Position numbers and translations under genes: made by a program. This document shows, in pieces, positions 1 through 64,000 of a stretch of 64,000 bases of DNA. Positions within the stretch are counted from its first letter, which is position 1; every line of letters starts with the position of its first letter. The stretch comes from Nematopogon swammerdamellus (Eukaryota; Arthropoda; Insecta; Lepidoptera; Adelidae), in assembly GCA_946902875.1 (NCBI GenBank), contig OX336349.1:16143891-16207890 (forward strand), written 5' to 3'. The notes under the pieces were generated by a model, which saw only the letters and a program-made list of their open reading frames with translations, did no database searches and was not told the origin of the DNA.

Positions 1-75
1 GGCTATTAAAGCCGAAGGTATGGAATTTTTTCTATGGAGTGATTTATCTGTTACGAAGTAACTATTTTGTAATCT
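1..75 (-). repeat. Fragment of interspersed element X
   Basis: The window opens with the reverse complement of 3715-3790 (TTACTTCGTAACAGATAAAT...GCTTTAATAGCC). Confidence 0.8.
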
Positions 76-385
76 GTGCCGCTACGTTGGCATTACTTGC
101 TGTCAAGTGCTACGGTCGTTTCGTGTAAGCTCTCAGATTATTCTATTGTATCGTTTTATACTACAGAAGGACTGCGTAATCGGTAGCACTATTGTTATTA
201 TTAAATTGATAAATATATTCAAATATTTCGTACAGGGGATTGTACGAACTGAATATGGCAACACAGAAACCAGGGTAGCCAACTGGTTGGGCCAATTGCG
301 TTGTAAATCGGTTGTGGTGACATTTCACCTAGTCCCTTCCTTGTCTGTCCCATATACCTACCTCACCGCCTGATGAAGGTAGCAC

Positions 386-745
386 AGTGCTGCCATCGCT
401 CGCGCCGCCGCTGTCGAGCGGCTCGCCAGTCGTGACTCGAGTCTCCGCTGGCTGCGACGTCAAACTTGCGCGTTGCAGTGTAACCGCAAATGAAATATTA
501 TTTTTAACCGCTTCCGCCTTAATATTACATCATCCTACGCGCCGTACATTGTTTCTCGCCGCGAGTGTCGTTTCGCAACGCTGCGCTGCTGGAGACGAAC
601 CTCTTTGCGTGGTGGCCACCCGCTTCGCCGCGCCGCCTGGACATCCATCAGTGGTGAGTCCTGCACAATTTCCTTTCCTCCCCTGGTGTGGTGTTCACTG
701 CGACTGCATTTACATCGCAAGCCTATATAGGTACTATTTTTTATC
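386..745. other. GC-rich segment of unknown nature
   Basis: This segment is much richer in GC/CpG than its surroundings and keeps a 138-codon frame open from 387, but the protein resembles nothing I know. It may be the 5' region of an old retroelement. Flanks 76-385 and 746-868 show nothing recognisable. Confidence 0.3.
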
Positions 746-867
746 ATTTTGTAAAAAACCTAAATTCCAGCGACCTACCGCCGCGTCACCACCAACTTTA
801 TAGATAAAAGTAAAAAAAACTGTGAACGGTCTATACCTTATGAATGTACAATATACAATATGAAGTA

Positions 868-1220
868 ACCCCAGGTAGCTTGGTGGTGAATCGCATCGGC
901 GAGCGATCTTCGAAGTTAAGCAACGTCGGGTATCGTTGGAATGACCGTCTGACCATTGAGGCTGGCCTTGGTCCAGATTCCATGTAAACCTCTAGGTGCC
1001 TAGGGTAAAGGTGGTAGGGTTTAACCAGTCCGAATTGGTACTGCTGCATTGAATGAAGGTCGGTTGAAGCAGCTCTGAAAAAAAAATAGTCTATGTTCTC
1101 CAGCCAGTTCAAAGTAGCCGCCGCGGCCAAAAGGAAGCACTGACATGGCACCTAGTTCACCAAGGCGTGATGGGCTGACATAACGGGTGTAGTAGGTGAT
1201 GTAGCCGACCGTGTCAGTCA
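868..1220 (+). mobile_element. 5S-rRNA-derived SINE, diverged copy
   Basis: Contains CGAAGTTAAGCAACGTCGGG (911-930), the 5S rRNA box A/intermediate region, downstream of GGTAGCTTGGTGG. The 3' end is the GTGTCAGT typical of the family. This copy retains the 5S part best. Confidence 0.75.
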
Positions 1221-1280
1221 TTCAGTCGGTCAGCGTGTAAGCGCCCACTGCTGGACATACGCCTCTCCAATTATTCTCTA

Positions 1281-1706
<426 letters not shown>

Positions 1707-1737
1707 TTATTATAATTTTTTAATCACAAAATTTTTT

Positions 1738-1855
1738 TTATAATTTTTTTTTTCGGCTATGTCAGCCCATAACCGTGTGAACTAGGTGCAATGTCAGTGC
1801 TTCCCGTCATTTCATGTCGGCTAGACTGAACTGAACAGGACGGAAATTATTCACA
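1738..1855 (-). mobile_element. 5S-SINE 3' fragment
   Basis: T-run followed by GTCAGCCCATAACCGTGTGA and CTAGGTGCAATGTCAGTGCT on the plus strand. Confidence 0.65.
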
Positions 1856-2029
1856 TTCGAGCAGTCAAACTTCGCCAAACTCGCCACAATCTCGTGGACC
1901 ATCCCTTTATTGTCGACAGAAGAGTTCTTCGAACCGCACGATTATCTAAATTGTCTTAGGTCGCACTACAATGGTGTGGAAGGGGGAATATATTTCCCTA
2001 CACAGATCTTCTAATGGTGTGTAAACTTT

Positions 2030-2285
2030 TATTATGGGTGGCTGAATCGGAGTGGCCAAAGCACACGCTCCGACCAGCCGTTATCACCTCCGAGAAGGTA
2101 GGTGCCATACCGGAGACTTCCCTTTGGATTGCTGGCTATTCTTAACTAGAGGAGAACACAACCGAGGTTGCTATACGGCCATCGGTACATTCAGTACGGT
2201 GATACCAACCCAGTCAGCCACAATTTGAGCCTAACTACCTAGTAAGAGGCAAGGGAATAATAGACTTTCCCCAGCGACATTAGTC
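2030..2285 (-). mobile_element. tRNA-derived SINE, 3' half
   Basis: Matches the family defined at 55436-55838: GGGTGGCTGAATCGGAGTGG through CTATACGGCCATCGG. Confidence 0.65.
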
Positions 2286-2461
2286 CGCCTTCAAGCCGGA
2301 CTGGTGCCTCTTCGGTGGTGAAATTGGCTGCGCCCGAGGCTCTGACCTTAAGCCACCCACTTATTAAAAAAAAGTCACAGAACACAGAAACCGAGTTAGA
2401 AGTGTAACGCGATGACTTATTATTATAAAGACCTTTAAACAAATTCCCATACAATTTTTGA

Positions 2462-2727
2462 CGTGATAACGTCACGTCTTATAAATTGATGAACACCGGC
2501 TGCACGCACGAAAAAGTGTCACGTTCCATCTGAGCCTGTGTGTGCAAGCGAGAGCGCGTAACAAGCGATAGAGAGGCCCAATCGGCCCAAGCGTCGGCTG
2601 GTACACATTTATCTCTCTGGTTCTAAAGTACCAGGGCAGCAGAAATTGAATGATGTTATCACGTAAAACTATCGTCCGTAAACCGACTTTACAGACAACC
2701 AATTTTTCTTTTTGTTTTGATGCATCC
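2462..2727 (-). repeat. Interspersed repeat, family I
   Basis: Reverse complement of 46135-46500, sharing AGTCGGTTTACGGACGATAG and CGCTCTCGCTTGCACACAC. Likely a non-autonomous DNA element. Confidence 0.65.
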
Positions 2728-2949
2728 AAGTTACAATTAACTCATGTATTTATAGACAATTTCTCGTGCGGGTATCATTTTTGCACTGTAATATAGCACA
2801 ATGACAGCCGACTGATATGGGCATACATCAAGTGCGCGTAGCTACGCTTACTTGTGGTACGCACAAATCATTGCGCCACCTCTATTAGTTTTTTATGTTC
2901 TGTGATTAGATTATTGTCTCGTGGGTTTTTGGTTAAACATATCAGTCCC

Positions 2950-3150
2950 GCTTCATCTCTCCCCGTGCATGTCGTAGATAAGGACAAGACGCCGTGCTAA
3001 CGGGCTAAAGGTTAGACATATCTTTCCTTCCACCGACTCGTGCAGCAGCAGGTAAGCTGTCCTCATGCCTGACTTGCTGCTTCATGTGTGTGAAAAGGGG
3101 CACAGTAACTGTACTGTCGCTGGCATATAATTATATCTAATCTTATTTGA
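2950..3150 (+). repeat. Interspersed repeat, family D fragment
   Basis: Degenerate form of the family best seen at 10960-11270: CTCCCCGTGCATGTCGTA followed by an ACTCGTGCAGCAGCAGG segment. Confidence 0.5.
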
Positions 3151-3289
3151 TAAGCCTGTGAGCACTTGTTTGGGGTACACCGTCGGGGTGGACTTTTACT
3201 GACAAACACAAAACCAATTGGACACTCTTTTAAACATGCTCTGAAACTCTCTCCCTGGCTGCCCGCATATTTCCCATCAAGCAGTCTCC

Positions 3290-3470
3290 TTTCCCAGAGA
3301 GGTCTGGTCAGACGAGAGGCCGAAGCCCTCTAGTTCAGTATAGCCAGCAATCTAGGGAAGTCTCCGGTATGGCACCTACCTTCTCGTAGGTGATATTGGC
3401 TGGTCGGAGCATGAGCTTTGACCCCTCCGACTCAGCCACCCATACCGGATTACATAAAAAAAAAACAGGG
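3290..3470 (+). mobile_element. tRNA-derived SINE, 3' end
   Basis: TATAGCCAGCAATCTAGGGA through CCCATACCGGATTACATAAA with A-tail, the 3' terminus of the 55436-55838 family. Confidence 0.7.
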
Positions 3471-3699
3471 TGTTACGGCACCCCGCGCTTTTTATAAAAA
3501 AAGCCTGCATTTCGGGGTAGGATGTATGGACAGACAGATTCTCATAAGAACAGACCTGGGTATATTCTAATAAGACCAGTAACCGCGCGGACAGTATTAA
3601 TGATGATGATACACTATATTATACACAAATTTTTTTTTATGAAACTAGCATGGTAAGCTACTAATCAACGAATAAAATAGATTTTAATTCATATAAGGT

Positions 3700-4130
3700 A
3701 GGTCACGTAACCACAGATTACTTAATAGTTACTTCGTAACAGATAAATCACTCCATAGAAAAAGTTCCATACCTTCGGCTTTAATAGCCTACTGCTTCAC
3801 GTCGCCAATCGCTGCATGCGAAAATGTACCTAAACGATCGAGTGTAAAGTGCATTATTGCTTTGCAGCTGCGCACAGTTGCGTGGGCGAGCGTGTAGGTA
3901 TGTTCCGCGCGGCTGAATTTCTACTGAAATAGACCGCCGGCGGCCTGCCGGGCGGTAGGTAGTTAGCGCGCGCAAGTACAAAAAGTGCGTGAGGCCTGAC
4001 GTAACTTGCGAAAATTAAATGTGACATGTGAACACCTAGATAGGATATTTCGACAAGTCCAATAGTCCAAGCGTAGTTACCGGACCTATAGATGAAATTA
4101 TGCAATCCTAATAAACAAACTGAAGCTTCT
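3700..4130 (+). repeat. Element X, longest copy
   Basis: A roughly 430-bp interspersed element (GATTACTTAATAGTTACTTC ... TGAAATTATGCAATCCTAAT) recurring at 9690-9928, 13430-13670, 1-75 (minus), and by its 3' end at 40262 (minus) and 44625. The end resembles a polyadenylation region. Confidence 0.6.
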
Positions 4131-4499
4131 ACCGGCGACCAGCGGCCGGTATATATATGTCAATATATGAATATCCTAACTCGAGAACCACTTCATTTAT
4201 TTACATACAGTTTTCACTGTTACATTCTGTCACTTCTCAAGGTCATCGGCGGCCTGAGCTATGAGCAAAGAGTAACGCGAAGCGAAGCCACGGCCAAAAG
4301 CTAGTAAACAATAAACAAATAAAACATTTCACATGCAACCTAAAAAAATTCTCACAGCTCGGTAAATCCATAACAAAACATTCCAATTTTCATATCATAT
4401 CATGTCTTATCTGCATAAATTAAAAACAATTACTCATATGTACCTACAATCCTTATAAAAATTAGTCATAGTCTCAATTAAATGCATGGGGCTGAGAAA

Positions 4500-4718
4500 T
4501 GTATGAGTAACCCGTTGAAATTTTCATAGAATATGTGTTATTATGGCCGATATAACAACAAAGAAAAAGTAAAAAAATCACAGGGGTCCCCATACAAGAA
4601 ACTAAAAAGTGTATGCGCGCCATCTACCGGAAACAGTATGAAGCAGCGCTGATCATGACATATCAATACGGAACCCCCGGTGCACGAGTTCGACTCGCAC
4701 TTGGCCGTTTTTTTTCTA
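4500..4718 (+). repeat. Family B interspersed repeat
   Basis: Carries GGCCGATATAACAACAAA and ends with GTTCGACTCGCACTTGGCCG, the common terminus of this abundant lepidopteran repeat. Confidence 0.7.
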
Positions 4719-6006
4719 TCTGTTGAAACAAGCATCTAAAGTCAGAACACCGGTACCTATCATCTATCTGTACTATTTTGTCACGCGTAATTAACACAGT
4801 GCTCCTAATTAAACACGTATATACGTAAATACTCACAACGCCTGTTACATTTACAACTGAAACTATTATTGCCCCGCTTCACTTTGCACTTCGGCCCGAG
4901 TTCAACCACGATGGAAAGTCCCAAGAAAACATTTAGAAGCATATAAAGAAGTGTCTGCTTTTAACTCCAGCAGACGCGGTAGGTATACAGATTCTTGCTA
5001 ATTCTGTACGAAACTAATATAGGTACCTAGTTGATTTTTCCGTAGCCTTGAATCGAATTCAGCTATTAATATTATGTGTGCTAGAAATCTTGATTCTCTA
5101 AATCTGAATCCTGAAAATCTCTATATGACTAGGTATATAATCCAGGTGGAGTAAGAAGTTTGGTCTCCGTGCGGAGACTAGGGAATCCAACCGTTTAAGG
5201 TATGCGTATAACCTAACTCTCTATATTATGTAGGTACATTAAAAAAAATTTTACATTGTTCGATTTGAAGCACAAATAATATTTACTGTATATTTATTGT
5301 ATACACACAGCTGTCTCTGAGATGTAATTCAACAAGACGTGTTATTTTACGAAAATGCAAAATATATTTTTTAAACATTTTTTTCATTGACTACTCTGTT
5401 ATTTATAAAATGGAATATTAATTGTTCTTTTTTTTTTGTACTTGGCAATTGGCTCAATATTAATTGATCGTGAAAACGAAGCGCAAATAAAGTTAGGTGA
5501 GTTAAATTTACTTGAGATGTGAAAACTGACATATAGCAGTGACATAGAGGGGGGTGACGTAGGTATGTGAGGGTAATTATTACAAATGACCACATTGATG
5601 TCACTCTCGATTTTTTCCTTGGGTTTCCTTACTGCTGATGGTCGGACGTTAGGTATAGCCAAGTGCGCGTAGCTATTTACATATCTTATCTAAAATTGTC
5701 TGACCCACTTAATTTTGAAGGTGAAAAGCTGTTTCCAATAAATATTTAAAGGAAAATATGGAAAAGGAGAATGTTCCCCTCACAATCACATATCACAAAA
5801 CATTATAAGATAAATCAATATGAAGTATGTTTTACAATATTGTGTATTATATTGCATAATCAACTTAATTAAAAAAAAACTCAAGCAGACCTATTATGTA
5901 CAAGCAACATTGTTTTACATGATATTTAAATCAATTATATACAAACAAAAGAACATCATTGCATTAATTTCACACATCGGACGTTGCAAGGTCTCTATCT
6001 GCGGAT
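4719..6006. other. No recognised feature
   Basis: AT-rich intronic DNA; short open frames only, none with a recognisable motif. Confidence 0.6.
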
Positions 6007-6397
6007 CTTTTTTTTTTTTTTTATGGAAACTGACACGGTTGACACGGTTGGCTACATCACCTACAACGTCCGTGATGTCAGCCCATAACTAGGTGCCATG
6101 TCAGTGCTTCCCCCTTTGATCGTGCCGGCTACACTGAACTGGTCGAAAAACACAAACTATTTACATAGTCGTTTAGACCGACGTTTCATTCAGTGCGGTG
6201 GTATCAACCCGGGCGGGTTAAACCCTACCACCAAGTAAGATTAGGAGGGAAGGGACCTACAGTTTTACGAGGAATCCGAACCTCGGTCAGCCTCCAACGG
6301 TCAGCGGTCACCCATCCAAGTACTGACCGCACCCAGCGTTGCTTAACATTCAATAGCGACAGTTGACTGTCTGCACCACTGAGCTATCGAGGCTGAC
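6007..6397 (-). mobile_element. 5S-SINE, full-length, young subfamily
   Basis: Read on the minus strand it starts GTCAGCCTCGATAGCTCAG, has the 5S box C core GTCAGTACTTGGATGGGTGA, and ends in an A-tail. It shares private variants with the copies at 53104 and 57101. Confidence 0.85.
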
Positions 6398-6429
6398 AAT
6401 CTTTGTATATCTTGCAAGGATAGTTAGTT

Positions 6430-6800
6430 TGTTCACCCTGTACTTAAGGCGGGAATAAGGGTCAAAAGGTCAACTTTAAACGAAATTATTGAGCTATTGG
6501 TAAAGATAACAAATCTGTAAAAAATATGTGTTATGTATTGATCTTTAATTAACAAACGTAGCGAAAAAAAATATGTTTTACTACTTTGTAAAGGTGTTAA
6601 ATAAATGTCCAAAAAATAACGAAAAGTACGACAATTTTAGTTTCAAGTTGAATTATCTTGAGAAACATCAATAGTTTCAATACAAGACCCTCATAGAAAT
6701 ATAGATAATATTTTTCCCGACAATCGTAGCGAAAAAAAATATTGTTTTCCATCTTTCCAACACGTGAAATTTAATAAATAGTGTGATTTTCGCGCAAACG
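6430..6800 (+). repeat. Diverged repeat, family J
   Basis: Aligns with 21005-21345: AAGGCGGGAATA, GGTCAACTTTAAA, AGAGCTATTGG-like and AAAGGTGTTAAATAAAT blocks in the same order. Confidence 0.55.
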
Positions 6801-7813
6801 ATCTTCGTCGGCGCAATGTATCAGCCACCGCACGAGTAGAACGAATCTCGCACCTATTTACATCTGCATACGGTTCGTGTTTCAATCATCAGTGCTCGGG
6901 TAGCACGGTTTGAGTCCTATTTCCGCCTTAAATAGATAGCCGAGTCCAGTGAAGTTATCACTAGATTCAGTAATAGGTCCAAACTGGTCTGGGCACCTGG
7001 CGCTCCTCTTCATTAATGGGTGAGTATTAACATCCAGAGAATGCCTCCAGCGTGTTGGACATCATGCCCAACGAAGTTTTGGAAGGACTTTTTTTCCCCC
7101 CTCGTTTGAATAACAATAATACACTTTATGCCACTTGTGTGGACAGGAAATTTCCTCCAGTCAACCCGGTGGACCAAAACTTTTACATGGAATCCAAACC
7201 ATGGAGCCGTGCCTGAAGGTATGCACGTAATTTCTTTCAAATCTGAAAAAAACTCATTGGTGTACGGATTTGAACCTCAGACCTCTCTCAAGAGAAGCCC
7301 ACGCCCAGACCACTCGGCGACCCGTCACCTTGAACAGTTTCTTTTAATAGGTATATTTTTAAGGTTTTACTTTACCTACTTAAATTTTTAGGGTTCTGTA
7401 TCACCCGTACGTAAATGCTTAAAAACGAAAGAAAAAACAAATCTATACCTAGTGGATTTGCTCGCGAATATCAAAGAACACGTCACGTTGACGTCAACAA
7501 AGCCATCAGACATGACGTTGACAAAGCTGACGGCGTAGACTCCGTCAATTAACTCAAATTGGACAGCCTAACTTATTTTGTCATTATTACGAAGGACTAA
7601 CTCTCTTCGTAGCTCAGTTAATTATAAAGTTCTTGCATATTAAATATCTTTAGAAAACTTGCCTTGTTCTGTACACTAGACTTTCGTCTTGTTACACAAA
7701 GCTAATTATAAATAATCAAGAGATTTGTGAGAATATCTTCTTAAGCTTACTCGCGCTGCTTGATATGTTATCTTTTCCTAACACTTTGGTGTGATGGGCT
7801 GTCATATACTCGT
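6801..7813. other. Mostly unrecognised; tRNA-SINE 5' remnant at 7145-7330
   Basis: The remnant (minus strand) keeps AAAACTCATTGGTGTACGGA and a degenerate tRNA head. The rest holds nothing I can name. Confidence 0.45.
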
Positions 7814-8172
7814 TTTTTAGGGTTCCGTATCCGGTACGGGACCCAATTACTAAGCCTACGCCGTCTGTCCGAGGGCTGTATCTCGTGAAGCGTTATAGGT
7901 AGCTCGCTGAAATTTTCACAGAATATGGCCGATATAACAACAAATAATAATAAGAATAGGAAAAAGTAAAAAATTCACGGGGGTTCCCATAGAAGAAACT
8001 AAAAAGTGTAAATTTTTAACTAATCATGAATTTGAACTAACATGAAGCATTTCATAAACACGCCATGGTGTTGGGCGCTGTTGGGAGATGGTGTGAGTGG
8101 CGCTGACCATGACATTGCGATACGGTACCCTCGGTGCGCGAGTTCGACTCGCACTTGGCCAGTTTTTTTACA
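7814..8172 (+). repeat. Family B interspersed repeat, near full length
   Basis: From AGGGTTCCGTATCCGGTACG through CACTTGGCCAGTTTTTTT, with GCTGTATCTCGTGAAGCG and ATATAACAACAAATAATAAT inside. Confidence 0.8.
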
Positions 8173-8950
8173 GTGCAACACCGATTACTCTGCATACTCT
8201 AATTTTCGAGATACAGGATATGTGGTGTGCATTATGTATGCCTTTATCTTCTCAACCCATAGTAGTTACCTAGAGATAGCATATTTTTAGTTAGAATGTG
8301 GAGAATGGCAGAAAAAATTGCAGAACGTAACTCACTGCCGAAAAGTGACCTCGCTCGAAACAGAAGGGTGTCAGCCCATAAAACTCGGTGAACTAGGTTC
8401 CATGTCAGTAGTTCCCTTAGGGTCGGCCCCCTTTTCAATGTCAATAAACTGCGTGAGAAATTAACAGTTTCACATGTGTGAAGGACCAATATTAAATTAT
8501 TATCAATTGAGTGTTAGTACAATTCATCTGTACAAATAAAATATTGTTTAACATAAGCAAATTCACCACTTCAAACAGTAGAAAACGCAAGAATATACGG
8601 AAAGCATAGCAGTACAAAAGGGAGTAGCCATTGTAAACTCTATGCATATGAGAAGTCCTTTATTGCAAGTACTGAGAAAACAGGTTCCATGGCGAGAGGA
8701 ATTAGATTACAAAGAGTGAGAAATACAAAGAATTAAAAAGGGGCAGGTACAACTGTATTGTCTAACATTGCATTATAATAACATTCTTATTTATATAATA
8801 CAAGTAATTACATTATAATAACATTCACTAGGAAGTAAATGTTGTGGGACAGTCGCTCGACATTTGCGGTAAATGTTGCGTGCGGGGAACATCTTGGAAC
8901 ATGCTGCGGAATGAATTAAGTATATAGGTACTCATATGTATAAAATATTA
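8173..8950. other. Unrecognised apart from a 5S-SINE scrap at 8368-8425
   Basis: GTGTCAGCCCATAAAACTCG...CATGTCAGTAGTTCCCTT is a minus-strand scrap of the 5S-SINE 3' end; the rest is unassigned. Confidence 0.45.
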
Positions 8951-8952
8951 AT

Positions 8953-9308
8953 AAAAACCGGCCAAGTGCGAGTCGAACTCGCGCACCGAGGGTTCATTAT
9001 CGCCATGTCATGGTAAGCGCCACTCTATGAAATGCTTCATATTAGTTAAATGTCATTAGTTAAAATGCTTCACACTCTATTCAGTAGATGGCGCGCGCGT
9101 ACACTTTTTGGTTTCTTCTATGGGAACACCCGTGAATTTTTACTTTTCTTATTTGTTTTTATATCGGCCATAATAAAATAACACATATTCTGTGAAAATT
9201 TCAACAGGCTACCTATTACGGTTCAAGAGATACAGCCCTCGGACAGACGGACGGACAGACAGACAGACAGACGGCGTAGGCTTAGTAATAGGGTCCCGTA
9301 CCAGATAC
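8953..9308 (-). repeat. Family B repeat, split by the 9309-10560 insertion
   Basis: Minus orientation, from ACCGGCCAAGTGCGAGTCGA to GGGTCCCGTACCAGATAC; it resumes after the insertion with AGAACCCTAATAAAA at 10570. Confidence 0.85.
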
Positions 9309-9329
9309 CTGGTATACCGTATATCGTAT

Positions 9330-9332
<3 letters not shown>

Positions 9333-9377
<45 letters not shown>
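9333..9377. repeat. (TA)n microsatellite
   Basis: About 45 bp of almost pure TA dinucleotide near the 5' end of the 9309-10560 insertion. Confidence 0.95.
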
Positions 9378-9380
<3 letters not shown>

Positions 9381-9928
9381 TATACCGGTCGGAGATACCT
9401 ACACGGCAGATCAACCGGGGCAACTCTCTGGGCTCCACTGACTAAGGAGCCCCACTAGGCACTGGCCAGCTGAACAGTCTTTCGTAAGAGGTGGTTATTT
9501 TTTGTTTTTGGATGAGTGTGTGTCTGAAAATTAATTATTTGTCTTGTACAACTTTTTGTCTTGTACAACATTGTCTATTATATTTTTGTTATAGAAATTT
9601 ACTAAAGAAATGAAACATTAAAAATGTTGTGTAATAATAAAAAAAAATCTAAGATTGGATTCAGTTTCATGTACAGAACATGTCAGCACAGATTACTAAA
9701 TAGTTACTTCGTAACAGATAAATCACTCCATAGAAAAAGTTCCATACCTACGGCTTTAATAGCCTACTGCTTCACGATCGAGTATAAAGTGCATTATTGC
9801 TTTGCAGCTGCGCGCATTTGCGTGGGCGAGCGTGTAGGTATCTTTCGCGCGGCTGACGAATTTCTACTGAATTACACCGCCCGCGGTGCATCGGGCGGTA
9901 GGTAGTTAGCGCGCGCAAGTACATAGAG

Positions 9929-10470
9929 CGGGCAACGAGGAGGCCGACTGCCTGGCTAGTAAGGCTTGTACATCTGATGCAATAATTAGTCAATGTAAAA
10001 CTTTCTGCACTGACCACCTACCCGAAATAAAAAAGAACTGTTATAATATGTGGAAGCAATATTTCGATGAGAGATCAGTGCAGAAAGGTATATGGTACAG
10101 AACAATGCAGTGTGAACCGTTAAAAATTCCCTGGTTTGCCAAGAGCGACAGACCGAGAACAGAAATTGTAATGGGCCTGAGACTACGATCTGGACACATT
10201 CCAACAAATAAGACAATGTACCTTATGAAGATAGCACAATCACCCAACTGTAGCATATGTGGGATAGAAGAGGACCTACTCCACATACTGTTGGAATGTG
10301 CCCGGAACCAAGAACTGAGGCAGAAGCTATTGAGAGACTTAAGAACTGACAGACTCAACCTGTTTTTTAAAGTACATGAAGCCTTGGGGCGAGCTCAGGG
10401 GGAGGAGTTTGAATTCATACTAAGTTTTTTTGTAAAGTCACAGGCGTTGAATCGTGCTGAAGTACAATAA
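9929..10470 (+). pseudogene. LINE C-terminal fragment: RNase H end and zinc-knuckle-like tail
   Basis: The open frame begins in GNEEADCLASKA, the last RNase H motif of I/R1-type non-LTR retrotransposons, and runs to CSICGIEEDLLHILLEC, the C-x2-C...H...C tail typical of these polymerases, then stops at 10470. The reverse transcriptase part is missing. Confidence 0.75.
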
Positions 10471-10589
10471 AAAATCAATATAGTTACTATGGGGCTGGCA
10501 TAGCCAGGAATGGCTAAAGCCCTAAACAAAATAAAGATTAAAAAAAAAAAAAAAAAAAAAACCAGATACAGAACCCTAATAAAAAGTTA

Positions 10590-10958
10590 TATATTTCATC
10601 CTCAACGTAGCACTGAACACCGATAGCTCAGTGATAGACACTCACCTGTTCTAGCGTAAGCACGGTACAAACTATGGACAAAACTCAGTGATATCAGGAC
10701 TTGTCAACATGTTTAGTAAAAGTTTTAGCAACCTTGACAATATATACTTTGATGTAAAACAACTCCTACAAAATATAAACTAAATGGGTTCTCTCTCTAT
10801 CGCTCACACACTTTCAGCTTTTTCTACGAATTTCAAAAGTGGCATTCCCGAACTCTGATTTGTTTGCATTACAGCAAGTTGTGGGCGTTTTGTTTTTAGC
10901 CTTCAAACATGTGAATACCTAGCCAGTTTTTGTACCAGAAGATAGTTTTTAGTACTGT
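10590..10958. other. No recognised feature
   Basis: AT-rich intronic DNA between the retrocopy and the family D repeat. Confidence 0.5.
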
Positions 10959-11275
10959 GTGGGGCCAGTTGTTAAAAAGAATAGCCCCACTGCATGTCGT
11001 AAAAGGTGACTAAGGGATTTAAGAACAAGATGAAGTGCTAAAGGGTGACAGGGTAGCCACCCCTCACCTTGGCATGAACCTGCCACCGAGTCATGCAGCA
11101 GGTGGGTCTTCGTGCCTTCCTTGCTGTTCGATAGTTATATCTTGTCTGAACACTGTGAAAGGTGGCGGTCAGTGTTGTGCTGTAATTTGCGAGAGTTCCT
11201 GGAGCACAACACGGATTACTCTGCTTATCCCGTTTGTCGGGATACAGAGTATGGTATTTTTGTATGTATAAAGAT
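10959..11275 (+). repeat. Interspersed repeat, family D
   Basis: Starts GTGTGGGGCCAGTTG, includes GGTGACTAAGGGATTTAAGA and CTTGGCATGAACCTGCCACC, and ends near a GTCGGGATACAG motif. Other copies are at 2950, 32060, 56140 (minus) and 58325. Confidence 0.7.
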
Positions 11276-11654
11276 AATATTGTGAGGTCAGTGATGCCAC
11301 AAATATGACTTACCCGTTTACCCTTTGTTGTTGTTGTTGTTTTGGTTTGGGGTTGGCTCTAGGCCTGCAAATAGGGGTCGCAAACCGGGATCCCGAATCC
11401 CGAAAATACCGGGATACCGGACCGAAACGAAAGCTTTAAAATACCGGGATTGAGTTAACAGAAACCGAGATTTTCGGTATTTTCGGTTTTCATTATAAAT
11501 AAGACTAATAACAAATTAAAAAGCCCGCGACATTCCGCCGCACACGATTCTTTCTGTGAGTAGTCGCGCGGTGGTTGCTATGGCAACGCGGCTCAGCTAT
11601 GTGACGCATGTCGCGCGCGACTACACACACACGGCCAGGAGTGAGTGAGACCTA

Positions 11655-12125
11655 CTCCCGACGGCCGCCGACGGCGTACGACACCTGAAAGCCATTGTCG
11701 TGCCTGCTGTTCCTGTGATCCTACTCCTTCGCCCGGAGCGAACCAATAGAAGCCGATATTCGTTTGTTCGGCCAAGTAACTTGTTAGCTCAGTGGTAAGC
11801 ATGTAGGGTTTGCATTTTTTGGACCATGGGTTCGAATCCCACCGAATCTACGTTACGGTGTTTAAATTGTTTTAGGGTGTTTAGTTTTTTTTATAACCAC
11901 CTAAGAATTATTTTCGGAAATATAAACTTGTAACAAAAACGACATGCACCGCCTCAAAATTAGGTTAGGGTTAATATATAGAAGATATATTAACCCTGTT
12001 TATTTTTTTTTTAAACCACCAAAACATAATTTATTTATCACTTCAAGGAGTGGTTCCGCAGGATCGCAGGAACAGCAGGCACGACAATGGCTTTTAGGTG
12101 GCGCACCGCTCCCGACGACGCCAGA
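11655..12125. mobile_element. MITE with long inverted ends and tRNA-like core
   Basis: Ends at about 11672-11732 and 12045-12110 are inverted copies sharing CATTGTCGTGCCTGCTGTTC. Inside, 11780-11845 has tRNA-promoter-like boxes (TTAGCTCAGTGG and GGGTTCGAATCCC). A related sequence with a weaker B box is at 22105-22200. Confidence 0.7.
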
Positions 12126-12182
12126 GAGTATTTGATGTTTTTGTTAAAGCTGATTACAGTTTTGTTATAAGAATATTATCCT

Positions 12183-12490
12183 ATATTCATTTTTAAGTTT
12201 CCGGATAAACAGTAGGTTTAAAGACTTACATAAGTCGACGTTTCGCCCGCTACGTCACGGGCTTCATCAGGAACTGCGGGAGTTCCTGGAGCCGACGTCT
12301 GGTGTCCGTTGTACCAGACGTCAAACTCAGACGTCAACTTTTGAAAGTTTGACGTCTGGTACAACGGACACCAGACGTCGGCTCCAGGAACTCCCGCAGT
12401 TCCTGATGAAGCCCGTGACGTAGCGGGCGAAACGTCGACTTATGTAAGTCTTTAAACCTACTGTTAATCCGGAAACTTAAAAATGAATAT
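12183..12490. repeat. 145-bp-arm palindrome with hammerhead-like core
   Basis: Arms 12183-12327 and 12346-12490 are nearly perfect inverted copies around an 18-bp spacer. The right arm contains CTGATGA, a GC stem with loop, and GAAAC, the conserved core order of hammerhead ribozymes as found in Penelope-like retroelements; the left arm has the same on the minus strand. Stems I and III cannot be assigned cleanly, so catalysis is unproven. Confidence 0.7.
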
Positions 12491-12839
12491 AATTAATAAC
12501 AGTGTAAACTTAAAAACATTAGTAATATTATCCTAGTTTAAGTAAGATTTATGTCTGTTTAAAATAACTCGGCAGTGAGTTATTATATTTTCGTAATAGC
12601 AGATTGAAGTTTAAAATCTAAAATTAATAAAATTGTGATTTTCTTATCTTAACACACTTTATTGTTTGACTGGTGACAATTGCCTTACAAAAATGACGAT
12701 TTCATTACATATTTTAAATATTTTTTCTCACAATATCGAAAATACCGAAAATACCGGAATCTCGGTATTATTAAAAAAGTAATACCGAAAACACTGGTAT
12801 TGGAAAAGGGGTCCGGTATTGCGACCCCTACCTGCAAAC

Positions 12840-13040
12840 TAATCCCGCTTGGTTGGGGTCTTCGTGCAAAACCCCGCAGTCTCCAGCTACCCCAGCCACC
12901 CTATGTCTTCCATGAAAGCCACAAGTCGACCGGGGTGTCTGCAGGCCGCTTATCCCTTAGTCGCCTTTTACGACATGCACGGGGAGAGATGCAGTGGGAC
13001 TATTCTTATTAAGTACCGACCCCACACAGTACCCTGTTTA
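12840..13040 (-). repeat. Repeat families D and E, minus-strand fragment
   Basis: Contains TTGGGGTCTTCGTGCAAAAC and GCCTTTTACGACATGCACGG; its left part continues the repeat interrupted by the hAT element at 11372 and matches 30640-30790. Confidence 0.6.
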
Positions 13041-13132
13041 CCCTTAATCATTCTTTCAATAGATACTTACTGCAGAGTATATAATACAGATACAGTCATA
13101 ATTATTTCTATGAATCATTATTCACTTCTCAT

Positions 13133-14300
13133 CCGGTCGGAGATACCTACACGGCAGATCAACCGGGGCAACTCTCTGGGCTCCACTGACTAAGGAGCCC
13201 CACTAGGCACTGGCCAGCTAAACAGTCTTTCGTAAGAGGTGGTTATTTTTTGTTTTTGGATGAGTGTGTGTCTGAAAATTAATTATTTGTCTTGTACAAC
13301 TTTTTGTCTTGTACAACATTGTCTATTATATTTTTGTTATAGAAATTTACTAAAGAAATGAAACATTTTTAGGTAATAATAAAAAAAAATCTAAGATTGG
13401 ATTCAGTTTCATGTACAGAACATGTCAGCACAGATTACTAAATAGTTACTTCGTAACAGATAAATCACTCCATAGAAAAAGTTCCATACCTACGGCTTTA
13501 ATAGCCTACTGCTTCACGATCGAGTATAAAGTGCATTATTGCTTTGCAGCTGCGCGCATTTGCGTGGGCGAGCGTGTAGGTATCTTTCGCGCGGCTGACG
13601 AATTTCTACTGAATTACACCGCCCGCGGTGCATCGGGCGGTAGGTAGTTAGCGCGCGCAAGTACATAGAGCGGGCAACGAGGAGGCCGACTGCCTGGCTA
13701 GTAAGGCTTGTACATCTGATGCAATAATTAGTCAATGTAAAACTTTCTGCACTGACCACCTACCCGAAATAAAAAAGAACTGTTATAATATGTGGAAGCA
13801 ATATTTCGATGAGAGATCAGTGCAGAAAGGTATATGGTACAGAACAATGCAGTGTGAACCGTTAAAAATTCCCTGGTTTGCCAAGAGCGACAGACCGAGA
13901 ACAGAAATTGTAATGGGCCTGAGACTACGATCTGGACACATTCCAACAAATAAGACAATGTACCTTATGAAGATAGCACAATCACCCAACTGTAGCATAT
14001 GTGGGATAGAAGAGGACCTACTCCACATACTGTTGGAATGTGCCCGGAACCAAGAACTGAGGCAGAAGCTATTGAGAGACTTAAGAACTGACAGACTCAA
14101 CCTGTTTTTTAAAGTACATGAAGCCTTGGGGCGAGCTCAGGGGGAGGAGTTTGAATTCATACTAAGTTTTTTTGTAAAGTCACAGGCGTTGAATCGTGCT
14201 GAAGTACAATAAAAAATCAATATAGTTACTATGGGGCTGGCATAGCCAGGAATGGCTAAAGCCCTAAACAAAATAAAGATTAAAAAAAAAAAAAAAAAAA
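13133..14300 (+). mobile_element. Second copy of the LINE-tail composite
   Basis: Nearly identical to 9386-10560. Here the LINE piece (13671-14300) is flanked by GTACATAGAG at 13661-13670 and 14301-14310, so it sits as an insertion in the 3700-4130-type element, whose sequence resumes (TGCGTGAGGC) after the poly(A). Confidence 0.8.
13671..14212 (+). pseudogene. LINE C-terminal fragment, second copy
   Basis: Same truncated RNase H/zinc-knuckle reading frame as at 9929-10470, with no amino-acid difference noticed over the 140-codon ORF starting MWKQYF. Confidence 0.75.
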
Positions 14301-14325
14301 GTACATAGAGTGCGTGAGGCCCAAT

Positions 14326-14708
14326 GTCAGCCTCGGTAGCTTAGTGGTGCGATCAGTCGAATGTCGGTCGTGATCATATGCACACCTGGACGCGGTCAGT
14401 ACTTGGATGGGTGATCGCTCGACTGTTGGAGGCTGACCGTGGTTCGGATTGCAAGTAAAACTGTAGGTCCCTTCCCTTCTTACCTTACTAGGTGGTAGGG
14501 TTTCACCCGCCCGTATTGATACCAGCGCACTAAATGAAAGGTCGGTTGAAACAACTATGTAAATAGTTCGTGTTTTCCGTCCAGTTCAGTGTAGCCGGCA
14601 CAACCGAAGGGAAGCACTGACATGGCACCTAGTTCACCAAGTTGTTATGGGATGACGTCACGGATGTAGTAGGTTATGTAGTCATCCATGTCAGTTTCCA
14701 TAAAAAAA
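14326..14708 (+). mobile_element. 5S-SINE, full-length, plus orientation
   Basis: Starts GTCAGCCTCGGTAGCTTAG, has GGTCAGTACTTGGATGGGTG, and ends GTCAGTTTCCATAAAAAAA. Confidence 0.85.
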
Positions 14709-15084
14709 CCGCAAACTCCAAACCACCTACAATAATGTTACCTTCACTCCACTATAAAAATCGACAAAAATCTTAGGTTATATTTGGGAAATCACTAAGT
14801 AAGGTTGGGAAACCAATTAGTTTCAACCCACTTCTTGTTTTAGTTAGAATTTTTATTTCTGGCTACCTATTAATTAATTGGAAGTTAACCACTTCCTCGA
14901 TGAATCAGATTTGGAGTTTCTCAGAAGTTGAATGTGTGATGGATGCAGGTATTTAATGAAAGTATATGTCTGATGTGGTATTTATTTACTATCGTACTTT
15001 AGAACTATAAGCACTTATTCCAGTGCACATCAGAAGTTGCGTACGGGAGGGCCACCACTGCGCAATAAATTTGTGTTATGTTGG
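14709..15084. other. No recognised feature
   Basis: Intronic AT-rich DNA with no repeat seen elsewhere in the window. Confidence 0.5.
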
Positions 15085-15235
15085 TATAATGCGCGGGGCG
15101 GATCTCGGCGTGTCGCCGCCGCAGCGGTTCGTCAGTGTTCTCCCTCGCACCCGCACCGTACTTGTATAGTGTATGCGCGTGGCGGGTCGCCCGTTGCGGC
15201 GACGACACGCCAACATCCGTCCTGCGCATTATATA
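15085..15235. mobile_element. GC-rich MITE with long inverted ends
   Basis: Ends TAATGCGCGGGGCGGAT and ATCCGTCCTGCGCATTA are inverted with GGCGTGTCGCCGCCGCAG further in; TA dinucleotides flank it. A second copy is at 30355-30504. Confidence 0.75.
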
Positions 15236-15304
15236 CACCAAAAAAATTGTGTTTTCTTTCATTCCATTTGGGAGCCTTACCGTGTGCCCAACTCACATTT
15301 GGCA

Positions 15305-15592
15305 ATTTTTTAGGTTTCCGTATCCCGTACGGAAGCCTATTACTAAGCCTACGCCGTCTGTCTGTCCGTCTGGCCGTCCTTCTGTCCTACTGCTGTATCT
15401 TTGGAGCCGTAATAAGTAGCCGGTTGAAATTTTCACAGAATATGTGTTATTATTGCGGATATAACAACAAATAATAAAAAAGAGAAAAAGCAAAAAATTA
15501 AGGGGCTTCCCATACAAGAAACATGTTTTTTTTTTGTGGTGCGGAAACTTTGGTGCGCGAGTCCGACTCGCACTTGGCCGGTTTTATTATTT
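15305..15592 (+). repeat. Family B interspersed repeat
   Basis: TTTCCGTATCCCGTACGGAA through GTCCGACTCGCACTTGGCCG; central ATATAACAACAAATAATAAA present. Confidence 0.8.
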
Positions 15593-16153
15593 GTTGTTTT
15601 ACTTTAAAGTTTGCACTATAACACACAAAGTTTGACGGTTGTATGTATTACCGTTTTTACAATAGAGCAAACACAAGAAAAAACCTTCAAAAAAACATGT
15701 TTCTTGTATTTATGTAAACATGTTTACCTACTTCATTTTAAACTTTTTGATTTTTCTTATTATTTGTTAGGATATCCACCATATTAATACAACTTTTTTA
15801 GTTGTAGGTTCCAACATAAAACTAAAATGTTGAGTTGGCGCCGTCGGCGCCCTCGTCATTTTGCATATATTTTGGAAGTTTTTTTTATTATGACAACAGT
15901 TTAGTTGCATAAGAATCCGTCATCTGCCCAAGCTCAAATACTACAAGTTAGATTGTAGACAAATAAATATGTATGTTGACAACCTTCCGTCCGCGACGCA
16001 TCAAGATATAGGTATTGACTTTGCCATCTATGGTAGATATAAAATTATATCTCATGCATTTAGTCATTAGCAGACAATAATAATAAATATAAATGATTTT
16101 GATTTGTTGTTCAAAATACTTGAATCGATGTGTACCTACTACACAAATCAATA
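15593..16153. other. No recognised feature
   Basis: AT-rich intronic DNA; short frames only. Confidence 0.5.
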
Positions 16154-16514
16154 TTTTTTTTATGGAAACTGACACAGTCGGCTACATCACCTACAATATC
16201 CGTGATGTCAGCCCATAACACCGGGTGAATTAGGTGCCATGTCAGTGCTTCCCGTTTGAACGTGCCGGCTACACTGAACTAGACGGAAAACATGAACTAA
16301 TTACATAACCGTTTCGACCGACGTTTCATTCAGGGTGGTGGTATCAACCCGGGCGGGATAAACCCTACCACCTAGTAAGGTAAGAAGGAAAGGGACTTAC
16401 AGTTTTACGTGGAATTCAAACCACGGTCAGCCTCCAACGGTCGAGCGGACTGACCGTGCTCTGGATTGCTTAACAACAGTCGGCCGACCGCACCACTGAG
16501 CTACCGAGGCTGAC
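16154..16514 (-). mobile_element. 5S-SINE, older copy
   Basis: Minus orientation, poly-T at the left, ending CACTGAGCTACCGAGGCTGA; the 5S box C region is partly deleted. Confidence 0.8.
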
Positions 16515-16850
16515 AATTCAATTACGTGTATTAGACTTATTGGACAGATAGAACCGTCCAATAAGTCTGAATAAATATCTAAGTGTGAACCAGTGAACAA
16601 TGGAGAGCAAATATCAAATCATTATAAAAAAATTGTTATCAACTTGAGCAGTAATTTCTCCTGCGGTGATAGATAACATTACAGCTGTGACATTCCACTG
16701 CACTGATAATTCACACAAATAGAATGAGGAAGTAGACAGTGAGGTCAATACAAGCTAGTTCGGAGATCCAGTTCTGCCGCCGAACCTACTGGAGCCTACT
16801 ATTGGCCAGACGACGCCGACCAGAATGCATCTAAACCACTTCCGGATCCT
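16515..16850. other. Intron DNA with a small hairpin
   Basis: A 12-bp inverted repeat (GACTTATTGGAC / GTCCAATAAGTC) lies near 16530-16565; nothing else recognised. Confidence 0.4.
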
Positions 16851-17384
16851 GGTCTATTTATATCTCGCGGACCCCCAACACGAGCGCGGCGCCAGCGGCC
16901 GTGGGCGCGACCGGAGGCGCCCTGCCGCGGCGCCCGCACGCGACCGAGCCGAGCCCAGCGCGCAGTGTTGCCATGTTAGGAGATTTTCTCCTAGATTCAG
17001 GAGAATTTCAGCGGTGTTAGGAGAAGTTTTTGCCTGTCAGGAGAGTAGGAGAAAATCTAGGAGAAAGAAAATAATTACAGGAGAAGATTTAGGAGTGAGA
17101 AACATATATTTACTAGTAAGTAACAAACAAATATTTCGGTATGTACGGTGACAAAACAATGAATGAACTGTTTGTGAATCAACCAACCTCTCAAGTCACA
17201 CAATATACGATAGGATTTGTCTTTTAATAAGAGCAAGGTTCCCTTCTTGCTCTTTAGATAGGATACTGTGAGTGTGTGCGTGCATTGATCGACCGACAAG
17301 CGACTACCGGGCGGGCCTAACCGAACGAACACTTTCGTTATCAATCAATGTTATTTACATGTATTCTTTGTAATAATAAGTAGT

Positions 17385-17585
17385 ATTACTAAGCCTACGT
17401 CGATAGTCTGTCCGTTAGTCCGCACTACTTTAACGGCTGTATCTTTTGTACCGTAATGGGTAGCTGGTTGTGATTTTCACAGATCATGTGTTATTTATTA
17501 TTGGCGGACATCCTATTAAACAATAAGAAAAAAATAAATAAAATTAAGGGCTTCCCCATAAAAGAAATGTTTTTTTTTTTCTAAA
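17385..17585 (+). repeat. Family B fragment inside the hAT element
   Basis: TTACTAAGCCTACGTCGATA...GTAATGGGTAGCTGGTTG and a diverged ATCCTATTAAACAATAAG stretch. Confidence 0.55.
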
Positions 17586-17904
17586 AAAAAAAATATGTTT
17601 TGGTTGGTTTTGCTCTAACGTAAAAACGGTAATACGTACAAGTGTCCAACTTGGAGTGGTTAAAAACTAAAAAAAAACAAATAATTAAAACAGACGAATT
17701 ACGTGGTGGTTAGAATGGCAATCGTGGTTATGACGGGGGGACAAATCATTATTGGCGGAGAAGTGATAGAACATATTGAAGGAAGAGTATGTACGTATAT
17801 CTCGGTTAAATACTGCTTGGTAGACAAGGTCTCCATAAGGTCGAGGGAGGAATTCAACTGAGTAGGGCTGCCTCGGAAATTTAAAATTCGCCCCGAGGTC
17901 TAAC

Positions 17905-18262
17905 CTGTATATATTAAGACCAGCGCGTCCTACCGTTTATGACGTACGGGTGTGAAACGTGAGCTCTGACTAAAGTTGTTTTCAAAAGTTGCCCAGCGAG
18001 CGATGGAACTAGCCATGCTGGGCTGGCATGGGAGTATAGCTAGGCGAAATGGTGCGTAATGACTAATGAATGAGGAGACGACGACCGTTGGACTAACCAT
18101 GTACTACATTGGCGGCCGTGGACAGGAAAATGGAGTGTGGGAGACCATCCGCCAGGTGGGACGCCGACATGAAGTATGTCGGCGGAAAGCAGTGGTCCTT
18201 ACCGCTGAAGGCCGAGAGACTGGAGGAAAATTGAAGGCGTATGTCCAGCAGTAGACGCTTAC
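17905..18262 (+). pseudogene. RTE-type LINE 3' relic
   Basis: Broken frames contain PFMTYGCET and a conserved end around GDDDRW and YVQQ, the C-terminal region of RTE-clade reverse transcriptases. Stops and frame breaks are frequent. Confidence 0.55.
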
Positions 18263-18289
18263 ACGCTGAGCGACTGACTGACTGACAGA

Positions 18290-18440
18290 GAACCCTCGGT
18301 GCGCGAGTTCGACTCGCACTTGACCGGTTTTCAGGGTGCAAAAGATACAGCTCTTTACAGGTAAGACAGACAGACGGACGGACAGACGGCCTAGGCTTAG
18401 TAAAATGTTCCCGTACGTATAAGGAACACTAAAAATGTAG
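18290..18440. repeat. Rearranged family B pieces
   Basis: GCGCGAGTTCGACTCGCACT (plus orientation) is joined to a minus-orientation GACGGCCTAGGCTTAGTAA segment. Confidence 0.5.
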
Positions 18441-18735
18441 TGAAATTTTTATAATTTGAAGAACAGGAGAATTTTTTAGGAGAACGAAAATTTTCTAGGA
18501 GATTTTTAGGAGATTTTCGAAGTCAATCTAGGAGAATTTAAAAATTTGAGTTGGCAACACTGCCAGCGCGAGGCCGAACAAACACTCGTGCACATCCTCA
18601 CGCACACATGAATCACAGACCCCCTCGCGTCGAACCTCTAAATCGCATTCTACAGATAATCCTTGCATTACGCACTCAGCGCACTACGCGATACTAATCC
18701 CATGCAACGTAAAGCTTATAAAATGCAGACGATAC

Positions 18736-18837
18736 CTTGTCGCAAAGCGTCTTGACTTGATTTTCGGTTAGCTGCTGGCACAAGTTGAGTTGCTCGATCC
18801 ATTGATCGAGCTCCTTGAGTGACGCCTTTTCCTCCAT
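18736..18837 (-). CDS. mts: PP2A catalytic subunit, exon 1 (start codon)
   Basis: A minus-strand ATG at 18837-18835 opens a 34-codon exon reading [17 protein letters not shown] and ending in QVKTLCDK, followed by a GTATCG donor at 18735-18730. This is the N-terminal helix region of PP2A-C and joins in phase 0 to exon 2, where AKEILTKES follows, reproducing the family sequence without a gap. The intron between them is 17,065 bp and consists almost wholly of mobile DNA. A longer open frame running upstream in another frame is a shadow. Confidence 0.96.
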
Positions 18838-18961
18838 GTCAGCCAGATTTCACTGGGCGGTCTTTGTGTATTCACAGTGGAGGCACGGAGCGTCGCAACA
18901 TGCAGGCGCGACTCGGACGCGGGCGAAGGCGAGCCGAGCCAAACGGGTCGACACTTACAAC

Positions 18962-18970
18962 AAGATGGCG
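18962..18970 (+). promoter_or_regulatory. YY1/Pho-like AAGATGGCG
   Basis: AAGATGGCG matches the YY1 consensus (Pho in flies), which is commonly found just downstream of TATA-less start sites. It lies about 125 bp upstream of the PP2A ATG; read in gene orientation it is CGCCATCTT. Confidence 0.35.
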
Positions 18971-18989
18971 TACTGACTTGACTACTGTG

Positions 18990-18997
18990 TGACGTCA
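18990..18997. promoter_or_regulatory. CRE palindrome TGACGTCA
   Basis: A perfect eight-base cAMP-response-element palindrome lies 153 bp upstream of the PP2A start codon. CRE-containing promoters are described for mammalian PP2A-C genes, so position and type make sense, but binding is inferred. Confidence 0.5.
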
Positions 18998-19139
18998 CGT
19001 ATCGGTTTGATTGAGCCAGTGTTACCAATGTACCGGTGCAATTGCTAGAATAGAAAATACGAGGGGCGCGGACGGTCGGAGCAGCGCGCCGCGCCCGCCC
19101 CCGTTCGTCGTCCGGATCGTTTAACTCCACCTTAATTTA

Positions 19140-19425
19140 CAAGCTAGGTTTGGCATCAGTTCAGTCCGTGACCTTGGTCACGCACGACACGACCAGATTG
19201 ACGCCAGCCAGACTGACGCCAGACGTAAAATGCATTCGCACTATCAGTCTGCCATCAGTCTATTATCAAATTATTTTAAAATCCATCAGTCTGGTCCATC
19301 AGTCCAAACCATCCATCCATCAAAGTAGATTAAACGGTCAGTCTGCTGGACCATGGTTTAACCAGACTGATGGACTGAACTGTAACCTAGCGTGTAACCT
19401 CCTAGGTACCACTCACTAGTCCACT
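19140..19425. other. CAGTCTG-rich segment upstream of PP2A
   Basis: The words CAGTCTG, CAGACTG and CATCAGTC recur about ten times on both strands without a fixed period. No gene is seen. Confidence 0.45.
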
Positions 19426-20104
19426 ACAACGGTCCGCCACCTGAAAGCCTTTTTAGATCCTGCGATGCCTCGAACCTGCGCATAGGCATAGTGCGCATCC
19501 TACTCCTTTCGTGCACACAGACCGCGCGCGAGCTCCGAGGAAGTTTGAGGAATGTTGACGTAATAATCTAGTGCAGTGATTTAGTCGATATTACGTTATC
19601 GATATTAATTTTTTCCATGTTCTCATTGCTCATGCTCGCAATTTCTTCTTCATCCATATTAAATGTCTATTTGTACACACAAAATGAAGTCCGGTAATAA
19701 CTTAAAGAGTAACGAATTAACACGCGATTGACTAATACGCGTGCATATTACGAATACGGCATCGATAAGCGTGTTCTCGCGTTAAGGCCAACACTCGTAC
19801 TGGGAGCGCGCGGGGTGTGAGGCGAAGGTCGGGAGGGGCGCACACACGCCCGCTTCCCCAGCCCCCGATTCCTCGGAGCTCGCGCGCGGACAGTACTTAT
19901 CTTCGATATCGATATCTTAAACTTATCGGCAAGTGGTATGAGATGAGTGATACTTGGTGGTTTAAAAAAAATAACCAGGGTTAATATATAAAAGCACTTT
20001 CGGTCGAAACTTTGTCGATAAATTTTATGACCTAATAACCTAATTATCGACAAACTTTCGATCGAAAGTTCACGTCCCTTCTTAGGAATGCAGGCAGTTG
20101 CGCA

Positions 20105-20225
20105 TATTTCCCACGCATCATACACTATACGTGACCGATTTAGGGGGGGCACAAACCACAAAGGTCACAAGGGGGGGGGGGGGGGGCGAGGGTCAAAAAG
20201 GGGGTAAAATCGGTCACGTAGTATG
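20105..20225. repeat. Hairpin around a poly-G tract
   Basis: ACGTGACCGATTT at about 20128 is inverted as AAATCGGTCACGT at about 20208, enclosing a 17-base G-run. Confidence 0.6.
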
Positions 20226-20229
20226 GGTA

Positions 20230-21000
20230 TGAGCCCTATGGAAATACTTTTTTTATAGGAAATATGTTTTTTTTTGTTTCGCATTGTCAGGTAATTTTTT
20301 TATAACCACTTAAAAGACTTCAATATCTGAAGTATATTACTAAAATTATATTAATTTTTTAAACAAGTGCACCAGCTGCTGCAATAATAAGGTGTACTCA
20401 AATTATGGTTCACTAATAAATATAAAGTATTGGTCAGATCGCTGCCACCCTGATCCATATAAATGAACGGTTCGTGTCAATCTGTACTACTCTGGTTGCC
20501 AATAAAAAAAAATACTTTACTAATAAATAAAGCTGGAATGGCTAGGTAGAGAGCGTTAAAAATCTTCCCTTCGCCGTTATATTGGCTCCACTGTCTATCT
20601 GTCAAAACAACGTTGAGGGTTGCTATGTGTATAGATTAACCCGTAATTATCAGTATTTACCGTATTTATTATACGGTAAAGTACCTATTACATTATTAGG
20701 AAATATAATCTTCACAATCTGGCAACAGGAATTGAAGCACTGACAGTGACACTGGCAGTGGAGCCAACATAACGGCGAAGGGAAGAATGAAGATTTAGTT
20801 GGACAGACCACGATGTAGGAAAGGACCGGTGAAATATCTCTATGCGATTTGTTAGCGACAGACTGAAGCCAAAAAAAAATACGACTCTTACATAAGACGA
20901 AAAGTCATGTCGTGATGTCAAAGTCAAGGTTAGATGCGAGGTCACTAAAAATCATCGTACGCGAAGTCGAAAATGATGGTATTTGGGGCAAAATTATCGG
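20230..21000. other. No recognised feature
   Basis: AT-rich; short inverted words around GGCTCCACTGTC / ACTGGCAGTGGAGCC (20586 and 20750) suggest an old element with GCCGTTATATTGGCTCCACT ends, not defined further. Confidence 0.4.
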
Positions 21001-21004
21001 ACGC

Positions 21005-21345
21005 TGAACAAAATGATACAAATTGATTAAGGCGGGAATAGGGGTCAAATTGAGAAATAGGTCAACTTTAAAAAAAATGTTAGAGCTATTGGAAAACATA
21101 AAAAATCTATAAAAAATATAGCATTGGTCTTTAACTAACAAAGTCTACGTTTCAAAACAATTTTATTATTTTGGAAAAGGTGTTAAATAAATTAAAAAAA
21201 AATAAGGTTATCATACTTTCAAATTGAATGTTCTGGAAAATTAGACATAGTTTCAATACGAGACTTACACAAAAATGTATATATATTTTTTCTCAACAAT
21301 TCTGCCGAATTATTTTTGTATTTTCATGTTTTATAACGCGTCATA
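21005..21345 (+). repeat. Diverged repeat, family J
   Basis: Second copy of the 6430-6800 sequence, roughly 70% similar by eye. Confidence 0.55.
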
Positions 21346-21744
21346 ATGAATAAATACCCCAATTTTTCGTACAAGCGGCAGATTTCGCCGCGCGGTCCGT
21401 GCGATCCTCGCTTCCCGCCAGTCCTGCGCGGGTCGTTGTGCTAGTTGGACGTACGTCGGTTCGCTCCGTGATCGCAATAGCGCTAAATCTTTGACGCACA
21501 AGCTCCAGCAAGAGATACGAAAATTGGCCCCAGTAGTATAGTGGCGTGTAACTCAGCGGGAACGGGCGTGCTTACGACCCGATAGGTCGTCGGTTCAAAT
21601 CTTGAAGTTTATAACTTTTTTATATATCATGGGCAAATATGTATATATCATGGGAAAGTGGTCAAGTTCGAGTCGAGCTCGCGTAAAGAGGGTTCCGTAC
21701 CATCCCGTTTTCTGAGAGAACTAGAAGGCTTAGGATTTTTTGAC

Positions 21745-22070
21745 GAAACTTCGTCATGAACTTTTGTTTTGGTCATAACTCGAGAACCACTGGTGCTAGA
21801 CCCATCGTGTTGGTACTCGAACTTCAGATCTCGATGAGATCTATCAATATGTCATATGAACTTTTGTGTTGGTCATAACTCGAGAACCACTGGTGCTAGA
21901 CCCATCGTGTTGGTACTCGAACTTCAGGTCTCGAGTATGACCAAAATAAAAGTTCACGTGACATATGGATAGATCTCTCCGAGACCTGAAGTTTGAGTAG
22001 CGTACCAACACGATGGGTCTAGCACCGTGGTTCTCGAGTTATGACCAAAACAAAAGTTCACGTGACAGAT
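21745..22070. repeat. Two direct and one inverted copies of a ~100-bp unit
   Basis: TCATAACTCGAGAACCACTG occurs at about 21772 and 21877, and in reverse complement at about 22025, each with the CCCATCGTGTTGGTACTCGA companion. Confidence 0.85.
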
Positions 22071-22964
22071 GGCTGAAAAGCCAACCAACTGAAGCCGATA
22101 TTTGTTTGGTCGATTATGTAATTTCTTGGCTCAGTGGTATAAGAGTGTAGGATTTTTATTTTTTCGATCTCGACCATGGGTTCGTGTCCCTTTTGTCAAA
22201 AATTTGTTTTGTTTTGTTTTTTTTAAGCAATGTTAGGGTGTTAATTATGGTTATTTATAACAACCTAAGAAAGCTTTATTTTCGGAAATACAAACGTAAG
22301 AAAAACGACATGCGCCGCCTCAATATTAGGTTAGATTTAATATATTGGTTTGGTTATTTTTTTTTAAACCACCAAAACATCACTCATCTCATACCACTTG
22401 CCTAAGTATAAGATATCGATATCGAAGATAAGTATGCACGAAAAGAGTAGGATGCGCATCTTCTTTATATTAGCCCTGGTTATTTTTTTTTTAAACCACC
22501 AAAACATCACTCATACCCTTCGAGCAGCTCGAAGCTCATACCACACTTTCTTCGAGCCGAGTGTTTCCGAAAGGAGTTTCCTCAGGATCCGCGGGAGCCT
22601 GCGGGAGCCGCCTGTGCTGTCAGGTGGCGGACCGGACTATAGCAGATAACAGCTATACATACAGAGTGATATTGTAATGGTCACTACATTAAATTTAGGC
22701 AATGATTATTGGGATCAATAGCACAGTGTAATAACTTTTTTTCTGAATTCCCTTTAAATAAAAAGTTACAGTTTTCATTTACAACACCCTGTATATTATT
22801 GTGGCAATTTGCTTGTCGCCATTTTGGCGCTCATAGCAGCAGTAAGCGTCCACGGAAATGAAGATCTATCGATAAATGGGATGCAACAACAATACGCACC
22901 ATTTCCGCGGGCCGTTTGCGTGCCGGAGGAAAACATGATACATAGTTCTTAATATACAGAATGT

Positions 22965-23410
22965 TTCAGGATAGGGTTTCGTAACTTCAGGGTTAGAAAT
23001 GGGTCCATATTTGAAGTCGAAAATCTCTGATTTTGAATTTTATAGTACTTTTTAGTGAACATCGTTTCATCGAGCTTTGGTGGACGGTTAACGTTCACCT
23101 TTAAATATAAACATAAAATGACTAACTTACATGCTTAACTAGTAGAATGTAACTTCATGTAGATAAATTCCAAACTCTAAACTTGAATGGTAACAAAAGA
23201 AAAAAAGGGGACTAGCTAGGGTCATTGCACTCCCTAGAACTAGACAGCACTGTTGCCAAATCTCACTGTCCATCGAGTTTTTATTAAAATTTTCAATTTT
23301 TGTATAAAAAAAAAAATCGGAATTTCGATTGAGTCATAAGGATTTGTTTCTTCTAATAATGAGCACTTTCTATTCCTGAAGTTTCTGAAGCCTATCCCGA
23401 AACAAAATAT
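22965..23410. mobile_element. Non-autonomous DNA element, family K
   Basis: Ends TGTTTCAGGATAGGG and CCTATCCCGAAACA are inverted. The copy at 30810-31290 is the same element in the opposite orientation. Confidence 0.75.
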
Positions 23411-23824
23411 TTCCATGAGAGCAAAAGCGATCTAAACATCAAAATCATTGTTTTGAGATAATTGGATTTAAAATGTCGACACTTTTTTTATTTTATTGTT
23501 GTTTAATATCAATAAATTTTCTCAAATACTTTTATGTGCAACCATTACAATGTATATAGGTGCGTAATGCTTATTTTTAAGTTTGAAAATTATCACATTT
23601 GAAGGGCTTTTATGTGGGTTAGACCACCTTTGCATTTATCACTTTTATCGAAATTCGTAAAAGGTGTGGGTTAGACCATAAATGAAACACGCAAAGTTAT
23701 CAAAGAAAATGTAATAAAACACATTACTTAATCAATAATCAGTCATTGTCATCACCATAATATTCATTTTCCTCAGTAATGTGAGCGCCACCCCTCATTG
23801 TCTTGATGCTATTATAGAAATCAT
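23411..23824. other. No recognised feature
   Basis: AT-rich; GTGGGTTAGACCA occurs twice 61 bp apart. Confidence 0.4.
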
Positions 23825-25115
23825 GGTGTACCGATCTGCTGGTGATCTCCTAGCGTACGTCACTCACCTTTGGGGGGAATCGCTTGAAGGTCATGGTGAA
23901 TCCTTGGCAATTGGCCTTGATATTGCTAAGGAATTTGACCGGGTTTGGCACAAGTCGCTCTTGGGCAAATTGCCGGCTTACGGACTTCCTTCTGGCCTCT
24001 GTGACTGGGTAACTACTTCCTACATGGGCGTAGCATTCAGGTCCTAGTGGACGGTTGCTCGTTGGACGCCATGTCAGTGAACGACGGCGTACCACAAGGA
24101 TCTGTGTTGTCACCCACGCTGTTTCTTCTGCATATCAATTATATGCTGTCTCTGGGCAACATACATTGTTATGCAGATGACAGTACGGCACACGGATCCT
24201 ACACCAGTCACCCTTCAGCCAGTCGGCATGTTGTGGATGAGAAGAGGCGAAGACTTGTGTCTGAGCTCGAACATACACTCGGCTCTATTTCCGAATGGGG
24301 CCGTAGTAATTTGGTCGAGTTCAACGCTTCCAAGACACAAGTATGCGCGTTCAGTGCGAAGAGAGCGGCGTTCACACCGGCTCCGTCATTCCATGCCACT
24401 TCGCTTAAATTAAGCGAACACCTCGGGGTCCTCGGAGTCGAACTGTCGCACGACCTGAACTTTCGTCGCCATATCGAGGGGAAGGCCAAGCTGGCTTCTA
24501 AAAAGGTGGACGTACTCAATAAGGTGCGACGGTACTTCACGCCAGACCAAAAGCTGCTTCTGTATAAATCGCAGATCAGGTCCTGCTTGGAGTACTGCTC
24601 GCACCTGTGGGATGGTTGTGCTAAATACCAGCTTGCGCCTCTGGACTCGATCCAGCGTCGAGCGGTGCGACTAGTTGGTGACCCCGAAGTGTCCCGCGAT
24701 TTAGAACCACTGCAACACCGTAGGGATGTCGGCTCCCTAACTGTGTTCTATCGCTTATTCCATGGGGAGTGCTCGGAGGAGCTGTTTAATGCGATCCCGC
24801 CGTCCCCTTTCCAACTCCGCACCACGCGCACTGGGCAGGGATTGCATCTCTACACGCTGGATTTACCGCGGATGCGTACAAATCGATTCTGCAGATCTTT
24901 CCTCTACAGAACCGGTAAACTCTGGAACGCTCTTCCTGCCCATATAATTTCCCCCCAAGTACAGTCTCGGGTCCTTCAAGAGGGGCGTGAATGTGCACCT
25001 GTCAGGCCGGCATGGCATTCGCAACCCCCGCATACGACCGAATGTCCATGGGCGTCGCTAGACACCTTATGGGTGGTTCGGCGCCATATGTCGCGTTAAC
25101 AATAAAAAATAAAAA
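23825..25115 (+). mobile_element. LINE, CR1/Jockey type, 5'-truncated and frameshifted
   Basis: Reverse transcriptase motif A appears as LDIAKEFDRVWH, then a frameshift near 24040; the second frame (to 25099) has motif B GVPQGSVLSPTLF and motif C CYADDST, followed by the thumb and the GVLGVELSHDLNFRRHIE and CRSFLYRTGKLWNALP segments. It ends in an A-rich tail after AACAATAAAAAATAA. Broken 5' half means it is inactive. 3' ends of the same family are at 42415 and 45650. Confidence 0.9.
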
Positions 25116-26383
25116 AAAACTGGCGGGATGAAACTTATCAGCTCCAGGAGGTCCTTCTTTTTTGGCTCACTTAAGCAATGACCTTCAGATACTTACATCA
25201 GATCAAGCTCACGAATCATCGGTAACGATGTCCTTTTCTTAATATATATTTCTGTAAAAAGGACATTTTCATTGTTTCTGCACTTGTAAAAGATGGAAAA
25301 CGGGTGATTTATAAATTATACCTCGAATCTTACCTAACTTATAGTTAAATCACTTGAAATATGGCTATGGTTAGGATAATACGATGTGATGTTTGTCTAG
25401 TACCACCCCTTAAGGTCGAAGAAAGAAGGAAGACAGTCGAAAGTCAGACACGATTTGCGTCTTGGAAGCGACTAAGTTACTCCGGCCCCATTCGGAAATA
25501 GACCGGAAGGTTTGTTCTAGTTCAGACACAACTCACAAGTAAGGTAAATATTTGCCCCTTCTCATCCACAACACAATACCTGTCTATCTATCTCACATCT
25601 TAGCCACAATGTACAAGGTCTTTTCAAGAGTCATCACATCACGAGTCGACAGTCTCGTCACAGAGACTGGATCAGTACCAGCCTTTTAAATCTTTGACCA
25701 GCCTATCGTGAGCGAGTTGAATTTAGGAAAGGGTACGGTTTCATAGACCACATATTTACTGTGGGACAACTTGTCTCAGACAAGTGGTGCAAAAGTGCGA
25801 GTGCTACTATATATGTGCCTCACCAGTGGCGGGGCAAGACCTAAATTTAATGTCGGCAAGATATATTTTGCGAGGCCCTCTCTGGTGGCACTACCTCTAG
25901 TGCCACCACTGCCACCAGAGATGGATTTTATGGATTTTCACTGTTGAAACTGGAAATGGATTTCCGGTATAACGATCAAATGAAACATTTTTGTTAGCAT
26001 ACCTTTCGTCGATAAAAGTAAACATAATCAAATTGCAATAATACAGCCTTCACTGCCTCAGTTCTGCTTTCCCATCTTTTGTCTGATAAAGGCTTTATAG
26101 TATACTTTAATTTGCCTTTGATTAATTCTAAACATGTTTACTCGGGGTCTCTTTTTATAGATCTAGCTGAATATTTTTTATGAATCAAAGCTGCATGAAC
26201 TTTCGAGGCGCGAAGCCCCTCGGGCCGCGAGGCCGTGGGCGATTCGCCCACGTCGCCCACGCCTTGCGCCGCCTCTGTGCCTCACACTAGCTACCGTGCG
26301 GTGAACGTGAACAAGTATTTCTACTTATTTTCTCTAGAAAATGCATTATATTATAGAAAGTAAAATTTTTTTTTTTTTTTTTA
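25116..26383. other. No gene recognised
   Basis: Includes a GC-rich patch (26205-26290) and a short hairpin around TGGTGGCACTACCTCTAGTG at 25880; neither can be named. Confidence 0.5.
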
Positions 26384-28060
26384 TAGGCAGCCGGCGCGGG
26401 TGTCTGTGCCCAATACTTCAACGGAAGATCAGACACAGCCAATAACACCATTCCTCGCGAAACCACGCTCAGAGAGGCGCCATGCCGGCTATGAGGCGGA
26501 CAAAAAGGTTGTCGTCTAATTTATTGACACGCCTTTTGAAGATTCCCAGGTTATAGGTGGTGGGGAACACACTCACCGGAAGACCGTTCCATATTTTCGC
26601 CGTTCGACACAGGAAAGATTTCGAAAAACGATGTGTTCTTAGTAGTTGGGTGTCAACAACATATGGATGTTCCGAGCGAGTCCGGAGGGTGTGGCGGAGA
26701 CGGATGGGGGCTGGAGGGATGAGAGAAGCCAATTCATCAGAGCAACGTCCATGGTAGTACCTATAGAACAGGCTAAGAGAACCGATTGTTCGCCTGTGGC
26801 CCAATGATTCAAGTCTCTCCGTGAGCTTGGGATCACCAATTAGACGGATAGCACGGCGCTGGATAGAGTCCAAGGACGCCAATAAGTAAAGAGGGCATCC
26901 ACCCCACAGATGGCTACAGTACTCCATCACCGGGCGAACTTGCGCTTTATATAGCATAAGGAGCTGCGCCGGTGAGAAGAACCGTCTGCTGCGGTAGAGG
27001 ACGCCTAATTTCCTAGAGGCAAGTGTGGCTTTGGACTCTATGAAACCCCTAAAACCCACATCCTTGGTCAATTCCACGCCCAGGAGGTCCAATTTGTCAT
27101 TGTTAGGTATGGCCGTACCCTGGAACGTAGCTTGGAAGGGAAACCGGTCGGCCTTGGTAGAGAAGGCGCATGCTTGAGTTTTGCTGACGTTGAAATCAAC
27201 AAGGCTCTCGCGGCCCCAGGAGGCTACCTTAACGAGAACATCGTCGACTCTGTTAACTGTTTGACGTCGAGCATCGTCAATGCGCACCTCTCTAGCAGTC
27301 CAGTCTTTAGCGTAACCCTCGTCGGCGGTGCTGTCGTCTGCATAACTGTGAATGTTACCTAGGCACAGTAGGTCGTTAATAAATAACAGGAATAATGTAG
27401 GCGACAGCACCGAGCCCTGTGGAACGCCAGCGTTTATTGGGAAATCTACCGATTTTGCACCGTCAATGGTTACAAATATGGATCGGTCTCCCAAGAAGCT
27501 GGCGATCCAATTGCAGAGGGATGAGGGAATACCGTAGACCGGAAGCTTGCTGAGGAGACCACGGTGCCAAACGCGATCAAAAGCCTTAGATATGTCTAAG
27601 GCAACTGCCAGCGACTCTCCAAAGTTGTCTAATCTCTCAGCCCACACATGCGTGACATATGCTAGAATATCTCCTGATGATCGCTGTTTACGGAAACCGT
27701 ACTGCTTGTCATCAAGGAGTTTACAAGTTTCTAGATATGTCAGAAGCTGGGTGTTAATAACCCGCTCCATAACCTTGCAGAGGAGAGAGGTTATCGCAAT
27801 AGGCCGATAGTTTTTGGGGTCAGCAGAGTTGCCTTTTTTGGGCACTGGTTGGACCGCAGCCTTTCTCCAGCAAGCAGGCACGATACCGGAGGAAAAAGAG
27901 CGCCTAAAGAGACGAGTGAGGATAGGTGTCAATTCAAGTGCACACACTTTAAGCACACGCGCAGGAACGCCGTCAGGACCACTACTCTTGGAGGCGTCCA
28001 ACTGACGTAGACTTTTGAAGACCGCCCTGTTATGGAATCGTACCTCACGCATCGATTTAC
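26384..28060 (-). mobile_element. LINE, CR1/Jockey type, 5'-truncated
   Basis: Minus-strand element ending in a 16-base poly(A) (poly-T at 26368-26383). Its 5' edge is near 28060, where an in-frame stop precedes the ORF. The endonuclease is missing, so it is dead on arrival, but the reverse transcriptase frame is unbroken, indicating recent insertion. Confidence 0.9.
26469..28052 (-). CDS. LINE reverse transcriptase (527 aa, partial)
   Basis: Fingers KSSGPDGVPARVLK and PVPKKGNSADPKNYRPIAI, motif A VALDISKAFDRVWH, motif B GVPQGSVLSPTLFLLFIND, motif C SYADDST, and thumb LGVELTKDVGF and YCSHLWGGCPLYLLASLD are all present in order. The C-terminus has no RNase H, as in CR1/Jockey elements. The Asp residues of motifs A and C needed for polymerisation are intact. 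The chosen Met is only the first in the truncated frame; the natural protein would start further upstream. Confidence 0.9.
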   Translation of the reverse strand: MREVRFHNRAVFKSLRQLDASKSSGPDGVPARVLKVCALELTPILTRLFRRSFSSGIVPACWRKAAVQPVPKKGNSADPKNYRPIAITSLLCKVMERVINTQLLTYLETCKLLDDKQYGFRKQRSSGDILAYVTHVWAERLDNFGESLAVALDISKAFDRVWHRGLLSKLPVYGIPSSLCNWIASFLGDRSIFVTIDGAKSVDFPINAGVPQGSVLSPTLFLLFINDLLCLGNIHSYADDSTADEGYAKDWTAREVRIDDARRQTVNRVDDVLVKVASWGRESLVDFNVSKTQACAFSTKADRFPFQATFQGTAIPNNDKLDLLGVELTKDVGFRGFIESKATLASRKLGVLYRSRRFFSPAQLLMLYKAQVRPVMEYCSHLWGGCPLYLLASLDSIQRRAIRLIGDPKLTERLESLGHRRTIGSLSLFYRYYHGRCSDELASLIPPAPIRLRHTLRTRSEHPYVVDTQLLRTHRFSKSFLCRTAKIWNGLPVSVFPTTYNLGIFKRRVNKLDDNLFVRLIAGMAPL

Positions 28061-29130
28061 CAGCGTTTTCTCTATTCTAGGGCTCAAGTAGCTTAATTTC
28101 TTGCTTAGCTGGCTCTCTATTAGTCGAAGGTTGGCTAAAAATGTTATTTTGTTTTTTTTTAGTCCCGCGACTTGACATAACACAATATTTTTATCGCTCG
28201 ACCACTACGTTTAATTTTTTTCACCACTTTGCTTTTGAAGTTATACTTCTTTAGTCACATTATGAAAATATGTTATAAAAATGGTGAGTAAATTCAGAAA
28301 AAACGTCATCGGCATCGTCATCGTCATCATCACCGCATACAAATTATTAAAGGGTGGAGGGGCAGGGGGGAAGTTATCCTATTACTTTAAGTGTAAACTT
28401 GTATATATATATGCAATTTGTTTCTCGGGAACGGCTCTAACGATTTGGATGGAATTTAGTATTTAGATAATGTATTTTTTTTTTAAGTTTATCAAGATAG
28501 GTGTAGACGCCGAGCGAAGCTCGGTCGCCCAGGTACTACTTATTTAAGCCCGTTATGGAAATATGTTATGAAATGGGATTAAACTCAGAAAAAATATCAT
28601 CGTCATCGTCACCGCATAAATATTACGTCACGCCAAAGAAGTATAACTTCTGACACGTACGTCGTACACGCATGTTTTTTTATAGGTTAGTAACTACTAT
28701 CTACATTCATTGGGAATTTGGGGTGCATGTAAAAATGCTTTCAGTAAATAAACAGTCGGGTAAAAAATAAGCAAGTATTTATGGTTTTCTAAATATAACT
28801 TTCTTTTGTCTGTTCCTCACAATGCCATACATGAACTATGCGTGTAGTCCATCCACGAAACCGAGATTCAGCCATAAATATACTGACTCTGCGCTGAGCC
28901 ACCGATCACCGAACAAGAGCATGAGTGCTGTGCTAAATCAATTACTTATCTATACTTATTTAAAATCGTAAGGGCAAAAAAATCTGTACATTAAATAGGT
29001 ATTCAGAAAAAAACCAACTAGGGCGTCTTTAAATGAAAAACTGAACATTTTAAGAACAGTTTTAAAAATGTTGTTTCTTGCATCACGCAAAAACCACTAA
29101 ACAGATTTCGAAGAAACTTCCGGCTACAGC
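28061..29130. other. Non-coding; repeat pieces only
   Basis: A family H repeat at 28370-28535 ends GCCGAGCGAAGCTCGGTCGC. The segments 28255-28335 and 28550-28625 are direct copies (AAAATATGTTAT...CATCGTCATCG) on either side of it. Confidence 0.5.
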
Positions 29131-29134
29131 GGTG

Positions 29135-29352
29135 AACCCGACTATTCGGTGGTACCAACCCGGGCTGGTTAAACCCCATCCCCAGGTAAGGTAACAAGGG
29201 AGGGAACCAACAGTTTTACGTGGAGTCCGAACCACTGTCAGTCTCAACGGTCGATCGGTCACCCATTCAAATTTTTACCGCGCTCAGGTGTGATTAAGGT
29301 CACGAACGACAGTCGACCGATCGCACCACTGAGCTACCGACCGAGACTGATA
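29135..29352 (-). mobile_element. 5S-SINE, 5' half
   Basis: GGTGGTACCAACCCGGGCTG through CACTGAGCTACCGACCGAGA. Confidence 0.7.
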
Positions 29353-29429
29353 AGTTTCCTCACAAACAATTTAATAAATTAATGATCACACTCATGAAAA
29401 AGCTATTATGATAACTGTTACGATGACCT

Positions 29430-29620
29430 TTTTTATGGAACTGACACGGTTGGCCACATTACCTACAACATCCGTGATGTCAGCCCATAACACCGGGCGA
29501 ACTAGGTGTCATGTCATTGCTTCACTTCATTTCATGTCGACTACACTGAACTGGACGGAAAACACGAACTATTTACATAGCCGTTTCAACCGACACGTTT
29601 CGTTCAGTGAGGTGGTACCA
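29430..29620 (-). mobile_element. 5S-SINE, 3' half
   Basis: TTTTTTATGGAACTGACACG through TTCGTTCAGTGAGGTGGTAC. Confidence 0.7.
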
Positions 29621-29944
29621 ACTTTTATAATAATACCTTACTAAGTATTAATTAATTACCACTTAACAATGAATAATCTTGACACGGAAAACTAAAAATA
29701 GGTTAATTACTTTATAAGCCAAAAATATCATCGTTGACATCAATGAAACACAGAGAAATATGGAAGAGCCTTTCAGAGTGCAGACAGTCAAGAGGACCCC
29801 TACCGTGCTAATTTTACTCGCACGACGAGTTCGAGCTGCGCTCGACTCGATCGGTCGCACGAGGCAAATTATTTTGGTACCGGCGTGCAGGTGACCTAAA
29901 CCAGACCGACGACGTCTGACTTGGAAACTAATCAACTTTGTTTT

Positions 29945-30273
29945 TTATTTATTTTTTATGGAAACTGACACGGTTGGCTACATCACCTACAACATCCGTG
30001 ATGTCAGCCCATAACACCGAGTGAACTAGGTGCTATGTCAGTGCTTCCCTCCGTTCGTGCTGGCTACACTGAACTGGACGGAAAACACAAACTATTTACT
30101 ACTACCACCTAGTAAGGTAAGAAGGGAAGGGACCTACAGTTTTACGTGGAATCCGAACCACGGTCAGCCTCCAACGGTCGAGCGGTCACCCATCCAAGTA
30201 CTGACCGGCCCAGCGTTGCTTAGCAATCAATAGCGACAGTCGACTGTCTGAACTACTGAGCTATCGAGGCTAC
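29945..30273 (-). mobile_element. 5S-SINE with internal deletion
   Basis: 3' end, an internal deletion at about 30098, and the 5S-related CATCCAAGTACTGACC region are present. Confidence 0.75.
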
Positions 30274-30354
30274 CTTGGTCCGGACTACGCTTAAAACAGC
30301 CGTCGTCGGTCTGATGAACAGCCAATGCTCACAAAATAAACATCTACTCACCAT

Positions 30355-30504
30355 AGTTATAATGCGCGGGGCGGATCGCGGCGTGTCGCCGCCGCAGCGG
30401 GTCCTCAGTGTTCTCCCTCGCGCCCGCACTGTACTTGTATAGTGTGTGCGCGTGGCGGGTCGCCCGCTGCGGGACGACACGCCGATATCCGTCCCGCATT
30501 ATAT
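30355..30504. mobile_element. GC-rich MITE, second copy
   Basis: Same inverted ends as 15085-15235 (TAATGCGCGGGGCGGATC ... ATCCGTCCCGCATTATA). Confidence 0.75.
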
Positions 30505-30599
30505 TACGGATTACGGATAGTCCGCACTGTGTAGTGCAGGGGATGCTTAGTGAAAGATGAAACGGGCGAAAATTTTTGTTGGACTGCAGTGTACTTGAC

Positions 30600-30800
30600 A
30601 ATCAACGTAGGGACATCTCCGTTCCCCATCTTTCGTTGCAGAGGTCTGCAGACACCCCGGTCGTCTTGTGGCCTTCACGGAGGACATAGGCTGGCTGGGG
30701 TAGCTGAATATCGAGGGGGGTTTTGTACGAAGGTCCCCGACCAAGCGGGGCTAGTTTGAAGGCCTATCTATAGCCAACCCCAAAAACAAGCCAAAAACTT
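30600..30800 (+). repeat. Interspersed repeat, family E
   Basis: GCAGACACCCCGGTCGTCTT and GGCTGGCTGGGGTAGCTG, inverted relative to 12845-12960. Confidence 0.55.
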
Positions 30801-30809
30801 ACATCATAC

Positions 30810-31290
30810 AGGCTGTTTCAGGATAGGCTTGAGTAACTTCAGGAATAGAAAGTACTCATTATTAGAAGAAAAAAATCCTTATCACTCAAATCTAAATTCC
30901 GTATTTTTTTTCCATACAAAAATTGAAAAGTATAATAAAAACTCGATGGACAGTGAGTAAGGGGTGATTTGGCAATAGTACTGTCTAGGTCTAGTGAGTG
31001 CAATGACCTAAGTCCAGTCCCCTTTTTCTTTTGATGTAATTCAAAGTTTAGTGTTTCTAATTTACCTTTATGCACTTTAATTCCACTAGTTAAAGCATGT
31101 AGGTTAGTCCATTTTATTTTTATTATTTAAGGCGCATGTTTACCGTCCACCAAATCTCGATGAAACCATTTTTCACCAAAAAAGTACTATAAAATGACCG
31201 AATCTGGTAAAAAGTTTCAGAGCTTTTCGTCCTCAAAATATATGGACCCCTATCGAACCCTGATGTTACGAAAACCTATCCCGAAAAAAT
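30810..31290. mobile_element. Non-autonomous DNA element, family K, second copy
   Basis: Reverse complement of 22965-23410; ends GTTTCAGGATAGGC and ACCTATCCCGAAAA. Confidence 0.75.
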
Positions 31291-31619
31291 TCCCCAGATC
31301 ACGCCTGTTTCCCAGTGGGGTAGACAAGGCATAGACAACGGATAGCTCCGCGTTCCACGAACCTGACATAACTCTGCCGCCTCTTTCACGCTCAAATGCT
31401 GAAGCAAATTAATGTTATGAACTATGAATATACCTATTTCTTAGAGGTTAACATTGCTTCATATAACTACTGCGCGATATGTTTTTATTTCTAATTTTGT
31501 AATTTAGAATTCAGAGCACGAGAGTGGCTCACATTTCTATCTCTCTACATATTGTAAAATGCAAAGTCTCCCTCTGTGTGTGTGTTCGCTTATAACTCGA
31601 AAACTACTCAATCGACTTA

Positions 31620-31800
31620 GATGCGATTTTCGTCTCTACAATCTACACTAATATTATAAAGAGGTAAAGTTTGTAAGTTTGGATGTAGGAGGTAATCTCA
31701 GAAAATACTCGTCCGATTTAAAAAATTATTTGACCAATATTTAGAATGTACCTTAGGATGGACATAGGCTATGCGAGCGAAGACGCGGGTAAAAGATGAA
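31620..31800 (+). repeat. Interspersed repeat with GACATAGGCTATG core
   Basis: GTAAGTTTGGATGTAGGAGG, GGATGGACATAGGCTATG and GCGGGTAAAAG also occur at 41485-41640, about 90% similar. Confidence 0.75.
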
Positions 31801-32059
31801 TGACGAGTCTGCACCCGATAAAACTAGTTTGCATTAATTTATTGAGTTTTTTTATGAATCCCAACATGGGTGACTGTGCCGAGGGAGCAATGGTGGCAAT
31901 CCTTCAGGCGGCAATGCGCCTCACTGAGCGTGTGGTTTCGCGAAGAGAGGTTTGGCCATTGATCCCTCGGCACAGCCACCCATGTTGGTTTTCATTTAAA
32001 AAATGGTGCAGTCGACAGTCCCCTTTGCAGTATCCTCGCGAAACCACGCTCAGTATTTC

Positions 32060-32360
32060 GAAGGTAACGAATGGGGCCGGTACCTACTTAGAAAGAATAG
32101 CCCCACTGCATCTCTTCCCGTGCATGTCGTAAAAGGCGACTAAGGGATAAGGACAAGATTCCGTGCATAAGGGCGACAGGCACCTCTCACCTTGGCACGG
32201 TCCTTCCACCGAGTCATGTATGTAAGCACTTGGATCTTCGTACATTACTTGCTGCTTGATAGTTATCTTGTAGTTAGTTTGTACCGTGTGGGGCCGGCAC
32301 TTTAAAAGAATAGCCCCACTGCATCTCTCCCCGGGTATGTCGTAAAAGGCGACTAAGGGA
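32060..32360 (+). repeat. Family D repeat, two partial copies in tandem
   Basis: CCCCACTGCATCTC appears at 32101 and 32314, each followed by the GTCGTAAAAGGCGACTAAGG block. Confidence 0.65.
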
Positions 32361-32600
32361 CTCCTTCTTATATTACTAGGTGGTAGGGTTTAACCCGCCC
32401 GGGTTAGTACCACCGCACTGAATGAAAGGTCGGTCGAAACGGCTATGTAAATAGTTTGTGTTTTCCGTCCAGTTCAGTGTAGCCGGCACGACCGAAGGGA
32501 AGCACTGACGTGGCACCAAGTTCACCCGGTGTTATGAGCTGGCATCACGGATGTTGTATGTGATGTAGCTAACCGTGTCAGTTTCCATAAAAAAAAAAAT
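32361..32600 (+). mobile_element. 5S-SINE, 3' part
   Basis: GGTGGTAGGGTTTAACCCGC through GTCAGTTTCCATAAAAAAAA. Confidence 0.75.
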
Positions 32601-33345
32601 CTTGACCGAATGCTTTGATGCTTGAATGCCGAGTGGTGGTCAGCGTTGTGCTGTAATTTACAAGAGTACTTTCAGCTCAACATGCGTGTTAATATGTATA
32701 TTCGAATGTGCAAGACAATAGAAAATTATCGTCCCATGAAAGATTATTCTTGGATAATTTCTTTGATTCCAGAACAAAAAGCTAGGTCGAATTCTCGTTG
32801 CATACCTCACGCTGCGCTTTACCTGTCAGTCCACGTATACTATTAAAAATGCATGTGTCATACACCTCATGCGACCGCGGTACAGTCGAACTAGAATATA
32901 ATGGTCCCCAATGCTGTCGATTTACTTTTTACAAGCTTTTATAATTTTAGTTTCACCTGTCCCGGTGTCTGTCTGGCGGTAATCAAATCTTACAAGTTAA
33001 ATTAGACCCATTTCCCGGTGTTCAAATGAGGTGAAATTTTGCATACATAATATGTAAATCTGATGACAATGCAATACATGTAATGATGTCATAGCTGATC
33101 TGATGATGGAGCCGGAAGGTGGCCACAGGAACTCTGTAACGAAACGACGTAAACACATCGAGTTTGCGCTCGTTTGATTTGTCTAATAGACATAATATAT
33201 TCATTTATTATTATACATGAAATACACGGAATAAATTTTTTTTTACGTTTCCAATTTTTAACGTTTTTATTTTCATAGTTTACTCACACATTTTCTACAT
33301 CTAAGAGGACAAACTTTGAGTACTCCTGAATATTTTAAGTAGCCT
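32601..33345. other. No recognised feature
   Basis: AT-rich; no repeat shared with the rest of the window. Confidence 0.5.
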
Positions 33346-33672
33346 TGCCTGACACGGTTGGCTACATCACCTACTACGCCCGTGACGTCAACGCACAACG
33401 CCTCGGCGAACTAGGTGCACGTCAGTGCTTTCCCTTTGGTCATACCGGCTACACTGATTCGAAAAACACGATTTATCTTCATAGCTGTTTCGGCCAAAGT
33501 TCATTTAGTCTTGTGGTACCGATGCAGACGGGTTAAACCCTAACACAGAGTAAGATATGGGAAAGGACCTACAGCTTTTGAATTCGAACCCCTACCAGAG
33601 TCAACGATCGGACGGTCATCAATCCAAAATGCGACCGCTTCTAGTGTGCTTAACATCGACATCTAACGGCAT
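33346..33672 (-). mobile_element. 5S-SINE, old diverged copy
   Basis: GACACGGTTGGCTACATCAC is well kept; the 5' part is heavily changed. Confidence 0.65.
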
Positions 33673-34454
33673 AATTTGCAACAACGTTTGCTAGTGTAAG
33701 GTTTCCTTACAGTCTTTTCCGTCATCAAATTGCAAGATATTAGATTTCAATCCACAAATTTTGTCTCTAAAATGAAAGTATTTCTAAAACCATGAAAGTA
33801 TATAAGTCTGCCACGAACAACATTCGATGCCAGCAGGGACGTATATAAGGGGGGGGGGGGGGGGGGTTTAGGGGGTCCGGACCCCCCCCCCCCCCCCCCT
33901 TCGACAATCAGTTTACACTAGATATAATTAAATTTTCAAACTTCATCCTATTAGTCCAGTCGACATGTCGAAAAAAGGTGGGGTAGCTGGAAAGTATTCT
34001 GAAGTTAATGACACTTTTACACATTGTTTGGGGGTACACCAGGAATACTATCCCATGTTTTCGACCTCAAGGATCCTGTAATATCTTGGTGGTGGGCAAA
34101 AAACTCTAAAAATTTCTAACCTTTTTTCCGCTTTTCGCTTATATCTCTTAAACTAAGGATATTTTGTCGACCACATTGCATAAAAAAGTTGGAGAGCATT
34201 AAATTTGCTATAATTGTGTTGTTGAACCAGATTTTTAGACCCAATATTAACGGAGATACAGCCGATCAAAGTTAGACAAAGTTTCTTAAAATGTAAAAAA
34301 TTGCAGAAAACCGAAGGTTTTGACCCTATAACCATCATTTCGATGTTAAACTATGTTGATCACTCATCAATATCAACGTCTTGGAAAACCTAATAGTAAA
34401 ACCTAATAGGAAAGTAATAATATTAAAAATAGCCATCGATATGCCGATCGATTG

Positions 34455-34917
34455 CTTTGGGCCAACACCAGGGACTGCAGGCAATCCCGGGAAGCCATTC
34501 CCAAACCAGACCTGAGACTCAGGAAATGCCTGCTAAAGTTCCACAGAGGTCAACTGCGTATGGCGGTAGGACTTCTTACGGGTCATTGCCCACTCAACAG
34601 ACACTTGTTTACAATAGGTGTCACCGACAGTCCCCTGTGCAGAGGCTGCATGGCGGAGGACGAATCAGCCACCCACGTGCTCCTGGAGTGCCCGGTGGTG
34701 GCAGAAGTACGACTGCAGTTTCTTGGGAACGTGGGAACTGCCCATGGAGTGTGGAAGCGTCCAAGAAGAGTGCTCCACTTCATGAAAGAGCTCGGGTGGC
34801 TGGAGTAACACCACCCGAGCGCCAACGTACAACGGACCGTCTTGAGGTCTCAGTGCGGAGAATGGCCCACCCGTCTTCCCAAGAGGCTGGGCAGCAAACA
34901 ACAACAACAACAACAAC
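34455..34917 (+). mobile_element. LINE 3' fragment with (CAA)n tail
   Basis: Flanked by ATGCCGATCGATTG at 34441-34454 and 34918-34931. Its frame (34452-34808) includes CRGCMAEDESATHVLLEC, the zinc-knuckle-like tail of I/R1/Loa-type LINEs, and ends LGWLE-stop. The 3' end is (CAA)n rather than poly(A). Confidence 0.85.
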
Positions 34918-35169
34918 ATGCCGATCGATTGATCGATCGTTGCGCCCATAGTCGTATCGGCGAAAAGCCTTGACGACCACCTTGAGAGGCTCTCGCTGAG
35001 TCGTTGGGTCAAGATCCAGAAGGCAGCCCTGCTCGACACTGCGCGCATAGTCCGGAGGTTTCTCTCTTTGGGACCCGACCATCGGTAGCCTGGGTCCGCC
35101 CCGCTGCCAGTGGCGGAACTCCGTTTGTTTTTACATAAATTTTAGATTTTAATTTTTAGTTTATAAAAA

Positions 35170-35421
35170 TCAGTGGTCGGTAAAAATCACCTCGGGGTCT
35201 TTAAAAATCGCCAACATCTCTGAAAGGCTAGGGTTCTTGCTATACATCTGCATCACCTTCTTTTTTCCAGTACCAAATGGTGCTGAGGTGGTGTCACACC
35301 CACTTATCGCATGCAGGAAAAGAATATCCTGTCGATCGTACTTGAACGAGTGAGATAGTTTAGTTAGGGTCATAGGTTTTCCAAGACGTTGATATTGATG
35401 AGTGATCAACATAATTAACAT
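35170..35421 (-). pseudogene. Transposon ORF fragment with HAISGCDTTS motif
   Basis: The frame reads DRQDILFLHAISGCDTTSAP then FGTGKKKVMQ. This motif occurs in many uncharacterised animal mobile-element proteins and resembles the GCD...GxGxKKA signature of FEN1/XPG-like nucleases. Only about 80 codons remain; the function is inference. Confidence 0.45.
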
Positions 35422-36145
35422 GGAAATGATGGTAACAAATAGTTATAGGGCCAAAACCTTCGTTTTTCTGCTATTTTTTACATTTTAAGAAACTTTGTCT
35501 AACTTTGATCGGCTGTATCTTCGCTAATCTTTTAATCTTGGGCCTGAAAAGCTGGTTCAACAACGAAATTTTAGAAAATCTAATGCTCCCCAAACTTGTC
35601 ATGCATTCCATGGTCAACAAAATATCCTTAGTTTAAGAGATATAGGCGAAAAGTCGGAAATTTTTTTGAGATTTTTGCCCACCCCCAAGTTAGCACAGTC
35701 TTCGAGGTCGAAAACTTAGGATAGTATTCCTAGTGTTCCCCCAAACAACCTGTAAAAGTTTCATTAACTTCGGAATACTTTCCAGGTAAAAGTACATAAC
35801 TGCTGGACTATATACTATATAAAATTTTTTTTTCGAATTCAACCTGCCTACCACTCAACTATAGAACTTTCAGTATCGGTACCCCTCTAGGCCGAAATAC
35901 AGAACGACTCAACAGGAACACTATAATCTTATTTTGTTGAGCCGATCCCTATTTCGTCAGAACACCCCCCATGTGGAAGCTATAAATACGTCCCTGGATG
36001 CCAGGCATCATTTTCGCCTTGCTACGAAGTAGCTACGAAACTCATAAGTAGAGTTGAGTGAGTACAGCAGTTATTAAAATAAATCGCCTTGTTGGTCCTT
36101 ATAATTCCAACCCAACTACACGAAGCTCCAAGATTATCTTGGCGA

Positions 36146-36180
36146 TATAAAAGCAATATGGCGGTTCATTCAATGTCAGT
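36146..36180 (+). promoter_or_regulatory. Core promoter of Lyz1: TATA plus initiator
   Basis: TATAAAA at 36146-36152 is followed by TCAGT at 36176-36180, the arthropod initiator; the A of the initiator is 32 bp after the first T of the TATA box, the canonical spacing. The Lyz1 ATG is about 80 bp downstream. A strong TATA/Inr pair fits an inducible secreted-protein gene. Confidence 0.6.
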
Positions 36181-36259
36181 GGCGCGAAAGCACCGGCTCG
36201 GTCAACATCGCAACGTTCCTAATTCAAAAATTACAATTTCAAATTCGAACGCAGACAAG

Positions 36260-36323
36260 ATGACGTCAGCTGTGTGGAGGTTCAGTGCATTGGTGTTAGT
36301 GCTGGCCATGTTCGGTGCTCAAG
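36260..36323 (+). CDS. i-type lysozyme Lyz1, exon 1 (signal peptide)
   Basis: The exon opens with MTSAVWRFSALVLVLAMFGA, a charged start followed by a hydrophobic core, a typical secretory signal peptide, then a GTAACT donor at 36324. It ends in phase 1 (64 nt). Joining to exon 2 gives ...GAQ|ASAQEPAERG, with cleavage plausible near the AQA/ASA residues. In-frame upstream methionines exist but lie at or before the predicted start site, so this ATG is preferred. Intron 1 is about 11.1 kb. Confidence 0.8.
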
Positions 36324-36534
36324 GTAACTTGGTGACATTTTCTTCTCTGTGTCACATCTTATAATAACAATAACATAAACTCTGTGTCATTCATACCTTT
36401 ATGTTTGTCATAAGACATTCCGACTCGGGGTATCCGGGTCCTTCAAGGTTTCGAGGAATTCTTAGAAAATTAACTTAATATTTTATTATAATATTTAATT
36501 TAAAATATTAAGATATTTTATTGAATTGTTTTTT

Positions 36535-36952
36535 TTATGTTTTCCGGTATGGGTGGCTGAGTCGGAGGGGCCAAAGCACATGCTCCGACCAGCCAATATT
36601 ACCTCCGAGAAGGCAGGTGCCATACCGAAGACTTCCCTGGATTGCTGGCTATACTGGACGATGGGAGAACACAAACGATGCTGCATTACGGCCATTTTAC
36701 ATCCAGTTCGGTGGTATCAACCCAGTCGGTTAAAATTTGAGTCTACCGCCTAGTAAGGGGCAAGGGAAGGGACCTACAGTTTTACACGGGTTCCGAACGG
36801 TGAAGCAGCAGGTGTACCTACACCACATACATTACATCCACGTAAATTTTTTCGTCCGAAAAAACTCATTGGTACACGCCCCGGTCGGATTCGAGCTTCG
36901 GACCTCCTGCATGAGAATCCGATGCCCAAACCATTCGGCCACCCGCCGCTAA
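36535..36952 (-). mobile_element. tRNA-derived SINE, full length, in Lyz1 intron 1
   Basis: Minus orientation; the right end keeps the tRNA head (GGTGGCCGAATGGTTTGGGC in reverse) and the left end CGGTATGGGTGGCTGAGTCG. Confidence 0.75.
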
Positions 36953-38010
36953 AATTGAATTAAATTTGCATCGCATTAAGGGCTACATAACATAATATAA
37001 TATTAGGTACTAGGTTAAATAACACATAGGAGTATATACTCTTATATACCTCCTACTTTTATTATCAGTGTACGCATAGAGATAAACTAATTGGCAAAAG
37101 ATATTATCTGATTGGTTCACATAAATATAAACATCTTTCTTAACTTTATTTATACAGATTACACTCGCCAATGCTTCCTAGTTCGACAATATGGTCTGTG
37201 TTCGATTCCATGTAAAACGTAGGTCTCTTTCCTCACGTTACACACTCACAAACACACCGAACTAATGATGGCCGGTCGAAAGGACAATGATAAATATTCC
37301 ATGATTTTGTACGGTTCAGTGTAGCCGATATTGGCAAAGTGAGTATTGGCATGGCATCTCATGGCATCATGAACAAGGGTTGACGTCACTGGCCTAGCAT
37401 AATGACGTAGCCAACCATATCCGTTTCTATTTAAAAAACTATTATATTACATTTCTTCTTTAGATAAATTGCAAAGCCGCAAATGAAGAGAAAAAATACG
37501 TCCCGGGCGGGACGTATTTTTTTACTAATGTATAAAATTATAATACTATATTATTTTTCAAGGGAACCTCATAGTTGACTGACCCACGATGTCAGCCCAT
37601 TACACCTTGCGCCTGTCTAAACGAAGTTCCATGTCATTTCACTTTCCTTCATAAGTAAAAATAAAGTAGATACCGAATGTTTTTACATAGATATAAAATA
37701 CCTTTATTTCTCAAAGAAACATTTTATCAATCTTCATGCATATAAAATATTGGGAAGCGAGTGCCAAGTGATAATAACTGATGCAAGTTGTCTGAAAGCA
37801 GAATTCGTGTATTGCGTCGCGCAGTGTTTGCGCGACAACCTTCGCCGCCTCACCCAACACTTGACCCGACCATCTTCCATCGTTTCACAATGTATGTTCA
37901 ACAATACTCAATATTTCTGAACTTCGTCCGCCAAGTATACCAACACCTGCTCTGCTGCTGCACCGTTCGGAGCGGTGTAAAAATATAGGTACCTTCCCTT
38001 AACCCTTGGA
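36953..38010. other. Lyz1 intron 1: diverged SINE scraps only
   Basis: 37230-37435 (plus) and 37560-37650 (minus) look like very old 5S-SINE pieces. A perfect 14-bp-arm hairpin lies at 37491-37522. Confidence 0.4.
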
Positions 38011-38014
38011 TTCA

Positions 38015-38370
38015 ATACAGCGTCGAGCCGTCGGTCTGGTGGGAGACCTGAAACTGACTGATGATCTGGACGAGTCTCTCAGTCACAGACGATTTGTAGG
38101 GCCACTCAGTCTGTTCTACAGGTACTATCGTGGACGCTGCTCGGAGGAACTTGCTTCCCGCAAGGAATAAGGGAAGTTCCCTTATTCCTTGCCATCCAAC
38201 CTATCTTCGCCGTCGCAGAGAAACTGAGCACTCTTTTGTTGTTTACATTGGGCTTTTGAGAACCCAATTGTTCTCAAAATCGTTTCTTTGGCGCACCGCT
38301 AGGGTGTGGAACTGTCTTCCGGCGAGAGGGTTTTCCGAATCATTTAACCTGGTTCTCGACCTGGTTTAAC
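38015..38370 (+). pseudogene. CR1/Jockey LINE relic
   Basis: Broken frames contain IQRRAVGLVGDLKLTDDL, LSLFYRYYRGRCSEEL and FSKSFLWRTARVWNCLP, matching the thumb and C-terminus of the 26469-28052 polymerase. Confidence 0.75.
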
Positions 38371-38567
38371 CTGGTCTAACAAAGGAATTTCATAAATAGG
38401 TACCAATTAATTTCATTGGGCAGTGATTGGTTGATAAGCGAGTGCTTGCCGAAGTATGAATTTCCTTTACAATAAATAACTAAGGCTGCTTTTCCTTCGT
38501 ACATAACTTTCATAGAGACAGGTTTTCTTTTACTGCTCAGCCTTCTTGGAGAAATATCCTGATAGTA

Positions 38568-39015
38568 TACGGGTGTTGTAACGGTCAGTACATGAATTTG
38601 CCCAGCACAATACTCATGTCTTTCCGAGACAAATAAGTAACTAAAGTTTTTCTCTAAAGTGTCTAATTTTGGAGATATGTATAAATTTTGAAAATTTATG
38701 TTTTCGTCAAGGGTAATTTGACGCGCGCGGGGGTAGGGTGCTGGCGCGGGAACGGTCGGGGTTGAAAAACTCACTCCACGCCTCCGCCGCGCATCTCCTC
38801 TCTCCGCTCACTCGTCCCTGCTCGCTCACTCACCGCGCGCCCGTGCGGAACATTAGATCCTTTTACACTAAATAAATCAATCAGTTTGTATGAAAACTGA
38901 AACTTTTTATTTAAAGGGAATTCTCAAAAAAGTTATTTGACTTTTTTGTTACATATTGATCCCAAGAATCATTTCCTAAGTTTAATGTAGTGGCCGTTAC
39001 AACACCCTGTATAGT
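38568..39015. mobile_element. MITE with ACAGGGTGTTGTAAC-type ends
   Basis: Inverted ends: GGGTGTTGTAACGGTCAGTA at the left and GGCCGTTACAACACCCTGTA at the right. A partial copy occurs at 22670-22797. Confidence 0.75.
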
Positions 39016-40260
39016 CTACTATGCCAACATAATATGTCAGCTTGCATTAGTGAAAACTGTATGTAAATCCCTTCAGCGTTTTCTAGTTTACTCGTTACAA
39101 ACAAATAAACTATTTTATATATGTAAATCGAGATATTTAAAGTAATAGGTATTGTAGGTACCAAATAGTCCCAGCTAGAGTCTTAAATTGTTACCTCTAC
39201 CATCGGTTATTTATATTATTCATTACCTTTTATAAATTTTTAATAGTTATTCGTATGTATTTATGTAGTATTCGCTTGTATATCGTATTTTTTTGTAAAT
39301 TTTATTTACATGAGACTTTTTATTTAATTTAATTACAAAATAAAATACGAACCAAACTACCTATCAAACTAAAACTACCGTCTACCGTGAAATATAAAAA
39401 ATAAAACAATAGTAATATAAATAAATAAATAAAAACTTTATTTAAATGTACTGATTACTTTGTATTGAGAAAGTGCCTAACTACTGGCCTGCTGTGCAGT
39501 TGAGATCCTGTCCCTGAGTGCAGCGTAAAGTTCGTTACACCTTACGTAGCGGATCTTAAACTTGTCTACCACTACTGAAGGTTAAGAACCAGTTCTCACA
39601 ATTCTGCACGCACTGGCTAACCTAGGTACGATTGAGGACAAAAGTGCAGGAGCATTTCGCATTCTCAACGTGTGGGACTTTGAAAGGGTTATGCAAAAAT
39701 AATTGAAGATAGAATTATTATTATTCTATTAGTAGCTTCTCTTCTAATAATATAAAGCGCAACGTCTGGTCTGTATGTCTGTCTGAAGGGGTAAACTCGA
39801 AAACGACTGAACAAATTAACATACAGTTTCTAGGGTTGAATAAGACGCATCCCGGGATATTATTATAGGCATTACAAAACATCACAATATTTCTCCGAGC
39901 GACTGTGAACAAAATGTGTGACGGATGTCCTACCCTATTAAGTAATCTGTGGTCCTGCCTACGTCAATAATTTTAAAGTCCCCGGGCGACCGAGCTTCGC
40001 TCGGCGTTTAACAGATGGCACTATATTCTTTGAGATGGCGTTAGAAAAGAAAATTATTTTTCTCAGGGACAACACGGGTAAACTTGAAAAATAAAACATT
40101 ATCTAAATAGGTGCAAAATTTCATCCAAATCATTAGAGCCAGAAGAATACAACATTACCTCGCTAAAGTAATAGGATATAGACTGAGTAGCATTTATGTA
40201 AAATTGCCTAAGGAAAGCTGAGGCCTCTATACGACGACGGATGAAAAGGCGCTTGTTCGT
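39016..40260. other. Lyz1 intron 1, largely unrecognised
   Basis: A minus-strand family H repeat lies at 39980-40150 (GGGCGACCGAGCTTCGCTCG). Nothing else identified. Confidence 0.45.
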
Positions 40261-40261
40261 C

Positions 40262-40560
40262 CGTGGTTTATTATTTATTGTTTATTGTATAATTTCATCC
40301 ATAGGTTCTAAATTCAATGCGAAGAAGAACTGACAAACAAACTTCGCGAGTCACAATGTTTTGTTAGTAAGTACCTTATAATAAGTATTATATTAAAGTA
40401 ATTTACAATAATTAACCCATACTACCGCTCACAAGAACATCAATATTTACAGTATAAACATGAATACTCAAGCATCTGACCACTCTGCCTATTTGCATTG
40501 CCTATATCTGGTGTATAGTGCCATCGTCAATTTTGATACTTCATATATCAAGTCAAAAAC
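40262..40560 (-). repeat. Left arm of a long inverted pair
   Basis: GAAGAACTGACAAACAAACT, CCCATACTACCGCTCACAAG and CTATATCTGGTGTATAGTGC all recur inverted at 44265-44610. Confidence 0.8.
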
Positions 40561-40770
40561 AATTAGTTTACGTTTATTTTTACGTTTATTACGGTTTAAA
40601 CATATTATGATAAATACCTGCCTTGAACTTGACACTCATTATATAAATATTGAATTATTCAACGATTTGTAATGATGTTTTAACAAAAATGTCAAACGAG
40701 CATGAGGTTACGCGTGCAATCATAATAATCATACAAATGGTCGCATTGATCTCGCCTCGCTCTCAACTAA

Positions 40771-40915
40771 GGCCCACTTGCACCAACACAAATTTAATAT
40801 ATAAACCAGTTTAACTCGTTAAGCTAGCACCCGTTGACTGTAGGAACCGGTTTAAATATGGTTTAAATCCATAACTCGCTACTTAACTTTAAACTCGTGT
40901 TGGTGCAAGTGGGCC
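40771..40915. mobile_element. Harbinger-type MITE
   Basis: 145 bp with perfect inverted ends GGCCCACTTGCACCAACAC / GTGTTGGTGCAAGTGGGCC and TAA duplications on both sides (40768-40770, 40916-40918). Confidence 0.85.
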
Positions 40916-40918
40916 TAA

Positions 40919-42414
40919 GTAGTGAAAAGTCAAAAAAATATTTTGTCGTACGAACTCGTCTCTGTGCGAAAGAGACGACGGTCTGCAATCGGATTGTCTC
41001 TTTCTAAAGCTCGACGTTAATTACTCAATGCCGGGTACTGCGCACGTAAATGGTACGTACAACACTGGATGTCCTGTTAAAAGGTTTAAGTGAAATTTAA
41101 GATATTTTGAGTTAATAATGCCAATTTGTCAAAGGGTTCATGCAAGATATCTTGAAAAATAGCTAAAATATCAAACGGGTTTTCGGCTTAATTGATCATA
41201 AATATAGTAGGTTTTCTACCTTACTTCAGACATGTAAATTATAATATATTTTTTTTTACAATGAGATCAAAACAAAAATGTGTTTTTGACTCAATTGAAA
41301 TTGTTAACATTTTGAATTAACTGATATTGGTTTCATTATTTAATAGTATTGTAAGTAATTACAATCAGTGCTCATTGCAGGCCTTTTTGTTGCACAGTTT
41401 TTTTACTGTCTTTTACACAATAGTATTTTAATTACCACATACCAATTTTTTATGGCCTTACCCTTACTCATTTATACACCAATTAATATAAAGAGGTAAA
41501 GTTTGTAAGTTTGGATGTAGGAGGTAATCTCAGAAAATGCTCATCCGATTTTAAAAATTCTTTGTCCAACATTTAGAATTGACCTTCAGGATGGACATAG
41601 GCTATGCAAGCGAGGCAGCGGGCAAAAGCTAGTTATGTATAAAACTGCTCATCACGCAAACTGTTATGTACAAAAATGTTATCTACTTAATATTAAATAT
41701 TAAGCGCAAGAAAATTAAAACTAAATTGGGAACACTTTTTAAGTTGTGATTTTCGAGCCACTTTTCACAGAAGGGCCAGATGGGGGGCTTACAAATTCGC
41801 CATACGCTACATCACACTGATGTCATGTCACCCACCCGTCATTGTCGCATTGCGTTGATCCCGAGTCACTCCCGCGCAGTCACGCTTTGCATACTGATCA
41901 AATCTAAATGAAAAACACATTTCGAGTCACGAATCTTATGGTGTCGTTGGCCGTCATTGTCGTGTCAATTTGGTTTAGGTTCATCGCCTTTTAGCTATCG
42001 CTGGCCTTGGATGGTGGGTCCGGGGAGTTTATCCCAAAAATAAAACAACACAACCAACACCAACTACTTTTAAAAGTGTTTACATTTTGAGAGATAAATC
42101 CTATCCTTCAGATTTCACTTTTACTGAATGATGACTACAGTATATCGAATTTATAATAATGCCTGCTTTTAGCTTAGCCAGTAGCTTTAATAAATTAATT
42201 TTGTAAATATATTTCTAATTTGGAAAGAATATTTTTAAAACATTTTTATTACTTACTGTTCATTTTAGTTCAAAGAAAATTTACATCAACAATTTCAAAA
42301 CAACTTACAGATTTATCAGAATAAAAACCAAATGAAATTTAAATCTAGAATATACATACATACCATAATACTCAAAGAAATATAATAATGAAGGGGTGTT
42401 CAAATAGAAATGAG
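40919..42414. other. Lyz1 intron 1, repeat at 41485-41640 only
   Basis: Apart from the GACATAGGCTATG-core repeat there is no recognisable feature. Confidence 0.45.
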
Positions 42415-42645
42415 AATGAAGTACATGCTCAACGCTCTCCCTACTTATATATTTCCCCCCAAGTACAGTCTCGTGTCCTTCAAGAGGGGCGTGAATAGGC
42501 ACCTGTCAGTCCGGCATGGCATATTCAACCACCGCATACGACCTAATGTCCATGAGCGTCCTTAGACATCGTATGGGTGGCTCGGCGCCACAAATACGGA
42601 AAACCTATCTAAGATGACTGTTAGATTAAAAAAATAGTAAGGAAT
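42415..42645 (+). pseudogene. CR1/Jockey LINE 3' end
   Basis: Matches 24930-25090, including TTTCCCCCCAAGTACAGTCT and CATGGCATATTCAACCACCG. Confidence 0.8.
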
Positions 42646-42664
42646 GAACAGATTGTCTTTTGTT

Positions 42665-42750
42665 TTTTATTAGGGTTCCGTATACGTCGTCTATTATCTA
42701 TGCTATTACTAAGCCTACGCCGTCTGTCTGTCTATCTGTCTGTCTCTTTC
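42665..42750 (+). repeat. Family B fragment
   Basis: AGGGTTCCGTATACG and CTATTACTAAGCCTACGCCG. Confidence 0.6.
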
Positions 42751-43235
42751 ACCAGGACAACGCCACGGCACACAAGTTGCAGCGGCTGAGGTTCATGATG
42801 CTGACTTTGAAATGCTTGAACATCCTCCATATTCACCAGACCTCGCCTCGCCCCTAGTGATTTCTACTTATATGTCTGCGACTGAATGAATATCTGAGAA
42901 GCCAGACATTTTAAGATGATGAAGCAGCTGTTTAGTTTTTAGTGTTTTTAGGAAGGGAATTTTTTAGTTTAGAAAAACAATATATCAAATGTTAACACAT
43001 TCGATATAATAACTCTTTAGATTAACATCTAAAGAGTTATTATATCGAAAAGTTTAATTACGTTTAATAAAAGTTTACTGGTATATACACATTCTCACTA
43101 CTTTTTCAACGACGAAGCGCTACCAAAGCGGATTTACAACTGCAAGTCGGGATATTGGTTGGATTGCTTGAAGAAAGGAGTGCAATGCTTTCGTCAAGGA
43201 AACCCGTTGCGCCTACCAGTATGTAGTTTAGAAAA
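42751..43235 (+). pseudogene. mariner transposase relic (C-terminal)
   Basis: Broken frames contain FHQDNATAHK and, after a frameshift, EHPPYSPDLAS, the catalytic-domain signatures HxDNAxxH and YSPDLAP of mariner transposases. Stop codons and a 23-bp-arm hairpin interrupt it. Confidence 0.75.
43000..43049. repeat. Perfect 23-bp-arm hairpin
   Basis: Arms TTCGATATAATAACTC... and its exact complement flank a TAAC loop. Confidence 0.95.
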
Positions 43236-44260
43236 CAGCCAGAAAATCATTCATCATTCATCAATGTCACAGCTTATTTTCATCTAATCTACTGGACGAA
43301 AAACGTTGAAATTTGGTACATATGTAGAGATTGATGACCCAATCACGGAAATCGGAAATTTTGGGTGTCATTTTTGGGGGATCAATTAGCAAATTAAGAA
43401 AAACATTTTTTCTAAGTTCATCATGTGACGTATTAATGAAAAGGGCTCGATATAAGGAATATAAATTTTATAATTTTAAAATGCATAATTTTAAAATAAA
43501 TTTAAGAAAATATGCATAAATTGCAAATGCAAAACGCAATCATTGCCCCTTATCTACGAAACTACTGGGTCTAAAAAAAAAGGAAAATGGGAATATAGGG
43601 CCTGTCTTATAGGAAAACCTAAACGAAAGCCCTAAGTCTTAAAAAGTTCTTACGGAAACGGAATGGTACGGAACCCTCTCCACGCGAGTGCGACTCGCTT
43701 GACCGCGTTTTTTTACACTAAACTGTTGTCATAATAGTCCATTAAATCGAAAACTATTCTTCTTTTTTTGCCTATAATAGCATGATCTACGTGGGCGAAC
43801 TTTTTATTCAGTGACAATTCATACAAACACCTACACCTAAAGATAAACATATAAAATATAATACCTACATGTTCTCAGTAATTTTCTTAGTAAAGTTCAC
43901 ATTGTATCGCGCAGATCCGGGTAAGTAGTTCTCAGCAAAAGATAAATCATAAATAAATGTACCTACACTCATAAATTCACCAGATGATTTACAGATGCAA
44001 AGCGGTATGGACATGAGATTTCCCACAACTAAGTAATGAAGGCACCATCGTCGTCATTATTACATACACACGTGTGAGTGAAGATTGCCGTGGCGTGATT
44101 GTGACATATTATAATACTGTGTATAAAACGATTCCATGTTTGCGGAAATTATGCTTATTGTCTTAAACGTTTTTAAATTGGTGCATACGTTTAATCATAA
44201 TTTTGAAATAAGTATTTATATAAATGGAAGGGAATTATAATAAATAATAATAACCAGGCT
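43236..44260. other. Lyz1 intron 1, family B scrap at 43625-43715
   Basis: The scrap ends GCGAGTGCGACTCGCTTGAC; the rest is unassigned AT-rich DNA. Confidence 0.4.
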
Positions 44261-44264
44261 TTGA

Positions 44265-44625
44265 TATCTTTAAGTATCAAATTGAGGATGGCACTATACA
44301 CCAGATATAGGTAATGTAAATAGGCAGAGTGGTCAGATTCTTCAGTATTCATGTTTATGCTGTAAATAGTAATGCTCTTGTGAGCGGTAGTATGGGTTAA
44401 TTATTTATAAGTTACTATAATATAATACTGAATATAATTTTCCAGTTGAATAAATATATTGTCTACTTCTATATAATACTTATAAGGTACTAACAAAACA
44501 TTGTGACTTGCGAAGTTTGTTTGTCAGTTCTTCTTCGCATTGAATTTAGAACTGGTGGAATTTTCGACATGTCCAAGCGTAAGTTACCTATGGATGGAAT
44601 TATACAATAAACAATCTGTTTGCTC
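44265..44625 (+). repeat. Right arm of the long inverted pair
   Basis: Inverted counterpart of 40262-40560; its end TGGAATTATACAATAAACAA matches the 3' end of element X at 4130. Confidence 0.8.
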
Positions 44626-44814
44626 TATTCAAATATAGATTGTTATTAAGTATTAAGTTTTTTATAGGCATTTATTAAATAAGGCTAAATAACAAGGAAC
44701 GTTGATCGAAAATGCTGTGGTCGTGCACCCCGTCTATTCGAATACAATCCGGCTAAAGTTTCCTTGTTATTTCCCTTCGTTTTTCGTAGTCGGGTTGTAA
44801 AATTTGAAATTTTT

Positions 44815-44940
44815 ATTTATCAGTGTCGATGCTCTTGGTTCATGGCGGTTTTTGGACGACCTTCACGTGGTTTGTCACTGAGACTGAATTTCCCACGTTG
44901 AAATTCTAGCAGCGTTCCACAGTTCTTTGAGTTCTCTATT
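44815..44940 (-). pseudogene. mariner transposase relic (N-terminal)
   Basis: Minus frame reads LEFQRGKFSLSDKPREGRPK, the linker after the second helix-turn-helix of mariner transposases. Confidence 0.75.
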
Positions 44941-45645
44941 TTCACAGTAGGTTTATCAACTTTGACCAGGCGTTGTGACAAAACGGTCTTCCGCTCAAAA
45001 CTGGTTCGGTCAATCAAAAACCGTTCTGTGGTTTTCGGCTTCTAAATTCAAAAAGTTTAAAATGCTACCAGTTTTTTTTTGTAATCGCGGGAGGTTTGCA
45101 AACGACATAACTTTAAAGGCTGCCTGCATAATTAATGTCTGCCGTCTGTATGTATGTATGTATGTTCGCTATAACTCAAGAACAGCCCAACCTATTGACT
45201 TGCGGTTTTTTGACAAAGTAATGCGACGTGTTTCATATGAGAGGTCGAAAGTGAACGCAGTCAGAAAAATCTACCAATTCGGTTAGCTTTCATGTGATTT
45301 ACTCGAAAACCACTCAACCGATTTACATCAAGTTTTGCCGCGAGCTTAATACATGAACTTGAAATAAACCAATGATATTATTAAGTTTTTCTTTTTCACT
45401 AGCATTTATTTATCCATTTTATTTAAAGGAATTTAAAATTCAGAACAGCAGCTTATAAGCCACGTTCCTGCCGATACTAAGCACCATGCTTGTGCTTCCC
45501 TTTTGTTCGTGTCATTTATACAGAACTGAAAACAAGAACAACTTTTAACCGATTTCTTCGTAATCATTTCAATAGATTTCTGTTCAATGCGGTGGTGTCA
45601 ATCCGAACGAATTGTACTGATTATGGTGATAATATTTATGCATGC
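44941..45645. other. Lyz1 intron 1, no named feature
   Basis: Contains a simple TATG run at 45150 and nothing else that I can assign. Confidence 0.4.
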
Positions 45646-45649
45646 AAAT

Positions 45650-45795
45650 ACAGCCTCGGGTCCTTCAATAGGAGCCTGAATAGGCACCTGTAGCAACCCC
45701 CGCATGGGATCGAATGTCCATGGGCGTCGTTAGACACCTTATGGGTGGATCTGCGCTATATGTCGCGCTTTTTATAAAAAAAATTCAGTTAACTA
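45650..45795 (+). pseudogene. CR1/Jockey LINE 3' end
   Basis: CATGGGCGTCGTTAGACACC and CTTATGGGTGG match 25045-25080; A-rich tail follows. Confidence 0.7.
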
Positions 45796-45917
45796 TCAGA
45801 TTGATAAATAAAAAAAATTAAAATTAAAATAAATTAGTTAATACAATATGTTGATTTTCAACCGTTTTTCAAAACAAGTTCTATTGGAAAACAAGTAGGT
45901 ATATGATATGATCTCTC

Positions 45918-46090
45918 GAGGGTGGTCTGTTGCCTGCCTGGCATGTTAATAGCCCAAGGTTCGAGTCCGGCTCGCGCGGAGGTCACCACAGTACCTTGAC
46001 CGGTCGTCTTCTGCGAATATACGCACGCGCAACGTGAAGATAACGCTTCTCTCAATAATAGCAGGAGGAACTCTCTCAAGAAATGCATTC
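45918..46090 (+). mobile_element. Possible tRNA-derived SINE fragment
   Basis: AAGGTTCGAGTCCGGCT is a good tRNA B box; the A box is poor. No companion copy was noticed. Confidence 0.35.
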
Positions 46091-46131
46091 AGATGTTGGA
46101 CGAAAATTAAGTGGTCTGTGTTTTTATGTCG

Positions 46132-46505
46132 ATTTAAAAAAATTATTTGGTCGTTATTAAAAAAAAATTGGTTGTCTGTAAAGTCGGTTTACGGACGATA
46201 GTTTTACGTGATGACGTGGAATAATCGTAGTGCATAGAGCAAAGATCAGTAATAATTCTATTCAATAGAAAGATTAATCATCTTGTGACTGGCCATCAAT
46301 AAACTTCTGTTGTCTGAACTTGACAGTTTTACTTCTTAAGACGTTTCCATGGTAACTTTGACTATACCGATTGTGCCTCTCTATCGCTTGTTACGCGCTC
46401 TCGCTTGCACACACAGGCTCAGATGGAACGTGACACTTTTTCGTGTGTGCAGCCGGTGTTCATCAATTTATGATGACGTGACGTCATCACGTCAAAACAT
46501 ACTTT
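46132..46505 (+). repeat. Interspersed repeat, family I
   Basis: Plus copy of the 2462-2727 element with a 130-bp interior not shared by it. Confidence 0.65.
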
Positions 46506-47090
46506 ATTTATTTGCGTTAGTGGCGGTCAGTTTGAACCATAGATAAAATTCGAGGTATGTGGTTTGAACAACACAAAAAAAAACAGGATTTCGAAGAATA
46601 CAAAATTTATATTTTCGGTGGAAAATTGAAACATTTTGGCCCTTAAGTACATTCTAGGTAGACGTCATAAATCTAGCAGTTAACTTTGTCAACGAATATG
46701 TATATTTAACTTATTTTCTTATTATTATTATATATATACTATTTATCTTATTATATTAACTAACAATGTTATTCTATCTTAAAAAGTTTAAATCTAATCC
46801 CAAAAAAAAATAAAATTAATCCGTCTGTCCCCGACGAGCCGGAATTAAGAAAAAATACTATGTAGTTAAATCAATTTTGGATAGTATTTTATGTACTCGT
46901 AACTACTTACCTAATTTGTAAGAATGATTCTGTGTGCCTGAACCTAATAAAAAAATTAAAAATACATAACAATTAATACCTAAATTTTATTACGCGGTGC
47001 TAGCAATATATGAGTCAACGTGCGCGGTATCCATTTCAACTTCCATACGGATCAATTTGGGCAAAAGCAATGTTTGTCAACCCATCACGT
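46506..47090. other. No recognised feature
   Basis: AT-rich intron DNA before a small SINE piece. Confidence 0.45.
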
Positions 47091-47195
47091 TAGCCTCGGT
47101 AGCTCTGTTGAGCAATGGATCGACGTGGAATCGTGAAATTAAACACATTCGATTGGTTCGGATTTCACGTAAAACTGTAGGTCCCTTCCATTTGA
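47091..47195 (+). mobile_element. 5S-SINE 5' fragment
   Basis: GCCTCGGTAGCTCTGTTGAG and CACGTAAAACTGTAGGTCCC with the 5S core deleted. Confidence 0.6.
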
Positions 47196-47433
47196 AATGG
47201 GCCATTTCCCCGCCGCCGTTTCGACTCCACCGACACACTCCCGCCGCCGGGCCGCCATGCGGTTTTTTAAACTTTTGCCCAATTTACTATGCTGACACCA
47301 TGCGAGGGACAACTCGACTCGTTTTCCTGACATGATCTGGTTCACCAGCGTTTATGGTCTGATATCGTCAGCTTCCACAAAAAAAAACCTCAATTTCTAG
47401 TCTCCGCTAATCACAACTCCTCTCCAATTATAG

Positions 47434-47640
47434 CATCGGCGCAAGAGCCCGCGGAGCGCGGCCTGGTGAAGACTCCGGTGACGGACGTGTGCCTTGGCTG
47501 CATCTGTCAGGCGGTCTCCGGCTGCAAGCAGAACGTGCAGTGCGAGGGCGACGTGTGCGGACTCTTCCGCATCACCTGGGCCTACTGGGCCGACTCCGGC
47601 AAACCCACCAACGGCGGAGAGTCGCCTGACGCGCCGGACG
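47434..47640 (+). CDS. i-type lysozyme Lyz1, exon 2 (destabilase domain, first half)
   Basis: Starting after TATAG at 47429-47433, the exon encodes VCLGCICQAVSGC, then CEGDVCGLFRITWAYWADSG and KPTNGGESPDAPD, and ends at a GTACGT donor. The cysteine pattern CLxCIC...SGC...C...CGLF is diagnostic of the invertebrate-type lysozyme/destabilase family. In clam i-type lysozyme the catalytic pair is Glu in the CNVESGC segment and Asp before the CG; here the Glu position is Val (CQAVSGC), while the Asp before VCG is kept. Loss of the Glu is usual in insect members and argues against muramidase activity. Length 207 nt, phase 1 at both ends. Confidence 0.93.
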
Positions 47641-47745
47641 GTACGTGTGCTCACATATCATCTGTCAGGCGGCCACAGGCTGCGAGCGAGATGTGTGCAG
47701 AACTTTCCGCATCACCTGGGCCCACCGGACAGCGGGCTGCTTAAG
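47641..47745 (+). pseudogene. Decayed partial second copy of Lyz1 exon 2
   Basis: Directly after the exon 2 donor, a degenerate copy of the exon core restarts at an offset of 158 bp: CATCTGTCAGGCGG recurs at 47659, followed by a recognisable GGCTGC...GTGTGC and TTCCGCATCACCTGGGCC. It carries deletions and has no acceptor of its own, so it should be spliced out with intron 2. Confidence 0.7.
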
Positions 47746-47772
47746 TTTATTCTGACCTCGTACCTACATTAT

Positions 47773-47970
47773 TTTATATGGAACCTGACACGGTTGGCTA
47801 CATCACCTACAACACCCGTGTTGTTAGCCCGTAAGACCTTGGTGAGCTAGGTGTCATGACAGTACTTCTCTTTGGTCGTGCTGGCTACATAGAACTGGAC
47901 GGAAAACACCAGCTATTTACATCGTCGCTTCAACCGACCTTTCATTCAGTTGCGGTGGTACCAACCGTGG
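47773..47970 (-). mobile_element. 5S-SINE, 3' part
   Basis: ACACGGTTGGCTACATCACC through TTGCGGTGGTACCAACC, within Lyz1 intron 2. Confidence 0.7.
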
Positions 47971-47999
47971 TGGTACCACGAACCGTGGTGGGGGGAGGG

Positions 48000-48236
48000 G
48001 TTCCCTCGTCCCTTACTAGGTGGTAGGCTCAAATTGTAGCCGACTGGGTTGGTACCACCGTACTGGATGTAAGATGGCCGCATAGTAGCTTCGACTGTGT
48101 TCTCCTCTAGTCCAGTATAGCCAGCAATCCTGGGAAGTCTTCGGTATGGCACCTACCTTCTTGGAGGTGATATTGGCTGGTCGGAAAATGTGCTTTGGCC
48201 CCTCCGACTAAGCAACCCATACCGGATTACATAAAA
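48000..48236 (+). mobile_element. tRNA-derived SINE, 3' part
   Basis: ACTAGGTGGTAGGCTCAAAT through ACCGGATTACATAAAAAA. Confidence 0.75.
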
Positions 48237-48574
48237 AAACGTTGTAGGCTTCTAAATAATTATAGGCTTCCGTACGTGGTACGGAAACCTAAAAACCGCT
48301 ACTACCTATACAATTGGATGAAGACAAATTGGCCTCATTATTAAAAAAAACTACATTGTACTCAAGTCTAGACCGTTATGCAGTCAAAAGTAACAAATTG
48401 TTTTTCTCGTGTTCGTCATAGGTTTTAGCATAATTAAAAGGCCATCAGTATACGGGGCTGTCTCGCATCCGGTAGAACCACAGATCAGTGAATTTGTGCC
48501 TAGATGGGCTATAAACACCTGCTTAATTGCGACATCGGCTGGATGCCACATGTCGCAACAATGTCGCGCTATCC

Positions 48575-48960
48575 ATAAAAAACCGGCCAAGTGCGAGTCG
48601 AACTCGCGCACCGAGGGTTCCGTATCGCCATGTCATGGTTAGCGCCACTCACGCCATCTGTGGCGTGTTTTATGAAATGCTTCATATTAGTTAAAATTCG
48701 TGAGTAGTTAAAATGCTTCATACTGTTTTCGGTAGATGGCGCGCATACACTTTTTAGTTTCTTGTATGGGCACCCTGTGAATTTTTTACTTTTTCTTATT
48801 TTTATTATTTGTTGTTATATCGGCAATAATAACACATATTCTGTGAAAATTTCAATGGGCTACTTATCACGGTTCAAGAGATACAGCCCTCGGACAGACA
48901 GACAGACAGACGGCGTAGGCTTAGTAATAAGGTCTCGTACGATGGATGTGGAACCCTAAA
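48575..48960 (-). repeat. Family B interspersed repeat, full length
   Basis: ACCGGCCAAGTGCGAGTCGA through GGCGTAGGCTTAGTAATA, the most complete copy of the minus orientation. Confidence 0.8.
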
Positions 48961-49765
48961 AAAGAACATCGCCTAGAGTTGTACTTACATTGTGAATGGC
49001 AGAGGATGTCAACATTTTTATACGCTCTCATTGGCTGTAGATGTCGACATGCGGTCGTAGAGCGGTCGCATAGCACAGTGTCAGTATCCGCATTGCTGCC
49101 ATTCGTAGGTAGGAATTTTGACGACGACGACCCGCCCCGTGTGTAATATACAGGTGCGCTTGTTGGTTCATCTAGCCACCAATCGTCTGATCTGTTGCTA
49201 GCCGCACTGGCACGAGACTGGTTTGACATTGAAACTTCTTCGGTAGCACATCTCCGCAAATCTGTATGCGTGCTTCTTCCGATTCTGATTTCCTGGTACT
49301 TTAAGGCTACCTGGTAATTCTTAAGTAGGTAGGCATGAGACGAATTTCCGCTTATTAAAAATAATTTGGAATTGCTATAATGGAATGAATCAGAACGCAA
49401 TTAAAATTATGACTTTAACAATAATGACCACTGTGCGGTGCTTTGTATCAATTAATTTTTTTTCTTTGTTTCCAGCAATAGTTCCCTGAATGTTTCTTTC
49501 TTTGTCGTCCATCGAGCATTTAATTCATATTTTCATTAAATTTTCATATATTTTTTTATATCGACCTAAATACGTACAGCAATTTGTGCATTTTTAGTAA
49601 ATAAAAAATTTGGTTATACGAAACTGTAAGTCGTAGTAACTGAAAAATATTATTAACGCCACAACCAATCGGAACTCACTGAAATCTCGTAAGTCATTGA
49701 AATATCAATGGAAATACGAGAAGAGAAGTTACAACACTCCAGAAAAATCACTCCAAATATTTTTA
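48961..49765. other. Lyz1 intron 2, no named feature
   Basis: A 159-codon minus-strand frame (48921-49400) has no recognisable motif and overlaps family B, so I do not call it. Confidence 0.4.
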
Positions 49766-50168
49766 TAGGATCTGAAATAGTTGACTACATCACCTACTAC
49801 ACCCGTATGTCAGCCCATAAGACCTTAGTTTACTAGTTTTTTTTTTTGTACATAATTAATTAAAAAAAAAACGCATATTTTACATAATATTTCGACTATT
49901 CTTTGTCATCGACAGATAAAAAAAATTTCAAATATATATGTACAAGTTTACTAGGTGCCATGTCAGCGCTTCCCGTTTGAACGTGCCGGCTACATTGAAC
50001 TGGACGGAAAACACGAACTATTTACATTATACGCTTCGACCGACCGTTCGTTCATTCAGTGCGGTTGTACCAACTCGGGCGGGCGGGTTCAACTATACGC
50101 CTAGTGAAGTACCTGAGAAAGACCTACAGTTTTACGGGGAATCCGCATCAGGGTTAGCCTCAACTATC
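49766..50168 (-). mobile_element. 5S-SINE split by an AT-rich insertion
   Basis: The 3' tip (49770-49835) and body (49945-50168) are separated by about 100 bp of AT-rich sequence; both breakpoints fall at CTAG(G). Confidence 0.7.
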
Positions 50169-50308
50169 GACGTTAAATGTCTTCTCATCCTGCAACATGA
50201 TATAATTAAAAAAAATAATGCATTAGCCAATCGCTCTAGGCATAAGATAAAACTAAGGCGTAGAAAATAGGCTTAATGCGAATTTAATGAAGAAATGTTG
50301 TGTTGCAG

Positions 50309-50382
50309 CTTACCGGAACTGCGTGACGGAACCGTACTGCGCCGCGCGCGCCGTGCAGGGCTACATGGCTCGCTTCGGACAG
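50309..50382 (+). CDS. i-type lysozyme Lyz1, exon 3
   Basis: A 74-nt exon between TTGCAG and GTCAGT. With the one carried-over base it encodes 25 residues, AYRNCVTEPYC then AARAVQGYMARFGQ, the conserved i-type segment with CxxxxxC and the QGYMxR/KFG helix. It ends in phase 0. A 32-bp minisatellite starts about 35 bp after the donor. Confidence 0.92.
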
Positions 50383-50414
50383 GTCAGTGTAACCTAACAT
50401 TCCCTGCGAGACGC

Positions 50415-50868
50415 GTGATTTCCATGACGGAAAAACACATATCGTATCGACCTCGTGTCCATGACGGAAATACACATATCAACCACGTGTCCATGACGGA
50501 AATACACATATCAACCTCGTGTCCATGACGGATATACACATATCAACCTCGTACCCATGACGGAAATACACATATCAACCTCGTGTCCATGACGAAAATA
50601 CACATATCAACCTCGTGTCCATGACGGAAATACACATATCAACCTCGTGTCCATGACGGAAATACACATATCAACCTCGTGTCCATGACGGAAATACACA
50701 TATCAACCTCGTGTCCATGACGGAAATACACATATTATCAACCTCGTGTCCATGACGGAAATACACATATCAAACTCGTGTCCATGACGGAAATACACAT
50801 ATCAAACTCGTGTCCATGACGGAAATACACATATCAACCTCATGTCCATGACCCTCATTCCTTGACTA
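50415..50868 (+). repeat. 32-bp minisatellite in Lyz1 intron 3
   Basis: About 14 copies of a 32-bp unit containing CCATGACGGAAATACACATA, nearly identical in the centre and degenerate at the left end; one unit has a 3-base expansion. A stray related piece occurs at 51240-51300, suggesting a once larger or mobile repeat. Confidence 0.95.
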
Positions 50869-51663
50869 TTATTAATCTTTGACTAATGTTATTGTATCAA
50901 ATTATTTTATTTTTAACGCAGCTTATCTGTGATTTAGGATAGGGATATTGACAATTCTATTGATGCTATTGTACCATGTTTTAAAAATTACATTGACAAG
51001 TTTATTAACGCTAATTTAAGTAGATAGTAGTAGTATTAGGTAAGTGCAGTAGTAGTCTATAAGCATAAGATAGCTTGTTTTTGTCTTTTATCTGGTTCTG
51101 CGCAGCCCTTGTCATTGTTTGTCATTGTTTCCATTGTGTTTAATTATTGTTTTTCATTGTTGTTACATTTCGAAAGATAACGAATTCAAGTGCAAAATTT
51201 ATTTGCCTACGAATGATAATAAAAACACCACCTAAACACCACGTAAATACACAATCAAACTCGTGCCCATGATAGAAATGCACATATAAAACTCGAAATG
51301 AGTAAAATAGCGGTGTTTGTCGATACGAGGCAAAACCGATACCTCACATACTCAAGGTCTTACTCATTCATTACTGATTGGACACCAGCCGTTCGAAATC
51401 GTATTTCCAGGAACCTTTTTAATATTTCACACAACAGTATGTCAACAATTCTCTGAATTATCTGAGGAAAACCACCGCCGCTGGAGGCAGTTTACAGATC
51501 CGGATGTACATTATAATTAATTTAGCTTATTTCTGTTCATTATTCAACTTGAGATAGCCATAATTGTGATCATTTAAGTAGTTATCTCACAGTTCGAACA
51601 CGTTTAACAAAGTGGAAGATGAACTGAAACCGTCTGTCAAATTATGATGACGTCTTGTGGCAG
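50869..51663. other. Lyz1 intron 3 remainder
   Basis: Non-coding apart from a stray minisatellite unit at 51240-51300; the frame at 51317-51520 has no recognisable motif. Confidence 0.5.
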
Positions 51664-51762
51664 GACTGCAACGGCGACGATGAGATCAACTGCTACGGCC
51701 ACATGGCGATCCACAAGCTGGGCGGCTACGCTGCTCCGGCGAACTGTCCTCCAGTGCGTTAA
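51664..51762 (+). CDS. Lyz1 partial exon-4 copy 1 (alternative or cryptic last exon)
   Basis: Preceded by a full acceptor (GTCTTGTGGCAG), this 33-codon frame reads DCNGDDEINCYGHMAIHKL, then GGYAAPANCPPVR and stop. It matches the first two thirds of the real exon 4 but lacks one G in the TACGGCTGC stretch, which changes GYGC to GYAAPANC and brings a stop. Splicing exon 3 to this acceptor would give a shorter lysozyme lacking the C-terminal VFNQC segment. Whether it is used is unknown. Confidence 0.55.
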   Translation, partial: DCNGDDEINCYGHMAIHKLGGYAAPANCPPVR

Positions 51763-51785
51763 CTAATGATTATGTCTTGTGGCAG

Positions 51786-51884
51786 GACTGTAACTGCGAC
51801 GGCGAGATCAACTGCTACGACCACATGGCGTTCCACAAGCTGGGAGGCTTCGCTGCTCCGGCGAACTGTCCTCCCGTGCGTTAA
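51786..51884 (+). CDS. Lyz1 partial exon-4 copy 2 (alternative or cryptic last exon)
   Basis: Exactly 122 bp after copy 1, with its own CAG acceptor. It reads DCNCDGEINCYDHMAFHKL, then GGFAAPANCPPVR and stop, and shares the one-base deletion of copy 1. Gly4 of the calcium-loop pattern is changed to Cys here. Confidence 0.55.
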   Translation, partial: DCNCDGEINCYDHMAFHKLGGFAAPANCPPVR

Positions 51885-51907
51885 CTAACGATTATGTCTT
51901 GTGGCAG

Positions 51908-52057
51908 GACTGCAACGGCGACGGCGAGATCAACTGCTACGACCACATGGCGATCCACAAGAAGGGCGGTTACGGATGTTCCGGCGAACTGCCGTACCAG
52001 TATGTCAACGTCTTTAACCAGTGCATCGCGGCGGTGGCCGCCAACCAACAGGGATAG
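51908..52057 (+). CDS. i-type lysozyme Lyz1, exon 4 (terminal)
   Basis: This 50-codon exon begins DCNGDGEINCYDHMAIHKK, continues GGYGCSGELPYQYVNVFNQC and ends AAVAANQQG-stop. It is the third and only complete member of a 122-bp repeat series. Assembled with exons 1-3 the product is 164 aa, typical for insect i-type lysozymes. The first 12 residues fit the EF-hand/dockerin loop pattern (D1, N3, D5, G6, I8, D12). Candidate poly(A) signals AATAAA occur at 52468-52473 and 52611-52616. Confidence 0.92.
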   Translation, partial: DCNGDGEINCYDHMAIHKKGGYGCSGELPYQYVNVFNQCIAAVAANQQG

Positions 52058-52649
52058 GAACATCGATGTCAATGTGCCGCCTATTAGGGTCATCGCATCA
52101 TCATTTTGCCGACAGAAGAAACAACATATTAGTAATCGTTCATCACTTTAGTTCTTGTCGTCACACTCAATTATATTGATTGACCGAACTTAATATTTAT
52201 TTTCTAGGTTAATTAAGATACAACGTTTTTAATTTATATCCGAAAATGATTCCACAATCACAATAATACAGGTCACACGTGGTCTGCGTCATTAGTTTGT
52301 TACGTGCAAGTGTGAAGTTTTCTAACAAAATTAATCTCATTATATAGTGCTTGTATTTACTAGTTGTAATAAGTTATAATTTTGTACTTAGGCATAAATA
52401 TTTCTTTAATTAAGGATCACGAAACTGTAGGAAATAATTTCGAAGCACAGAATAATTACAAACATGAAATAAATGTATTATTTATTATAGTGCTTTGAAC
52501 ATATTTTCAAATCTTGCACAATCATTTCAATTAAGTTATGAATATTTTTAATATTAAATAATATGTCAGTGCCATAGACAGTTTGTTTAAATTTCTTCCC
52601 GATTATGAGTAATAAAAAGTTTATTTATAAAAATATTTTTTTATATCTT

Positions 52650-52745
52650 CACTGACATGGCACCTAGTTCACCCGGTGTTATGGGTCGACATCACGGATG
52701 TTGTAGGTGATGTAGCCAACCGTGTCAGTTTCCATTAAAAAAAAT
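52650..52745 (+). mobile_element. 5S-SINE 3' fragment
   Basis: CACTGACATGGCACCTAGTT through GTCAGTTTCCATTAAAA, just beyond the Lyz1 poly(A) signals. Confidence 0.75.
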
Positions 52746-52950
52746 CCCAGAGAAACTGAACACCCTTTTATTATTGACATTGAACTTTTGAGAATCCTTC
52801 AGTTCTCAAAATCGTTTCTTTTGTCGTGCCACTATGGTGTGGGTGGAAATATCTTCCGTCGAGTGTGTTTCCCGAATCCTTTAGGGCCTAAAGAATTCGG
52901 CCTAAAGTTTAGGCAATCCGAATTATGTAATCCGTTCGCAATACTGGTAT
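52746..52950 (+). pseudogene. CR1/Jockey LINE relic
   Basis: RETEHPFIIDIELL and FSKSFLL match the polymerase C-terminus (as at 38215-38300). Confidence 0.65.
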
Positions 52951-53103
52951 GGGATTTTTGGTAATTTTCAAAAATAAAGAAACAAAATCGTATCTTTATA
53001 CCACCTGACATCTGACAAAAGGTATCATGGGTCAAAACGTTGCAAATGACCCCACTTACCTTAAAAAAAAAATTTCGGTCGATGTGCCGAACACCCTGCA
53101 GTG

Positions 53104-53503
53104 TTTTTTTTTTTTTTTTTTTTTTTATGGAAACTGACACGGTTGGCTACATCACCTACAACGTCCGTGATGTCAGCCCATAACACCGGGTGAACTAGGT
53201 GCCATGTCAGTGCTTCCCCCTTTGATCGTGCCGGCTACACTGAACTGGTCGGAAAACACAAACTATTTACATAGCCGTTTTGACCGACGTTTCATTCAGT
53301 GCGGTGGTACCAACCCGGGCGGGTTAAACCCTACCACCAAGTAAGATTAGGAGGGAAGGGACCTACAGTTTTACGAGGAATCCGAACCTCGGTCAGCCTC
53401 CAACGGTCAGCGGTCACCCATCCAAGTACTGACCGCACCCAGCGTTGCTTAACATTCAATAGCGACAGTTGACTGTCTGCACCACTGAGCTATCGAGGCT
53501 GAC
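53104..53503 (-). mobile_element. 5S-SINE, full length, young subfamily
   Basis: Poly-T of 23 bases at the left; nearly identical to 6007-6397, indicating recent mobility. Confidence 0.88.
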
Positions 53504-54309
53504 AAAAAACGTGTAAACAAAAAAAGATAAATAAATAAATATACATTAAAAAAATAAATAAAAAAACTACATTTATGATAAACAATGGGAAGAGGAAGGG
53601 AGTGGGTTTGTTGATGTGATTTTGTGAGTCCGAATGATTATTTGAAACTTTGAGCAATAAATAAACTAAAATAATAAAAATAATAAATAAATAAAAATAA
53701 GGATGCTGTAAGTCAGTGCTTCTAAAAGTTTTACCGTATGTGGACCCCCATATGAATTTTTTTTTTCATTTGAGGTCCTCAGCAGATTTTTTTGTGAAGT
53801 TATATTAAATAACAGAACAGTACCTATTCACGTCGCTCTTGAAGAGAGACCCTAATTTGGGGGAAATATGTACAGGGAGAGCGTTTCAGTGTTTACCGGT
53901 TCTGTAAAGCTTATCTTCTGCAAGTTCTCAAACTGATGAAGTAGGTACTTAATGTTTAATTATTCTCCTCACGCGGGGCGTAAGTACCTATGTATCAACA
54001 TTTATTACCGACGTGGTGGGTAGTAAGATGTTTTACAGCGATTAGCTGGAACTAGAGGCAATCATGTAATCCGCGCTAAAGGTGACGCGACTAAAGGAAT
54101 TGGTCGTGAATCGTTAGGTATTTTTATTTGTTTAACCATTTCTAGCTGCTTCATTGCTGATTCTACCAGTTACATTGTTCCGGCGTGACCGTTCGGTGCT
54201 CAAACAAGCTTAGGTACCTAATTATTGGCAAGAGACGATACTTTAAAACTGCACAATAGTAATTTAGGTATATTGGTTATATTGAAAAGCTAAAACATTA
54301 ATACTGAAA
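53504..54309. other. Lyz1-Lyz2 intergenic region
   Basis: AT-rich with TAAA-rich simple sequence at 53525-53700; no gene. It must hold the Lyz2 promoter, for which I see no convincing TATA element. Confidence 0.5.
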
Positions 54310-54361
54310 ATGAAAATATACATTTTGATAGTGTTGGCAGTTTGTGTAACTGCGTCATTCG
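54310..54361 (+). CDS. i-type lysozyme Lyz2, exon 1 (signal peptide)
   Basis: The exon encodes MKIYILIVLAVCVTASFG, a compact signal peptide, before a GTAAGT donor at 54362. Phase 1 (52 nt), the same phase as Lyz1 exon 1. Cleavage after SFG or the following Ala is plausible. No clear TATA box precedes it. Intron 1 (54362-55918) holds a minus-strand 5S-SINE and a full-length tRNA-derived SINE. Confidence 0.75.
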
Positions 54362-55010
54362 GTAAGTTGAATGTTCTTTATGTAGATTTAGGGTTCCCGG
54401 TAAGAACTCTTATAATATCGATCATGTATCTATCTGTCCATCCGTCTGTCAACCCGTCTATCTATATGTCCGTGACTCGTGCTGTCTGCGGCGATTATTC
54501 CGAAACGTAACGACTCAATAGGTACCTCTAAAAAAATATTTTGGTAGTCAATATTTTGAATGTATATATATGTATATGTATAGTCATGAAAACTACTTTA
54601 GTGTACCTATCTTTAGCGGTTAAGCGGCGCCCAGGTATGCTTATGATCACACAAGACCGACCGACGACCGACCGCACCACTGAGCCACCGAGGCTAAATC
54701 TTGAATTTCAATTCTCACACTCAACTCTTTTGCTACTACCTATTAAACGACTCTCAAACATCGAACGGTTGGTTGGAAGAAATTTATGTAACCCCTTACA
54801 TAAATTTGTTCATAAAGTCCGCCTGTGCATCTCATATAAATGCTCTTATTAACTGCTTATTACTTTTAAGTGTGCAGCAATAAAATATTTTCTATCTATC
54901 TATAACAAAAACTGCTCAAAATAAGATCGCCTCGTACGAGGCGAGGCAGTAAAAATGCACATCGGGTAAGGTATGCACGTTAATTTTTCTCGTCCGCACT
55001 TTAGGCAGAT

Positions 55011-55256
55011 CTTTTTTTTTTTTTTTTTATGGAAACTGACACGGTTGGCTACATCACCTACAACATCCGTGATGTCAGCCCATAACACCGGGTGAACTTG
55101 GTGCCACGTCAGCCTTCCCTTCGGTCGTGCCGGCTACACTGAACTGGACGGAAAACACAAACTATTTACATAGCCGTTTCGACCGACCTTTCATTCAGTG
55201 TGGTGGTACCAACCCGGGCGGGTTAAACCCTACCACCTAGTAATATAAGAAGGGAG
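55011..55256 (-). mobile_element. 5S-SINE, truncated, in Lyz2 intron 1
   Basis: Full 3' end with poly-T, ends at the AGTAATATAAGAAGGGAG block. Confidence 0.8.
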
Positions 55257-55435
55257 TCATATCCCTTAGTCGCCTTTCGATAAAGGTAAGGTTTAGTAAA
55301 GGGATGCTACGCGTGGACCTATGGTGAAATAGTGAGGTCGGAATCGCTTCGAACAGCTCCTCAGAGCATTCGCACTTGGACAGTCGATAGGAACATTAAA
55401 GTCAGTTAGTGCGACAGGGACGACGCTCTAAAATC

Positions 55436-55838
55436 GGAGGGTGGCCGAGTGGTTTGGATATCGGCTTCTCATGCGAGAGGTCCGAGGATCGAATCCGTTC
55501 GGCATGTACCAATGAGTTTTTTTCTGACGAAAAAAATTACGTGCATACCTACACCTGCTGCTTCACCGTTCGGAACCGGTGTAAAACTGTATGTCCCTTC
55601 CCTTGCCACTTACTAGGTCGTAGGCTCTAGTTGTAGCCTACTGGGTTGGTACCACCGTACTGGATGTAAGACGACCGCATAGCAGCCTCGGCTATGTTCT
55701 CCTCTAGTCCAGTATAGCCAGTAATCCAGGGAAGGCTCCGGTATGGCACCTACCTTCTCGGAGGTGATGTTGGCTGGTCAGAGCATGCGCTTTGGCCCCT
55801 TCGACTCAGCCAGACATACCGTATTACATAAAAAAAAG
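55436..55838 (+). mobile_element. tRNA-derived SINE, full-length reference copy
   Basis: The head GGTGGCCGAGTGGTTTGGAT ... GGATCGAATCC has tRNA A and B boxes with tRNA-Leu/Ser-like spacing. A unique body follows, shared by the copies at 2030, 3290, 36535, 48000 and 56787, and it ends ACCGTATTACATAAAAAAAA. Confidence 0.85.
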
Positions 55839-55918
55839 TCCACTGTCCATCTGTGCTCATGACTCGTGAAAGCAACTGTCCTGTACGTTGAAACTACAAC
55901 TCTTAGGCTTCTCCCCAG

Positions 55919-56095
55919 CCTTGTACATCTCGAACCTGGATGAGTCGTGCTTCCGCTGCTTGTGTCACGTGGTAGGCTGCGACATCTCGCACACATGCTC
56001 CGATGGCTACTGCGGACCCTTCTACATCTCCAGGCCTTACTGGACGGATGCCGGCAGACCCACCCTGCCCGATGACGACCCGGAGAGACCTGAAG
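55919..56095 (+). CDS. i-type lysozyme Lyz2, exon 2
   Basis: After CTCCCCAG the exon encodes ALYISNLDESCFRCLCHVVG, then a cysteine pair region and YCGPFYISRPYWTDAGRP, ending PDDDPERPE before GTGAGT. The CxxCLC...GC...CGPF...PYW framework identifies a diverged i-type lysozyme. The segment homologous to CNVESGC is CHVVGC, one residue shorter and without Glu. 177 nt, phase 1 both ends. Confidence 0.9.
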
Positions 56096-56139
56096 GTGAG
56101 TGGACCTAGGTAGTTGTGAACCGCTAACGCATCTAGACA

Positions 56140-56475
56140 CAGATGTCGTCTCAAATCACGCTGAATCCCGACAATCGGGGTAAGCAGAATAATCGGTGTT
56201 GTGCTGCAAGAACTCTGGTAAATTACAGCACAACACAGACAACCACGTTTCGCAAAATATCGGGACAAGATATCTATCAAGCAGCATGTAAAGCACGAAG
56301 GAAGACCCACCTGCTGCATATCTCGCTGGAAGTACCGTGCCAAGGTGAGAGGTGGCGATCCTGTCGCCCTTTAGCACGGCATCTCGCCCTTATCCCTTAT
56401 CGCCTTTACGACATGCACGGGAAGAGATGCAGTGGGGCTATTCTTTTTACGTACCGGCCCCACACGGTACTTCAG
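56140..56475 (-). repeat. Family D repeat in Lyz2 intron 2
   Basis: GACAATCGGGGTAAGCAGAA through GGCCCCACACGGTAC, the most complete minus-strand copy. Confidence 0.7.
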
Positions 56476-56670
56476 ATCGTGTGGTTGTGGTTATAAGTTC
56501 TCAAAACTCCTTCTTTCTTCTTCTGCTGCCAAATTGACTAGCAAACCACATGGACATATGATCTCAGATGGGGACACCATTCGTATAAAAAGTGTATTCT
56601 CAATTATTTCGGAAAGAGAGAAAATGTTTCTTGTCTGGAAGGTTTTCCTTACCCTTGTTTTCTGTTGCAG

Positions 56671-56744
56671 CATTCTCGGATTGTGCAAGGGATTACAACT
56701 GCTCCATCAGGATTGTGGAGAGTTACTTGGCGCGCTACGGGATG
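56671..56744 (+). CDS. i-type lysozyme Lyz2, exon 3
   Basis: A 74-nt exon between TTGCAG and GTATAA, the same length as in Lyz1 and Lyz3. It encodes AFSDCARDYNCSIRIVESYL followed by ARYGM. The short ESYLxRYG helix replaces QGYMxRFG. Confidence 0.88.
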
Positions 56745-56786
56745 GTATAACTACAATACTCAAATCTTTACGTATATTTTTTTATG

Positions 56787-57025
56787 TAATCCGGTATGGG
56801 TGGCTGAGTCGGAGGGGCCAAAACACATGCTCCGACCAGCCAAAATTACCTCCGAGAAGGTAGGTGCCATACCGGAGACTTCCCAGGATTGCTGGCTTTA
56901 CTGGACTAGAGGAGAAAACAACCGAGGCTCGTATGCGGCCATCTTACATCCAGTACGTTGGTACCAAACCAGTCGGCAACAATTTGAGCCTACCGCACCT
57001 AGTAAGGGGCAAGGGATACTTCAAG
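56787..57025 (-). mobile_element. tRNA-derived SINE, 3' half, in Lyz2 intron 3
   Basis: Begins 42 bp after the exon 3 donor: CGGTATGGGTGGCTGAGTCG through GCACCTAGTAAGGGGC. Confidence 0.75.
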
Positions 57026-57100
57026 GAGTTGAGTTCTTGAAGGACGTATCCATTTCAAAATGGTCAAAGGAGAAGTTTGCTTCTATACCTAACCTAAACT

Positions 57101-57491
57101 AACTTTTTTTTTTATGAATACTGACACGGTTGGCTACATCACCTACAGCGTCCGTGATGTCAGCCCATAACACCGGGTGAACTAGATGCAATGTCAGTGC
57201 TTCCCCCTTTGATCGTGCCGGCTACACTGAACTGGTCGGAAAACACAAGCCATTTACATAGCCGTTTAGACCGACGTTTCATTCAGTGCGATGGTACCAA
57301 CCCGGGCGGGTTAAACCCTACCACCAAGTAAGATTAGGAGGGAAGGGACCTACAGTTTTACGAGGAATCCGAACCTCGGTCAGCCTCCAACGGTCAGCGG
57401 TCACCCATCCAAGTACTGACCGCACCCAGCGTTGCTTAACATTCAATAGCGACAGTTGACTGTCTGCACCACTGAGCTATCGAGGCTGACA
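57101..57491 (-). mobile_element. 5S-SINE, full length, young subfamily
   Basis: Third near-identical member with 6007-6397 and 53104-53503. Confidence 0.88.
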
Positions 57492-57699
57492 ATAACTTAA
57501 CCTAAAACCTACACAACCTAACATGGTTAGCTAGGCACATCACGTATTACACTCGTGCGTGATTCTATTACACTATTTATTTCTATCGAAACTAGATTCA
57601 AATGTCAGCGCTTACCTTGGTTTGGTCGTGCCTACACTGGCACTGGCCGTAAAATACCGAAAAAATAATTCCATTATGTATTAGGTTAATAGTACCTTG

Positions 57700-57850
57700 G
57701 GCGACCAAGCTTCGCTCAGCGTCTACATATGTCTCGTCTATCATATCAAAATTATAAACTAAAAAAAACTTTATCTAAATACAAAATTTCATCCAAATCG
57801 TTAGAGCCGTTTCCGAGAAACCAATTATATAATATTATATAATATAGGTT
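57700..57850 (-). repeat. Family H repeat
   Basis: GGGCGACCAAGCTTCGCTCA and CATCCAAATCGTTAGAGCCG, inverted relative to 28370-28535. Confidence 0.65.
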
Positions 57851-57909
57851 TTGCTCAGTTAAAGTGCATGATCAAGGATTCTGTACATTCTACACCTATG
57901 CATACACTA

Positions 57910-58262
57910 TGTTTTTTTATTGACACTGTTGGCTCATCATCACTTACAACATCCGTGATATCAGCCAATAACACCTTGGTGAACATAGTGCATGTCGGTG
58001 CTTCCATTCAGTCGCGGCGGCTACACTGAACTGGACGGAAAACACGAACTATTTACATAGCCGTTTCAACTGACCTTTCATTTAATGCGGCGGTACCACC
58101 CCGGGCGGGTTAAACCCCTAGTAAGGTAAGAAGTGTAGTAAGTACACAGTTTTACGTGGAATTCGAACCACGGTCAGCCTCCAACGGTTGAGCGATCACC
58201 CATCCAAGTACTGAACGTGCCCAGGTGTGCTTATGATCACGACCACAGTCGACCGACCGCAA
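57910..58262 (-). mobile_element. 5S-SINE, older copy
   Basis: Contains ATCACCCATCCAAGTACTGA, the box C complement, and a normal 3' end. Confidence 0.8.
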
Positions 58263-58324
58263 GTAGGTTTACATGTAAGTTGTAAACCTACTTCTGCAAA
58301 GTAATCGTTATCAGACCAAATTAC

Positions 58325-58605
58325 GTACGGTGTGGGGCCGGTACATATAAAGAGTAACCCCACTGCATCTCCCCCCTGCATGTAGTAAAAGGCGACTAAG
58401 GGATAAAGAGAAGATGCCGTGCTAAATGGCGATAGGTTAGCCACCTCTCACCTAAGCACGGTTCTTACGCCGAGTCATGCAGAAGGTGGGTCTTCGAGCC
58501 TGCTGCTTGATAGTTATCTTGATCTCTAGGACTCCTTGCAGCACAATACGATTTATTCTTCTTATCCCGATTGTCGTGTGGTATGTATGATATAAATTAT
58601 ACGTC
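58325..58605 (+). repeat. Family D repeat in Lyz2 intron 3
   Basis: GTGTGGGGCCGGTACATATA through TATCCCGATTGTCGTG. Confidence 0.7.
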
Positions 58606-58639
58606 GAATGTTTCTTGCATAACCACATCCGAGGGGACA

Positions 58640-59135
58640 GTCACTTAGGGAATCTGGTGTACAATTGTTTGGTAATATCAGGTAACCTTAGGTGGGAGTC
58701 CGAGTAATCTGGAAATCTTAGGCGGTCCCGCGTATCCACAGGGAATCTAGGAATCCCAAGGGAATCATTCGGAATTGATCAAAGTCTTGGTAATCTCAGG
58801 TAATCTTAGGTGGCAGTCCGAGGAATCTGGAAATCTTAGGCAGTCTCGAGTAATCCCTGGGAATCTAGGAATCCCAGGGAATCTAGGAATCCCAAAGAAA
58901 TCATTAGCAAATCCGATCAAAATCTTGGTAATCTCAGGTAATCTTAGGTAATCCTCTAGGAATCTTTGGTAATCCCTAGGAATCTTTGGTAGTCCTTAGA
59001 AATCTTACGAAATCCTAGAATCTTTGGTAATCCTAGAAATCTTTGGTGAACCCTTAGAAATCTTTGGTAATCCTTTAGAAATATTTGGACGTCCTTAAAG
59101 AAACTTGGAAATCCCTAAGAATCTTTGGAATCTTA
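58640..59135 (+). repeat. Degenerate AATC-rich tandem repeat in Lyz2 intron 3
   Basis: A 500-bp stretch built from variants of GGTAATCTTAGG and GGAATCCC, spaced roughly 10-20 bp. It ends about 120 bp before Lyz2 exon 4, the same intron that is repetitive in Lyz1 and Lyz3. Confidence 0.8.
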
Positions 59136-59255
59136 CCTACAATCTGGTGTACAATTTTTGCTCTAGTGACTAACCCCTCGACTACATCCATATTCCACAT
59201 GTGGACACTCGGCGAAGTGAAACGAAGTAATCTTTTATGTGGTCTGTGTTGATAG

Positions 59256-59432
59256 GACTGCAACGAGGACGGCGTCACAGACTGCTTCGACTACATGATG
59301 ATCAACATTAATGGCGGCGGCGTGGACTGTAGCGAGCCCCTCGAACTCACGGCCGTCGGACGAGATCAGCTGGCCCGCTTCAACCAGTGCAGTTTCGACG
59401 AGTATCAAATCGACATTAGAACAGCATTGTAA
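59256..59432 (+). CDS. i-type lysozyme Lyz2, exon 4 (terminal)
   Basis: After GATAG the exon encodes DCNEDGVTDCFDYMMININ, then GGGVDCSEPLELT and a tail ending YQIDIRTAL-stop, 58 codons. The calcium-loop pattern (D1, N3, D5, G6, D12) is retained with Thr at position 8. No tandem copies are present in this gene. The product is 159 aa. A foldback repeat begins about 95 bp after the stop. Confidence 0.9.
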   Translation, partial: DCNEDGVTDCFDYMMININGGGVDCSEPLELTAVGRDQLARFNQCSFDEYQIDIRTAL

Positions 59433-59524
59433 CTAAAGTTAATCTGTGTCAGCAACCTCGCGTCATCATCCGTGAAGCCAGATTCGGCTGCAGAGGCCGC
59501 AGCTAAAAGAAAACATGGAAAACC

Positions 59525-59705
59525 CCCGACCCTTAAAAAATCAAAAATAATTTCCTTTTACTTACTTAAAGGAGTCGGAGCGGAGGACGTGCTAAGTAAA
59601 TACCCGCGCAGCTCTTGAGTTTTTATATTTTATTTACTTAGTAGTCCCCCGAGTCCTTTAAGTAAGTAAACGGAAATTATTTTTGACATTTTAAGGCTCG
59701 GGGTT
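59525..59705. mobile_element. Foldback repeat after Lyz2
   Basis: CCGACCCTTAAAAAATCAAA ... AAAGGAGTCGG is inverted as CCGAGTCCTTTAAGTAAGTA ... TTTTAAGGCTCGGG; arms about 52 bp. Confidence 0.75.
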
Positions 59706-60000
59706 TTTTTAAATTTGTAATTTAGCTTTTATTTCAAGCTTTAAACCGGATGGACGTGAGTCCACTTTTTGAGATAATAATGTTTTTTATTACTTAATTA
59801 CTTGATTAATCACAGACATACATACATAGCTAAGAACCATCCCGATTACCATCAGTTTTCTAATAAAAAAACCGCATCCAAATCGGCCCATCCGTTTGGG
59901 AGCTACGACACCACAGACAGATAAACCCATACACACATACACACACACGTTAAACTTATAACGCCCCTCTTTTTGCGTCGGGGACCTCTAATTATTGGTT

Positions 60001-60350
60001 TGTGGCCTTCGCAGTCGAAACCTTCGGCTCATGGTCGGAGGAGGCGACAGCTTTTGCTCACGAGACAGGGTCGAGGATGGCGGCCGCCATAGGTCACCCC
60101 TCGTGCCTTGCCTGCTTCCGGCAAAGGATTAGCCTGCGGCTATCCAGGGGGGGGAGGGGGGGTACGGCCGGCATCTTCGGCACACTATCCCGGGAGCAAA
60201 ATCGCTTAATGTATGTAATGTATTTTTAGATTAATTTAGTTTTAGTATAAATTTTATAGTTATTGTACATAAGTTATTTCTCTTTATTTAATTGTTATGT
60301 TCTCTTTATGTTTAATAAATTTCTAATATAATTCAAAATTGCACAGTAAA
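60001..60350 (+). pseudogene. Non-LTR retrotransposon C-terminal end
   Basis: FAVETFGSWSEEATAFAHET and FRQRISLRLSRG resemble the C-terminal FxxETxG...xQRIS(V/L)AxQRGN segment of many LINE polyproteins; an AATAAA follows at about 60310. Confidence 0.6.
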
Positions 60351-60547
60351 GTTAGAATGTTTTATTTTTGAGATATGTAAATTTGCAAAAGAAAAACCTT
60401 TCTTTGCAGCATTCGATCTGAAGTTATAGAGCAACAAGTTTTCATTATAACTGAATTTTGGTTCTTTTGAGAAGTAATAAAATGGTAACATGTCTTACGA
60501 TTAGATTAATTTCAAAGAATCATCAACTTTTAGTGTTGGATAATAAC

Positions 60548-60642
60548 TGACATGGCACCTAGTTCACCCGTTGTTATGGGCTGACATCACGGATGTTGCA
60601 GGTGAAGTTGGCGTCAACGCTATCAGGTTCCATAAAAAAAAT
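60548..60642 (+). mobile_element. 5S-SINE 3' fragment
   Basis: TGACATGGCACCTAGTTCAC through GGTTCCATAAAAAAA. Confidence 0.7.
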
Positions 60643-60764
60643 TCAAGTCACGTTCGGACCTCTTCATGAGCGGAGCACTCACTAAGATTTAAGATCCGCC
60701 GCGGCCGGGGCGGATAGCTCAAATGTAACAAATATATGAATATAATTTGAGATTTGAGATTTCG

Positions 60765-61040
60765 AATTTGTTGGGTTTGCAGCCGAAACCCTGGGTCCGT
60801 GGAGCAGTGAAGCCAACAGCTTCTTGAGGAGGCTTGGCCCTCTGCTGGTGGACGCAACTGGTGGCGTCCCGCAATCAAGGGCCTAATTTTTTCAAATGGT
60901 AAAAGCTTGCTAATGCCGCAAATGTTCTGGGAACTTTTGAAAAAACCTGTTTTGATAGTTATTTTAATGTTTGTTAGTAGTTTTTAGTTGTTTAGTTATT
61001 TTAATGACTTTTTTATATTTTCTTGAATAAAAAATAAAGA
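60765..61040 (+). pseudogene. Second non-LTR C-terminal end
   Basis: FAAETLGPWSSEANSFLRRL is homologous to the 60001 fragment; ends TTGAATAAAAAATAAAGA. Both lie in the gap between convergent Lyz2 and Lyz3. Confidence 0.6.
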
Positions 61041-61246
61041 TGGGGAGAAAACATAAGCTTAAATCATATAAAAAGATAAGTAGGCATAACGTAATATTGT
61101 TCTTTAATAGGTATTTTTGACCTTAACACTAAGTGTTTCGTAACGTATGACTTCAAAGACAACTTATACAGATCAAATAAAAAAAAACTAATTTTGGAGT
61201 TTGCTTTTAACCACTTTGTACGTTACGTTCTATCTAAGAGTATTAA

Positions 61247-61393
61247 CTATCCACGTGCAGTGACAGCTTCAGCGATGCACTGGTTGAAGACATTGACGTA
61301 CTGGAACGGCGGATCTCCAGTGCAGCCGTATCCGCCCAGCTTGTGGATCGCCATGTGGTCGTAGCAGTTGATCTCACCGTCGCCGTTGCAGTC
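61247..61393 (-). CDS. i-type lysozyme Lyz3, exon 4 (terminal)
   Basis: The minus-strand exon follows GTGGCAG and encodes DCNGDGEINCYDHMAIHKL, then GGYGCTGDPPFQYVNVFNQC and AEAVTARG-stop (48 codons). It is the downstream-most and only complete copy of the 122-bp series; its TACGGCTGC keeps the G that the other copies lack. A variant poly(A) signal ATTAAA lies at 61103-61108 on the minus strand. Confidence 0.9.
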   Translation of the reverse strand, partial: DCNGDGEINCYDHMAIHKLGGYGCTGDPPFQYVNVFNQCIAEAVTARG

Positions 61394-61416
61394 CTGCCAC
61401 AAGACATCATCGTTAG

Positions 61417-61515
61417 TTAACGCACTGGGGGACAGTTCGCCGGAGCAACGTAGCCGCCCAGCTTGTAGATCGCCATGTGTTCGTAGCAGTTGGTCTCGCC
61501 GTCGCTATTGCAGTC
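61417..61515 (-). CDS. Lyz3 partial exon-4 unit 1 (nearest the terminal exon)
   Basis: Reads DCNSDGETNCYEHMAIYKL, GGYVAPANCPPVR, stop, after a GTGGCAG acceptor. This is a Y-type unit (YEH...IYKL). Loop position 8 is Thr instead of Ile. Confidence 0.5.
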   Translation of the reverse strand, partial: DCNSDGETNCYEHMAIYKLGGYVAPANCPPVR

Positions 61516-61538
61516 CTGCCACAAGACATAATCATTAG

Positions 61539-61637
61539 TTAACGCACTGGGGGACAGTTCGCTGGAGCAGCGTAGCCGCCCAGCTTGTGGATCGCCATGT
61601 GGTCGTAGCAGTTGATCTCGCCGTCGCTATTGCAGTC
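61539..61637 (-). CDS. Lyz3 partial exon-4 unit 2
   Basis: Reads DCNSDGEINCYDHMAIHKL, GGYAAPANCPPVR, stop, with GTGGCAG acceptor. H-type unit. Confidence 0.5.
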   Translation of the reverse strand, partial: DCNSDGEINCYDHMAIHKLGGYAAPANCPPVR

Positions 61638-61660
61638 CTGCCACAAGATATAATCATTAG

Positions 61661-61759
61661 TTAACGCACTGGGGGACAGTTCGCCGGAGCAGCGTAGCCG
61701 CCCAGCTTGTTGATCGCCATGTGGTCGTAGCAGTTGATCTCGCCGTCGCCGTTGCAGTC
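61661..61759 (-). CDS. Lyz3 partial exon-4 unit 3
   Basis: Reads DCNGDGEINCYDHMAINKL, GGYAAPANCPPVR, stop, with GTGGCAG acceptor. Confidence 0.5.
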   Translation of the reverse strand, partial: DCNGDGEINCYDHMAINKLGGYAAPANCPPVR

Positions 61760-61782
61760 CTGCCACAAGACATCACTATGAG

Positions 61783-61881
61783 TTAACGCACTGGAGTACA
61801 GTTCGCCGGAGCAGCGTAGCCGCCCAACTTGTGGATCGCCATGTGGTCGTAGCAGTTGATCTCGCCGTCGCCGTTGCAGTC
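61783..61881 (-). CDS. Lyz3 partial exon-4 unit 4
   Basis: Reads DCNGDGEINCYDHMAIHKL, GGYAAPANCTPVR, stop. The acceptor is GTGGTAG, still a valid AG. Confidence 0.5.
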   Translation of the reverse strand, partial: DCNGDGEINCYDHMAIHKLGGYAAPANCTPVR

Positions 61882-61904
61882 CTACCACAAGACATCATCG
61901 TTAG

Positions 61905-62003
61905 TTAACGCACTGGGGGACAGTTCGCCGGAGCAGCGTAGCCTCCCAGCTTGTAGATCGCCATGTGTTCGTAGCATTTGATCTCGCCGTCGCCGTTGCA
62001 GTC
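61905..62003 (-). CDS. Lyz3 partial exon-4 unit 5
   Basis: Reads DCNGDGEIKCYEHMAIYKL, GGYAAPANCPPVR, stop. The acceptor is GTGGGAG, weaker than CAG. Y-type unit. Confidence 0.45.
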   Translation of the reverse strand, partial: DCNGDGEIKCYEHMAIYKLGGYAAPANCPPVR

Positions 62004-62026
62004 CTCCCACAAGACATCACTATGAG

Positions 62027-62125
62027 TTAACGCACTGGAGTACAGTTCGCCGGAGCAGCGTAGCCGCCCACCTTGGGGATCGCCATGTGGTCGTAGCAGT
62101 TGATCTCGCCGTCGCTATTGCAGTC
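62027..62125 (-). CDS. Lyz3 partial exon-4 unit 6
   Basis: Reads DCNSDGEINCYDHMAIPKV, GGYAAPANCTPVR, stop, with GTGGCAG acceptor. Confidence 0.5.
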   Translation of the reverse strand, partial: DCNSDGEINCYDHMAIPKVGGYAAPANCTPVR

Positions 62126-62148
62126 CTGCCACAGGACATCATTATTAG

Positions 62149-62247
62149 TTAACGCATTGGAGGACAGTTCGCCGGAGCAGCGTAGCCGCCCAGCTTGTGG
62201 ATCGCCATGTGGTCGTAGCAGTTGATCTCGCCGTCGCCGTTGCAGTC
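62149..62247 (-). CDS. Lyz3 partial exon-4 unit 7
   Basis: Reads DCNGDGEINCYDHMAIHKL, GGYAAPANCPPMR, stop, with GTGGCAG acceptor. Confidence 0.5.
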   Translation of the reverse strand, partial: DCNGDGEINCYDHMAIHKLGGYAAPANCPPMR

Positions 62248-62270
62248 CTGCCACAAGACATCACTATGAG

Positions 62271-62369
62271 TTAACGCACTGGAGTACAGTTCGCCGGAGC
62301 AGCGTAGCCTCCCAGCTTGTAGATCGCCATGTGTTCGTAGCAGTTGATCTCGCCGTCGCTATTGCAGTC
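62271..62369 (-). CDS. Lyz3 partial exon-4 unit 8
   Basis: Reads DCNSDGEINCYEHMAIYKL, GGYAAPANCTPVR, stop, with GTGGCAG acceptor. Y-type unit. Confidence 0.5.
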   Translation of the reverse strand, partial: DCNSDGEINCYEHMAIYKLGGYAAPANCTPVR

Positions 62370-62392
62370 CTGCCACAGGACATCATCATTAG

Positions 62393-62491
62393 TTAACGCA
62401 CTGAAGGACAGTTCGCCGGAGCAGCGTACCCTCCCAGCTTGTGGATCGCCATATGGTCGTAGCAGTTGATCTCGCCGTCGCCGTTGCAGTC
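62393..62491 (-). CDS. Lyz3 partial exon-4 unit 9
   Basis: Reads DCNGDGEINCYDHMAIHKL, GGYAAPANCPSVR, stop. The acceptor is TTGGCAG. Confidence 0.5.
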   Translation of the reverse strand, partial: DCNGDGEINCYDHMAIHKLGGYAAPANCPSVR

Positions 62492-62514
62492 CTGCCAAAA
62501 GACATCGCCATAAG

Positions 62515-62812
62515 TTAACGCACTGGAGGAGAGTTTGCCGGAGCAGCGTAGCCGCCCAGCTCGTGGATCGCCATGTGGTCTAGCAGTTGATCTCGCCGTC
62601 GTCACCGTTGCAGTCCTGCCACAAGATATCATCGTTAGTTAACGCACTGGGGAACAGTTCGCCGGAGCAACGTAGCCGCCCAGCTTTTCGATCTTCATGT
62701 GGTTCTATAGCAGTTGATTTCGCCGTCGTCGTTGTAGCTCTGTCACAAGACATCATTAGTTGACGCACTGGAGGACGGTTCGCCGAAACAACGTAGCCGC
62801 TAAGACTTTTTT
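62515..62812 (-). pseudogene. Lyz3 decayed exon-4 units 10, 11 and a fragment
   Basis: The two units nearest exon 3 are broken. The unit with acceptor at 62616 has a 3-base insertion and a 1-base deletion giving a stop right after INCY's position (CTAGACC). The unit with acceptor near 62741 has changed its first codons and reads NCYRTT after a 2-base insertion. A further truncated tail ends near 62812. The acceptor AGs survive, so these could still act as decoy splice sites. Confidence 0.6.
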
Positions 62813-62860
62813 TGAAACAGATAGGGAGCAGCCAAAATGTTATCAACAAGGGTTAAATAC

Positions 62861-62934
62861 CTGTCCATATTTTTCCATATAGCCCTGCACGGCGCGCGCG
62901 GCGCAGTAAGGCTCATTCGCGCAGTTCTGGTATG
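62861..62934 (-). CDS. i-type lysozyme Lyz3, exon 3
   Basis: A 74-nt minus-strand exon between TTGCAG (62935-62940) and a GTATTT donor. It encodes AYQNCANEPYC then AARAVQGYMEKYGQ, very close to Lyz1 exon 3. Confidence 0.92.
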
Positions 62935-63136
62935 CTGCAACATAGAACAAAATATGAAATTAGTAAGACTCTCGAGGTGCTATAGCCCTCTTCCAACTAA
63001 AATGCTACGATCGTAGCTATAAACGTTTTATGAACCTGGACATCGGGCATGTGCTCCAGAAGGGCGTAATACCCGAAATCGACAAGCATGATCGAAAATT
63101 TGTAAGTGTGGAAGAGACGACAGACGTGTTTGTCGT

Positions 63137-63289
63137 CAGCCCAGTACGCCCAGGTGAGATGGAACAAGCCGCAGTGGTCACCCTCGCATTGCTTCAGCTT
63201 GCAGCCTGACACGGCCAGGCAGATGCAACGCAGACACGTGTCCGTCGCTGGGGTCTTAGTGAGTCCTGCTGCACGCTCTTGCGCTGACA
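63137..63289 (-). pseudogene. Lyz3 exon-2 copy C (truncated, no donor)
   Basis: A third copy, again 219 bp further on, is open through CLRCICLAVSGC and LTWAYWAD, but then diverges near 63137 and lacks the GKPT segment and donor site. It cannot splice to exon 3 as a normal exon. Confidence 0.8.
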
Positions 63290-63307
63290 CTGAAAAGCTC
63301 AACTTAC

Positions 63308-63508
63308 CATCAGATTCGTCCGGCGCCTGCCTGCCAACGGTAGGTTTGCCGCCATCAGCCCACTACGCCCAGGTGAGATGGGACAAGCCGCAGTGGTCAA
63401 CCTCGCATTGCTTCAGCTTGCAGCCTGACACGGCCTGGCAGATCCATCGCAGACACGTGTCCGTCGCTGGGGTCTTGATGAGTCCTGCTGCACGCTCTTG
63501 CGCGGACA
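63308..63508 (-). pseudogene. Lyz3 exon-2 copy B (nonsense mutation)
   Basis: A second full exon-2 copy lies exactly 219 bp downstream of copy A, with acceptor CTTTTCAG and donor GTAAGT intact. It has a TAC-to-TAG stop in the TWAYW segment, Cys-to-Trp in CLRWIC, Gly-to-Val in CEVDH and Phe-to-Ser in GLSHL. Because 219 is divisible by three, copy A reads in frame into copy B if unspliced, but the stop ends that frame. Confidence 0.85.
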
Positions 63509-63526
63509 CTGAAAAGCTCAACTTAC

Positions 63527-63727
63527 CATCAGATTCGTCCGGCGCCTGCCCGCCAATAGTAGGTTTGCCGCCATCAGCCCAGTACGCCCAGGTGAGATGG
63601 AACAAGCCGCAGTGGTCACCCTCGCATTTCTTCAGCTTGCAGCCCGACACGGCCTGGCAGATGCATCGCAGACACGTGTCCGTCACGGGGGTCTTGATGA
63701 GTCCTGCTGCACGATCTTGGGCTGACA
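63527..63727 (-). CDS. i-type lysozyme Lyz3, exon 2 (copy A, intact)
   Basis: After CTTTTCAG the exon encodes VSAQDRAAGLIKTPVTDTC, LRCICQAVSGCKLKKCEGDH, CGLFHLTWAYWADGG and KPTIGGQAPDESD, with donor GTAAGT at 63526. It has all family cysteines but Val instead of the catalytic Glu. 201 nt, phase 1 both ends. The upstream signal-peptide exon is beyond the right edge. The donor is only 18 bp from the acceptor of copy B. Confidence 0.9.
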
Positions 63728-63739
63728 CTGAAAAGGCAA

Positions 63740-64000
63740 TCGAATTGCTTTTTTTAATGCATTGTTCTTTAAATGAGACCGATAACTGCTTCATAGACCG
63801 GTGCCGATACAGGTCGAGATGAATGAAAAAGTTTTAAAATTGAAAGTATTATATAATATTAATGACTTAGAAAGAAAGATCTCCAAGGTCTTTCAGAAAT
63901 AGGTGGTAGGACATGAAAGGTTTTTTTATAAGTAACCTGAGCTGTTTGGCCACCATCACTGCTACACCTGGACATAATACAAACCACACGCTATATCCCG
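63740..64000. other. Lyz3 intron 1 (partial)
   Basis: Non-coding; the signal-peptide exon of Lyz3 is expected on the minus strand beyond the window edge. Confidence 0.6.

Follow-up and report, generated by a model that had tools for sequence, protein, structure and literature searches.

Arrays of partial last-exon copies with 3' splice signals in two i-type lysozyme genes of Nematopogon swammerdamellus

Minisatellites and VNTRs can cross exon borders, and copies of a last exon arranged in the manner of Drosophila pip are usually under coding constraint and have their own transcript end, the latter not universally. Drosophila pip, and also the 3' variable regions of PGRP-LC, have tandemly duplicated, mutually exclusive terminal exons, as outlined in PMC9013439. 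No splice array was described for i-type lysozymes in the open-access literature that we searched by titles and abstract openings. Here we describe two related arrays in the window, that is, the whole analysed stretch of 64,000 nucleotides of contig OX336349.1. In these genes, repeated acceptors with last-exon sequence follow a single donor, which is the layout known from pip.

Lysozyme genes and arrays in the window

Three i-type lysozyme (destabilase, PF05497) genes were identified in the window, A (+), C (+) and B (-), and a fourth, D (+), starts about 8 kb past the window end. Where named, the relatives of these lysozymes were insects, with Lepidoptera prominent among the best matches. With exons 2-4 joined, gene B matched the PF05497 profile (E 3.4e-38, 130.9 bits, cut-off 26.2; the query carried one extra leading Ser that is absent from the true exon join), and its shortened form scored 119.8 bits over profile positions 2-99 of 116. 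Gene A was placed in the family by its relatives: among the matches listed, 118 proteins matching the shortened A product carry PF05497. In gene B all four exons can be joined into a complete protein (160 aa), every intron beginning with GT and ending in AG, and the same holds for gene A (164 aa). The features of both genes are as follows.

36260-36323 (+): gene A exon 1, with a signal-like peptide
47434-47640 (+): gene A exon 2
50309-50382 (+): gene A exon 3
51640-51907 (+): two units of the B-type array before the gene A last exon, exon starts 51664 and 51786
51908-52057 (+): gene A true last exon, ending ...VNVFNQCIAAVAANQQG stop
67377-67317 (-): gene B exon 1, outside the window (given in window coordinates), with start, signal-like peptide and GTAACT donor
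63527-63727 (-): gene B exon 2, intact copy 1, with acceptor CAG and donor GTAAGT
63309-63512 (-): gene B exon 2, second copy, interrupted by a stop in frame
63135-63293 (-): gene B exon 2, third copy, truncated and lacking the donor found in the other copies
62861-62934 (-): gene B exon 3, donor GTATTT from 62860
61394-62812 (-): array of eleven 122-bp units plus one partial unit, lying after gene B exon 3 and before the true last exon
about 62800-62752 (-): partial unit, adjoining the 62739 unit
62640-62739 (-): exon part of the 5'-most unit, frame-shifted, ending after SYNDDGEINCYRTT
62516-62615 (-): second unit, exon part, likewise frame-shifted and stopping early after DCNGDDGEINC
61417-62491 (-): nine open units, exon starts 62491 to 61515, with AAPANC.PVR-like ends
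61247-61393 (-): gene B true last exon (exon 4), ending ...VNVFNQCIAEAVTARG stop

Exon 1 of gene B resembles that of gene A. Exon 2 of gene B is triplicated in tandem (63135-63731, -, period 219), in the same duplication style as exon 4, and gene A has a degenerate partial second copy directly after its exon 2 (47648-47737, +). Gene C lies at 55942-59390 (+) with repeat arrays in its intron 3 (58852-59132); genes C and D are alike in exon 2 (ESCFRCLCHVVGCD) and have no exon 4 array.

The Glu of the CIC..ESGC segment is presumably the catalytic position. In comparisons with known structures, gene B has Val (3ab6, 4pj2) or Ser (8bbu) at the position of this Glu, so that by alignment gene B would not carry the catalytic Glu of a muramidase-active i-type lysozyme. 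Exon 2 of both A and B encodes a CICQAVSGC segment without the Glu aligned as catalytic elsewhere (the alignment being that of gene B), and six dipteran relatives have C(I/L)CEA at the corresponding segment. For leech destabilase, a Glu34/Asp46 dyad is reported in PMC10126035.

The preliminary description of this locus had a 122-bp unit recurring about 11 times ahead of the gene B last exon, and the period, frame, ends and coordinates given there were all borne out: TRF gave a period of 122 with 12.1 copies and 89% matches over 61322-62800, and a repeat search gave families of 10 and 12 copies at a spacing of 121-124. The exon parts of the units start (-) at 62739, 62615, 62491, 62369, 62247, 62125, 62003, 61881, 61759, 61637 and 61515, and the true last exon at 61393. 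In an open unit, the AG is followed by the first 66 nt of exon 4 and by a tail of 33 nt that closes with a stop. Nine units had also been said to stay open to a common AAPANC-x-PVR-like end, and 9 of the 11 indeed read open through 32 codons to AAPANC(P/T)(P/S)(V/M)R-stop, with VAPANC instead of AAPANC at 61515. The predicted products are of 144 aa for the open B units and of 126 and 123 aa for the two units nearest exon 3 (62739 and 62615), which are the decayed ones. Both gene A units are open to AAPANCPPVR (predicted products 147 aa). The gene A units, the partial unit near 62739 and the exon 2 triplication in gene B are further finds. A 251-base probe of the last exon gave at least 14 DNA matches in the assembly, and all those listed were in genes A and B.

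The first acceptor in gene A, 51664, is the native one, and no yTnAy motif places its A within 12-55 nt upstream of it; the acceptors at 51786 and 51908 are array-made. No native acceptor remains in gene B, whose true last exon uses an array-made one, as in gene A.

Several other elements were observed in the window. A 32-bp minisatellite (13.2 copies, 50421-50852) is close to the start of gene A intron 3, and an interspersed repeat of about 95 bp at 60546-60642 has ten other copies of at least 92 bp on both strands. A 186-aa ORF is present twice within 4 kb (9910-10470 and 13652-14212, +), presumably as copies of a mobile element. The 535-aa open frame at 26469-28076 (-) resembles a non-LTR reverse transcriptase, and the frame at 1278-1706 (-) a PP2A-type phosphatase exon.

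Proposed birth of the unit and exchange between genes A and B

The ends of the units are frame-shifted copies of the normal C-terminus. Aligned to the normal exon, the unit tail has two one-base losses, one from TACGGNTG to TACGCTG and another near CTGTCC, and its end, GTTAAC, matches GTCAAC of the exon and then continues into the intron sequence TAATGATTATGTCTTGTGGCAG. The junction reads TTAACTAAY, in which the stop codon TAA adjoins a branch-like CTAAY. At the unit-end site the native A intron has TGTCAAATTATGATGACGTCTTGTGGCAG and the A exon ATGTCAACG; read directly from the sequence, TGTCAA is present at the native A intron end and the A exon has ATGTCAAC. Since the six-base likeness TGTCAA is found at both break points, a microhomology duplication fits, and we infer from this reading that the unit was born in such an event. 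A tandem duplication would have linked a site within the last exon (...TGTCAAC...) to a similar site in the intron immediately preceding it (...TGTCAAA...), and each copy would thereby carry an acceptor, the exon start and a new branch-point-like CTAAY beside the TAA stop at the junction. The two one-base losses would then have moved the copied tail into the AAPANC frame.

Units with an identical frame-shifted tail are common to A and B. The two genes are old paralogs; they differ at 48/174 sites in exon 2 (dS 1.67, dN 0.18), at 15/75 in exon 3 (dS 0.58, one acceptor base being taken into this comparison) and at 16/63 in the tail of the last exon. Over the first 66 nt of the true last exon, which the array covers, there are only 4 differences, a divergence below that of the tail (P 0.003) and of exon 2 (P 0.0002). 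The array part is therefore more alike between A and B than the remaining gene parts, as is expected of an intragenic satellite that evolves in concert. Between A units and open B units, 9-14 of 122 positions differ, which is about the level found among the open B units (3-16). This low divergence of the array part against the rest indicates that the array region was exchanged between the two genes, and such an exchange is needed whether the unit predates or postdates the A-B split. The units are too short for a well-resolved tree, and monophyly of the A rows is not rejected (p-AU 0.21), so the exchange rests on the divergence contrast. The unit would have been copied, in one direction or the other, between these inverted neighbour genes.

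Among the B units 62491-61515, neighbours differ by a mean of 10.4/122 and next-but-one units by 7.9/122, and three times in the array a CTCATAG head comes after a TGTACTCC tail. This two-unit rhythm and the variant crossing a unit boundary three times point to unequal exchange within B, which probably expanded the array to 11 units.

Splice signals and coding constraint

Every unit had been described as carrying an AG acceptor and a branch-like motif, and so it proved: the AG is retained in all 15 acceptors of A and B, and the 14 junction-made ones (12 in B, 2 in A) have a yTnAy motif whose A lies 17-20 nt upstream of the exon, this distance being only 17 nt in the 5'-most B unit (62739). The units thus look like complete 3' splice sites. 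The branch variants among the array acceptors are three CTCAT and one CTTAT, and there are two variants at position -3 and one shortened spacing. In units 62247, 62003 and 61759 (-), CTCATAG places an AG directly behind the putative branch A, a distance at which it could probably not act as an acceptor. Four splice positions are fixed among 24 columns of which 12 vary (P 0.047), so mild splicing constraint is possible; growth of the array from working copies would explain part of the retention, and the persistence of the splice signals appears marginally beyond chance. CTAAC, the form closest to the branch-point consensus TACTAAC, is present in 2/2 true exons against 2/12 of the other junction-made acceptors (P 0.066). 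No polyA hexamer (AATAAA or ATTAAA) was found inside either array.

Among competing 3' sites, the upstream one is preferred according to PMC9225289, and on that proximity rule some use of upstream units is likely. The acceptor of the true last exon is array-derived in A and B, so its own sequence gives little ground for preference. The preliminary description reasoned that the 5'-most AG usually wins and that the array would either shift output to truncated isoforms or act as a decoy. The first point agrees with this published preference; in gene B, however, the two 5'-most units are frame-shifted (126 and 123 aa), and no AAPANC would be made if the 5'-most acceptor wins.

We also considered chained units as cassette exons, with a GT after 90 nt in phase 0, and rejected them: in unit 62491, the one unit scored, that GT matches 5/9 donor positions and the best GT 6/9, and this reading would leave only 32 nt between neighbours. 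For docking/selector RNA pairing of the kind found with mutually exclusive exons, the duplex of unit 61759, the one unit tried, with exon 3 or with the 60-nt intron stub was equalled or undercut by 0.52 and 0.10 of 500 shuffles, respectively, so that in these two stretches it stayed within the shuffled range.

Coding constraint was evaluated on the 11 open units (nine in B and two in A, the two broken B units being left out); these were picked as open, and stop changes are thereby excluded from the test. They contain 27 distinct exon variants, 10 silent and 17 replacing, and random placement of the variants gave 8.0 silent and 18.1 replacing changes (P 0.22 for the number of silent ones) and 0.9 stops, with no stop in 37% of trials; no bias towards silent change was thus detected in these units. 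Under random substitution with the change number of each unit, 9.6 of the 11 units stay open on average, so the open frames say little about use, and the chance that all 11 remain open is about 0.22 (product of the per-unit values).

A total of 122 relatives were fetched, of which 80 matched the segment pattern (set without a requirement for Asp12 or His17) and 42 were left out. Asp12 and His17 are fixed in 80/80 of the matching relatives and retained in the true last exons of both A and B. In the units, His17 is changed in 5/9 open B units, and Asp12 in 3/9 open B units and 1/2 A units (4/11 in total). Neither PANC nor AAPA occurs in any of the 122 relatives fetched. The 102-aa array translation, used as a query for mis-called ORFs in other species, returned one candidate and none at E 0.01, and the exact 34-base unit tail had no match in viral contigs. 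Outside the signal peptide, 10 of the 11 open shortened forms have 11 cysteines against 12, and the A form from 51786 keeps 12.

Variable columns are fewer in the exon part (24/96) than in the intron part (12/24, P 0.024), and 7/30 columns vary in the unit-only tail (P 0.051). Conversion with the true exon can explain the low exon variation for the first 66 nt only and would not fully explain that of the unit-only tail. The full-length tail differs between A and B by 10 silent and 6 replacing changes (P 4e-5), which indicates that the normal C-terminal end was under selection, probably mostly before the array arose. The open frames and kept ends are no evidence of function in these units. Nothing in these sequence tests yet shows use or selection of the shortened protein ends, and the earlier interpretation is half right.

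Explanations and comparison with known systems

We consider it fairly probable that the array is an intragenic satellite, born by duplication, shared between A and B, grown in B and passed over in favour of the last acceptor. Splicing would still reach this acceptor often enough for normal lysozyme, and the upstream acceptors would probably yield some shortened or unstable transcripts, the peptides of which would lie outside selection.

That the units work as alternative last exons, with exon 3 spliced to them in regulated amounts to give a family of shortened AAPANC.PVR lysozymes, seems unlikely to us. Nine of 11 B units and both A units are open with acceptor signals kept, splicing to the native acceptor of A (51664) would now yield AAPANC, the published preference is for upstream 3' sites (PMC9225289) and the unit-only tail varies little (7/30 columns). 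However, silent bias is absent, residues fixed in the relatives are lost, 11 instead of 12 cysteines are found in 10/11 open shortened forms, AAPA or PANC occurs in 0/122 relatives, the two nearest B acceptors end early and both arrays are free of polyA hexamers.

Alternatively, the array could be a decoy or rheostat that occupies the spliceosome or routes transcripts to decay, its copy number setting the output of full-length lysozyme. The units keep splice signals while their coding part varies freely, and both true exons carry CTAAC (2/2 vs 2/12, P 0.066), but the signal tests are at or close to chance and only two genes with the array were found among the matches listed from the assembly search, and we regard this as quite improbable.

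We give even less credit to the reading of the array as a lesion, in which gene B, perhaps also A, no longer makes the full-length protein and keeps its last exon as a recent relic. Disturbance extends to exon 2 of B (the stop in copy 2, copy 3 without donor), many acceptors precede the last exon and the conservation of the tail would be mostly older than the array; against this, the exon 1-4 path is intact in B (160 aa) and A (164 aa). An assembly artefact is extremely improbable: assemblers can mis-size tandem arrays, but the open units differ from each other by 3-16/122, the unit recurs in another gene at a distance of about 10 kb and the 699-Mb assembly consists of 39 contigs.

A bolder form of the satellite reading, which we hold to be doubtful, is a self-spreading splice-acceptor satellite that makes a new branch point per junction, moves between paralogous immune genes and sets by its copy number the ratio of full-length to shortened lysozyme. 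If true, every added copy would be a complete 3' splice site with a stop.

The satellite that we favour would be a case of duplication creating a branch-like motif beside a stop and spreading between paralogs. The arrays are a natural series of near-identical acceptors (12 in B and 3 in A), which are usually studied in built constructs, and they offer a direct test ground for the proximity rule of acceptor choice. They also call for caution in taking open frames in tandem units as evidence of use.

With minisatellites and VNTRs the arrays have in common the tandem arrangement, higher-order units, edge decay and unequal exchange; the lysozyme units differ in that each has 3' splice signals together with a stop in the reading frame of the upstream exon. 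Among i-type lysozyme/destabilase genes of insects, the AAPANC end was found in 0/122 relatives. Dscam-type tandem exon duplication, as presented in the text seen of PMC6071210, is likewise born from tandem duplication of an exon with flanking intron, whereas the lysozyme unit is not an internal exon and its donor match is weak in the one unit scored (62491). Closer still are pip and PGRP-LC, which share, as far as PMC9013439 outlines them, head-to-tail homologous copies of the last exon, each with its own acceptor, after one upstream exon. Unlike these, the lysozyme units are of 122 bp, contain the first part of the exon only and a frame-shifted stop, and the array is common to two inverted paralogs. 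The units have no known use, and neither coding constraint (judged on the 11 open units) nor, with AATAAA and ATTAAA absent, a transcript end of their own is apparent in them. The nearest known kind is thus the tandemly duplicated terminal exon, of which the lysozyme array is a partial-exon variant with concerted evolution between paralogs.
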